Assembly: GCF_022842015.1 (NCBI RefSeq)
Contig: NZ_JALHQJ010000016.1
Location: forward strand, 1-44,472
Source: Nitrosomonas sp.
GTDB taxonomy: Bacteria > Pseudomonadota > Gammaproteobacteria > Burkholderiales > Nitrosomonadaceae
Length of the DNA: 44,472 bases
Direction: 5' to 3'
Below, in pieces: positions 1 through 44,472 of the stretch. The position numbers and the translations under genes are program-made. Under the pieces are notes generated by a model, which searched no databases, was not told the origin of the DNA, and worked only from the letters and a program-made list of their open reading frames with translations. Position 1 is the first letter of the stretch, and each line of letters opens with the position of its first letter.

Positions 1-10
1 ATAACGAATC

Positions 11-56
11 ATAGTGCACGGTTTTTGGTGTTAATTCACATATTTAAGTGCACTAT
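11..56. repeat. 9-bp inverted repeat with palindromic GTGCAC arms
   Basis: ATAGTGCAC at 11-19 is mirrored exactly by GTGCACTAT at 48-56, with a 28-nt AT-rich spacer. Each arm also holds the self-palindrome GTGCAC. There is no T-run, so it is not a classical terminator. It lies just 3' of the decayed DUF4832 gene and could be a protein-binding site or the edge of a lost mobile element. Function unknown. Confidence 0.5.
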
Positions 57-88
57 TCTACCAAAATATACACTATTATTCAATTCAA

Positions 89-1780
89 TCAGTTATTTAT
101 GATTTTTGAGTAAGCTCTACCTACGCTACGAGTGTCCATCAGATCCCAGTTTGCACTATTATAGTTGTACAAATAGATTTTCTGCTTCACACTTTTCTTG
201 GAATATTGTCCCCCATAGATTAAATTAAGTTCCGAAACCTTGTCGGGTGGAAGAGCTGTGATGCTAGTCGTGGCGTACCAATCGGTAGCTTTGCCGCCAG
301 ATACATTGAGGGCTTTAATATCATAGGTATCAGCATCGATATCCTTGAAACTAGCGAGACTACCCGTGTCATATTTACCAACTGTAATCCCAACTGAGTC
401 TGCGTAATAAATAGGGGGCTCAGAGATGGATATATGATTTAACCTGTTATAACCTGTCGCCGCTTCCCAAATGTTTGCATTAGCTAGTTGGATGGCGTAC
501 TCCGGTCTTGGGTATAGTTTAGGCTCAGGATCAGGCAAATTAAGTAGCAACTCATAATCACCCGCCCGAAAATCCGCTGGAATACTGATCTCACCGGCGA
601 TGGTATGTATCTTGCCAGGCAACCATAATCTTGGGTCAGTTGATAACTTAAATGTATGCAATGATCCATTGGTGTGTCGCAAGATTAACTCCGCCGCACG
701 AGGATTAAATGGCGCAGAAAATCCCTCATTCTTTAGTTGTAAACTGAATCTGAATTTATTGCCTGGTATGATTTGGTTATCGAAAACGCTTTGCAAAAGG
801 ATCAGGCGATAGCCCAGCCGCTGCTCGATTTCAGCATAACAACTACCATCTACCCATTTCCGCAATAGCGGCTTATACCAATCAAGATTGAGAAACGACC
901 AATGAAACCTAGCTAGTTCATTTAATGCAGTCGCACAACTAAGTCGGGCAGGATCCGGATCAGAAAGAGAATTATAGTCACACGTTTCGCCACTCATAGG
1001 CACCCATTTTGTCTCCTCTTCAAGATAAGAATACTCTGTAGCGTTGACAAATGTCCCACCATCCGATTTACTAGAAACAAAACAATCCAATCGTTATGGT
1101 GCCCGATACGAGCCAAGTAGGAACCATTATGGGCTGCATCTAGATCTACCGGCGAGGTATTACTGAGAATATTTTGCTTGTAACGCGGCGTTCTGAGTAG
1201 GATCATACGGTTGGCAGGTAACATATCAAGCATACCAAAGATTACATCGGCGCGATCATTCCAGTCCGCATCGGGTTGAAAATGGTCCGAATACCACCAC
1301 TCCCCCCAAAGCCCAATGAAACCCGCTTCCATTACAGCAATCAAATCACTATTGTTGTTGAGCGTACTGGATAATTGATTTAAGTGAGACAATATCCTTT
1401 CTTTGGATGCATCATTATAAGGCGGAGTTAGGTTTGGTCCCGAAGATTCAGAATAAGAAAACCGGGGAATCACTTTTAATCCTGCTTGGCGGATTTTATT
1501 AAAATCAGCTTGCATCAAATCCAGATACTGTTGACTGATATCGCTGTTTACAAAATCTTCAAGATAGAAATAGCGGTGAATTAGACTAATTCCCTCATTT
1601 TTACGGTAACACTGAAGGGTGGCTAAATCGAGCGGTTTATAATTGCCAGATTTCACTTTAGCGCTTGCAAAGAAACCGCGTTCAGGATTTGCAATAACTC
1701 CCTTTATGGGTGTGTAGTTAAAGCTATACGTATTAAAACCGCCTGCATCTCCTTGAAAACCACTATCTGGATAGAAATTC
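89..1780 (-). pseudogene. DUF4874/DUF4832 protein, frameshifted
   Basis: Two minus-strand reading frames together encode one protein. The upstream frame (about 1780 down to 1090) has the NPERGFF motif typical of the DUF4874 N-terminus, then a TIM-barrel-like stretch with GLWGEWW, and ends in RIGHHND. The downstream frame (1090-89) resumes with CFVSSKSDGGT, the expected DUF4832 continuation, and carries a beta-sandwich-like C-terminus. The join is broken by a tandem copy of CAATC at 1083-1092 (GATTG GATTG on the coding strand). Removing one copy restores N-D-C-F-V in frame. The coding frame extends upstream of the GTG at 1656 to an in-frame stop at about 1780-1782, so the 5' end is also missing. 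The family is thought to be an extracellular carbohydrate-active-like protein, function unproven. It lies directly downstream of glmS. A sequencing error at the duplication cannot be excluded. Confidence 0.8.
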
Positions 1781-1781
1781 T

Positions 1782-1976
1782 ATGATAACCGCCGGATAGT
1801 CTGCCCAGGCAACCCAATGCGATGCCATAAACACCCCATAACGACTGATTTTCTGATGCAGCCTCTCGCCAAGTTTTAATGTAAGTTTGTAGTGATCGCT
1901 TATCATCCTGGTCAATGAGATTCCACAGAATTCCTTCTTTAGCGTATGAGTAAGTAATCTTTTGATTATTCCACTG
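1782..1976 (-). pseudogene. Unrecognised gene remnant between glmS and the DUF4874 gene
   Basis: An open minus-strand stretch without a start codon begins at the glmS stop. It reads ITYSYAKEGILWNLIDQDD, later WREAASENQSLWGVYGIALG, and ends near LGRLSGGYHRIS. The composition is that of a real protein, but I do not recognise the family. It is overlapped by glmS at its 5' end and runs out where the DUF4874 frame begins, so it may be the missing front of that same decayed gene or a separate fragment. Confidence 0.45.
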
Positions 1977-3813
1977 TTACTGCTTTAGCCAGATTTCTTG
2001 GTTTGTCAACATCAGTACCTTTCTGCAAAGCAACATGATAAGCAAGTAACTGTAGTGGAATCGTGTGGAGTATAGGGCTAAACATTCCGGCGTGTTCTGC
2101 AAGCCGAATAATATGCACTCCTTCACTTTCCTGGATGCTAGAATCCGCATCAGCAATAACATACAATTCTCCACCTCTTGCGCGAACTTCTTGCAAATTC
2201 GACTTGAGTTTCTCCTGTAGTGAATCATTGGGTGCAATCGCTACTACTGGCATTTCTTTATCTACTAATGCAAGTGGCCCGTGTTTCAGCTCCCCCGCAG
2301 CATAGGCTTCAGCATGAATATAGGAAATTTCTTTGAGCTTGAGCGCACCTTCCATAGCAATAGGATAATGTACACCCCGCCCAAGAAATAAGGCATGTCG
2401 TTTATGTGAAAAATTCTTTGCCCATTCTATTATCTGCGGTTCAATCTGGAGCGCCAACTGCATTGCTATGGGTAAATGTCGTAATCCATCAATCAATTTT
2501 TGTTCTAGTTTTTCCGAGATTTTTTTACGTAGCTTTGCAAAAACTGCCGCTAGTAACATCAACGCAACCAATTGAGTGGTAAATGCCTTGGTTGAAGCCA
2601 CTCCTATCTCAGGTCCTGCACGAGTAAGAAAGCGTAAATCGGTTTGCCGCATTAAAGCACTTTCCGGAACATTGCAAATAGCTAAGCTATACCGATGTCC
2701 CCGTGATTTTGCATATTTTAGTGCAGCTAGTGTATCAGCAGTTTCACCTGACTGCGAAATTCCCACAACAAGCGTATCAGGATTGGCTATCGGCTCTCGA
2801 TAGCGGTACTCACTTGCTATTTCAACACTACAGGGCAATCCAGAAATGGCTTCCAGCCAGTGCATAGCTACAAGGCCTGCGTGATAGCTGGTTCCACAAG
2901 CAAGTATTAGAATACCGGAAGTCTTCTGGAAAACTGACTCAGCTTCACTACCAAACAACCGGGGTGACAAAGAATGCGCATTAAAAACCATTTCCAATGT
3001 GTTTGCTATCGCAACAGGTTGCTCAAAAATTTCCTTTTGCATAAAATGTGCATAAGGTCCTAGCTCTACCGCTTCACGGGTCAAATCAGTTTCTAGTTCT
3101 ACACGTCTTACTTTTTCACCTAATTTATTTTTAGTAATATTTATGACATGATAATTGCTACTAGTTAATTCCGCCACATCGCCTTCTTCTAGATAAACCA
3201 TTCGTCGAGTTACCTGCAACAACGCTGAAGCATCCGAAGCAGCATAATTGCCATTTTTACTCAGACCTAGTAGCAAAGGCGCTCCATTACGTGCAGCTAT
3301 AATGCGATCTGGACGTTCCTCTTCAATCACTACAATAGCATAGGCACCTTGCAATTCTGCAGCAGCCAAACAGACAGCTTCGCGTAAATCGCGCGTTATT
3401 TCGAGATGCAGTGAAATAAGGTGGCCAATCACCTCTGTGTCCGTATCAGAAAGAAATTCAAATCCTGCTTCTTGTAAACGTCGCCGTATAACCTCATGGT
3501 TCTCAATAATGCCATTATGTACAACAGCTATTTTTTTATCATTTCCAGCAAAATGTGGATGAGCATTACGCTCACAAGGCACTCCATGAGTTGCCCACCG
3601 TGTGTGCGCAATACCGGTTAGCCCCTCTGTTTTTTCGATACTGACAAGTTTTGCTAATTCTGCCACACGCTCTGTTGTTCGTACTCTATGCAATTTACCA
3701 TTCGCAACAACTATGCCAGCAGAATCATAGCCTCGATATTCCAGTCTGAGCAGTCCTTCCAATAAAACCGGCACTATATTATCTTTTGCTACCGCACCAA
3801 CTATTCCACACAT
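1966..3813 (-). CDS. glmS: Glutamine--fructose-6-phosphate aminotransferase (isomerizing)
   Basis: This 615-residue enzyme makes glucosamine 6-phosphate from fructose 6-phosphate and glutamine, the first step to UDP-GlcNAc for peptidoglycan and LPS, in the cytoplasm. The protein starts MCGIVGAV, so Cys2 becomes the N-terminal nucleophile of the glutaminase domain (about 1-235), with HTRWATHG and HNGIIEN motifs. Two SIS sugar-isomerase domains follow, with CGTSYHAG and SQSGETADT for phosphosugar binding. The C-terminus ends [13 protein letters not shown], the conserved tail. Length is normal and the frame is intact. A GGGGTGG-like ribosome site precedes the ATG. The usual partner glmU is not adjacent in this window. 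Confidence 0.97.
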
Positions 3814-4066
3814 ACTACCACCCCTTTTTCTAATTTCATTTTATTCTTAGTTAGCTTCACTTCAAAGATGTCAATTCAGCGATATTTAACTTCATTTGGT
3901 CATATCTGTATTTTTATCCTCATGACTACGGCGGAATGTCCGTAAAAGTCTTTTGTCTAATCCAACTATCGCAAAAAACGTGAATAAACTCACTTGCAGC
4001 GGTTGCAAGCACTCATCACGACAATTACCGTCTGATTAGTGCGCGCAACAATGACTTATAAAATAA

Positions 4067-5438
4067 TCAGGCAATCATATCGGTTGCAACGAATGTCGGA
4101 GCACCCGTCAATGTGATCGAGAAGTCGGCGGTATTGCCATTAGTTCCACCCACGTTAGCTTGCAACATACCACCCGCATAGCGCACTTGCCCGGCAGCCG
4201 TAAAAGCAGCATTACCAATAAAGATGAAAGCCTGATCACCGGCTACATTAGTGTTGGCATCAAGTGCACTGAGATCGATTTTATCCAATCCACTCGCAAA
4301 ATTGGCGATACTGTCCCGATTCGTTGCATTAAAGGGAGATTGATTGAGCGCAGTATAAAGAAAAGTATCAGTTCCAGCCCCACCCACTAAAGTATCGGCC
4401 CCTAATCCACCAAACAATATGTCATCACCAGCGCCGCCTGAAAGCGTATTGACGCCATTATTACCGATCAAGATGTTGTTCTCACCATTGCCAGTACCGT
4501 TGATTGCACTACCACCTGTCAGCGTAAGGTTCTCAACGTTTGCAGCTGTCGCCAACGTAAATGTGACCGAGCTAAAAACTGTATCGTTACCACCCAGAGC
4601 GAGCTCTGTAACCGTGTCAGAGAGGCTATTAACTATATAGGTACACACCCATACCACCTTGCATGCTATCATTTCCGGCGCCGCCATCCAGGGTGTGATC
4701 ACCGTCACCGCCAATGAGCGTGTCGTTGCCATTCGCTCCTATTAATTCATTATTGTTGGCATTGCCAGTGATAATGTTAGCCAGATCATTACCCGTACCA
4801 TTAATAGCCAATGTTCCAATTAAATTGAGATTCTCAACATTGGCAGGCAATACATAGCTCGCGCTGCTTCTGACTAAATCAACACCTTCATTGCTATTCT
4901 CAATGACAATACCGTTCACATTGTCAATAACAAAAGTATCATCCCCCAATCCACCAATTAAAGTATCTGCTTCAGGGCCTCCATTGAGTATATCGTTGCC
5001 AGCTCCTCCATCCAGAATATTGGTCTTGAAATTTCCTCTCAAATTATCGTTATAATTACTGCCAATTAAATTCTCGATATCCGTAATAGTGTCTCTACCT
5101 GCACCAATCGTATTTTGCTGAGTAGTAATAGCTAGGGAAACTGTCACCCCAGCAGTAGCAGTAGCGTTAGCATAAGATACTGTATCGTTGTTGGATGACG
5201 TACCAGTCAGAAAATCTTTTCCTGCTGTACTAAATAACAATGCACCGTTGGAACTTAAAACCGCCGCTGTCGCTGCACTGGTCAGGCTTTCCAATGTTCC
5301 ATGACCGTCGGTATAGCGAGCTTGAACACTGATGTTTTTACCAACGTCGGCATTGATCAGCATATAGTTACTGTTAATGGCATTGGCAATGGGTGCACCA
5401 TTGCGTATCCATTGATAACCAAGGCGGCTGCGCCGCAA
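4067..5438 (-). pseudogene. RTX-type calcium-binding repeat protein, frameshifted and 5'-truncated
   Basis: Two overlapping minus-strand frames (5438-4629 and 4732-4067) encode one protein. It opens with an Ig-like segment (GYQWIRNG ... DVGKNISVQARYTDG) and continues with RTX nonapeptides such as GGAGNDILNGG and GGLGDDTF, separated by blocks of the type ENLNLIGTLAINGTGN. The C-terminal block resembles type I-secreted proteins and ends ATDMIA. At about 4640-4650 the frame changes between GGMG and TYIVNS, where GGMGDDTYIVNS would be expected; the break is net -2 or +1. The 5' end has no credible start: the TTG at 5438 lies in a GC-rich patch and an in-frame stop lies about 40 nt upstream. Known family members are exported calcium-binding proteins; this copy is probably inactive. 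Confidence 0.8.
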
Positions 5439-5610
5439 CTTCGTTCTTGCGGTCGCATCCGCTCCCGCTCAAACGCATTTTGCTATGCCTAATGGTCGGC
5501 GATTTATCCGCTGTACATTTTTCAATACGCCATTGACACAGTTCTTTCGTGTGCAGTATTTCCTCCTTTTCTCGCAATTTCTCTTTGCTTATCTGCATCC
5601 CTTCAAGCAA
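5374..5610 (-). other. Doubtful short ORF at the truncated end of the RTX gene
   Basis: A 78-codon frame runs into the RTX gene in a different reading frame. Its first part (MQISKEKLREKEEILHTKEL) is lysine and glutamate rich and could be the start of a real gene. The second half crosses the GC-rich patch at 5420-5470 and is a shadow of the RTX sequence. I think this marks a recombination junction where two unrelated sequences were joined. No known family recognised. Confidence 0.3.
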
Positions 5611-5849
5611 AACTATTGTTTAATTCATTAACATTTGTGCTAGTAGATCGAGAAGTAATCTTATTAATTTTCCAAAAAAAACATAATAACCCTTAAAGAA
5701 TCACATTTAATATATTCCTTCATATTTCAATCATATATGCAGATTTCAATATTACAAAGACATTAAAAAAACTTTCTAAGTTAGCAATCGCACATACATT
5801 TTTTGTAGAAATAATCATGATAAGCCTCTTGCTGAAAAAGGAGGATTTT
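5439..5849. other. Gap: recombination junction and AT-rich leader
   Basis: The part next to the RTX gene is a short GC-rich segment (about 5420-5470), which contrasts with the very AT-rich sequence from 5610 to 5849 that leads into the small ORFs. No transposase, terminal repeats or tRNA were seen. A promoter for the 5850 gene is likely in the AT-rich part but no hexamers stand out. Confidence 0.4.
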
Positions 5850-6002
5850 ATGTTAACCCGAGACAAAATCTTTGAGTTCGATTTCGCAGATTCTAATTCT
5901 TATTTTGATAACTCAGCACTTAGCTTTGACATACCACCTCTTGAAGTACACGCAGAAGAAGATTTTATTTCATTAGATGGCAAATATCATATTGAAGAGT
6001 AA
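5850..6002 (+). CDS. Small acidic peptide, 50 residues, possible precursor peptide
   Basis: The ATG at 5850 follows an excellent ribosome site, AAAGGAGG at 5837-5844, so I prefer it to the in-frame ATG at 5817. The peptide has a basic MLTRDK start and then a strongly acidic, aromatic body (FEFDFADSNSYFDNS, later EVHAEEDFISLDG) ending in HIEE. There is no signal peptide, cysteine or membrane segment. It is followed 68 nt later by another small ORF with its own good ribosome site, so the two probably form one unit. The size, charge and pairing recall leader or precursor peptides, but no modifying enzyme lies nearby. Function unknown. Confidence 0.6.
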   Translation: MLTRDKIFEFDFADSNSYFDNSALSFDIPPLEVHAEEDFISLDGKYHIEE

Positions 6003-6070
6003 TAGATATATTTATCAAAGCTATGGCGATAAAAACCACTTATTTACAATTTTTTCAGGAGTAAGCTAGT

Positions 6071-6283
6071 ATGAAAAATAAAAGAGAACTTAACGATAAT
6101 AAGAAAATATTTATAGAAAAAAATGATTATAAATCAGCTTTTTCGATGATTGGATCGATGGATTTTATGCCTTCAGCCCTTCCGCAAAAAAAGAATTATA
6201 CAAATAGTAATTTCTCTAAAATAAGACCTGTTAGCTATTCTTACGGAAAATATCAGTCTTGTATAAAATGCACTCCTTCATAA
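6071..6283 (+). CDS. Small basic peptide, 70 residues, with C-terminal CxxC
   Basis: The ATG at 6071 is preceded by AGGAG at a 9-nt spacing. The peptide is lysine and asparagine rich at the start (MKNKRELNDNKK), has a middle hydrophobic patch (FSMIGSMDFMPSALP), and ends in a tyrosine and serine rich tail SYSYGKYQSCIKCTPS. The two cysteines in CIKC could bind a metal or be modified. It is co-directional with the acidic peptide at 5850 and followed 100 nt later by a terminator. It may be a RiPP-like precursor or a small metal-binding protein. No family recognised. Confidence 0.55.
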   Translation: MKNKRELNDNKKIFIEKNDYKSAFSMIGSMDFMPSALPQKKNYTNSNFSKIRPVSYSYGKYQSCIKCTPS

Positions 6284-6382
6284 GAAGCTACGATGAGGGC
6301 AGGATGTAAGAAAAGGAATCCTCTCTAAATTATCTAACAAAAAACTTCACAAATAATCAGAAGAATGAACGACATAATTAAC

Positions 6383-6400
6383 CCGCTTCGGCGGTTTTTT
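6383..6400 (+). terminator. Rho-independent terminator after the small peptide pair
   Basis: CCGC at 6383-6386, a TTCG tetraloop and GCGG at 6391-6394 are followed directly by six T residues. The short GC stem with a UUCG loop and a T-run is a standard terminator, positioned to end the 5850-6283 unit. Confidence 0.75.
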
Positions 6401-6686
6401 ATTTCTAGCAGGTAATGAAAGCTGTACGGAGGCATAAAGATATAAGTCCATTTTCGCACAGAAGCAAGATTATGAATTCCCAATTCATTAAAAGGATACA
6501 TATCATGCAATGTACGAATTGGTTTCTATAAACCTTCACACAAGAAAATCTTTCAACTCAATAAAATTGAACAAATAAATTTACGGCATCAAATCAATGT
6601 TATCTACCGCACAGATAGTACTTCAATATACGAGCATGATTCTAGGGTACTTTTTCGTACAATTTTAATCATGGAGATATACTGAA
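6401..6686. other. Gap before the secreted coiled-coil gene
   Basis: AT-rich non-coding sequence between the terminator at 6383-6400 and the gene at 6687. It must hold that gene's promoter, but I see no hexamer pair strong enough to assign. No ORF with a ribosome site was found. Confidence 0.3.
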
Positions 6687-7031
6687 ATGAAAATATTTAA
6701 TTTGTTATTAATAATAACTGCAGGCTTATTCTTTGCTTCACCTTTAATTTCTGCTGCTGAAAAAGATCCCGATTTTCAAACTGAAAAAAATAGAGAAATC
6801 GGAAATGTAAAAGAAAGAATACAGATAATAGAAGGGCGACTAAATTGTATGCAAAAATCGAATGATTTTGAATCTTTGAAAACTTGCAATCAAGGTGCCG
6901 ACAAAAAAATGGATGCTTTAGAAGCTAAAATTAATGCTCAAGAGCGTAATAAAAAACAAGCTGATAACAAAACACCCGCTAATCAACAACAAGATAACAA
7001 AAAACTCGATGCTGATATTAAGCCTAACTAA
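6687..7031 (+). CDS. Secreted small coiled-coil protein
   Basis: This 114-residue protein starts with a clear signal peptide (MKIFNLLLIITAGLFFASP ... ISAA, cleavage near residue 24), so it is exported to the periplasm. The mature part is charged and helical, with a heptad-like region EKNREIGNVKERIQIIEGRL and two cysteines (residues about 54 and 67) that could pair. The tail is low-complexity and lysine/glutamine/asparagine rich, ending DADIKPN. A GGAGA ribosome site precedes the ATG. A terminator follows at 7061. It resembles short periplasmic helical proteins of nitrosomonads and methylotrophs, but I cannot name a family. Confidence 0.75.
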   Translation: MKIFNLLLIITAGLFFASPLISAAEKDPDFQTEKNREIGNVKERIQIIEGRLNCMQKSNDFESLKTCNQGADKKMDALEAKINAQERNKKQADNKTPANQQQDNKKLDADIKPN

Positions 7032-7060
7032 TTTATAGCAAGAAAATCTTAGGAAAAACT

Positions 7061-7084
7061 CCAGCTCTAATGCTGGTTTTTTTT
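7061..7084 (+). terminator. Rho-independent terminator
   Basis: CCAGC at 7061-7065, a 6-nt loop and GCTGG at 7072-7076, followed by eight T residues. It lies 30 nt after the stop codon of the secreted coiled-coil gene. Confidence 0.85.
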
Positions 7085-7139
7085 CAATTAGTTTTTTTTA
7101 AATTGTGCAATTCATTGTCAACAAATATAAGGATAAGAT

Positions 7140-7289
7140 ATGAATGAAAGGTTCGAGACTGAAAGGATTGATGTGGCTTTTACGCCATGCAACAGCAGCT
7201 TCAAAGTTTTCAGTATCCGCGCTCTTTCTCTCAATTACAGAATTGGTGGCTTATGCCAAGCTGCTTTACTAATTCTTTTGTTTCCATAG
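7140..7289 (+). CDS. Possible small ORF, 49 codons
   Basis: ATG at 7140 follows AAGGA at 7129-7133 with a 6-nt spacer, a good ribosome site. The translation begins MNERFETERIDVAFTPCNSS and ends in a hydrophobic stretch AALLILLFP. No family recognised. An overlapping frame from 7144 is also open for 42 codons, so chance is possible. The ribosome site is the main support. Confidence 0.3.
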   Translation: MNERFETERIDVAFTPCNSSFKVFSIRALSLNYRIGGLCQAALLILLFP

Positions 7290-7421
7290 TTTGATTGCCC
7301 CGTGAAACATTATGGTGAAACCAATTTGTAAAACTGGTGGACTAAAATTTTGATGACCGTCGAATTACTCCCGCCACAAAACACCCGATCAGTACCTTTT
7401 CATTCAGGGATTTTCTAATCT

Positions 7422-7535
7422 CTACATTGTTTTCGTAAGTAATTCTACTAGAAACTGATATAACCACGATCCACCGTAGGCTATAACGATGATCATTAAT
7501 ATCGCTGTAATGCCGTATAAAATATTGTTAATCAT
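7422..7535 (-). CDS. Possible single-pass membrane microprotein, 37 residues
   Basis: Reading the minus strand from ATG at 7535, the peptide begins MINNILYGITAILMIIVI, continues AYGGSWLYQFLVELL and stops at 7422. One clear transmembrane helix of about 20 residues is followed by an amphipathic tail. AGGA lies about 10 nt upstream of the ATG. Such short single-helix proteins often accompany respiratory or transport complexes, but nothing here identifies a partner. It is too short to be sure of by composition alone. Confidence 0.4.
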   Translation of the reverse strand: MINNILYGITAILMIIVIAYGGSWLYQFLVELLTKTM

Positions 7536-7806
7536 TTAATGGATTCCTATTCTTGCATGTGCCGATTTCATTTTATTCAGATTATAGATTTTTTATTAAC
7601 ATGATTTTACCTATGAAAAAAAATAATTTGAAACAGTTACATAATACTTATCAAGGGCTTGCCGTTCTTGAGAACAGTTTCTTATTATGCTGATTTACTT
7701 GCTCTTAAAAGACTGCCACCCCTCAAAGTGCAACTCGTTCAATAATATAGAGATTCCCTATATTCCATATAGGAAAATTAAGAAATGTGAATATTTCATA
7801 AATATA
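7536..7806. other. Non-coding AT-rich region with a small palindrome
   Basis: No ORF with a ribosome site was found; a 30-codon frame from 7600 lacks one. CCTATAT at 7757-7763 and ATATAGG at 7767-7773 form a perfect 7-bp inverted repeat with a 3-nt centre, about 35 bp upstream of the -35 of the next gene. This may be a regulator site. Confidence 0.35.
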
Positions 7807-7867
7807 TTGTGAACTTTTTGTGAAGTATGCTATCTTAAATATAACAAGTAAATTTTGAAGATAGCAT
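7807..7867 (+). promoter_or_regulatory. Promoter with a 10-bp inverted repeat across the -10
   Basis: TTGTGA at 7807-7812 and TATCTT at 7831-7836 are separated by 18 nt and make a plausible sigma-70 promoter for the gene at 7895. A perfect 10-bp inverted repeat, ATGCTATCTT at 7827-7836 and AAGATAGCAT at 7858-7867, overlaps the -10 and covers the likely start of the transcript. It could be an operator, or a 5' hairpin in the mRNA. Confidence 0.5.
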
Positions 7868-7894
7868 CGATAAACATCCCACCAGGAGATTCAC

Positions 7895-8134
7895 ATGAAA
7901 ACAAGTCAAAATACAATTTACTCAGCAGCAAAAATTACGTTCGTTTTATTTGTCATTGTGCCTCTGATTGGACTTATGATGGTTGGAGATTCACCCTCGT
8001 TTACAGTAATGCAAACTGAAGTATCCTGGATTGAAGCTGATATCGTTTTAGGAACACTATTTTTTATAGGCTACCTTGTATTTGCCAGCGTATCTAATAA
8101 AGCACGTGCTTCGCAGAAAAAAATTCATGCCTAA
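7895..8134 (+). CDS. Small two-helix membrane protein
   Basis: 79 residues with two predicted transmembrane helices: KITFVLFVIVPLIGLMMVG (about 13-31) and ADIVLGTLFFIGYLVFASV (about 48-66), joined by a short loop and ending in a basic tail KARASQKKIHA. The arrangement suggests an inner-membrane protein with a cytoplasmic basic C-terminus. CCAGGAGATTCAC just before the ATG is a strong ribosome site. It is a single-gene unit with its own promoter and terminator. No family recognised. Confidence 0.75.
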   Translation: MKTSQNTIYSAAKITFVLFVIVPLIGLMMVGDSPSFTVMQTEVSWIEADIVLGTLFFIGYLVFASVSNKARASQKKIHA

Positions 8135-8152
8135 ATTTTCTTAGGCTAAAAG

Positions 8153-8184
8153 AAGGCCAATGTTGTTATACATTGGCCTTTTTC
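8153..8184 (+). terminator. Rho-independent terminator
   Basis: GGCCAATG at 8155-8162 pairs with CATTGGCC at 8171-8178 around an 8-nt loop; flanking A and T residues extend the stem and a T-run follows. It ends the membrane protein gene at 7895. Confidence 0.9.
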
Positions 8185-8250
8185 TATTTGGAAACGAAGG
8201 AATGTAGAATTTCTTTGCAAGAATAGGGTAGATATATGCTCAATTGGTTT

Positions 8251-8466
8251 TCATAAACGTTCTACATCGTTGACGATAAAACTTGCGATCACACCGTTGA
8301 TCATTTTTTGATTCACCAACCGTTTGAGTGCAAAAATTGGAATCTCAATACTCTTAGCGATGCGCTTCAATCAGATAACCTGCTGTTCCATAACCAACCA
8401 CAACATATTCACAATCTGTCTCAGCCTTTCGAGGCCAAGGCCAAGCATAAAAAATAGGATTTAACT
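8251..8466 (-). pseudogene. Frameshifted remnant of an unrecognised gene
   Basis: Two minus-strand frames join into a protein-like sequence. The first reads FYAWPWPRKAETDCEYVVVG and YGTAGYLIEAHR, then stops at about 8355. The second frame continues at the same point with AKSIEIPIFALKRLVNQKM and INGVIASFIVNDVERL, stopping at 8251. The composition is of a real protein, but the 5' end is cut by a stop just after the antitoxin-like gene. I do not recognise the family. It could be the degraded partner of the antitoxin-like gene or unrelated. Confidence 0.45.
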
Positions 8467-8472
8467 AGATAT

Positions 8473-8799
8473 TCACACTCTGTGAATAGCATTACTTGCC
8501 CGCTCAAGCATTTTATTGGTTATGTTGCTGCGGCGCTCAATCTGAGCTAACGCTTGACTGACGCCCAGCCGCTGTGCAAGTTGTTCTTGTGTGATACCTG
8601 CCTTAATGCGCGCCAAAGCCACAGGATTATCAACATAGTCCTCAAGGACAAATGGAACATAGGCTTGTTCCGCATCCTGATCGGCTTCATAAACAGTCAA
8701 CTCTTTCTCAATTTGATCTTTCAGTGTGTGATAAACCGCTATAGGTAACAAGATATATTCATCTTTACCTTGAATGGATTTTATTTTTTGAAGTGTCAT
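8473..8799 (-). CDS. XRE-family helix-turn-helix protein, antitoxin-like
   Basis: I choose the ATG at 8799 because GGAGA lies about 10 nt upstream and because the longer frame upstream only reads the antisense of a FG-GAP stub. The resulting 108-residue protein has an N-terminal RelB/PHD-like part (DEYILLPIAVYHTLKDQI, about 13-30), an acidic linker (YEADQDAEQAYVPFVLEDY) and a C-terminal HTH (ARIKAGITQEQLAQRLGVSQ, about 62-81). Such proteins neutralise a toxin and repress their own operon. No intact toxin gene is adjacent. The HTH recognition helix region (SQALAQIER) looks one residue short of the usual pattern. Confidence 0.7.
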   Translation of the reverse strand: MTLQKIKSIQGKDEYILLPIAVYHTLKDQIEKELTVYEADQDAEQAYVPFVLEDYVDNPVALARIKAGITQEQLAQRLGVSQALAQIERRSNITNKMLERASNAIHRV

Positions 8800-8821
8800 T
8801 TGCAAGCATCTCCACGCGGTA

Positions 8822-8905
8822 TCAACAGCCAAGTGGAGCCGTCGAATCCACGCGAAAACCATTATTGCCATCGAGACTGGATAAATTAATTGTTGAGATA
8901 GCCAT
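8822..8905 (-). pseudogene. 27-codon stub duplicated from the FG-GAP gene start
   Basis: From ATG at 8905 the frame reads MAISTINLSSLDGNNGFRVD and STAPLGC, then stops at 8822. The first 18 residues match the start of the large FG-GAP protein at 10952 (MAISTINLSSLNGKNGFRLD) at 15 positions, and the upstream AAGGAGT ribosome site is also copied. It lies about 75 nt downstream of that gene's stop and ends at the antitoxin-like gene. It is the remaining front of a tandem second copy. Confidence 0.75.
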
Positions 8906-8981
8906 GATAAGAACTCCTTCAAAAGAATAATTCAATAAACTGCTTGAAGAATTGCCGCAACGCTGCTTTCACAGCTTTTCC

Positions 8982-10952
8982 CTAGGCAAAATCAGTCATC
9001 ACATGAACCCCAACCAACAGCACAGCCGCACCATTGGTGAAAGTATGATAACCATCATCAATGCCGCCGTCCGTCCAGCCGCTGCTGAGTCCAACGACGC
9101 TATCATTGTTATTGCCGTCCACGGTCAAGGTATTGCTGGTACTCGACAGATTGAGCACATTCAGCGCGGTTAAGGTTAGCGTATTGTGACCGTTGCCCTT
9201 CATATCGATAGCTTCGATATCGCTGATCCTGCCGTACACGCTGGACAGATCCAAGTCCAGGTGGCTGCGGTCAAGCTTCAAGGTGTCGTAGCCGGCGCCG
9301 CCGTCCACTAATTGAAATTTAACATCGCGGATCTCAATCGTGTCGTCACCAGCACCGGCATGAAATACATCCGCGCCGCCACGGCCGATCAGCGTATCGT
9401 CGCCGTCACCGGCCACCATACGATCTACTGCCTTACTGCCCTTGAGTTTATCTGCGCCAGATGTGCCCAAAGCAGTCACCGCGCCGTTAAAGTTACCGCC
9501 AAACACCACGTAACTGGAGCCGGAAGCAATAACGCCACCCGGGCTAGCTTGAACTGCACCGACCATCACATCAGCAAACCCGTCGCCGTTGACATCTCCA
9601 GCACTGCTGACCGATTCGCTCGAGAAATCATACGCCGCCCCATCCAGGCGGAAACCGCTATCGCTGTCGAGGCTGGATAAATCCATCGTAGCGCCAAAAC
9701 CGGAAGCCTTGCCAAACACCACGTAACTGGAGCCGGAATAACCGCCATTCAGGCTACCCCCAGGAGCACCGATAATCAAATCAGCAAAACCGTCGCCGTT
9801 CACATCCCCCGCGCCGCTGACTGAGAAACCTGCACCGTCTAACTCGCCTTCCAGGCGGAAACCGTTGCTGCCATCAAGACTGGATAGATCCAGCGTGGCA
9901 CTGAAACCGGTAGCTTTACCAAACACTACGTAGCTGGACCCAGCATTAGGAGCACCAACAATCACATCAGCTAAACCGTCGCCGTTCACATCCCCAGCGC
10001 TGCTGAGTGAAGCACCCGATATGTCATATACCGCCGCTCCATCCAGACGGAAGCCGTTGCTGCCATCAAGACTGGCTAAATTCATCGTGGCATCGAAACC
10101 GGCAGCCTTGCCAAACACCACGTAACTGGAGCCGGAAAAATCACCGTTCGGGTCAGCACTAGCAGCACCGACAAACACATCAGCAAAACCGTCGCCGTTC
10201 ACATCCCCTGCACTGCTGAGTGAACCACCTGAAACATCACCCGCCGCCACCCCATCGAGGCGAAAACCGTTGCTGCCATCCAGGCTGGATAGATCCAGTG
10301 TGGCAGCAAAACCAGAAGCTTTGCCAAACACCACGTAACTGGAGCCCGAAAAATCACCATTCGGGTCAGCTCCAAAGGCACCGACAAGCACATCAGCAAA
10401 GCCATCGCCGTTGACGTCCCCGGCATTGCTGACCGATTGGCCCGATAAATCACGCGCCGCCACTCCATCCAAGCGAAAACCGTTGCTGCCATCGAGACTA
10501 GATAAATCTAGTGTGGCGTCAAAACCGGAAGCCTTGCCAAACACCACATAACTGGAGCCGGAAGGGATGCCGTTCGGGGCAGCACCGAGAGCACCAACGA
10601 TCACATCGGTAAACCCGTCGCCGTTGACATCTCCCGCACTGCTGACTGAACTTCCCAATGAGTCACTCGCCGCCACCCCATTCAGAGAGAAGCCATTGCT
10701 GCCATCGAGGCTGGACAAAGCTAGTGTGGCATCGAACCCGTCAGCCTTGCCAAACACCACGTAACTGGAGCCAGAATTATAGCCGTTCGAGTCAGCGGCA
10801 GCAGCACCGACAAGCACATCAGCAAACCCGTCGCCGTTGACATCCCCAGCACTGCTGACCGGTCTGCCTGAAAAATCAAATGCCGCCACTCCATCCAAGC
10901 GAAAGCCATTTTTGCCATTGAGACTGGATAAATTAATTGTTGAGATAGCCAT
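8982..10952 (-). CDS. FG-GAP seven-repeat propeller protein with RTX-like C-terminus
   Basis: 656 residues from the ATG at 10952, chosen because AAGGAG lies 9 nt upstream; a longer frame adds 11 residues without support. Seven FG-GAP repeats, each with a GDVNGDGFADV calcium-binding loop and a GSSYVVFGK strand, match the seven blades of an integrin-alpha-type beta-propeller. They are followed by an RTX-like region (GTSGADKLKG, AGDGDDTLIGRGG, GAGDDTIEI) and a serine/threonine-rich tail ending VHVMTDFA. There is no Sec signal, so type I secretion through a C-terminal signal is likely. Proposed role: calcium-dependent surface or adhesive protein. No T1SS genes are in the window. Confidence is high for the family, low for the function. 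Confidence 0.9.
   Translation of the reverse strand: MAISTINLSSLNGKNGFRLDGVAAFDFSGRPVSSAGDVNGDGFADVLVGAAAADSNGYNSGSSYVVFGKADGFDATLALSSLDGSNGFSLNGVAASDSLGSSVSSAGDVNGDGFTDVIVGALGAAPNGIPSGSSYVVFGKASGFDATLDLSSLDGSNGFRLDGVAARDLSGQSVSNAGDVNGDGFADVLVGAFGADPNGDFSGSSYVVFGKASGFAATLDLSSLDGSNGFRLDGVAAGDVSGGSLSSAGDVNGDGFADVFVGAASADPNGDFSGSSYVVFGKAAGFDATMNLASLDGSNGFRLDGAAVYDISGASLSSAGDVNGDGLADVIVGAPNAGSSYVVFGKATGFSATLDLSSLDGSNGFRLEGELDGAGFSVSGAGDVNGDGFADLIIGAPGGSLNGGYSGSSYVVFGKASGFGATMDLSSLDSDSGFRLDGAAYDFSSESVSSAGDVNGDGFADVMVGAVQASPGGVIASGSSYVVFGGNFNGAVTALGTSGADKLKGSKAVDRMVAGDGDDTLIGRGGADVFHAGAGDDTIEIRDVKFQLVDGGAGYDTLKLDRSHLDLDLSSVYGRISDIEAIDMKGNGHNTLTLTALNVLNLSSTSNTLTVDGNNNDSVVGLSSGWTDGGIDDGYHTFTNGAAVLLVGVHVMTDFA
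9500..10930 (-). repeat. Tandem FG-GAP coding repeats, unit mostly 213 bp
   Basis: The same string, CCAAACACCACGTAACTGG or near copies, recurs at 10111, 10324, 10537 and 10750, exactly 213 bp apart (71 codons). Units nearer the 3' end are 207 and 192 bp. High DNA identity between units suggests recent duplication or gene conversion. Confidence 0.85.
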
Positions 10953-11071
10953 GATTAAGTACTCCTTAAGAAAAAGTAAATTCACTACGATAATTCGCTG
11001 AGATTTCTCCTGCCAGTTTCAAAATAACTCATAGAGTAGGGTAAGGATTCCATCGTACAATGCGTCAATCG

Positions 11072-12292
11072 TCAGGATTTTTCAGTAGACAACTCATTAG
11101 TCTCGCTCCCTACCTTTCTACGCCGCGCCACGAATCCCAGCAGCCCTAAACCAGCCAGCAGCATCGCGTAGGTTTCTGGTTCGGGTACAGGAGGTATATA
11201 AATCGGTTTAGGATCAAATACAGTATCGGGGGTATACGACAGCAAAAATGCTTCTTGATTACCTTGACTATTAGTTCCAAATCCGACCATCTGGCCACTG
11301 TTATTGATGTCTCTGATGGTAAGATTAGTCCATTCGCCTGCAATGACAACATCCAGCAACGAAAGGTCGGTAATTCCGCCGTGGCTAAAGATGAAAGCAT
11401 GGGTTTCGCTGTTATTAGTAGTACTCGCAAATCCTGCCGCTTCTCCGGCATCGTTGATGTCAGTGGCAAAACCGAGAGTTCCACCTAAAGTACCCAGATC
11501 GGTCATACCAACACCGTTTGGGCCGGTAATATAAGGGTGACTATCGCCACCCACAGCATCAGCACGCCCCACTACCTGTCCGGAATTATTTATGTCAAAG
11601 GCGGAGCTGGTAGGGCCACCCAAGGTGCCCAGATCGGTCATGCCGACACCATCAGGGCCCGTGATAAAGGCGCGAGCTGCTAACTGAGAACGATCAAATT
11701 CTTGAGCCCCTACCACTTGTCCGGAAGCATTGATGGCATTGGCAACGCTTTGTATTCCACCAATAGTAGTAGGCAGATCGGTCGCCCCAACACCATTAGG
11801 GCCTGTCTTGAAAGCCAGGAAGTTAAAATCAGCACCGATAGAGAATCCCACTATCTGCCCAGAGTCATTCATGCCTTGGATGGCGGTGTTAGCTTCACCG
11901 AATGTACCCACGAGGTCGGTCATGCCGACACCGTCAGGGCCGGTAATAAAAACGTGAGTAGCAGAGTCACCGGCAATTTGAGACTTTCCAACCACTTGCC
12001 CAGAATCGTTAATAGCATTGGCGCCACTGGATGTTCCACCCAAGGTGCCCAGATCGGTCATGCCGACACCGTTAGGGCCGGTAATAAAAGCGCGATTATC
12101 TCCACTCGCACTGGAAGTGTTTCCCACTATCTGCCCGGAATCATTGATACCTTGAGCGGTGCTGGATGTTTCACCTAAAGTACTCAGTCCAATAATTGAC
12201 CAGTCCGCATGGGCCATTGCGGGTATTGAAACAACGGCGATGCTGATTAGAAAAATTACGACACGCTTGAATCCTGATTGTTGAGTATTCAT
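11072..12292 (-). CDS. PEP-CTERM exported protein with HAF repeats
   Basis: 406 residues from the ATG at 12292, preceded by GGAGGT. A signal peptide (about 1-30, VVIFLISIAVVSIPAMAHA) directs export. The mature part holds seven HAF-type repeats built around INDSGQVVG and DLGTLGG, about 45-50 residues apart. The C-terminus has the PEP-CTERM sorting signal: PEPETYAMLLAGLGLLGFVA followed by ARRRK. Known members are anchored and processed by the exosortase system, usually in exopolysaccharide-producing betaproteobacteria. No exosortase gene is in the window. It lies downstream of the SARP regulator gene in the same orientation, with a possible SARP-type repeat in its promoter region. Confidence 0.92.
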   Translation of the reverse strand: MNTQQSGFKRVVIFLISIAVVSIPAMAHADWSIIGLSTLGETSSTAQGINDSGQIVGNTSSASGDNRAFITGPNGVGMTDLGTLGGTSSGANAINDSGQVVGKSQIAGDSATHVFITGPDGVGMTDLVGTFGEANTAIQGMNDSGQIVGFSIGADFNFLAFKTGPNGVGATDLPTTIGGIQSVANAINASGQVVGAQEFDRSQLAARAFITGPDGVGMTDLGTLGGPTSSAFDINNSGQVVGRADAVGGDSHPYITGPNGVGMTDLGTLGGTLGFATDINDAGEAAGFASTTNNSETHAFIFSHGGITDLSLLDVVIAGEWTNLTIRDINNSGQMVGFGTNSQGNQEAFLLSYTPDTVFDPKPIYIPPVPEPETYAMLLAGLGLLGFVARRRKVGSETNELSTEKS

Positions 12293-12612
12293 GATTACCT
12301 CCAAAAGATGAGTCCGCTTGTTAATACAACCCATTGTTGTTACATCACAAAACATAAAACATCAGATCTCACAATAATTCATTGAGTGAAAACAGTTCGT
12401 AAGCCGCGTTGGGTTGCTTTGTTGAAATCAACCCTTAACGAAATCAGCATATCAACAAGGACGTTACAGATGAGTTACAGATTCGAAAATAATTTGCATT
12501 AAATTGATTTTAAGAAAAATAAGGTTAGTCGATGCAGGCGCAGATTCATCGGGAAACTCATGTTGTGGCTAAATCATGAAGGGAAAGCAAATTGACCTGA
12601 AAATGCGAGGAA
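12293..12612 (-). other. Intergenic region, promoter area of the PEP-CTERM gene
   Basis: This 320-nt stretch lies between the SARP gene stop and the PEP-CTERM gene start. It contains the 11-bp-period direct repeat at 12463-12482 and a small inverted repeat (GGGTTG at 12411-12416, CAACCC at 12429-12434). No ORF with a ribosome site was seen. Confidence 0.5.
12463..12482 (-). promoter_or_regulatory. Direct repeat of 11-bp period, possible SARP box
   Basis: GTTACAGAT occurs at 12463-12471 and again at 12474-12482, so the copies start 11 bp apart. SARP regulators are known to bind heptameric direct repeats of this spacing just upstream of the -10. Read on the minus strand, TATGCT at 12451-12446 lies 11 nt after the repeats and could be that -10. 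The target would be the PEP-CTERM gene. No third copy is present. Confidence 0.35.
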
Positions 12613-15600
12613 TTAATTTTTGACGAGTGTTTGATAGATGGCTTGAAAGCTTTGGGAGGGGTTAATACCCAAACGGGTCAACAGAGCCTGGTGGCAGCGT
12701 TGATAGATAGCCAGCGCTTCGATGCGCTGGCCCAGTTGCAAATAGACATTCATGAGACGGCAGTAGAACAGTTCTACGATAGGTTCAATCTCAATAGCTT
12801 TAAGGTAACACTCAGCTGCATTCAGCCAGTCGCCATCCTGCTCGAGCATAGCGCCATATTGCTCAATTAATCTCCGATAGTGGATACGCAGCCGGTCGCG
12901 AAAAGTTAATACCCAGGGTGAAGTATCACCCTCCAAAAAGTGGCCACGATACCAATTCAATGCACGCTGCAACGAAGCTCTATCAGTCATGTCTGGATGA
13001 TGTGCGACGCGATCAAAGGCCAGGCAATCCACCCAGATATAGCCCCGATCCAAGGATAAGTGGCGGTCTTCGAATCGAACTGCCTCAGCATGTTGCAACA
13101 GTTTGCGCAAACGATGCAGTGTAGTCCTGAGTGCTTGTTCCGCGGTACCGCTTACTGAATCAGGCCACAGTGCGTCAATTATCCGATCCTGGTTAATTGC
13201 CTGGCCTCCATAGGAACATAAACATTTTAATAATTCCAACGGCTTGTGCTGGGCTTTTCCCGAAGTGCGGAATGGGTTGCCGTCGAATGTTATTTCAAAC
13301 CGCCCGAGTGTGTAGATCTTGATTGGCCACGGCCAATTATCCGGTTCCGGCGGCTCGGCTTTGATGTTGCGTCGTCGAATCACACTTGTCACATAGGATT
13401 CCTCGATGCCGGATTTAAGAGCGAGGGAAAATAAGCGCGCCATAACTTGTGGGCGCCACCACAGATTGAGAACGATATAATCGTTCTCACGGCCAAGTTG
13501 CAGTCCTTCACTCAGCAGTGTCAAGGCTTTCGCCTCCTCTCCCTGTTTTAACCATGCATGCGCTTTTATTAACAAGCATTGATGTTCTAAAAATGTACTT
13601 TTCATCACACGACTGTACTGGATCACTTGATCAAGATGAGAATGAGCAATTTCAAATTGATTCAATTCAACCAGAATTTGCGCCAAACCAAACCGAGCTC
13701 CCTCGGTCAGAAATTGCCTTCCCATTTTTTCATGAAGATTAAACGATGTTGACGCGTCATCGAGTGCGCCCAGCAAATTTCCTTCCAGCAATTCAATGCC
13801 TGCTCGCAAGAATCGATATTCCGCTAAAGTATGTTTACCTTGTACATCCAATGTCGCTTCAACTTTCTCCAGAAAAAATTTCGCTTGGGTTAATTCACCA
13901 GCGGAAAGCGCGCTGTATACGGCATTTCCCCATTGCATACAATCCAAAATTGTAATACCCGCTTCACGCGATATATTAATACCTTCCAGAATCTTTATTT
14001 CTGCAATCTGATAAGACGCTGTAGTAGACCAGGCGTAGGCGGCCTCAATCACCCGCCAGCGGATAAGATCAAGAGGAGGCACTGTCATGGCAGTCATAAG
14101 AAGGTTGGTTTCTTCTATGATCTTCCGAGCCTTGTAAATATCACCACGCCAGAGTGGAAGCCATATGAATGCACAAGCAATTCCGAATCGCAAAAATGGA
14201 TCAATCGCAGTTTCGACTACAATTTCTGCTCGCTTCTCAAGCATTTCTAACAGCGGGTGATGGGGCGCGGCATATATCAAACCTTGCATACTGGCTAATA
14301 CCTTGGCCTCAACGTTAAGTGACGGGAAGCCGTGGTATTGAATCAAAAGATCTTTTAATTGCTCGGCCCACGTTAAGACGAGCGCCATATCATCTTCGAT
14401 TAAAACATAGGCGTCGATTATGCTGCCACAGGTCAGAAACAGTCCGACAAGGTCATTTTCACGCTGAAACATAACATATGCCTGCTCAAAATCTGCAATA
14501 GCCTCCCGAGGATTCAGCAGGACATGACTCATTCCACGCCAGTAAAGCAACCAGGATGTGGTTTGGCTTACTTCAGCGGGTAGATAATCTATCAGATTTT
14601 GTAGAGTCTGATGCCGCCCTTGGCTGAGTAGAATGGTTGCGTGCCTGATGATCATTTCGACAAGCCTTGTCCATTCTTTTATCTCTGCATATAACTCAGC
14701 GGCGACTTTGAATTTGCCATTTTGCTCGGCGAGGCTAGCAGCCATGTGCTTGATGTCGAGAAGCTCAGATCCGGAAAAATGTTTATTCGCCCGAGCCAGC
14801 AAAAATTCACGGAACAAAGTGTGGTATTGATAACTGATTTCATCACCGTTACGCAGGTCAATAAATAGCCGACGACGATAGAGAAAATCAAGCAATTCAT
14901 GGGCGCTTGTATTTCCGCTAATATCTTGCGCCATCTGAACAGTCAGGTACGGCAAAGTAGCAGTGCTCATCAGGAATCTCTGCATGTCCACAGATAATTT
15001 ATCGAAGATCTGGTTAGCAAAATAATCAAATATGGGCTCCATGGTTTCTGTCTGGAGAACATAATTGACTGTACCCGCTAGCCTGAAACGTTCCAACATC
15101 AACACTAATCCTGCTGCCCAGCCATTAGTTTGAACTTTCAACAATTGCAGTGTGTTTTCATCGAATTCCTGTGGGCTGGATGCTGTAATAATTGCCTCAA
15201 CTTCCATCGGTGTCAGGCGGAGAGCTTCCCAATCAATTTGCCCAATAAGGTTGCATGCCAGCGATCGTGCAAAATGAGGCGGAGATTCGAGGTGGCTGAT
15301 GACAATGATGTGGATGCCTTTTGGTAGTTCTGCGATAGCACCTTGAATCGCATTATGGAATGCCGATGTTGGAATCATTTCCTGATAATTGTCGAATACC
15401 AGTATGGAGATTTCAGGAATTGCAGCGAAAAGTTTGCGAAAGAAGCGACGGAAAAATTCTGACAGATCTGGCAGATATTCTGGCATTAAAAGGGGCAATG
15501 AAAGGTGCTTGCTAGTGGAAGCTTGTTGTCCGGCCAACCTCATGTAATGAAAGAATGTCGCGAGATCAGAGTCGCCACTATCAACTTGATACCAGATGGC

Positions 15601-15786
15601 TGGCAACTGACGTTCTTCAAGATAGCTTGCCACAAGCGTTGTTTTCCCTGCTCCGGGCGGCCCCTTAATCCATACAACAGGATGATCGTTACATTCTTTA
15701 TCTAACAGTATAAATAAACGATCGCGAGCAACAACTCTATAGAGATTTGGTCGGCTCAGCTTCGCAATATTAGACCATTTTGACAT
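12613..15786 (-). CDS. STAND ATPase transcriptional activator with SARP/BTAD C-terminus
   Basis: 1057 residues. A MalT-like AAA/NB-ARC ATPase begins near residue 40 (Walker A GPPGAGKTT, about 42-50; Walker B SILVFDNYQ, about 145-155). A long helical repeat region (about 370-800) probably senses a ligand or partner. The C-terminus carries a winged-helix OmpR/SARP domain (about 820-915, TLGRFEITFDG, ALWPDS, LRTTLHRLRKLL) and a BTAD tetratricopeptide domain (about 920-1057, WYRGHFLEGD, CYLKAIEIEP). It is a cytoplasmic DNA-binding activator. This order (ATPase first, SARP last) is known in proteobacterial regulators. The gene stands alone and points toward the PEP-CTERM gene. An 11-bp inverted repeat lies 47 nt upstream of the start. 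Confidence 0.9.
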   Translation of the reverse strand: MSKWSNIAKLSRPNLYRVVARDRLFILLDKECNDHPVVWIKGPPGAGKTTLVASYLEERQLPAIWYQVDSGDSDLATFFHYMRLAGQQASTSKHLSLPLLMPEYLPDLSEFFRRFFRKLFAAIPEISILVFDNYQEMIPTSAFHNAIQGAIAELPKGIHIIVISHLESPPHFARSLACNLIGQIDWEALRLTPMEVEAIITASSPQEFDENTLQLLKVQTNGWAAGLVLMLERFRLAGTVNYVLQTETMEPIFDYFANQIFDKLSVDMQRFLMSTATLPYLTVQMAQDISGNTSAHELLDFLYRRRLFIDLRNGDEISYQYHTLFREFLLARANKHFSGSELLDIKHMAASLAEQNGKFKVAAELYAEIKEWTRLVEMIIRHATILLSQGRHQTLQNLIDYLPAEVSQTTSWLLYWRGMSHVLLNPREAIADFEQAYVMFQRENDLVGLFLTCGSIIDAYVLIEDDMALVLTWAEQLKDLLIQYHGFPSLNVEAKVLASMQGLIYAAPHHPLLEMLEKRAEIVVETAIDPFLRFGIACAFIWLPLWRGDIYKARKIIEETNLLMTAMTVPPLDLIRWRVIEAAYAWSTTASYQIAEIKILEGINISREAGITILDCMQWGNAVYSALSAGELTQAKFFLEKVEATLDVQGKHTLAEYRFLRAGIELLEGNLLGALDDASTSFNLHEKMGRQFLTEGARFGLAQILVELNQFEIAHSHLDQVIQYSRVMKSTFLEHQCLLIKAHAWLKQGEEAKALTLLSEGLQLGRENDYIVLNLWWRPQVMARLFSLALKSGIEESYVTSVIRRRNIKAEPPEPDNWPWPIKIYTLGRFEITFDGNPFRTSGKAQHKPLELLKCLCSYGGQAINQDRIIDALWPDSVSGTAEQALRTTLHRLRKLLQHAEAVRFEDRHLSLDRGYIWVDCLAFDRVAHHPDMTDRASLQRALNWYRGHFLEGDTSPWVLTFRDRLRIHYRRLIEQYGAMLEQDGDWLNAAECYLKAIEIEPIVELFYCRLMNVYLQLGQRIEALAIYQRCHQALLTRLGINPSQSFQAIYQTLVKN

Positions 15787-15832
15787 GAGATAATTGATTA
15801 GCTATGGATTCATCTTAAAAGATGATGCCATA

Positions 15833-15859
15833 TTTATACTCAATGTGGTTGAGTATAAA
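15833..15859. repeat. Perfect 11-bp inverted repeat upstream of the SARP gene
   Basis: TTTATACTCAA at 15833-15843 and TTGAGTATAAA at 15849-15859 are exact inverse copies with a 5-nt centre. There is no T-run on either side. It lies 47 nt before the SARP gene start and 91 nt after the symporter stop, so it is either an operator for the SARP gene or a weak terminator of the symporter. Confidence 0.6.
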
Positions 15860-15949
15860 CTGAGGTGCTTCTTTGAATCGCTCCGACTGTTCCGGAGATA
15901 AAATGATAAGTTGAATATAACGTTTTGAGACGATACTAACCCGCCCGTT

Positions 15950-17239
15950 TTACTTTTTATCGTGTGGCAATTCTATCTGCGTCAATGTTCCCGCATCGGG
16001 ATCATTAAATATTTCCATTGCCACATTGTTTTCACTGCGTGCAACAATTAGGGTTACAACAGCGTCTCCCGTGACATTGATCGCAGTGCGCATCATGTCC
16101 AGCAAACGATCCACGCCCATAATCAATGCAATGCCTTCCACCGGCAAACCCACTTGATTGAAAACCATGGCCAGCATAATGAGCCCGACGCCAGGCACGC
16201 CTGCAGTTCCGATAGATGCCAGCACCGACATGCCAATGACGGTCAGATAACCCATTAAGCCCAGCTCAATCCCATAAATATTGGCAATGAACACCGTTGC
16301 AACTCCTTGCATAATGGCTGTGCCATCCATGTTGATGGTTGCGCCAAAAGGCACAACAAATGAAGCCGTCGAATTATCCACGCCCATACGTTTTTCGACT
16401 GTTCTGAGTGTGACGGGTATGGTTGCATTGGAGCTGGATGTACTGAAAGCAAAAACCTGTGCAGTACGCATTTTCTTAAGAAACTGCATCGGACTGACCC
16501 GTCCAAAAAACTTCAGTAACAACATAAGCGTGCCGGTTACATGGCAGATTAACACCAGAATAACGATACCAAAATAACCGATCATTGGCAGAATTAGGTC
16601 TATTCCTTGTAACGCAAAAGTCTTCGCCATTAACGCAAACACACCATAAGGTGCAATAGACATAACAACGTTTACTAACTGCATCATGACATCATTCAGT
16701 TTTTCTGCGCCATCAACCAGGCTGCGCCCACGCTCACCGACCATCAGCAAGCAAATTGCAAACAGAATGGTAAAAAAAATGATTTGCAGCATGTTGCCTT
16801 CTGCAAAGGCTGTCACTGGATTACTGGGAATAAGATCAATAAAGACTTGTGAAATAAGTGGTGGCTCAGGTGCTACAAATTCCGTCTGAGTACTTTGAGT
16901 CAAATTAAAATCTTTGCCAGGGTTTATCGTGACAGAAACAAGGAGTGCTAATGAAATGGCAAGCGTAGTGGTTAGCAGAAAGAGACCGAAAGCTTTAATA
17001 CCCACCCGGCCCAGTTTTTTAACATCGCCAATGCCGCAAACGCCGCAAATCAATGAAAAAGTCACCAATGGAACAACCAGCATTTTCAATAAATTAATGA
17101 AAATCGTACCTACCACATGAAACAAACCATGAACCAAATAATCCTGAATGAACGCGACATCGTAGGCGAAGGTATTAATCAAACTACCCAGCAATAAGCC
17201 AGCAATCATCCAAATTATTATTTTTGTGGTCATGTTCAT
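15950..17239 (-). CDS. Dicarboxylate/amino acid:cation symporter (DAACS family)
   Basis: 429 residues, with the multi-helix pattern of GltP/DctA-type carriers. Family signatures are visible: TSSSNATIPVTLRTVEK near residue 265-280 (serine-rich re-entrant hairpin), FGATINMDGTAIMQG near 295-310 (the NMDGT motif that binds sodium/substrate), GVPGVGLIMLAMV, and GVDRLLDMMRTAINVTGDA near 380-400. These carriers take up glutamate, aspartate or C4-dicarboxylates across the inner membrane using a sodium or proton gradient. Exact substrate cannot be told. The start (MNMTTK) has no clear ribosome site; the second Met is an alternative. Confidence 0.93.
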   Translation of the reverse strand: MNMTTKIIIWMIAGLLLGSLINTFAYDVAFIQDYLVHGLFHVVGTIFINLLKMLVVPLVTFSLICGVCGIGDVKKLGRVGIKAFGLFLLTTTLAISLALLVSVTINPGKDFNLTQSTQTEFVAPEPPLISQVFIDLIPSNPVTAFAEGNMLQIIFFTILFAICLLMVGERGRSLVDGAEKLNDVMMQLVNVVMSIAPYGVFALMAKTFALQGIDLILPMIGYFGIVILVLICHVTGTLMLLLKFFGRVSPMQFLKKMRTAQVFAFSTSSSNATIPVTLRTVEKRMGVDNSTASFVVPFGATINMDGTAIMQGVATVFIANIYGIELGLMGYLTVIGMSVLASIGTAGVPGVGLIMLAMVFNQVGLPVEGIALIMGVDRLLDMMRTAINVTGDAVVTLIVARSENNVAMEIFNDPDAGTLTQIELPHDKK

Positions 17240-17399
17240 GGGCTATTGGGAAGTGCAGCGCAACCTGTTATCGAGTAAGTGTCTGACAAACTATCAAACA
17301 GCCGGCTAAAGCCATCAAGAATGCCTGATACATGGGGATTGAGCACTCGGAATTGGATTATTCTGCGTGGATGCCGAATGCAGATCAACCGTCGTTATG

Positions 17400-18230
17400 C
17401 TAAATTGGCTTGGCAGAACGTTGCGCTTCGATCAACTCAGGCGTGAGATGCGGCGCAATCACCTGCAGCAATTGACTAAAAACTTTTGGATTTCCAGCAA
17501 TAATTTGTCCGCTTTCCAATTGCGTGTCATTGCCTTCCAAATCACCCACCAATCCGCCCGCTTCAGTAATCAGCAAACAACCGGCGGCCATATCCCACGG
17601 CGCCAGTCCGATTTCCCAGAAACCATCATAACGCCCGGCCGCGACATAAGCCAAGTCCAGCGCAGCAGAGCCCGGTCGCCGAATTCCCGTGATACGGGGC
17701 ACGATATCCCGTAGCATCGCAAAATAAGCATCAATGTGCGTCAAGTCACGGAATGGTAATCCGGTACCAATCAAGCACTCTTCAAGCTTGGTGCGTTTAC
17801 TGACACGAATTCGGCGATCATTTAAAAAAGCGCCACTGCCTCGACTCGCGGTAAATAACTCATTATTGTTCGGATCGTAAACCACCGCATGCATCAGAAC
17901 ACCTTTATACCTCAATCCGATAGAAACCGAATATTTTGGAAAGCCATGCAGAAAATTAGTCGTGCCGTCCAGCGGATCAATGATCCACTGATATTCTGAC
18001 TGCTTATGATCACCCTGGCGTCCACTTTCTTCCGCCAGAATTGCATGATTTGGGTAGGCCGCAAGCAAGACCTTGATAATAGCTTCTTCAGCTGCGCCAT
18101 CCACTTCACTGACATAGTCACTGTGTGATTTTTTTGACACTGTAAGCAAATCCAGATTCTGGGAAGCCTTATTAATGATATTACCGGCACGACGTGCAGC
18201 TTTCACCGCAATACTCAACATTGGATGCAT
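17400..18230 (-). CDS. suhB: Inositol-1-monophosphatase family protein
   Basis: 276 residues of the lithium-sensitive phosphatase family. Metal-binding motifs are intact: ILAEESG (about 63-69), [12 protein letters not shown] (about 80-91) and [15 protein letters not shown] (about 215-229). It hydrolyses inositol monophosphate, and in enterobacteria the homologue also joins the rRNA antitermination complex. Single gene; start ATG at 18230. A possible 14-codon ORF with a good ribosome site (18341-18297) lies upstream on the same strand. Confidence 0.95.
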
Positions 18231-18296
18231 GATCTTGATTCAGAATTTAACGAAAGGAAAGGCTGTGATTTTAATATGAATTGCTCTCACCCGCTT

Positions 18297-18341
18297 TCAT
18301 AATTCAAACGAAAGCGCAAATACCAGTGAAATAACCGACAT
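18297..18341 (-). CDS. Possible 14-codon leader ORF before suhB
   Basis: GGAGG lies 9 nt before an ATG at 18341 and the frame reads MSVISLVFALSFEL then stops at 18297, 66 nt before the suhB start. The ribosome site is good but the peptide is very short. It may be a leader peptide or chance. Confidence 0.2.
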   Translation of the reverse strand: MSVISLVFALSFEL

Positions 18342-18510
18342 CACCAATATCCTCCAAAATGCTTGCCGCTGGTTAGTGCCGCTGATTCTGCTTGTATTGA
18401 CAAGAAGCAGCTCGAATTATAACAAAAATCACGCTTCGGAATTATTCCCACAATCCTGCAAAACCAGGGTGCTTAATCAGAAAATTACTAGGTAATTACG
18501 GTATATTCAG
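18342..18510. other. Non-coding gap between suhB and the regulator promoter
   Basis: Divergent intergenic sequence. It should hold the suhB promoter; TTGACA at about 18397 on the plus strand is followed 15 nt later by TATAAC, but no gene starts just after. Nothing else seen. Confidence 0.3.
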
Positions 18511-18553
18511 GGACAAACGCCTTCTATTTAACCATAAGTAAATCTGTTAGAAT
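18511..18553 (+). promoter_or_regulatory. Activator-type promoter of the response regulator gene
   Basis: The box GGACAAACGCCTTCTATTTA at 18511-18530 is followed by exactly 17 nt and TAGAAT at 18548-18553, a good -10. The -35 position (TATTTA) is poor, as expected for an activated promoter. The same box (one mismatch), spacing and -10 occur upstream of the copper oxidase operon (19430-19472). The transcript would start near 18560, about 127 nt before the gene. Confidence 0.65.
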
Positions 18554-18686
18554 TTCAAGTAAGTGAGAATTAGATAGATAGCTACAATATGTCGCGCAGA
18601 TAACCATCTGATTTAATTGAAATTTGATATGCTCAAATGCCGTCCTTTTAGCTAGGACTCTTTGTAACTTACGGACAATAAAAAAC

Positions 18687-19412
18687 GTGATTGAGCATCC
18701 TGATTCAAGAATACGCGTTCTGGTAGCCGAGAGCTTCGAGCTCGTTCGTTTAGGACTGCGCTCGCTGTTTGAAAACCACGCTAACATCAACTTAGTTGCA
18801 GAAACCCATAAAATACAAGACTTATTCAATCTTGCAGAACAGCATAAGCCGGACATAATCCTTATGGATCTACTCTTGAGCGGCAATGACTACGTGGAAC
18901 ATGTTGCCCAGTTACTGCGTACTTGCCCGCAAAGTAAAATACTGGCTTTTTCTAATTACAATAACGAACAAACTCATTTACGAACTTTTCGCTCAGGCGT
19001 GGCAGGGGTGATCAGAAAAAGCCATTCAACAGATCTATTAATCAAGGCCATTATTGCAATCCATAAGGGTCATCTCTGGTTTGATCGCAATATCACCAAG
19101 TTGCTCTGGCAAGCGCAATTCGATTCCGATCCAGCTGCAGAAATCAAACCGCAAACTGATGCTTCAACATCTCAACAGCCCAGATTAAGCGATAGCGAAC
19201 GTCACGTTGCCCATCTCGCATGCAAAGGTTTGTCCGCCAAGGAAATCGGCGCGCAACTGTCTGTAACAGAAAAGACCGTACGAAACCAATTATCTAGTAT
19301 CTACAGAAAAACTGGCGTCAAGAAACAAATCGAACTATGTCTCAAAGCACCCTTATATGATTATTTTAAAGAATCCTGCTTGATCGGGACATTTATCCCA
19401 AAAGATAGCTAA
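18687..19412 (+). CDS. LuxR/NarL-type orphan response regulator
   Basis: 241 residues from the GTG at 18687, which places the receiver start in the usual register; an upstream TTG at 18624 is possible but less likely. Receiver domain (about 8-125): phosphate acceptor Asp61 in IILMDLLLSG, Ser89 in place of the usual Thr, Lys111 in VIRKS. The usual acidic pair near residue 15 is reduced to one Glu (VLVAESFE). The C-terminal GerE/LuxR HTH (about 167-225) reads LSDSERHVAHLACKGLSAKE and TVRNQLSSIYRKTGVK. No histidine kinase is next to it. Its gene and the following oxidase operon have matching promoters, so it probably activates both. A reduced acidic pocket suggests altered phosphorylation. Confidence 0.88.
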   Translation: MIEHPDSRIRVLVAESFELVRLGLRSLFENHANINLVAETHKIQDLFNLAEQHKPDIILMDLLLSGNDYVEHVAQLLRTCPQSKILAFSNYNNEQTHLRTFRSGVAGVIRKSHSTDLLIKAIIAIHKGHLWFDRNITKLLWQAQFDSDPAAEIKPQTDASTSQQPRLSDSERHVAHLACKGLSAKEIGAQLSVTEKTVRNQLSSIYRKTGVKKQIELCLKAPLYDYFKESCLIGTFIPKDS

Positions 19413-19429
19413 ATTTAGATAGGTTTTAA

Positions 19430-19472
19430 GGACAAATGCCTTCTATTTAGAAAAAAACAGTTTTGATACAAT
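19430..19472 (+). promoter_or_regulatory. Activator-type promoter of the copper oxidase operon
   Basis: GGACAAATGCCTTCTATTTA at 19430-19449, then 17 nt, then TACAAT at 19467-19472. This repeats the box-spacer-minus-10 layout found upstream of the regulator gene. The predicted transcript has a leader of about 155 nt before the ATG at 19637. Confidence 0.65.
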
Positions 19473-19636
19473 GCCGCCCAGCTTGGATTGCATTCCCCCT
19501 TTGCAATCAGCTTGCTAAATCTTACATTACAAGTGAATTGTGAACCCCAAATGAAATACCTGCATTGATCCACCAAGATGCATGTTCCATATACGCTTCA
19601 CTTGATATGCACTTTTCACATGAGGAGGTTCATTAA

Positions 19637-20632
19637 ATGCTGTTTCAATCCAACCGAGCCGAGTGCGACACGAAGCTCATAAAAAATTCCAATACCTCGC
19701 CGACTATCACACAAAGATCCTTAATAAAACTGGGTGCTATGACATTCGCACTTACCCTGACGCTATCTACTTTTTCTGCAAGTTTCGCAGCCGAACATAT
19801 TATTCAACTGACCGCAGAAGAAACCCAAGACGATGGATTTGGTAACAAGTTACTGGCTTACAAAATGCTAAGCCATAAAGTTAACGGTACGGATATTACA
19901 TCACGCTATAGCGCGGAAGCCACCATTCCCGGCCCTACCATTGAGCTAACTGAAGGAGACACGGTTAAGATATCGATTCAAAATGCAATTCCTGGCAATA
20001 ATACGCCTATTCCTGGAATCAGCAGACAGGTCAGCATTCATGTGCATGGCGTACATTACGATATTCTTAGCGACGGAACCCTCAAGGTCATCAATAAAAA
20101 CTTTGACGAGGGAGCAGGTGCCGGGCTTGAAGAAACCTATGTCATCTACGAATATCAATGGAATGTTGCAGCTGGAACTGCTGGCACCTGGGCCTACCAC
20201 GATCATAATTTTGAAACCCATAATGGAGCAGAGCACAAAGGTCTTTTTGGAGCAATCATCGTCAACAAAATCGGCGCTCCAAATTTTGACAAAGATTATG
20301 TACTTTATTTAGGCGACGATGCTTTCTGGGGCATGGAAATCGACGGAGCAAGCAAAACTCAGTCAAAACATGGCACCAATCCAACATTGGCTGCAACAAA
20401 AAACTCCAATGTCAGGTTTCATCTGATTGCTTTAGGCACCGATATTCATACCTTTAAGCTAGACGGCTATAAATGGGTCGACCCCGGCACTACTAATCTT
20501 ATTAATCACATTGCAATCGGTCCGCTTGAGAAACATGTTTTCAATGTTATCGCCAAAAATAGCGCTCATTACGAAGACAACGATTTCTCCAACAAGCTAC
20601 TGGGTATGAGAGGAAAGTTTCTAGTCCGGTAA
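19637..20632 (+). CDS. Two-domain multicopper oxidase-like protein keeping only domain-1 copper ligands
   Basis: 331 residues; ATG at 19637 is set by GAGGAGG 8 nt upstream. A 35-residue N-terminal extension precedes a signal sequence (LTLSTFSASFAA), so the mature protein is periplasmic. Domain 1 (about 55-210) holds both trinuclear-site pairs: His135-Val-His137 in SIHVHGVH and His188-Asp-His190 in WAYHDHNF. Domain 2 (about 215-331) has lost its ligands: in HTFKLDGYKW His271 remains but Lys274 and Asp276 replace the two trinuclear histidines, and Glu313-Asp314-Asn315, Asn319 replace the HCH...H type-1/type-3 motif (Met324 is kept). Alone it cannot hold a type-1 copper or full trinuclear centre. 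It is followed 35 nt later by a second oxidase with the reverse pattern. The family is the small-laccase/two-domain oxidases; the substrate is unknown. Confidence 0.85.
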   Translation: MLFQSNRAECDTKLIKNSNTSPTITQRSLIKLGAMTFALTLTLSTFSASFAAEHIIQLTAEETQDDGFGNKLLAYKMLSHKVNGTDITSRYSAEATIPGPTIELTEGDTVKISIQNAIPGNNTPIPGISRQVSIHVHGVHYDILSDGTLKVINKNFDEGAGAGLEETYVIYEYQWNVAAGTAGTWAYHDHNFETHNGAEHKGLFGAIIVNKIGAPNFDKDYVLYLGDDAFWGMEIDGASKTQSKHGTNPTLAATKNSNVRFHLIALGTDIHTFKLDGYKWVDPGTTNLINHIAIGPLEKHVFNVIAKNSAHYEDNDFSNKLLGMRGKFLVR

Positions 20633-20667
20633 GCAAATGTTAGGCCCCTCAATAATAAGGATAGAAC

Positions 20668-23433
20668 ATGAAGATTAAAAATGCATTTAGTCTGAAGAAA
20701 TCAATCACTACAATTTTGTTTCTTGTAATCACACTTTTAATTTCACAATTCGCTCTGGCTGCGACGCATAACATTGCGCTTACGGCCGAAACATTACCTA
20801 ACGGACAGATAGCGTATGCACTGGCAGGAAACGAAGCAGTCATACCTGGACCAACTTTGTTCGTAAGGAAAGGTGATACAGTTAATGTGTCATTAACAAA
20901 TAACACCAGCATCAAAATTGGGTTTAGGGTGCCTGATCTTGCGCGATCAGGCTCTGGTAGGATTCAACCCGGGAAAACAAAAAATTACAAGATTAAGGCT
21001 AGCAAAACGGGCAGCTTCGTTTATCACGGTGATAGTGATGGCAAAGAACTACTGGGTCTGTTTGGCGCAATCATTGTGGATAAAGCACATGGGCCTGTCG
21101 ACAGTTATGTGAATGCAGATGGAAGCATAATTCCTGTCACATCAGCAGATATCGATAAACAATTTGTTCTATTCATGGTGGGTTCAACTTTCTGGGGAAC
21201 CGAAATCTCCGGAGATGGTATGCAACAAAAACCCCTCTGGGCGAATCCTAATCCTGGCGCCGTTGAGAACGACATTATACGCTTTCACATCTTATCGATT
21301 GGGCCTGGACATACCTTTCACTTACATGCGCATCGATGGTTAAAAACAGGTACCAGCGAAGTGATTGATACCAAATTACTCGAAGAAAAAACCGATACCC
21401 ATTCCTTTACCGTCAAAGCAGGCACCGGTGTCGGCACCGGGAGCTGGCAATATCATTGCCACTTAATTGCACATATGGAAGCCGGCATGCACGGTAGTTT
21501 CAGAGTTGACCCAATCGGCGGTGACGGGGCCAGTGAAGTCGGCGCATCACCTTATGGTCGAATTTTACTCGGGCCAAAGGATGAGCCAGGCTTGGTAACA
21601 TTCGAAATAACTGATGAACCAGCCAGTTGGTTTAGAAGCGCACGTGGAGATGCACTCGTGGGACTGGGTCTGGGTATTAAAACTAAATCATTGGAAGTTA
21701 TTGCTCCGGGTAGCAGCGTTAATTTTATCATGTCGGACACCAATGCCGTGCACACCATCAGTTCTTTGTTATGGCCTACGGGAGCGCATCATATGCCTTT
21801 CAATCAAACCGATGCTTACCGGGGAGGCGGAATCCTCAGATTAGATACGCCGGGCCTGTATGTATTTACTTGTAAGGTTCACCCCTATATGTTTGGTGCA
21901 GTGATTGTTGATGATCCTGAAACTACGCACGCGGAAGGAATACTTGGTCTTGCACTTGACTTAGGTGATAAAGCTTCGGATTTTAAAATCGATCTCGTGA
22001 CTGGAATTAAAGGATTACCCACCAATAGCGATTTAGCCATTCGGTTATTGCGAACATTCTTTGTCGCTACTGCACCAGATAACTGGCAAGACTATTCATC
22101 CGGGAGTTGGAATGTCAAATTTCCTGATCTTTCAGTCGTGATCTCGGGAGCCCCATTCAGTAAGGAATTAACCGATGGAGGCGTTGCTGCTCCTTTAAGC
22201 ATCTTGGATATCAGCGGTGAACTTCTTCCAACGCCAATTCCACCAACAGAACACGGTGTCGGTGAAGTATGGATTAATACACAGTTTGAGAAAACTGCAA
22301 GCAAATACAAACCAGGTACCATTACCGTGGTTGATGCAACTGATTGGACGGTTAAACGCAAGATTGGGCTACCTGAGATTGATATGAATAATCCACATAA
22401 TATGTGGCCTAACCGAGATCAGTCAATCATTTATCAGACCCAGTGGTTTGATAACAAATTAACCATGATCAAGCGTAAGAACGGTCAATTGATCAAAAAC
22501 ATTCGAGTGGGATATGCACCTTCTCATGTTATGACATTACCTACGAACGATGACGCAACGATTGCTATCAATGGTGAAAACAGCATTGCAGTTATTCCTG
22601 CTGGGACTACGCATGTTACCAAAATGATGCCAACACAAGGACGCGGACATACCTCTGCAAATCCTCATGGGCATTGGGTCAGTGCAGATGGATCCAGAAT
22701 CGTAACCCCCAACATCAATACGGGTGATATCGGAATTTATGCTGCCGATGGCGACATACACGCCAGAACCGTAACAGGTCAAGGTGCTCCCGGTGCACAT
22801 CCAATCGCAATCGGTATGATGCCGGATTCCAGCAAAATTTATGCAACCAACCTTCTGCACCATTCATTAAGCGTACTGAATGGCAATACCGGAGAGCTGA
22901 TCAAAACTGTTAATCTCATTGCCGATTACGACCCGATTGACGGTAGTTTTTCTGATAATGATGGGAATGGAGAAATTGCAGTCGGCGTATTACCCATCCA
23001 AACACCCGTTTCTCCCGATGGCAAAGCAGTTGTAATCGCCGCAACAGGCGGACAAATTGTTATCGTAGATACCGCTACCGATAGCATCGTTAAAATGCTC
23101 CCCTGCGATCCCGGTTGTCACGGTGCAAACTTTGGTGCCAAACAGGGTGGTGGATATTATGCCTACGTTACAAGCAAATTTTCCAATCGTCTGATCGTGG
23201 TAGATACTGATCCGAATGGCGATGGCAATCTGAGCGACGCGGCAATTGTAGGAACGATTTCTCTGGTTTCCAGAGAAGATACAGTTAGTGATGACGCGAT
23301 AAGTCATCTGCCAGGATTTGGTGGTCAGGGAGTGCTTCCGATTCCCAATGTGTACAACGGTTGGGTACAAAATCTGCCAGAAAATTGGAAAGCTGGCTTA
23401 ACTGCCGCACAAAGAAATCCGATCGGAGACTAA
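20668..23433 (+). CDS. Multicopper oxidase-cupredoxin-beta-propeller fusion keeping domain-2 copper ligands
   Basis: 921 residues, periplasmic (signal peptide about 1-31, ending FALAA). Domain 1 (about 32-140) is degenerate: GFR at 85-87 replaces the HxH and His120-Gly-Asp122 replaces the second pair. Domain 2 (about 165-282) is complete: His215, His218, His220 in HTFHLHAH and His263-Cys264-His265, His269, Met274 in HCHLIAHMEAGM, with spacing identical to small laccases. A third cupredoxin (about 305-415) has His362, Cys402, His405, Met408 (CKVHPYM, the amicyanin-type loop). The C-terminal part (about 525-900) is a YVTN/N2OR-like beta-propeller with a histidine near the start of most blades (577, 620, 669, 711, 818) and an unusual Cys813-x3-Cys817-His818. 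It follows the 19637 gene by 35 nt in one operon. Substrate unknown; a copper redox enzyme of nitrogen or metal metabolism is an inference. Confidence 0.85.
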   Translation: MKIKNAFSLKKSITTILFLVITLLISQFALAATHNIALTAETLPNGQIAYALAGNEAVIPGPTLFVRKGDTVNVSLTNNTSIKIGFRVPDLARSGSGRIQPGKTKNYKIKASKTGSFVYHGDSDGKELLGLFGAIIVDKAHGPVDSYVNADGSIIPVTSADIDKQFVLFMVGSTFWGTEISGDGMQQKPLWANPNPGAVENDIIRFHILSIGPGHTFHLHAHRWLKTGTSEVIDTKLLEEKTDTHSFTVKAGTGVGTGSWQYHCHLIAHMEAGMHGSFRVDPIGGDGASEVGASPYGRILLGPKDEPGLVTFEITDEPASWFRSARGDALVGLGLGIKTKSLEVIAPGSSVNFIMSDTNAVHTISSLLWPTGAHHMPFNQTDAYRGGGILRLDTPGLYVFTCKVHPYMFGAVIVDDPETTHAEGILGLALDLGDKASDFKIDLVTGIKGLPTNSDLAIRLLRTFFVATAPDNWQDYSSGSWNVKFPDLSVVISGAPFSKELTDGGVAAPLSILDISGELLPTPIPPTEHGVGEVWINTQFEKTASKYKPGTITVVDATDWTVKRKIGLPEIDMNNPHNMWPNRDQSIIYQTQWFDNKLTMIKRKNGQLIKNIRVGYAPSHVMTLPTNDDATIAINGENSIAVIPAGTTHVTKMMPTQGRGHTSANPHGHWVSADGSRIVTPNINTGDIGIYAADGDIHARTVTGQGAPGAHPIAIGMMPDSSKIYATNLLHHSLSVLNGNTGELIKTVNLIADYDPIDGSFSDNDGNGEIAVGVLPIQTPVSPDGKAVVIAATGGQIVIVDTATDSIVKMLPCDPGCHGANFGAKQGGGYYAYVTSKFSNRLIVVDTDPNGDGNLSDAAIVGTISLVSREDTVSDDAISHLPGFGGQGVLPIPNVYNGWVQNLPENWKAGLTAAQRNPIGD

Positions 23434-23437
23434 TATC

Positions 23438-23476
23438 AATACAGCTACCAGGATGGAACTGGTAGCTGTATTTTTT
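23438..23476 (+). terminator. Strong rho-independent terminator of the copper oxidase operon
   Basis: A 13-bp perfect stem, AATACAGCTACCA at 23438-23450 and TGGTAGCTGTATT at 23460-23472, with a 9-nt loop and a T-run. It begins 4 nt after the stop codon. Confidence 0.95.
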
Positions 23477-24073
23477 GAGCACTCTCGCCTTATGTTACAA
23501 ACAGGCAGCGCTTCAGTTTCCTCCAGCGAACAAGAAATTGCAGAAACATCGGCATCTTTTTAAAAAGCAACGTCCATTCATCACTCGAAGTAATCATTTC
23601 GTTTTTCGATTTACACATGAAGCGAAATGTGGTTAAGCAAACCTGAAAGTAAATTCAAATCGACCAATCGAGTTGCCGCAAAACCAAAACACACCAGCGA
23701 TACCCTGATCGATTTCTTGGTCGCATAAAACGTAAAACTCAGACTCGACATACAATGCGAATTTTGCAAAGGTCTCAGCCTTTAAAAATAAATGCTAACC
23801 CACAGATAAACAAGCACCGAGGCAGGAAATCCGGTCAAAAGAGAAATTGCGGGTGCATGAGCTAGTCAATCATGCATTTGATTGATACCTCTATCAAGCC
23901 CGATAGCCCCATCATCGGGCAAAGATGACTACCAGATTAAGCCCAGAATAGCACCTTACAAACCTAGCTGCCAATGGAAACCATTAGATAAAAAACAGGG
24001 TTTCCCCAATATACTCATTGCATTAAGGGCAGTTATTATTACAGTCATCAATTTATCACTGAAGGAACTGATC
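23477..24073. other. Gap before the small exported protein gene
   Basis: 597 nt without a convincing gene. An open frame from 23882 runs in frame into the gene at 24074 but has no ribosome site. A hairpin GCCCGAT (23898-23904) / ATCGGGC (23914-23920) has no T-run. No tRNA or repeats seen. Confidence 0.4.
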
Positions 24074-24457
24074 ATGAAAGCACAAAAATTCTTAGCATTA
24101 ATCTCTGTTTTGACATTTAGCTTAACTATTTCGTCAGTATTCGCAGTAGAAGGTATTGACGACAACAACCATGCCGCATTGGCGCAATATTATGAAAGTG
24201 TTGCCAAGGAAGCCGAAACAAAATTACAAAAGAATATAGCAGCACTTGAAGATTACGAAGCACATCCTTATTACTATGGTAGACGAGGACAGGATTTTAA
24301 ATCACACACCACCGCGAATATTCGCGAATACGAAGCAGTGTTGGCAGAAAGTCTGAATAGTGCAGACCTGCATAAGAAAATAGCAATGGATCAAGATAAT
24401 CCAGCAGTCAACAAGGCGCGACTTAATCTTAATCAAGACGCATCAGCAATTAGATAA
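24074..24457 (+). CDS. Small exported helical protein
   Basis: 127 residues from the ATG at 24074, chosen because AAGGAA lies upstream and a signal peptide (MKAQKFLALISVLTFSLTIS, cleavage near SVFAVEG) starts there; the frame is open back to 23882 without support. The mature protein is helical and charged, with NNHAALAQYYESVAKEAETK, a tyrosine cluster EAHPYYYGRRGQDF and a second helix IREYEAVLAESLNSADLHKK. Similar short proteins with a LAxYYExxAxEAxxK repeat occur as periplasmic proteins of proteobacteria; function unknown. Single-gene unit with a terminator 47 nt downstream. Confidence 0.8.
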   Translation: MKAQKFLALISVLTFSLTISSVFAVEGIDDNNHAALAQYYESVAKEAETKLQKNIAALEDYEAHPYYYGRRGQDFKSHTTANIREYEAVLAESLNSADLHKKIAMDQDNPAVNKARLNLNQDASAIR

Positions 24458-24503
24458 TTTAGCCACAACTCGATTGGATCTGTAATAGATTCAGCTGGGA
24501 GCT

Positions 24504-24536
24504 AACAGCCGTCGGGCGACCGATGGCTGTTTTTTA
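24504..24536 (+). terminator. Rho-independent terminator
   Basis: AACAGCCGTCGG at 24504-24515, a GCGA tetraloop and CCGATGGCTGTT at 24520-24531, with one mismatch in the stem, followed by a T-run. It ends the gene at 24074. Confidence 0.9.
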
Positions 24537-24812
24537 TTTCCGATAGCGATTTTCTCCATCACTATAATAGTGAAAATATTTTGACCTCCTCGCCGACATT
24601 TGGTTATCACGTATCCCCCGAAACCAAACATTTGGTCACAAATCAAATATTGACCTGAATTCTGCTCGAGTCGGTATGGCCGAACATTCAGTAACATATC
24701 ATAAAAAAACCTAGTACCTACATTGCTTCAATCTCATGAAACATGATTGACGCACCTCCCCCACTCCGGCATGATGAAAATCCTTTGATACACAGCATCT
24801 GTTGCAGATTTT

Positions 24813-26195
24813 ATGACCATTACTCCCAATCGCGAGTGGGCTTTGATTGCTGGTCCGTTGCTTGCAATCGCTATGTTTTTTGCCATGTCTCAGTTTGGTT
24901 GGGGAGAATACGCCTGCTGGACCGGAGCTGTGGCCATTCTGTGCGTGATTTGGTGGATTTTTGAGCCGATCCCGATTCCTGCAACATCCATGATTCCGTT
25001 AGCGGTTTTCCCGCTCCTTGGCGTATTACCCCAGGAAAAAATAGCCATGGCGTATGGCAACGAGCTCATTCTATTGATGCTCGGCGGATTCATTTTGTCG
25101 GCAGCAATGGAACGTTCCGGTGCACATCGGCGGATTGCGCTCGGGATGGTCAATCTGGTCGGTGGAACCAGTAGCCGCCGCATTGTACTGGGATTTATGG
25201 TGGCCTCTGCCGTATTAAGTATGTGGATATCGAATACTGCAACGACGTTAATGATGTTACCGATTGCACTGGCGGTCATTACACAGAGTCCGGATAAGAA
25301 GCTAGCCATACCCTTGCTATTAGCGATTGCCTACGGCAGCAATATCGGTGGCCTGGGAACGCCCATCGGTACACCACCGAACTTGGTCTTCATTCAACAG
25401 TATGAAAATTTCACCGGAATAGCGGTGAGTTTCTCACAGTGGATGAGTTGGGGACTACCCGTGGTGGTTATCTTTATCCCCATTGCCGGGCTATGGCTCA
25501 CGCGCAAATTGGATTATCGCGGCGTATTGGTAATTCCTCCGGCGGGTGACTGGCGCCCCGAAGAACGCCGCGTACTAATTATTTTTGGTTTGACTGCCTT
25601 AGCGTGGATTACGCGCCTTGAACCATTCGGCGGTTGGAGTACTTGGTTTGACCTCAAAGGCGCGAATGATGCGATTGTTGCATTAGTTGCTGTGGTGATT
25701 TTGTTTTTGGTGCCTAACGGTCGCGGCAGCAAGTTGCTCGACTGGGAAACCGCAGAGAAAGTACCCTGGGGCATTCTCATCCTGTTTGCCGCAGGTATTT
25801 CCATTGCTCAAGCCTTTGTCGAATCTGGACTATCCCGTGCAATCGGCGATCAATTGGCGGTTCTCGCCAGCTTGCACCCACTGGTAATCATTGCCGTCAT
25901 CACACTGAGCGTGACTTTTCTAACCGAAGCCACCAGTAACACCGCAACCACGATATTGTTGATGCCAATCCTGGCACCCGCTGCGCTGGCGGCAGACATT
26001 GAGCCAAGCCTGCTGATGGTGCCCGCTGCGATGAGCGCAAGTTGCGCCTTTATGCTGCCGGTTGCCACCGCACCAAACGCCATCGTCTTTGGAAGTGGTC
26101 ACATCTCTATTGCCAATATGGTCAGAGAGGGGGCGGCATTGAATTTTATCGGTGCTATGGTGATTACGCTGGTGTGTTATTTTTTGGTTGCATAA
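24813..26195 (+). CDS. SLC13/DASS-type anion:sodium symporter
   Basis: 460 residues with about twelve membrane segments. Two SNT-type signatures that bind sodium and carboxylate are present: WISNTATTLMMLP (about 137-149) and EATSNTATTILLMPI (about 370-384). EPIPIPATSMIPLAVFPLLG (about 51-70) and GLGTPIGTPPN (about 183-193) are also typical. Family members import C4-dicarboxylates, citrate or sulfate across the inner membrane; which one cannot be told. No clear ribosome site precedes the ATG at 24813. It is convergent with pgpA. Confidence 0.93.
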   Translation: MTITPNREWALIAGPLLAIAMFFAMSQFGWGEYACWTGAVAILCVIWWIFEPIPIPATSMIPLAVFPLLGVLPQEKIAMAYGNELILLMLGGFILSAAMERSGAHRRIALGMVNLVGGTSSRRIVLGFMVASAVLSMWISNTATTLMMLPIALAVITQSPDKKLAIPLLLAIAYGSNIGGLGTPIGTPPNLVFIQQYENFTGIAVSFSQWMSWGLPVVVIFIPIAGLWLTRKLDYRGVLVIPPAGDWRPEERRVLIIFGLTALAWITRLEPFGGWSTWFDLKGANDAIVALVAVVILFLVPNGRGSKLLDWETAEKVPWGILILFAAGISIAQAFVESGLSRAIGDQLAVLASLHPLVIIAVITLSVTFLTEATSNTATTILLMPILAPAALAADIEPSLLMVPAAMSASCAFMLPVATAPNAIVFGSGHISIANMVREGAALNFIGAMVITLVCYFLVA

Positions 26196-26254
26196 CAAAT
26201 TCTAAGTTTGAATGAATGACGCGGATAATCGTTGAGCTTAAAAGACTAACAAAG

Positions 26255-26803
26255 TCAAAAATAGCCTTCAGATAACACCCACGCTTTCCATCCGGACAAG
26301 CATAGAAGTGTGAAGAACGCGGCTAATAAATCGTCGAACATGACGCCAAACCCACCTTTTATGTGGCGATCGTAATAACGAATGGGCTGGGGCTTGACGA
26401 TATCAAACAGACGAAACAAAGCGAACGCAGCCAATTGCCAGGCCCAGTGATCCGGGGTGAAATATAATACCAAGAGAAATGCCACAGTTTCATCCCACAC
26501 CATGCCGCTATGATCAGGTTCTCTCAGTGCTTTGCCAGTTAGACCACATGCCCAAATGCCTATAATAAAAAGGATATCAATCAGCAACAAAAAATAAAAA
26601 GGGCTCAGATAATGATTAAACAATGAGAATAACGGAAAAGCAACCAATGTTCCCACCGTTCCTGGTGCAATAGGGCTTAATCCGGCTCCACCCGAGAATG
26701 CGATCATATAGGCAGGATGGCTGTAGAGAAAATCCACATTCGGTCGAAATGGCGGGGGTGAACCACTGGATGGGCTGTGGATATCAGATTCTGAAATGGT
26801 CAT
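26255..26803 (-). CDS. pgpA: Phosphatidylglycerophosphatase A
   Basis: 182 residues; removes the phosphate from phosphatidylglycerol phosphate in the inner membrane to give phosphatidylglycerol. Key motifs are present: GGAGLSPIAPGTVGTL (about 39-54), VWDETVAF (about 102-109) and KGGFGVMFDDLLAA (about 149-162), with membrane helices between. It overlaps thiL by 20 nt and is the last gene of the rib-nusB-thiL operon, the usual position in proteobacteria. Confidence 0.96.
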   Translation of the reverse strand: MTISESDIHSPSSGSPPPFRPNVDFLYSHPAYMIAFSGGAGLSPIAPGTVGTLVAFPLFSLFNHYLSPFYFLLLIDILFIIGIWACGLTGKALREPDHSGMVWDETVAFLLVLYFTPDHWAWQLAAFALFRLFDIVKPQPIRYYDRHIKGGFGVMFDDLLAAFFTLLCLSGWKAWVLSEGYF

Positions 26804-27755
26804 ATCCTTGAGTTTCCAAAGTCATTGTGTTTCCCTGCGCATCTTTCACAATTAAACCTTCGCCGGAATAAACCTTGCCGATGCGGGTGAGCGAGAGGGT
26901 CAACTCGGTGGCAAGCGTTTCAATCTTCCGGCGATTTATTTTCGGCGCCGTAAAACATAACTCATAATCATCGCCACCAGCCAACAAGCAACTCATTGCT
27001 ACTTGTTGCTGGCGGTATTTCTTCAATACTGGGGAGCATGGTATATCGCTCAGATTAATCCAAGCTGCTTTTCCGGAAGCAGTCAAAATGTGCCCCAAAT
27101 CGGCCATTAATCCATCCGAGATATCGACGGCACTATGCGCTAGGCCAATCAAACGCTGACCAAGCTCCACTCTAGCAGTCGGCGTCAGTAGCGCTGGCAA
27201 GCATTGCTCAATCTCAACGGGATGCAAAGTGAATTGCCGCAATTCATGTTGCAGTGCCAAGGCCGCATCACCTATTTGACCGGAGACCCAAATGTCATCG
27301 TCCAGCTTGGCGCCACTTCGACGTAATGCTTTACCTGCTGCAACCTCACCGATAATTTGTATCCCGATATTCAACGCCCCGGCGGTAGTGTCTCCTCCGA
27401 TCAACTCGATTTGGTGTAAATCAGCCAGTGCAAAGAAACCACCACTGAATTTAGATAGCCAAGCAGTATTTTGATTTACCAGGTCATTCGGTAATGTTAG
27501 AGTCAATAATGCCCAGCGCGGTTTAGCGCCCATTGCGGCCATATCGGACAAATTAACTGCCAAGGATTTATGCCCGAGCTTGTAAGGATCAACTTCAGGA
27601 AAGAAATGTTTACCACACACCAATGTATCCGTTGAAATAGCTAATTCGATCCCTGTTGTTGCTGCAATCAGTGCTGCGTCATCACCGATTCCCAGTACTA
27701 CACCAGTTGTAGACCGCTGGAAATAACGACGGATAATATCAAATTCTGAATGCAT
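26784..27755 (-). CDS. thiL: Thiamine-monophosphate kinase
   Basis: 323 residues; phosphorylates thiamine monophosphate to the active diphosphate cofactor with ATP. Motifs: GIGDDAALI (about 21-29), STDTLVCGKHF (about 41-51), KSLAVNLSDMAAMGAKPRW (about 63-81), GGDTTAG (about 119-125), SAVDISDGLMADLGH (about 209-223) and LAGGDDYELCF (about 259-269). It overlaps pgpA and follows nusB by 9 nt. Confidence 0.97.
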   Translation of the reverse strand: MHSEFDIIRRYFQRSTTGVVLGIGDDAALIAATTGIELAISTDTLVCGKHFFPEVDPYKLGHKSLAVNLSDMAAMGAKPRWALLTLTLPNDLVNQNTAWLSKFSGGFFALADLHQIELIGGDTTAGALNIGIQIIGEVAAGKALRRSGAKLDDDIWVSGQIGDAALALQHELRQFTLHPVEIEQCLPALLTPTARVELGQRLIGLAHSAVDISDGLMADLGHILTASGKAAWINLSDIPCSPVLKKYRQQQVAMSCLLAGGDDYELCFTAPKINRRKIETLATELTLSLTRIGKVYSGEGLIVKDAQGNTMTLETQGYDHFRI

Positions 27756-27764
27756 GCTGGAAAA

Positions 27765-28265
27765 CTATACGCGATTCTTAGTCGCCTTTTGCGCTTGAAT
27801 TTCAACGCTACGCAATCGAGCAGCTAGTTTATCCAGTACGCCATTTACGTATTTGTGTCCGTCACTACCCCCATAGGTTCTGGCTAATTCAATCGCTTCA
27901 TTAAGAATGGCACGATAAGGGATTTCCGGATGATGACTTAACTCGAACGTACTCAATAATAAAATTGCAAACTCTACTGGACTCAGCTCATTGAGGGGTC
28001 GATCCAAGCAAGGTTGGATGATTTTTTCCAATTCATCCACGCTTTGCAATGCACCCTGCAACACATGGGTAAAATGTTTTTCGTCGACATGCTTGAATTC
28101 GTCAGACTCGCGCAACTGCTGTTCGATAAAACTCGTTGTACCGCCCGCAGTCCGCCATTGATAGATGCCCTGCAATATAAATTCACGCGCGATCCGACGA
28201 CGGCTTTTATACTTCTCCGTTTTTTTGTCTGTGGGAGAGCTTGTGTCAAGAAGTGTACCGTTCAT
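27765..28265 (-). CDS. nusB: Transcription antitermination factor NusB
   Basis: 166 residues; an all-helical RNA-binding factor that acts with NusE/S10 on boxA RNA in rRNA operons. [15 protein letters not shown] (about 22-36) and [20 protein letters not shown] (about 88-107) plus the tail [19 protein letters not shown] are diagnostic. The first 20 residues are a charged extension. The start ATG overlaps the ribH stop (ATGA), so translation is coupled. Confidence 0.97.
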
Positions 28266-28744
28266 ATCTCGAACTCATCAATTCTAATATGCAAATTGGC
28301 CACTTCCAGCGCAACTTGGGCTGCTTCCATGCCTTTAGTGCTCATCCGTGCAATCGCCTGATCTTCATTATCGGTCGTCAATATGCCATTAGCGATAGGA
28401 ATTTCAACTTCGAGCTGCACCATAAGCAAGCCACGCGCGGATTCGTTGGCAACTACTTCGAAATGATAGGTATCGCCGCGTATCACCGCACCCAGTGCGA
28501 TCATCGCATCAAATTGATCGGACATAGCCATTCTTTTCATCGTGAGTGGAATTTCTAATGCACCCGGTACCGTTACGATGAGAATATTCGAATCCTGCAT
28601 ACCCTTTTTTTTCAGCTCTGCGGTACAAGCACTCAACAGCCCTTCACCAATATCAATATTAAAACGGCTCATGACAATACCCACGCGTAAATCTGATCCA
28701 TCCAGATTCGGTTCAAATTCAAGAATATTGTCATAATACGGCAT
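28262..28744 (-). CDS. ribH: 6,7-dimethyl-8-ribityllumazine synthase
   Basis: 160 residues from ATG at 28744; AGGAG six nt upstream decides it over a start 8 codons earlier. It condenses 3,4-dihydroxybutanone 4-phosphate with the pyrimidine to lumazine, the penultimate riboflavin step. Motifs: VGIVMSRFN (about 22-30), VPGALEIPL (about 59-67), [20 protein letters not shown] (about 84-103) with catalytic His in TYHFE. Confidence 0.97.
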
Positions 28745-28794
28745 ACTAGACTCCTGTTTATTTAGCACAAAAATTGATCAATACAAATATAAAA

Positions 28795-29895
28795 TTATTG
28801 CCCTTGTGTCTCAACATAACTCGTCACTTCCAATCCAAATCCTGTCACACTTGGCATTTTTCTTGGGGCTGCCATTAAACGCATTTTTCCTACACTAAGA
28901 TCTTTAAGTATTTGGGCACCAATACCATGATCGCGTAAATCTGTCTTAATCGCGTTGGGGAAATGGGGTTCCTGCAACTGGATGCGTTCGATCAGTTTGG
29001 CTGAACTTTCTTTTCGATGCAACAGTACGATAACACCACACCCTGCCTCAGCAATCAATTTCATCGCAGCATGAATACTCCAGGAATGCGCACTGTCATT
29101 AATATCCAATAAATCAATTACCGACAATGGTTCATGCACACGTACCAATGTTTCGGTTGCGGGATTTATTTTACCTTTGACCAATGCCAAATGGGTCATA
29201 TGCGTTATCTCATCACGGTAGGCCGCTAACTGAAATTCGCCATGCAGAGTTTGGATGACGCGCTCAGCAACACGGGTAACCAGGCTTTCGGTTTGATTAC
29301 GGTATTCGATTAAATCCGAGATTGCACCAATTTTAAGTTGATGTTTATGCGCAAACGTTATGAGATCAGGCAACCGCGCCATACTGCCATCTTCTTTTAG
29401 AATTTCGCAAATTACCGAAGCCGCAGTCAAACCCGCCATCCTGGCTAAGTCGCAACCCGCCTCGGTGTGCCCGGCACGCATCAGTACCCCACCTTTCTGG
29501 GCCATCAGCGGAAAAATATGCCCGGGTTGTACAATGTCTTCTGGCTTCGCATCTTTTTTAACTGCAGCTTGAATGGTGTGTGCACGATCCGCCGCCGAAA
29601 TGCCCGTAGTGACACCACTGGCGGATTCAATGGAAAGTGTAAAATTGGTACCCAGCGGCGCACGATTAGAAGATACCATTAAAGGTAGATCTAATTGATG
29701 ACATCTTTCTTCGGTCAAGGTTAGGCAAATCAACCCACGGCCATGGGTAGCCATAAAATTGATGGCTTCCGGTGTTACAAAATCAGCAGCAAGAACCAAG
29801 TCGCCTTCATTCTCGCGATCTTCCTCATCAATAAGGATGACCATTTTACCCAGCTTCAAATCGGCAACGATCTCCTGAACCGCACTGATACTCAT
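28795..29895 (-). CDS. ribB: DHBP synthase with degenerate GTP cyclohydrolase II domain
   Basis: 366 residues. The N-terminal domain (about 1-200) makes 3,4-dihydroxy-2-butanone 4-phosphate from ribulose 5-phosphate: acidic loop [12 protein letters not shown] (about 22-33), [24 protein letters not shown]. The C-terminal domain (about 205-366) has the RibA fold ([18 protein letters not shown]) but lacks the three zinc cysteines: [14 protein letters not shown] stands where the family has the cysteine-rich segment. Many proteobacterial RibBA-like proteins have such a silent half, so a separate ribA elsewhere is expected. Second gene of the operon, 21 nt after ribE. Confidence 0.93.
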
Positions 29896-29916
29896 ATTTA
29901 TTTCTTCCGAATTACG

Positions 29917-30516
29917 TTAGATATTTAACAACTTTGCCACATAGCGCGCCAACATATCAGTTTCCAAATTTACACGTATTTCCGGCGCCAGCTCATTTAA
30001 AGTGGTCATCGCTAAAGTATGCGGAATAAGATTGATAGAAAACTCATTACCTTCAACTTGATTAATTGTCAGGCTAACTCCATTCACTGTGATCGAGCCT
30101 TTATGTGCCAAGTATCGCAATATTGAATCTGGCGCCCGAATGATCAACTCATAACTCTCCCCAGCGGGTTCAAATTTAATTACGATACCAATTCCATCCA
30201 CATGACCACTAACCAAGTGGCCACCCAATCGGTCCGACAAGCGCAAAGCTTTTTCCAAATTGACGCGTATACCGGTCTGATTAAGTCCTTGAGTACAGTT
30301 TAGTGTTTCTTGCGAAACATTCACAGTGAATTTATTAACAGTCAATGAAGTAACCGTGAGACAAACACCGTTCACAGCAATACTATCACCGACATTCACA
30401 TCGCTCAGATCCAACTCTCCAGTAAAAATACTTAAGGATAGCCCATTATTGCTATGATCCATATTGGGTTGAGTCTGAGTTATTTCACCCACTGCCTGTA
30501 TGATTCCGGTAAACAT
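29917..30516 (-). CDS. ribE: Riboflavin synthase, alpha subunit
   Basis: 199 residues in two lumazine-binding repeats: MFTGIIQAVGEI, VGDSIAVNGVCLTVTSL in the first and GHLVSGHVDGIG, ITVNGVSLTINQVE in the second. Two lumazines dismutate to riboflavin. First gene of the minus-strand operon ribE-ribB-ribH-nusB-thiL-pgpA. ribD, often first, is absent here, and no FMN riboswitch was recognised upstream. Confidence 0.97.
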   Translation of the reverse strand: MFTGIIQAVGEITQTQPNMDHSNNGLSLSIFTGELDLSDVNVGDSIAVNGVCLTVTSLTVNKFTVNVSQETLNCTQGLNQTGIRVNLEKALRLSDRLGGHLVSGHVDGIGIVIKFEPAGESYELIIRAPDSILRYLAHKGSITVNGVSLTINQVEGNEFSINLIPHTLAMTTLNELAPEIRVNLETDMLARYVAKLLNI

Positions 30517-30784
30517 CTCGCTACGTATTAATTCTGAATGGCAAAAAGAGGTATCAAGGACTGTGAATCAATGTTCATTCAACAAACAGTTTGCTAGAGC
30601 TGTTGCAAGTATACCTTGCTAAAATCGCAATTACTTATCTCTAGGAAACTTTTACTTGAAGCTAAATTATGATTGAAGCAAACCTCGGTTCTCAATGAAT
30701 CAATGTAATTTGAAATCACCAGGTTCGGTGGAATATCATCTCTCCCTACTCGTGAGATGCAAAAATCTGATCGCATACTTTTTA

Positions 30785-32737
30785 TTATGCTTGCAACCAA
30801 TAAAAAGACCGTGCAGGACAAATTAAGCTCTCATCTGTCACATGCAGGGTTTCTCCGCTTACTAAATCTTTGATTAACTCGTGCTGAAAAAAACCCATAT
30901 GTTGGAGCGGGGATAGCTTTAAAGGTTGCGGCTCATCATCAAAATTTCCAACCACCAGAACTCGTGGGCTGTTATTGATTTGATCAAATCGTGAAAACAC
31001 AAAAAGATGGGGATTGTCTACGTTCAATAATTCGCGATTGTTTCTATCTGCAAAAGCTGGTACTTCCTTGCGCACAGCAATCATTTTCTTTACCGCACAA
31101 AAAATGCTGTATTCGACTGTTCCTGGCTGTGTTCTTAACATTGCTCTGTTCCAGTCCATTTTGGGGCGGTGTGCCCAACGATTATCCGTGCTCTTTGATT
31201 CATCATTAAGATAAGAATCATCATTGAGCGTTCCGATGGCATCCCCATAATAAAGCATCGGAATTCCGCCAAACGAAAGGATCATTCCGTGTAAAAGTAG
31301 AATAATCTTAATAGCCATATTCGTAGCATTAACGTCATTATTTTCCAGCGCGTGCTTAAGTCCTGCGAGCGAAGCGAGCGATCCCGAAATACGTGCATCG
31401 CCCGTCTCCAAATTTCTTCCAAAAGCAAGTCCGGCTGCCAGAGACCCTTCAAAGTTTCCAGTAAAATAATCAACCAGAAAACGTCGATGCGATAATGGTT
31501 CATATCCAGCAGAAACGATGTCGGAATCGCTAAACCCCAAGCCAATATCATCATGGCTACGTGCGTAATTGAGCCAAGTTGCTCGTTCAAGTTTCTGAGG
31601 AATATTCTGTATACCGATATTAAGCAGTATGGCCTTTTTTGTCGCTACAGCATCCCACAGCAGCGCCATATAAGTAGCATTGTAGGCAATCTCACACTCT
31701 TTCGCATTGATAGCATCTTCGCCAAAATACTTAATAATCTCGGTGGGCGAGACAATAGCTTCTGCAATAAACAACACGCCTGGGGCAGTAACTTGACAAC
31801 AATCTTTCATTAGCTGCAAAATCAGATGAGCTTCACGCTCATTCTGGCAAGAACTACCTATTTTTTTCCAGAGAAATGCTACCGCATCAAGCCGTAGAAT
31901 ATCGGCGCCACGGTTAGCCCAAAACAAAAGAATGTCCAGCATTTCTATGAGTACTGACGGATTCTGATAATTTAAATCCCATTGATAGTGATTAAATACA
32001 GTCATCACCCATTTACCCATCTTTTCATCCCAAGTGAAGTTGCCCGGCGCAGTTTCCGGGAATACTTCCGGCATTGACTCTTCATAGATGTCAGGGATTG
32101 ATCGATCATCAAAGGTGAAGTAGTAATCCTGATAGGTTTTATCACCTTCACGCGCTTTTTCAGCCCATTCATGCTGATCAGAAGTATGATTAACCACCAC
32201 ATCCAGCACTAACAACATGTCGCGCTTTTTCATGCTATCAACTAGTTTATCAAAATCCTTAAAGGTGCCGAATCGACTATCAATCTTGCGATAGTCTCTA
32301 ACAGCATAGCCGCCATCGCTCTTGCCTTCAGGGCAATCACAAATAGGCATAATGTGTACCAAGTTAACACCTAATTCTTGCAGGTAACTTAATCTGGGTA
32401 GCATACCCTGCAGATTGTCGGCATATCCATCGCAATACAGTGCCATACCCACCCATTTCTGGCTTAGAAACCAATTGTGATCTTTTTCACGCTCCAAGTC
32501 TGTTTTCTTGAGATGGCTGGGTCTAGTAGCGTATTGGCGCATAAGTGTTTCTACCAGATTCCGCATCTGTTCTTTGAAATCTGGCCGATTCCCATAAAGC
32601 GTATTGAATAGCGAATAAATCGCATAGAAATTTGCGCCTAATCGCGTATAAAAGAGTTGCAGATTCTGTGGCTTTGATTTTTGCCTCAACTCAACCAAAA
32701 TATCATTAAGCAATGAGTGCGAAATCTGTTCATACAT
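30785..32737 (-). CDS. ams: Amylosucrase (GH13)
   Basis: 650 residues, a normal length. It transfers glucose from sucrose to a growing alpha-1,4-glucan and releases fructose, in the cytoplasm. GH13 motifs: VLDVVVNHTSDQHEW (about 178-192), ADILRLDAVAFLWK with the nucleophile Asp (about 280-293), LFIAEAI with the acid Glu, and YARSHDDIGLGFSD with the third Asp. The N-terminal helical domain (about 1-90) and the GGYAVRDYRKID segment are typical of amylosucrase. Starts 21 nt after the sucrose-phosphate synthase gene; last gene of the cassette. Confidence 0.93.
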   Translation of the reverse strand: MYEQISHSLLNDILVELRQKSKPQNLQLFYTRLGANFYAIYSLFNTLYGNRPDFKEQMRNLVETLMRQYATRPSHLKKTDLEREKDHNWFLSQKWVGMALYCDGYADNLQGMLPRLSYLQELGVNLVHIMPICDCPEGKSDGGYAVRDYRKIDSRFGTFKDFDKLVDSMKKRDMLLVLDVVVNHTSDQHEWAEKAREGDKTYQDYYFTFDDRSIPDIYEESMPEVFPETAPGNFTWDEKMGKWVMTVFNHYQWDLNYQNPSVLIEMLDILLFWANRGADILRLDAVAFLWKKIGSSCQNEREAHLILQLMKDCCQVTAPGVLFIAEAIVSPTEIIKYFGEDAINAKECEIAYNATYMALLWDAVATKKAILLNIGIQNIPQKLERATWLNYARSHDDIGLGFSDSDIVSAGYEPLSHRRFLVDYFTGNFEGSLAAGLAFGRNLETGDARISGSLASLAGLKHALENNDVNATNMAIKIILLLHGMILSFGGIPMLYYGDAIGTLNDDSYLNDESKSTDNRWAHRPKMDWNRAMLRTQPGTVEYSIFCAVKKMIAVRKEVPAFADRNNRELLNVDNPHLFVFSRFDQINNSPRVLVVGNFDDEPQPLKLSPLQHMGFFQHELIKDLVSGETLHVTDESLICPARSFYWLQA

Positions 32738-32758
32738 GATTTTATATACCTAGAATTT

Positions 32759-34918
32759 TCAGCTATCCGTAGACCGCCAGCCGTAATGCGCCAGCCCTTC
32801 AAGAATGCCATCCGCGTGATGGCCCTGAGCAAAATATATTCGTTCCATACCGCGCAACTGCTCAAGTTCCGCACCATAGTTGCCAACCACTATACCCAGC
32901 GTATCACCCAGCAACATTTCCTTATCGTTACCTGAATCACCCGCGACCAAAAAATTTTCCAGAGGCAATCCCCACTTGTAAGCCAAATAGCGGATAGCAT
33001 GCCCTTTGGAAGCACGTACTGGCAACACATCCAAAAATTCCTCATGCGAGTATATAAGCCGCGCGTGTAAATGATGTTCCTGCAGTAACTGGCAAAGATC
33101 ATGCAAAGATGGCATCTGCTCTGGCGCCACGTTATAACTCAGCTTAAATTTACGTTGATTCTCGACAGGTTGAAGTGTCAACCCAGGAATATCGGACAAT
33201 ACTTGTTCCAGCGCCTCCCGTCGCCACAAGTGCGCGATACGATTTGCCCAGCCAATATCCGGTTGAAGCTTATAACTATAATTAATTTCACTTCCAACCG
33301 AGGTGATTAATACATTGGGGATTGGAACCCGCGCATTCTTGAGTACACTTACCGCGCTTTCCAGAGAGCGTCCAGTAGCAATACCGAAGACTATCGATCC
33401 TGTGTGATTTTTTAACCAGTCGACTAGTTGCAGCAATCCCTTTCTATTGCCTATCAAAGTGTTGTCTATATCGCTGATCAGCGCCTTACGCGCCAACGGC
33501 ATCGGCGATTTACCATCTTGCATCGTGAACGCAATCTGACGGCGCATACGTTTGCGATCGCGGCGCAGCAACTTGCGCACCTCTTTCACATACTTACTGA
33601 CGTGAGCATCCCAACTATAATGGCGGCGTGTTCCTGCGACACCATTCTTTGCCCACAATCGCCATTGCTGTTTATCCGACAGCACGCTGTCGAGTGCAGA
33701 AGCGATAGCGGCTGGATCAAGAGGATCTACCAGTAACCCGTTACAGCAATTGGCCACAATGTCCTGAGGCCCGCCGTCTTCCGTGGCCACAAAAGGCAGG
33801 CCGCTAGCGGCTGCTTCAATTAGGGTCAAGCCGAAAGGCTCGGTTAATGCCGGATTGACAAATACGCCGCGACGACGTGCAGCAAGTCGATACAACTCTG
33901 GAATGTCTTCAGCGCCGTGATGCTTAGGTATCGCAACCTTACCCCATATGTCATAGTGATCAATGTCCAGCAACAGCTCCCTCAGTACTTTTTGCGATGC
34001 CTCATCAAGTTCTCGTATATCGTCGCGATTGCCTGCGACGATGACCAGATTGGCCTTCTCTTGTAATGCTGGACTACTTCCGTAAGCATTGATCAATCCT
34101 TTCAGATTTTTATGAATGGCAGGACGACAGATTGCAAGTATCATCGGCTTGACAGGATCAGAAAGAAATTTATCCACCATATGAACGACATTGGAATTGA
34201 TTTTCCTACGCCCCGGTGGTGAGAAACGAGCAATATCGGTACCCGGAGGGATCACGACAAAACGACCACTTACGTGATTGTGATACATACCGTACTGCTC
34301 GGTAACTTCCTGTCGGGTGCTAGTGATCACCATCGCAACGTTAACTAATAAATCCTCTTCTACCGTAATGCGGCGCTCAAAATTGAATTGACGATCAATA
34401 GCTTGTTTCTTACGGCCACTCGCCAGCAAGTGTAATTGTTTGGGACGTCCTAATGAGTGACCCGTGTGTACCTGAGGTATGCCAAGAAGCTGCGATAGCT
34501 GTTGACCTACGTATCCGGCATCCGCGTAATGTGTATGGATCAGATCCGGCAACCGGCCTTGTTGACGCAAAAAATGCAAGCTGCGATCCGCCAACTGATC
34601 AAGATGAGGCCACAGCAGTTCCTTGCGTACATAGTGCGATGGACCGAAAGGCAAGCGCAGAATACGCGCGCCATTACCAATATCTTCAACGGGTTGGGAA
34701 TAATCTGACGACAGCGCAGGATCTTCTATCAATCGCGTCAACAAATCCACTTGTCCGACCTCGCGATGGCGGGCCAATGCACGCATCAGCTCCACTACAT
34801 AGGTAATTTGCCCACCTGTGTCGGCATCACGCCCCAACTCCATATTATTTCCTCTGATCAATCCATGCGTACTGATCATCAAAATATACAAGGGATTCTC
34901 ACTCTTTATCGAGTCCAT
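32759..34918 (-). CDS. Sucrose-phosphate synthase fused to sucrose-phosphate phosphatase
   Basis: 719 residues from the ATG at 34918; GGAAG within the fructokinase end lies 8 nt upstream and decides against a TTG start 5 codons earlier. The GT4 glycosyltransferase part (about 1-455) joins UDP-glucose and fructose 6-phosphate: ISTHGLIRG, ELGRDADTGGQ, GHSLGRPKQ, and the EX7E motif EPFGLTLIEAAASGLP. The HAD phosphatase part (about 460-719) has the DxDxT nucleophile ISDIDNTLIG and GDSGNDKEML, so it should remove the phosphate. Both halves look active. The two activities yield sucrose, a compatible solute. Confidence 0.93.
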   Translation of the reverse strand: MDSIKSENPLYILMISTHGLIRGNNMELGRDADTGGQITYVVELMRALARHREVGQVDLLTRLIEDPALSSDYSQPVEDIGNGARILRLPFGPSHYVRKELLWPHLDQLADRSLHFLRQQGRLPDLIHTHYADAGYVGQQLSQLLGIPQVHTGHSLGRPKQLHLLASGRKKQAIDRQFNFERRITVEEDLLVNVAMVITSTRQEVTEQYGMYHNHVSGRFVVIPPGTDIARFSPPGRRKINSNVVHMVDKFLSDPVKPMILAICRPAIHKNLKGLINAYGSSPALQEKANLVIVAGNRDDIRELDEASQKVLRELLLDIDHYDIWGKVAIPKHHGAEDIPELYRLAARRRGVFVNPALTEPFGLTLIEAAASGLPFVATEDGGPQDIVANCCNGLLVDPLDPAAIASALDSVLSDKQQWRLWAKNGVAGTRRHYSWDAHVSKYVKEVRKLLRRDRKRMRRQIAFTMQDGKSPMPLARKALISDIDNTLIGNRKGLLQLVDWLKNHTGSIVFGIATGRSLESAVSVLKNARVPIPNVLITSVGSEINYSYKLQPDIGWANRIAHLWRREALEQVLSDIPGLTLQPVENQRKFKLSYNVAPEQMPSLHDLCQLLQEHHLHARLIYSHEEFLDVLPVRASKGHAIRYLAYKWGLPLENFLVAGDSGNDKEMLLGDTLGIVVGNYGAELEQLRGMERIYFAQGHHADGILEGLAHYGWRSTDS

Positions 34919-34920
34919 CG

Positions 34921-35835
34921 TTATGTCTTCCAATCTGCAATAAACGGTCCATAAAAATCAGAAGAATCAGGAATAGCTCCTCGTATTTCGCACAAAGCAG
35001 CGGCAAAAGCGTTTGCGCGCGATAAGGTAAGCATGATAGGCCACCCGCGCAACAACCCAAGTATATACACAGAAGCAAAACCATCCCCGGCACCGACTGT
35101 ATCCACCACAGGACGCGAAGACACCAATCCATTTATATTTGTCACTTTATTATCTTTGCCGAGTTGCCAGGCACCGTCTTCACCACAGGTGACCAACATG
35201 CTATCCAGATCAAAGTGTTTTATCAGCGCTGCTGCTTTTTGGACTCGATTTATGCCAGGTGGCCGGAAAAGTAGCGCCAATACATCCAGCTCTTCCTGAT
35301 TTATTTTAACCAGGTCTGCGTGTATCAAGGAGTGCTTTATGGTGTGCGTGTCATACCAAGGTTTACGTAAATTGATATCCAGTAAGCGTGGCGCCTTGTT
35401 ACTGTCAAACAAAGTTACCAGAGCATGAGCTGATATTGAGCTGCGCTGAGCCAAGGTACCAAAGTAAATTAATTGCGGGCACATGGCCGAAGAAATCCTG
35501 TGCGACATACCTGCATGGATGAAGTCATAAGCCTGTTCTGGCAAAATTTCAAAGCGATGTCCACGCCCTTCCATATGAACCATTACTTGCCCGGTGGGAT
35601 GCAAATTATCACGCTGTATACCACAATCATCCATATTGGCATCTTTGATCTGAGCAAGTAGTTCGCAACCCAGTTCGTCATTTCCGATACGCGATATTAA
35701 TACCGGATGCAGCCCAAATGCTTGCAAGTGACGTGCAACATTAAACGGAGCACCTCCAAACACTTTTCGGTCATCGAATATATCTACCAGAACTTCTCCG
35801 AATAATATTATCGTTTCTGATTTAATAGATGCCAT
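34921..35835 (-). CDS. Fructokinase, PfkB/ribokinase family
   Basis: 304 residues from ATG at 35835; a TTG three codons earlier is possible. PfkB signatures: FGGAPFNVARHLQAFGLHP (about 27-45), SRIGNDELG, and VDTVGAGDGFASVYILGLL with the catalytic Asp (about 245-263). It phosphorylates fructose, presumably that released by amylosucrase, to feed fructose 6-phosphate back to sucrose-phosphate synthase. First gene of the fructokinase, synthase, amylosucrase cassette. Confidence 0.9.
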   Translation of the reverse strand: MASIKSETIILFGEVLVDIFDDRKVFGGAPFNVARHLQAFGLHPVLISRIGNDELGCELLAQIKDANMDDCGIQRDNLHPTGQVMVHMEGRGHRFEILPEQAYDFIHAGMSHRISSAMCPQLIYFGTLAQRSSISAHALVTLFDSNKAPRLLDINLRKPWYDTHTIKHSLIHADLVKINQEELDVLALLFRPPGINRVQKAAALIKHFDLDSMLVTCGEDGAWQLGKDNKVTNINGLVSSRPVVDTVGAGDGFASVYILGLLRGWPIMLTLSRANAFAAALCEIRGAIPDSSDFYGPFIADWKT

Positions 35836-36266
35836 GGATACCAACTACTCTTTTGGTTTAATTACATAGCGAAATCTTGAGGCTCACTTCACTTCAGAGC
35901 AAGATAACTCATAATGCAGCTGCTTCAAGCGGTACAGCTTTTGAGCCTACTTAAAAATAGCATTTTGTGTGGCACAGAAATTGCCAAAGAACGTCTCTTA
36001 CACCTTACCATACCCAATACATAAATAGGAAATCATCAATCGATCAATAACTACCATGGGTTGCCAAGCTCAAGAAGTGACTCTAATTTCACCAGAGTCT
36101 CCTCTGTATTAACTCGACTACTCAATGCCACATAGATACTAGTGAAACTAAGCTTAAGGCCTGTTTTAGTTTAACTAAAGAGCTAATTAAGATTAAGCAG
36201 AGAAATAACTAGCAGTACATTTGCGCTTAAAAGCAAACACTTATGTTAGTAGTTTTTGACGGATTT
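35836..36266. other. Gap between the sucrose cassette and tRNA-Arg
   Basis: 430 nt without a gene. It holds the cassette promoter, not resolvable by eye, and a small palindrome TTTAGTTTAACTAAA near 36165-36179. Nothing else seen. Confidence 0.4.
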
Positions 36267-36343
36267 TGGCGCGCCCAACACGATTCGAACGTGCGACCCC
36301 CGCCTTCGGAGGGCGGTACTCTATCCAGCTGAGCTATGGGCGC
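36267..36343 (-). tRNA. tRNA-Arg(CCG)
   Basis: On the minus strand the sequence starts GCGCCCATAGCTCAG, has the anticodon arm CCGCC-CTCCGAA-GGCGG with anticodon CCG, T-arm TTCGAATC, and ends TGGGCGC then G and CCA (encoded, 36269-36267). Acceptor stem pairs GCGCCCA with TGGGCGC completely. It reads the CGG arginine codon. Confidence 0.97.
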
Positions 36344-36479
36344 TCTGATAAACAAACTAGTTAATGTTTGCCGAGCGACAGAATAACTGCTTTTATTATT
36401 CCCGTCCAACCGGGATTGTTCAGGGTGTGACAATCAGATTGTAATATTAGCGCTAAATTAATGTGTTTCTCCAATCTAA

Positions 36480-37772
36480 TTACTCAGATTGCTTTGTCTC
36501 AACCTCAGCAGAAGCAGGAAAAATTTTAACAGTTTTTACAGTTCTATTTTTGGTTTGAACAACCTCAATTGGATAACCAGCAATATTGAGACCCGTGCCC
36601 GCCTCGGGGATATCCTCAAAATATTCTAGAATTAATCCGTTTAGAGTTTTCGGCCCATCTAGCGGAAACTGAAAATCAAGTTTGCGATTTAATTCTCGCA
36701 GCAATGTTCTTCCTTCGACAAGGATACTGCCATCTTCCTGTTTCAAAAAAATACTGGTTTGGGTAGGTGCTTGAGTAGTAAACTCACCAATAATTTCTTC
36801 CATAATATCTTCCAGTGTAACCAACCCCATCCATTCCCCATATTCATCAACGACCAATCCAACCCTTTTCTGGTTTTCCTGAAATAGCTGGAGTTGCGAA
36901 AATAATGAAGTGCCAGAAGGAATAAAATAAGGTTTACGCATGACTTTCTCCAATGTGGATGCCGTGATTTTTCCTCCTTGCATCTGATTCAAAACCTTAC
37001 GCACGTGCACAAGACCAACTATGTTATCCATACGCTCACGGTAAATTGGCAGACGGGTGTGGTGACAAGTTAGCAATTGTGCGTGAATAACCTCATCGTC
37101 AGCATTGAGATCAATTGCTTCAACTTGATTCCGTGGAACAATGACATCGTCAACCGTAATTTCTTCAAGATCAAACAGATTTAACAACATGCTTTGGTGC
37201 TTATGCTGTATGAAGTGCCCTCCTTCCAACACCAACATCTTAAGTTCTTCCGTACTTATTTTTTGCTCAAGTTCTACGCTCTGGGGCTTCAATCGAAATA
37301 GGACTAATAATCCACTCACAAACAAGTTAACAAACCACACAATAGGGTAACAAATAATCAGCAGGGGCGTCAGCACATAACTTGCTGCCAAAGCGATGCG
37401 CTCAGGATAAGCAGCAGCAATCACTTTCGGAGTGATCTCGCTAAACACGAGAATGGCAAAGGTTACCGCTATTGTTCCCATAAGCAACGCAAACTCATCT
37501 TGCACAAAAAGCGTGGCAACAATGACTGCCACCAGCGTAGCAGAAGCAGTATTCAGCAAGTTGTTTCCGAGTAATATGACACCCAACAGTCGATCTGTTT
37601 TTTCAAGTAATTTTACCGTTAATCGGGCACCACGATGGCCTTGCTTGGCTAGATGCCTTAATCGATAGCGGTTAATTGCCATCATACTGGTTTCAGATAA
37701 CGAGAAAAAACCTGACACAATTAACAGAATCGCCAATGCAATCAGCATGATGTGCAACGGCATATCTTCCAA
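36480..37772 (-). CDS. CNNM/CorC-HlyC family membrane protein
   Basis: 430 residues. An N-terminal DUF21/CNNM membrane domain (about 1-190; LSETSMMAINRYRLRHLAKQ, EITPKVIAAAYPE) is followed by a CBS pair (about 205-330; VPRNQVEAIDL, VVDEYGEWMGLVTLEDIMEE) and a CorC_HlyC domain (about 345-425; LNGLILEYFEDIPEAGTGL). Family members handle magnesium or cobalt. GAGGTG 5 nt before the TTG at 37772 favours that start over the ATG three codons later. Confidence 0.92.
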   Translation of the reverse strand: MEDMPLHIMLIALAILLIVSGFFSLSETSMMAINRYRLRHLAKQGHRGARLTVKLLEKTDRLLGVILLGNNLLNTASATLVAVIVATLFVQDEFALLMGTIAVTFAILVFSEITPKVIAAAYPERIALAASYVLTPLLIICYPIVWFVNLFVSGLLVLFRLKPQSVELEQKISTEELKMLVLEGGHFIQHKHQSMLLNLFDLEEITVDDVIVPRNQVEAIDLNADDEVIHAQLLTCHHTRLPIYRERMDNIVGLVHVRKVLNQMQGGKITASTLEKVMRKPYFIPSGTSLFSQLQLFQENQKRVGLVVDEYGEWMGLVTLEDIMEEIIGEFTTQAPTQTSIFLKQEDGSILVEGRTLLRELNRKLDFQFPLDGPKTLNGLILEYFEDIPEAGTGLNIAGYPIEVVQTKNRTVKTVKIFPASAEVETKQSE

Positions 37773-37954
37773 GGAGCACCTCTACTTGATGTAATGAATT
37801 GATAGTAATTTTAAACAAACTTTCGTTATTTTGAATTTAAACGAATATTTGTCAATAAGGAAACAACCAGTTGGGCAAATTAATAATCGTATCGCATCAG
37901 CGATGGTAGTTCCAGCACCATTATTCTGTTAAATTCAAAAATTTTTAACAGAAA

Positions 37955-38710
37955 CTAAAGATTGCAGAAGGTTATTTCAAATGTCACATCGCCTTCATAA
38001 ACTCTATTTTTTTGTACTGATTGTGTCGGAATAAAGCGAATGTTTAGTGCATATTTGTTGGCGCTGATTTCGGGCACACAGGGAAGCTGATCGCTTATGT
38101 TAATTCTTAGCATCTGCGCTGAGTATTCTGAGCCATTATGCTGAAAAACGCCTTGATTCGCAACAACCCTCAGAGTTCTCCCACTCTTTCGTAATAGTAG
38201 CAAGACAATTTTGAATGCGTTACGTATAGGTTGAAATGGAGACAACCATTCATTAAGATCCTCATGCCGATGTACAGGATCTAAATTGAGCCAATAATGA
38301 TAGGATGGCAAATCAAACACACAACAACCGCCAGGTATTCCAATTCGCTGTTTAATCGCCATCAGCCAGTCATTTCCACGCAGGTGTTCGCCAACTTTTC
38401 CGGGAAAATCCAGCATTTCCCTAAAAGTGACTTTTATGTCATTTAGGACGCTATCAAGCGCTTCCTCAGAAACATCTGGATTTTTTCGCAACATTTCGAG
38501 TATCAGTTTTTGCCGTTCCAGTTCTTGCAATAAATCTGATTTAATATCTGCACGATTGGTGATTTCTAGTACTTCAAATAAAGCCATGAGCGAAGCATGA
38601 TGTTCATAAGCACTCTCTTTAGTTGAAAAAAAATCAATTCTATTAAACAGGTCTTCAAGTCGTAGGAGGGTGCGTATACGCTCACTAAGCGGGTGTTCAT
38701 AACAAATCAC
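37955..38710 (-). CDS. zapD: Cell division protein ZapD
   Basis: 251 residues. Starts at a GTG; the opening ICYEHPLSERIRTLLRLEDL matches the conserved ZapD start, and LRGNDWLMAIKQRIGIPGG and CVFDLPSYHYWL are conserved. ZapD bundles FtsZ filaments at the division ring. It follows coaE by 121 nt, in the usual order. A small hairpin, CTGTTAAA / TTTAACAG at 37926-37951, sits just after the stop. Confidence 0.95.
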   Translation of the reverse strand: MICYEHPLSERIRTLLRLEDLFNRIDFFSTKESAYEHHASLMALFEVLEITNRADIKSDLLQELERQKLILEMLRKNPDVSEEALDSVLNDIKVTFREMLDFPGKVGEHLRGNDWLMAIKQRIGIPGGCCVFDLPSYHYWLNLDPVHRHEDLNEWLSPFQPIRNAFKIVLLLLRKSGRTLRVVANQGVFQHNGSEYSAQMLRINISDQLPCVPEISANKYALNIRFIPTQSVQKNRVYEGDVTFEITFCNL

Positions 38711-38831
38711 GGTAACTATGCGTCCACAACAAGGGTTAGAAATATTAGGTCTTGCCCGAGAAGGATTATTTCACAAAAGAAGCAAGTTTCACAGTTAAAT
38801 TCTTGACCACTATGTTGCAACATATTGTTTA

Positions 38832-39428
38832 TTATGACAAAGACAGATATTTCCTGTGTAGTTGAACTACCTGTGCTTTTAGATATGCAAGATCTTGGCT
38901 GTTGTCAATCACATCGTCCGCTTTTTGTAAGCGATCCTTTCGTGATACCTGCGTTGCAATGATCGCTTTTACTTGATGTTCAGTCAGCTTGCTACGTTCC
39001 ATCGTACGTAATATTTGTTGTTGCTCTTCACAATCAACAACTAAGCTGCGTTGAACCACTTTGTCGTAATCATCCGTTTCAAATAAAAGCGGGATGACGA
39101 CTATGATATAGGGTGATCGAGTTTTTTTGACTTGCTGCAGAGTTTCCGCAAGAATGAGTGGATGAAGAATTTTTTCCAATGTAATTCTTTGATTAATATC
39201 AGAGAAAATTGAATCTCTCATCTTTTTCCTATCTAGAGAACCATCTGCAGCCATCATGGTGTCTCCAAAAGAATTTTTAATTGAGCTCATTGCCAAACCG
39301 TGAGGCTTAGTAAGCATCCTAGCAATTACATCAGTATCAATAACATCAGCACCCAAATCCCCAAAACATTGACTAGCGCTTGATTTCCCACAACCAATTC
39401 CTCCAGTTAGTCCTACAATAAAGGTCAT
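38832..39428 (-). CDS. coaE: Dephospho-CoA kinase
   Basis: 198 residues; phosphorylates dephospho-CoA to CoA. P-loop GLTGGIGCGKSSASQCF (about 6-22), DTDVIARML, and the lid HPLILAETL and VIPLLFETDDYDKVV are typical. It starts 3 nt after the pilD stop, so the two are coupled. Confidence 0.97.
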   Translation of the reverse strand: MTFIVGLTGGIGCGKSSASQCFGDLGADVIDTDVIARMLTKPHGLAMSSIKNSFGDTMMAADGSLDRKKMRDSIFSDINQRITLEKILHPLILAETLQQVKKTRSPYIIVVIPLLFETDDYDKVVQRSLVVDCEEQQQILRTMERSKLTEHQVKAIIATQVSRKDRLQKADDVIDNSQDLAYLKAQVVQLHRKYLSLS

Positions 39429-39431
39429 TGA

Positions 39432-40292
39432 TTAGAACAATCCAAAGTAGGCATGATTAAGCTTTTCTCCCCAGAATAATGCGATAAGCGCTCCGCCAAC
39501 TAGATAAGGACCAAATGGGATAGGAATATTCTTATTGAGTTTTGCTGCTATGATCAACCCAACACCTACGGTGGTAGCAACCAGTGAAGAGAAAAGCATT
39601 ACCAGCGGTAGCATACTCCAGCCCAACCAGGCACCAATTGCGGATAGTAATTTAAAATCACCAAATCCTATCCCTTCTTTCCCGGTTATCAATTTAAAAC
39701 ACCAATAAATTGACCACAAGGAAAAATAGCCTACTGCAGCACCAATAACTGCTGATTGAATATCGGTAAAACCATTATTAATATTAACCAATAACCCCAA
39801 CCATAATAACGGTAAAGTTATATCATCCGGCAATAGTTGCGTATTGAGATCAATCACCGCCAAGGTAATGAGCGCCCATACAAAGACCAATGCCGCGATT
39901 GTTGTCAAACCGTACCCAAAATGCCAGGCAACTATGCCACTCATTAAGGCTGTTAACGCTTCTACAATAGGGTAACGAGAAGAAATGTGCACGTTGCACT
40001 GGGAGCAACGACCGCGTAAAAATAGATAGCTAACCAGTGGAATGTTTTCCCATAGGCTCAGCTTGTGTCCGCAATGAACACAAGCTGAGCGCGGGGTAAC
40101 AAGATTAAAATTTGGTAATGTTTCGTTTGCTTGACCCTGTAACTCAGCACATTGCTGCAGCCAACTTCTTTTAAGCATCTCGGGCAGTCGATAAATCACG
40201 ACATTCAAAAAGCTACCTATCATCAAACCAAGAAGCATGATCAAGGAGATAAAAAAAGCAGGTGAATCTTGCAGCATGGTGAGTAAGGTCAT
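39432..40292 (-). CDS. pilD: Type IV prepilin peptidase / N-methyltransferase
   Basis: 286 residues; an inner-membrane aspartyl protease that cuts the leader of prepilins and methylates the new N-terminus. Two CxxC pairs (CVHCGHKL and CSQCNVHI) bind zinc. Catalytic aspartates lie in VIDLNTQLLPDDITLP and GFGDFKLLSAIGAWLG. Eight or so membrane helices. Between pilC and coaE, the usual order. Confidence 0.96.
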   Translation of the reverse strand: MTLLTMLQDSPAFFISLIMLLGLMIGSFLNVVIYRLPEMLKRSWLQQCAELQGQANETLPNFNLVTPRSACVHCGHKLSLWENIPLVSYLFLRGRCSQCNVHISSRYPIVEALTALMSGIVAWHFGYGLTTIAALVFVWALITLAVIDLNTQLLPDDITLPLLWLGLLVNINNGFTDIQSAVIGAAVGYFSLWSIYWCFKLITGKEGIGFGDFKLLSAIGAWLGWSMLPLVMLFSSLVATTVGVGLIIAAKLNKNIPIPFGPYLVGGALIALFWGEKLNHAYFGLF

Positions 40293-40328
40293 GGTTGTTT
40301 TGTATAAACTGAATTATCTAAGATCGCG

Positions 40329-41552
40329 CTAACTAACAACCATGCCCATCTTAAAGATAGGCAAATACATTGCGACTACCATGCCACCAATAAGTGTTCC
40401 AAGAACAACCATGATCATAGGCTCCATTAAGCTTGAAAGTGCGGCAACAGCATCGTCAACTTCCGCTTCATAGAAATCGGCTATTTTACCGAGCATAGAA
40501 TCCAGCGACCCTGCTTCTTCACCAATAGCTACCATTTGAATAACCATGTTTGGAAATACATTGCTGTTAGCCATAGATGACATTAGGCTATTACCTGTGC
40601 TAACTTCAAGCTGTATATTCTTTGTAGCCTCATAATAGATATAATTTCCAGCAGCACCTGCGACGGAATCTAATGATTCTACCAAAGGAACACCTGCCGC
40701 AAACATCGTTGAAAGCGTGCGCGACCAACGCGCAATAGTAGCTTTACGAATTACTTCTCCGAAAACAGGAATCTTAAGTGCAACACGATCAATAAATCGC
40801 TGCATAGGAATAGATCTTTTCCAGGTATAAAAAAAAGCATAAATCCCCCCCCACACAATCCCAAAGATTGCCCACCAATAGGCGACAAAGAAATCCGAGA
40901 TCGTCATTACAAAGAGTGTTGGAGCGGGCAAATCGGCACCGAAACCCTCAAATAAATCTTTAAAAGCCGGGATCACAAAAATCATTATTATCGCTGTAAT
41001 GACAAATGCAACTACAATAATCGAAATAGGATAAAAAAGGGCTGATTTAATTTTTCCCTTGATAGCTTGAATTTTTTCTTTATAAGTAGCCAGGCGATCT
41101 AAAATAGTATCAAGAATACCCGCAGCCTCTCCTGCACCAACAAGATTACAATATAAAGCATCGAAATAAAGTGGGTATTTGCGAAATGCATCCGTCAAGT
41201 TACTACCAGTTTCAACATCAGCTTTAATATCCATCAACAACTTACTCAAAGCCCTGTTACTATGGCCTTTCCCTATAATCTCAAACGCCTGCAACAGTGG
41301 CACACCCGATTTCATCATGGTTGCCAGTTGACGCGTAAATAACGTTATGTCTTTCTCTATGATTCTGCCATTGGATCGCATTTTTTCTATTTTTGTAACT
41401 TTGATGCCCTGACGACGCAGGGTGGAAGTTACAACCACAGTTCCTGCTGCGCGCATTTCACCTTTTAGTTGCTTTCCAGACTTATCTTTTCCTTCCCAAG
41501 AATAATTAATTTCTTTTATTTTTTTTTCAGCGTTTGCGGTTATGGTAGCCAT
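40329..41552 (-). CDS. pilC: Type IV pilus inner-membrane platform protein
   Basis: 407 residues of the PilC/GspF family. Two GspF domains (about 75-195 and 280-400) carry RQLATMMKSGVPLLQAFEI, SALFYPISIIVVAFV, RTLSTMFAAGVPLVESLDS and AIGEEAGSLDSMLGKIADFY. It is the platform that couples the assembly ATPases to pilin. AAAGGAACTGATT before the ATG is a good ribosome site. pilB is not adjacent in this window. Confidence 0.97.
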   Translation of the reverse strand: MATITANAEKKIKEINYSWEGKDKSGKQLKGEMRAAGTVVVTSTLRRQGIKVTKIEKMRSNGRIIEKDITLFTRQLATMMKSGVPLLQAFEIIGKGHSNRALSKLLMDIKADVETGSNLTDAFRKYPLYFDALYCNLVGAGEAAGILDTILDRLATYKEKIQAIKGKIKSALFYPISIIVVAFVITAIIMIFVIPAFKDLFEGFGADLPAPTLFVMTISDFFVAYWWAIFGIVWGGIYAFFYTWKRSIPMQRFIDRVALKIPVFGEVIRKATIARWSRTLSTMFAAGVPLVESLDSVAGAAGNYIYYEATKNIQLEVSTGNSLMSSMANSNVFPNMVIQMVAIGEEAGSLDSMLGKIADFYEAEVDDAVAALSSLMEPMIMVVLGTLIGGMVVAMYLPIFKMGMVVS

Positions 41553-41612
41553 AATCAGTTCCTTTAAAACTCAGTATATTCTTGATAGTTAAGTATTCTT
41601 AACCAGAGTTAC

Positions 41613-41653
41613 AAAAATTCTAATTTTGTTCTTTCTTGGCAACAAAATTAGAA
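41613..41653 (-). terminator. AT-rich terminator-like hairpin after the epimerase-like gene
   Basis: A perfect 13-bp inverted repeat, TTCTAATTTTGTT at 41618-41630 and AACAAAATTAGAA at 41641-41653, with a 10-nt loop. On the minus strand it is followed by five T residues. It lies 100 nt after the epimerase-like stop and 60 nt before pilC. Confidence 0.65.
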
Positions 41654-41752
41654 AATTGTTTTTAATTTGTGCGAATTAAACGGCATTGATTGATTATTAC
41701 TTAGCGCAAACTAAAAATTTGATGATTGATACCAGACTGAGTGCTGATTAAT

Positions 41753-42649
41753 TTACTGATTAGTGATCAATGCTGCTTTAACACCGTCATGGACTGTCGG
41801 ATAGAGTAAGCTAACGTGTAATTCTTTTTTTATTCTGAAGTTTCTAAGTCGCCTGGATTCCTTCATAAAAGAAAACATACCGGGTGTTATTTGTTCTTGA
41901 GCTTGATTTCGAGTGATACGAGGAGGACGTGGCAAAGCAAAATGATCAGCAACTAAGTCAAAATACTCACCCATTTTGAGATGAGAATCGTCACAAGCGT
42001 GATAAATTCTATTTGTTTTGGCAAACCGTATAGCAGCAAAAATAATCTGAGCAAGGTCATCTGCATGTATATGATTAGTATAACTATCTTCCACGTCCAA
42101 TAATGCGGGATGGCCATCTCGCAGACGTTGCAAAGGTAATCTACTAGGTGCATAGATCCCAGGTACGCGCACTATACACGTTGAAATGTGATTACGTTTT
42201 CCCCAGTTACGTATTTGCCTTTCAGCAAAGACACGTCGTATAGCTCGATCATTTTCAGGATGAACAGGATGAGTTTCATCAATTAAATCCCCATCGCAAT
42301 TACCGTAAACCCCGCTGGTACTGATATAGATAAGCCGTTGTGGTAAAATCATCGAATTGATTTTCGTTTGTTTTGTTAGAGCAGACAATAAATGTAGCGT
42401 TCTTGTGTCCCGTTTCCCATGATTGGGTGGAGGAACCAAGTGCAATACCAGATGTGCTATTCCCGCGAGCTTCTTAAGACTTTTTGGGCAATCTAAATTA
42501 CCGTAAATTGGAGTAATGCCATTTTCACGTAACAGATCAGCACGATCTACGCTGCGGTATAAACCGAGGATACGGTAATGTTCTTTTAACAGGGGCACTG
42601 TCCGCAAAGCAACATCGCCGCAGCCGATAATTAACAGTTTTCTTTTCAT
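41753..42649 (-). CDS. NAD-dependent epimerase/SDR-family protein
   Basis: 298 residues of the atypical SDR (YeeZ-like) group. A Rossmann start KLLIIGCGDVALRT (about 4-17), YISTSGVYGNCDG with the catalytic Ser/Tyr region (about 109-121), and IYHACDD near the C-terminus. Likely an NAD(P)-dependent reductase or epimerase of unknown substrate. Divergent from the reductase at 42702. Confidence 0.85.
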   Translation of the reverse strand: MKRKLLIIGCGDVALRTVPLLKEHYRILGLYRSVDRADLLRENGITPIYGNLDCPKSLKKLAGIAHLVLHLVPPPNHGKRDTRTLHLLSALTKQTKINSMILPQRLIYISTSGVYGNCDGDLIDETHPVHPENDRAIRRVFAERQIRNWGKRNHISTCIVRVPGIYAPSRLPLQRLRDGHPALLDVEDSYTNHIHADDLAQIIFAAIRFAKTNRIYHACDDSHLKMGEYFDLVADHFALPRPPRITRNQAQEQITPGMFSFMKESRRLRNFRIKKELHVSLLYPTVHDGVKAALITNQ

Positions 42650-42701
42650 ACAATCTATTTATTCTATCTAGAAATAATATTTATTATTTATCTGCTACTC
42701 A

Positions 42702-43766
42702 ATGTCGTACCAAATCCTTATTCATCCCAGTGGACATATATTAACAGTAAAACCGGGAGAAACCATTCTCGATGCGGCTCAACGAGAAGGATTCTCACTA
42801 CCTTACGGCTGTCGTAACGGTTCCTGCGGAATTTGTAAAGGAAAAATCATACAAGGATCGGTAAACTACGGTCGTCATAGTGAAGAAGCCTTGACTGAGG
42901 AAGAAAAAAAAGCTGGTAACGCGTTGTTCTGCTGCGCTTCTCCATTGACCGACTTGATCATTGAATGCCAGGAAATCAACGCAATTAAAGATATCGAAAT
43001 AAAGACCTTGCCTTGTCGCGTACATAAACTGGATCTTGTCGCTCCCGATGTCATGGTTATTTCATTAAAACTTCCTGCCAAGCAGCGGCTACAATTTTTG
43101 CCAGGTCAATATATCGACATCTTGCTCAAAGATGGAAAACGCCGGAGCTTTTCTTTGGCAAATGCGCCTCATAATGATGAATTTCTGCAATTACATGTAC
43201 GCAATTACCCTGGAGGTGCATTTACAGAATATGTTTTTAACCAAATGAGGGTTAAAGATATTGTTCGATTTATCGGACCGCTTGGATCGTTCTTTCTGCG
43301 CGATGCACCCGAACGTACTGCAATTATTTTTCTAGCGAGTGGAACAGGATTTGCGCCAGTAAAAAGTATTCTTGAACACGTTTTATATCAAGAAAAAAAC
43401 CGAAGTAGCAAAAGAAAAATGGTTCTCTACTGGGGTGCACGTACAAAAGCCGATTTATATTTAGCTGAATTAGCTAGCAGCTGGCAGCAACAGCATGAAA
43501 ACTTCACCTTTGTACCTGTATTATCCGAACCTCTGTCAACTGATAACTGGACAGGGAAAACAGGATTAGTTCATGAGGCCGTGATGCAGGATTTCGAGAA
43601 TCTGGAAAAATATCAAGTATACGCATGTGGCATCCCTACTATGATAAAAGCAGCGTACCATGACTTTACCCTTTATTGTAAGCTACCTAAAAATGCTTTT
43701 TTCTCAGATGTATTCACACCCTCGACAAACAATCCTTCAATAACTAAGGAATCTGAGTCCATATAA
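42702..43766 (+). CDS. 2Fe-2S/FAD/NAD(P) oxidoreductase (CDP-6-deoxy-3,4-glucoseen reductase-like)
   Basis: 354 residues. An N-terminal plant-type 2Fe-2S ferredoxin (about 1-95) with CRNGSCGICKG and CCAS cysteines, an FAD domain (about 100-200, RRSFSLANAP), and an NAD domain (about 205-340, LASGTGFAPVKSIL and YACGIPTMIKAAY). It passes electrons from NAD(P)H to a partner oxygenase or dehydratase. The same architecture is used by ring-hydroxylation and deoxysugar reductases, so the exact partner is not known. No deoxysugar genes are nearby. Confidence 0.9.
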   Translation: MSYQILIHPSGHILTVKPGETILDAAQREGFSLPYGCRNGSCGICKGKIIQGSVNYGRHSEEALTEEEKKAGNALFCCASPLTDLIIECQEINAIKDIEIKTLPCRVHKLDLVAPDVMVISLKLPAKQRLQFLPGQYIDILLKDGKRRSFSLANAPHNDEFLQLHVRNYPGGAFTEYVFNQMRVKDIVRFIGPLGSFFLRDAPERTAIIFLASGTGFAPVKSILEHVLYQEKNRSSKRKMVLYWGARTKADLYLAELASSWQQQHENFTFVPVLSEPLSTDNWTGKTGLVHEAVMQDFENLEKYQVYACGIPTMIKAAYHDFTLYCKLPKNAFFSDVFTPSTNNPSITKESESI

Positions 43767-43934
43767 AGCAAAGCCAATGAGTAGCTAGCTGAAGTCACGA
43801 CAATGAGGTTAAAACGAAACAAATTTAAGTTCTTTTAGCACTACACTTCCATCTGTCCTTGCTTTTGCAGTCCCCATTGGAAATCCCCAACGGCCTAGTT
43901 AATAAGCCGTTTAGGAATAATTCGGGCCCTTTAT

Positions 43935-44472
43935 TTAATGATTCATAGCCAATTCATGTTTACCCAGCTTCTCGTTTAGTTGTGCTAATGCAAAATGTGC
44001 TTTATAACTTGGTTCAACCGATAAGCTAGCTTCTAAATAGTTTTGCGCTTTACCCCAAAGCTCACAATGAGTGCAGAGTTTACCAAGTGTCAACAACAAT
44101 TGTGCATTGTTAGGTCGTGATTTCAGCCAAACTTCTGCGCATTCAATCTGCCTATTGACATGAGAACCCAAGCATTCCGCATAAAGTTCAATTAAGTTGT
44201 TATCCCATGTGATCGGAACATTTTGTTCAATAATCCGATTTGCTGCTGCGCAGTCTCCTAGAGAACTGTAGGCACGCACTGCAGCTGCACAAAGTTTACT
44301 ATCCATCTTTTCCATTAGCGGTATGTGCAGCCAATATTGATTCAAGGACTGCAAATCGGTTGCTTTGCTTCTAATATTTTCTATTTGCGCATCGTGTCTT
44401 AACTGCTTTATGTGTGTTTTATTAGCCGATTGACGTTTCGCCAGCACTTCAGTTAACTCCAATACTGCATCC
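43935..44472 (-). CDS. hemY: HemY-like heme biosynthesis-associated protein, 3' part
   Basis: The frame runs to the window edge, so only the C-terminal 179 codons are seen. TPR-like helices with WLHIPLMEKMDSKLCAAAVR, WLKSRPNNAQLLLTLGKLC and WGKAQNYLEASLSVEPSYKA match the HemY C-terminus, a membrane protein found next to hemD and hemX in proteobacteria. The N-terminal membrane part is outside the window. Confidence 0.88.
   Translation of the reverse strand, partial: DAVLELTEVLAKRQSANKTHIKQLRHDAQIENIRSKATDLQSLNQYWLHIPLMEKMDSKLCAAAVRAYSSLGDCAAANRIIEQNVPITWDNNLIELYAECLGSHVNRQIECAEVWLKSRPNNAQLLLTLGKLCTHCELWGKAQNYLEASLSVEPSYKAHFALAQLNEKLGKHELAMNH

Follow-up and report, generated by a model that had tools for sequence, protein, structure and literature searches.

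Two adjacent genes of Nitrosomonas sp., here called A and B, encode proteins that each keep half of the copper ligands of a small laccase, and the two proteins very probably must join to make one oxygen-reducing centre. It is very likely (probability roughly 0.85) that A and B form an obligate heteromer with a shared trinuclear copper centre. A sequence-only reading of the window, by which we mean the whole 44,472-nt stretch of DNA analysed, had proposed such a hetero-oligomer. The core of that proposal is supported by complementary ligands, a second shell and a divergence that follow the same division, and near-strict pairing of the two genes across genomes. Both open reading frames were found exactly where that reading had placed them, and the features of the locus are collected in Table 1.

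Table 1. Features of the A-B locus, with positions in the window (a row is one aligned protein).
Feature	Position	Strand	Details
LuxR-type response regulator, directly upstream of A	18624..19412	+	sequence match
Protein A gene	19637..20632	+	331 aa, two-domain cupredoxin protein
A domain 1, His135-Val-His137, T2/T3 ligands	20039..20047	+	both His in 69/69 A rows
A domain 1, His188-Asp-His190, T3 ligands	20198..20206	+	both His in 69/69 A rows
Protein B gene	20668..23433	+	921 aa, four domains
B domain 2, His215-x2-His218-x-His220, T1, T2, T3 ligands	21310..21327	+	each in 64/65 B rows
B domain 2, His263-Cys264-His265-x3-His269-x4-Met274, T3/T1 ligands	21454..21489	+	each in 63-64/65 rows
B third cupredoxin domain, type-1 site His362, Cys402, His405, Met408	21751..21891	+	ligand alignment
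B propeller ring Glu533, His577, His620, His669, His711, Gln778, His818	22264..23121	+	alignment and predicted strands
Intrinsic terminator 3' of B	23438..23476	+	14-bp stem, then T run; -22.8 kcal/mol, z -6.56

The two genes are separated by 35 nt in the window. Protein A begins with a hydrophobic stretch and is probably exported; its first domain carries the four trinuclear-centre histidines, and the copper site of its second domain has decayed. In protein B, a decayed oxidase domain 1 is followed by an intact oxidase domain 2, a pseudoazurin-like type-1 cupredoxin domain and a seven-bladed propeller. The terminator 3' of B was missing from the output of a consensus terminator scanner. An open reading frame similar to the upstream LuxR-type regulator (E 1e-10 or better) was present at 33 of 79 named relative loci, and two named records (L134 and L145) each held two A-B pairs in tandem. 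The A-B pair of N. europaea is at locus L133.

Ligand positions were compared in two sets, one of 56 A and 52 B sequences, all distinct, and one of 69 A and 65 B rows, made up of the window's own pair and named records; the sets showed the same pattern, and since they overlap in organisms they do not replicate each other independently. Domain 1 of A proved as intact as had been claimed, with His135/His137 and His188/His190 present and all four invariant. The reported loss of the domain-2 ligands of A holds for six positions, occupied by Lys274, Asp276, Glu313, Asp314, Asn315 and Asn319, where only two His and one Cys were found over all 69 rows summed; it does not extend to the first type-1 histidine, His271 (kept in 61/69 rows), or to the axial Met324 (65/69). 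Domain 2 of B was complete as described (His215, His218, His220, His263-Cys264-His265, His269 and Met274), and the type-1 copper site of an oxidase domain 2 (His215, Cys264, His269 and Met274) is found in B only, being absent from A. The losses described for B domain 1 also stand, with no HxH at the first motif and His120-Gly-Asp122 at the second, but the register of the first motif shifts: it aligns at Arg87-Val-Pro89 and not at Gly85-Phe-Arg87, neither of which contains His. Histidine occupies only one of the four ligand positions of this domain (His120), and does so in 37/65 rows. B alone still holds the four trinuclear histidines of domain 2 and a type-1 site, and a modified copper site within B only is conceivable.

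All twelve ligands were present in 13/13 single-gene relatives, and given that the division persists through 69 A and 65 B rows while these relatives are complete, it is not a product of chance. The second-shell residues are split in the same way as the ligands. The tyrosine of the HVHGxxY motif was kept in 68/69 A rows and 0/65 B rows, while a domain-2 aspartate was kept in 64/65 B rows (one gap) and 6/69 A rows. Their counterparts in the two-domain laccase of S. griseoflavus, judged by the motif and by how a related laccase aligns, are Tyr109 and Asp260, which are named for that enzyme among residues influencing oxygen reduction (PMC10419308). Over 48 non-ligand columns per domain that are invariant in the single-gene relatives, A kept 88.0% in domain 1 and 51.8% in domain 2, and B kept 51.0% and 76.0%, respectively. 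Mean identity to the single-gene relatives was likewise divided, at 52.9% (A) and 34.5% (B) for domain 1 and at 35.1% (A) and 48.1% (B) for domain 2. Taken together, complementary ligands, second-shell residues and divergence indicate that domain 1 of A and domain 2 of B would constitute one site.

Among 125 genomes of the same family, A had a match in 85 (weak ones included) and B in 116, many of the latter being a paralogue of about 613 aa or weaker matches. B lay adjacent to A, on the same strand and 39–235 nt downstream, in 76 of 80 strong A rows, and A adjoined B in 76 of the 77 B rows that include the oxidase domains, which supplies the co-conserved pairs that the sequence-only reading had suggested looking for. 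The four exceptions comprised a genome in which A and B lie at the ends of two different contigs (G039); an A with a broken reading frame, after which the contig stops once B has begun (G064, locus L117); a second A copy with domain 2 cut by a run of N (G051, L116); and a MAG in which A adjoins a B that has no domain 1 and an incomplete domain 2 (G012, L132). L116 was considered as a solo A on a long contig and rejected, given that the run of N interrupts domain 2, and L107 and L131 were rejected as solo A genes because their contigs stop just after A. An A protein occurring alone with the same losses had been named as evidence against a shared centre, and no convincing intact A without B was found among the 80 A rows. 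In a sample of 398 genomes of the phylum, strong A matches were restricted to the genome under study and one other of the same genus, while the remaining matches were weak, at E 1e-12 or worse, and most of them fell in frames as long as three-domain enzymes. No relative was found in the viral contigs searched.

These observations bear on an alternative in which A and B are separate homo-oligomers, B being a remodelled oxidase whose domain-2 histidines bind copper alone and A a copper-binding or structural protein. This would agree with the homotrimeric rule among type-B two-domain oxidases (PMC13151041), with the His120 position of B, still histidine in 37 of the 65 rows, and with the retention of His271 and Met324 by most A proteins (61 and 65 of 69). 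However, homo-oligomers account poorly for the near-strict pairing of A with B and for the complementary second shell. In addition, the lost histidines are not replaced by other histidines at the aligned positions, beyond single rows. We therefore regard separate homo-oligomers as unlikely.

Under the preferred reading, A and B would each form one half of a single multicopper oxidase in the periplasm, and the history, physical assembly, copper content and electron path that we infer would be as follows. An ancestral type-B two-domain oxidase, similar to small laccases, would have duplicated; an in-frame fusion would have joined the second copy to the cupredoxin-propeller gene found next to the single-copy oxidase in methanotrophs, downstream of it; and the two copies would then have lost copper sites in complementary fashion. 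A would give the domain-1 face of the trinuclear centre and B the domain-2 face together with the type-1 copper, so that oxygen would be reduced at the interface between A domain 1 and B domain 2. Electrons would enter via the type-1 copper of B domain 2 and probably also via that of B domain 3. In a structure prediction, A and B read through as one chain folded confidently (pLDDT 81.7, pTM 0.84), but confidence was low on either side of the first His motif of A, with block means of 43–62 there and 74 for the motif block itself, which counts against the reading. In Foldseek comparisons, this joined model did not superpose on ceruloplasmin in sequence order (TMq 0.29–0.30, rmsd about 22 Å); among fungal laccases, many chains matched at TMt 0.50–0.56 over approximately 640–660 columns, and others at about 0.40 over approximately 530 columns. 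Small laccases took up the VIA rows, and they matched B alone. The Foldseek results for the joined model are compatible with a contact between A domain 1 and B domain 2, short of proof.

The sequence-only reading had recognized the oxidase domains of B correctly but overlooked its type-1 cupredoxin domain and propeller. The third domain matches the pseudoazurin-like structure 2ux6 (E 3.2e-4), and its four type-1 ligands were present in 74 of 75 rows, the remaining one being gapped. The cupredoxin domain of NosZ, including L-NosZ, carries a two-Cys CuA site. B domain 3 lacks this two-Cys pattern and has instead the one-Cys type-1 arrangement Cys402-x2-His405-x2-Met408, and B scored 21.1 bits against the L-NosZ model (NF052460), below its curated cut-off of 700. 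The C-terminal part of B is a fold match to a YVTN-type seven-bladed propeller. Judging from predicted strands, the ring residues would lie one per blade, near the start of the inner strand; Glu533, His577, His620, His669, Gln778 and His818 occurred in every ungapped row of 75, while His711 was present in 62/66 B rows and replaced by Ile in 8/8 methanotroph proteins. Conservation of both the domain 3 type-1 site and the propeller ring suggests, as a speculation, that substrate oxidation takes place at the propeller or close to it. An extended model, which we offer tentatively and consider possible without being probable, is an obligate heteromer in which domain 1 of one paralogue and domain 2 of the other build the sole trinuclear centre and in which a metal site at the propeller mouth, formed by the ring residues, would oxidize the substrate and pass electrons via two type-1 coppers, the second being that of domain 3, to oxygen.

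The same C-terminal unit allows for a pair that is dead as an oxidase, with the oxidase domains reduced to a scaffold and the domain-3 type-1 copper and propeller doing the work. The unit does stand alone, as the paralogue of about 613 aa in at least 48 of the 125 genomes of the family and in the genome under study, and as a separate gene in methanotrophs. Yet the ligands of A domain 1 and B domain 2 show little or no variation, whereas those of the other two domains have drifted, and exactly one complete ligand set is kept, which would be unexpected of a pure scaffold and makes this explanation highly improbable. A heteromer in which A or B instead partners another complete oxidase of the same cell could draw on three more oxidase-like frames of 573–622 aa and one of 381 aa in the same genome, but the 573–622-aa frames are, judged by length alone, of three-domain-enzyme size and A adjoins B in 76/80 rows, leaving this idea with hardly any likelihood.

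The named-locus scan covered the best 80 of 98 confirmed stretches, among which the hosts of A were mostly Nitrosomonas, Nitrosospira and Nitrosovibrio. Within the same best 80 of 98, complete single-gene oxidases occurred in Methylomicrobium, Methylotuvimicrobium, Methyloglobulus, Methylohalobius, Methylothermaceae and Methylocystis, as well as in three Gammaproteobacteria MAGs and two Nitrosopumilaceae. These methanotroph and Nitrosopumilaceae oxidases (L155-L167) are the closest complete relatives of the pair in that selection, and a neighbouring propeller gene is homologous to the C-terminus of B; they differ in that all 12 ligands are in one protein and the propeller is a separate gene. 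A separate cupredoxin-propeller open reading frame followed the oxidase in 10/13 single-gene loci, two loci being cut by contig ends. None was found at the Methylocystis locus or the two archaeal loci, while a second oxidase copy in the Methylocystis genome adjoins a cupredoxin-propeller gene. These separate genes beside methanotroph oxidases suggest that the architecture of B corresponds to the methanotroph neighbours fused. An oxidase-propeller fusion in methanotrophs themselves, considered where some gave one open frame of 941–985 aa, was rejected given the stop codons between the genes, as seen in six-frame translation and in the DNA of the loci inspected (L157-L160, L163 and L167).

For the phylogeny, one short B was dropped from 147 rows, and thinning of the other 146 at 90% identity left 118. 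A and B each formed one clade with 100/100 support. The best tree keeps the two apart, grouping A with the methanotroph enzymes and B with those of archaea, but a tree that joins A and B as one clade was not rejected (p 0.351, lnL difference 0.59). The simplest history consistent with the sequences would be duplication, fusion of one copy to a cupredoxin-propeller gene, and complementary decay. As a test for a link to hosts of a copper monooxygenase, PF02461 was detected in 8/10 bacterial genomes with the single-gene enzyme, 9/17 of all genomes searched and 67/125 genomes of the Nitrosomonas family, and was not found in the genome under study. Given that it is missing there and found in 67/125, absence in drafts says little, and we do not claim exclusivity.

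Type-B two-domain oxidases, such as the small laccases 3cg8, 8aip and 9ix9, resemble the pair in their two-domain cupredoxin fold, motif order, type-1 copper in domain 2 and second-shell Tyr and Asp. A and B each have two cupredoxin oxidase domains and similarity to small laccases, while the full trinuclear and type-1 ligand set within one chain is lacking in A, owing to domain 2, and in B, owing to domain 1; the type-B ligand definition describes the A-B pair and neither protein alone. In three-domain laccases and six-domain ceruloplasmin, the trinuclear centre lies where the first cupredoxin domain meets the last, within one chain, unlike the two proteins described here. The manganese oxidase Mnx, which appears in the fold list (9bxa), is a multicopper oxidase that functions in a hetero-complex, but its oxidase chain has its own full copper set, in contrast to the set split here. 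The known type-B enzymes are described as homotrimers in which identical protomers form the trinuclear centre between them (PMC13151041, PMC10419308); the pair differs in that its ligands are encoded by two genes, each with its own share, and in that B carries two additional domains. A two-domain blue copper oxidase of the same genus, 3G5W of N. europaea, is mentioned in PMC3192119 (citing Lawton 2009). 3G5W was not among the matches listed for A (60 of 61). We take it to be a homotrimeric type-C enzyme, distinct from A and B. Among titles and abstract openings, with most subscription journals outside that scope, no report of a split or heteromeric two-domain oxidase was found, and the pair is, as far as this literature goes, a variant of type-B two-domain oxidases not previously described.

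If the shared centre is real, the pair would document in nature how complementary loss turned a homotrimer with a subunit-interface active site into an obligate heteromer, while complete single-gene relatives persist in methanotrophs and archaea, and it would bear on the evolution of copper proteins with three and six domains. The copper biology of ammonia oxidizers would also gain a conserved oxidase on which we found no study. In phage-infected N. europaea, two multicopper oxidase genes were upregulated by log2 6.16 and 6.14 (PMC13356812), and this near-equal induction fits an operon like A-B, to which the two genes may correspond.

Each blade of the seven-bladed propeller of B, the 921-aa oxidase protein, carries one conserved polar residue (Glu533, His577, His620, His669, His711, Gln778, and His818). 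By alignment, six of these seven are common to the separate cupredoxin-propeller proteins that methanotrophs encode after a single-gene oxidase, and all seven to a paralogue in the same genome. They may form a metal site. This paralogue has no oxidase domains and shares 54% identity with the B C-terminus, and similar paralogues occurred in at least 48 of the 125 genomes of the family of Nitrosomonas sp.

Features and their coordinates
Feature	Location	Strand	Remark
Propeller polar residues	B residues 533-818, window 22264-23121	+	near predicted inner-strand start
613-aa cupredoxin-propeller paralogue of B C-terminus	L188:7720-9561 (own genome, C27)		
LuxR-type response regulator	window 18624-19412		upstream of A
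1057-aa MalT-like ATPase regulator with BTAD domain	window 12613-15786	-	

Three MAGs carrying the names Chromatiales, Nitrospirae, and Pseudomonadales (L129, L131, and L141) also encoded the two-domain cupredoxin protein A, accompanied by B in L129 and L141. A search of these three MAGs for PF02461, a family used to look for copper monooxygenase hosts, did not find it, and either transfer or binning error could account for A there. Tandem A-B pairs, two per contig, were present in L134 and L145.

In a study on phage-infected N. europaea, two multicopper oxidase genes were strongly upregulated, in nearly equal amounts (PMC13356812); these may correspond to the A-B pair. ORFs similar to the LuxR-type regulator were detected at 33 of 79 named relative loci. 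The MalT-like regulator gene adjoins a dicarboxylate symporter gene.
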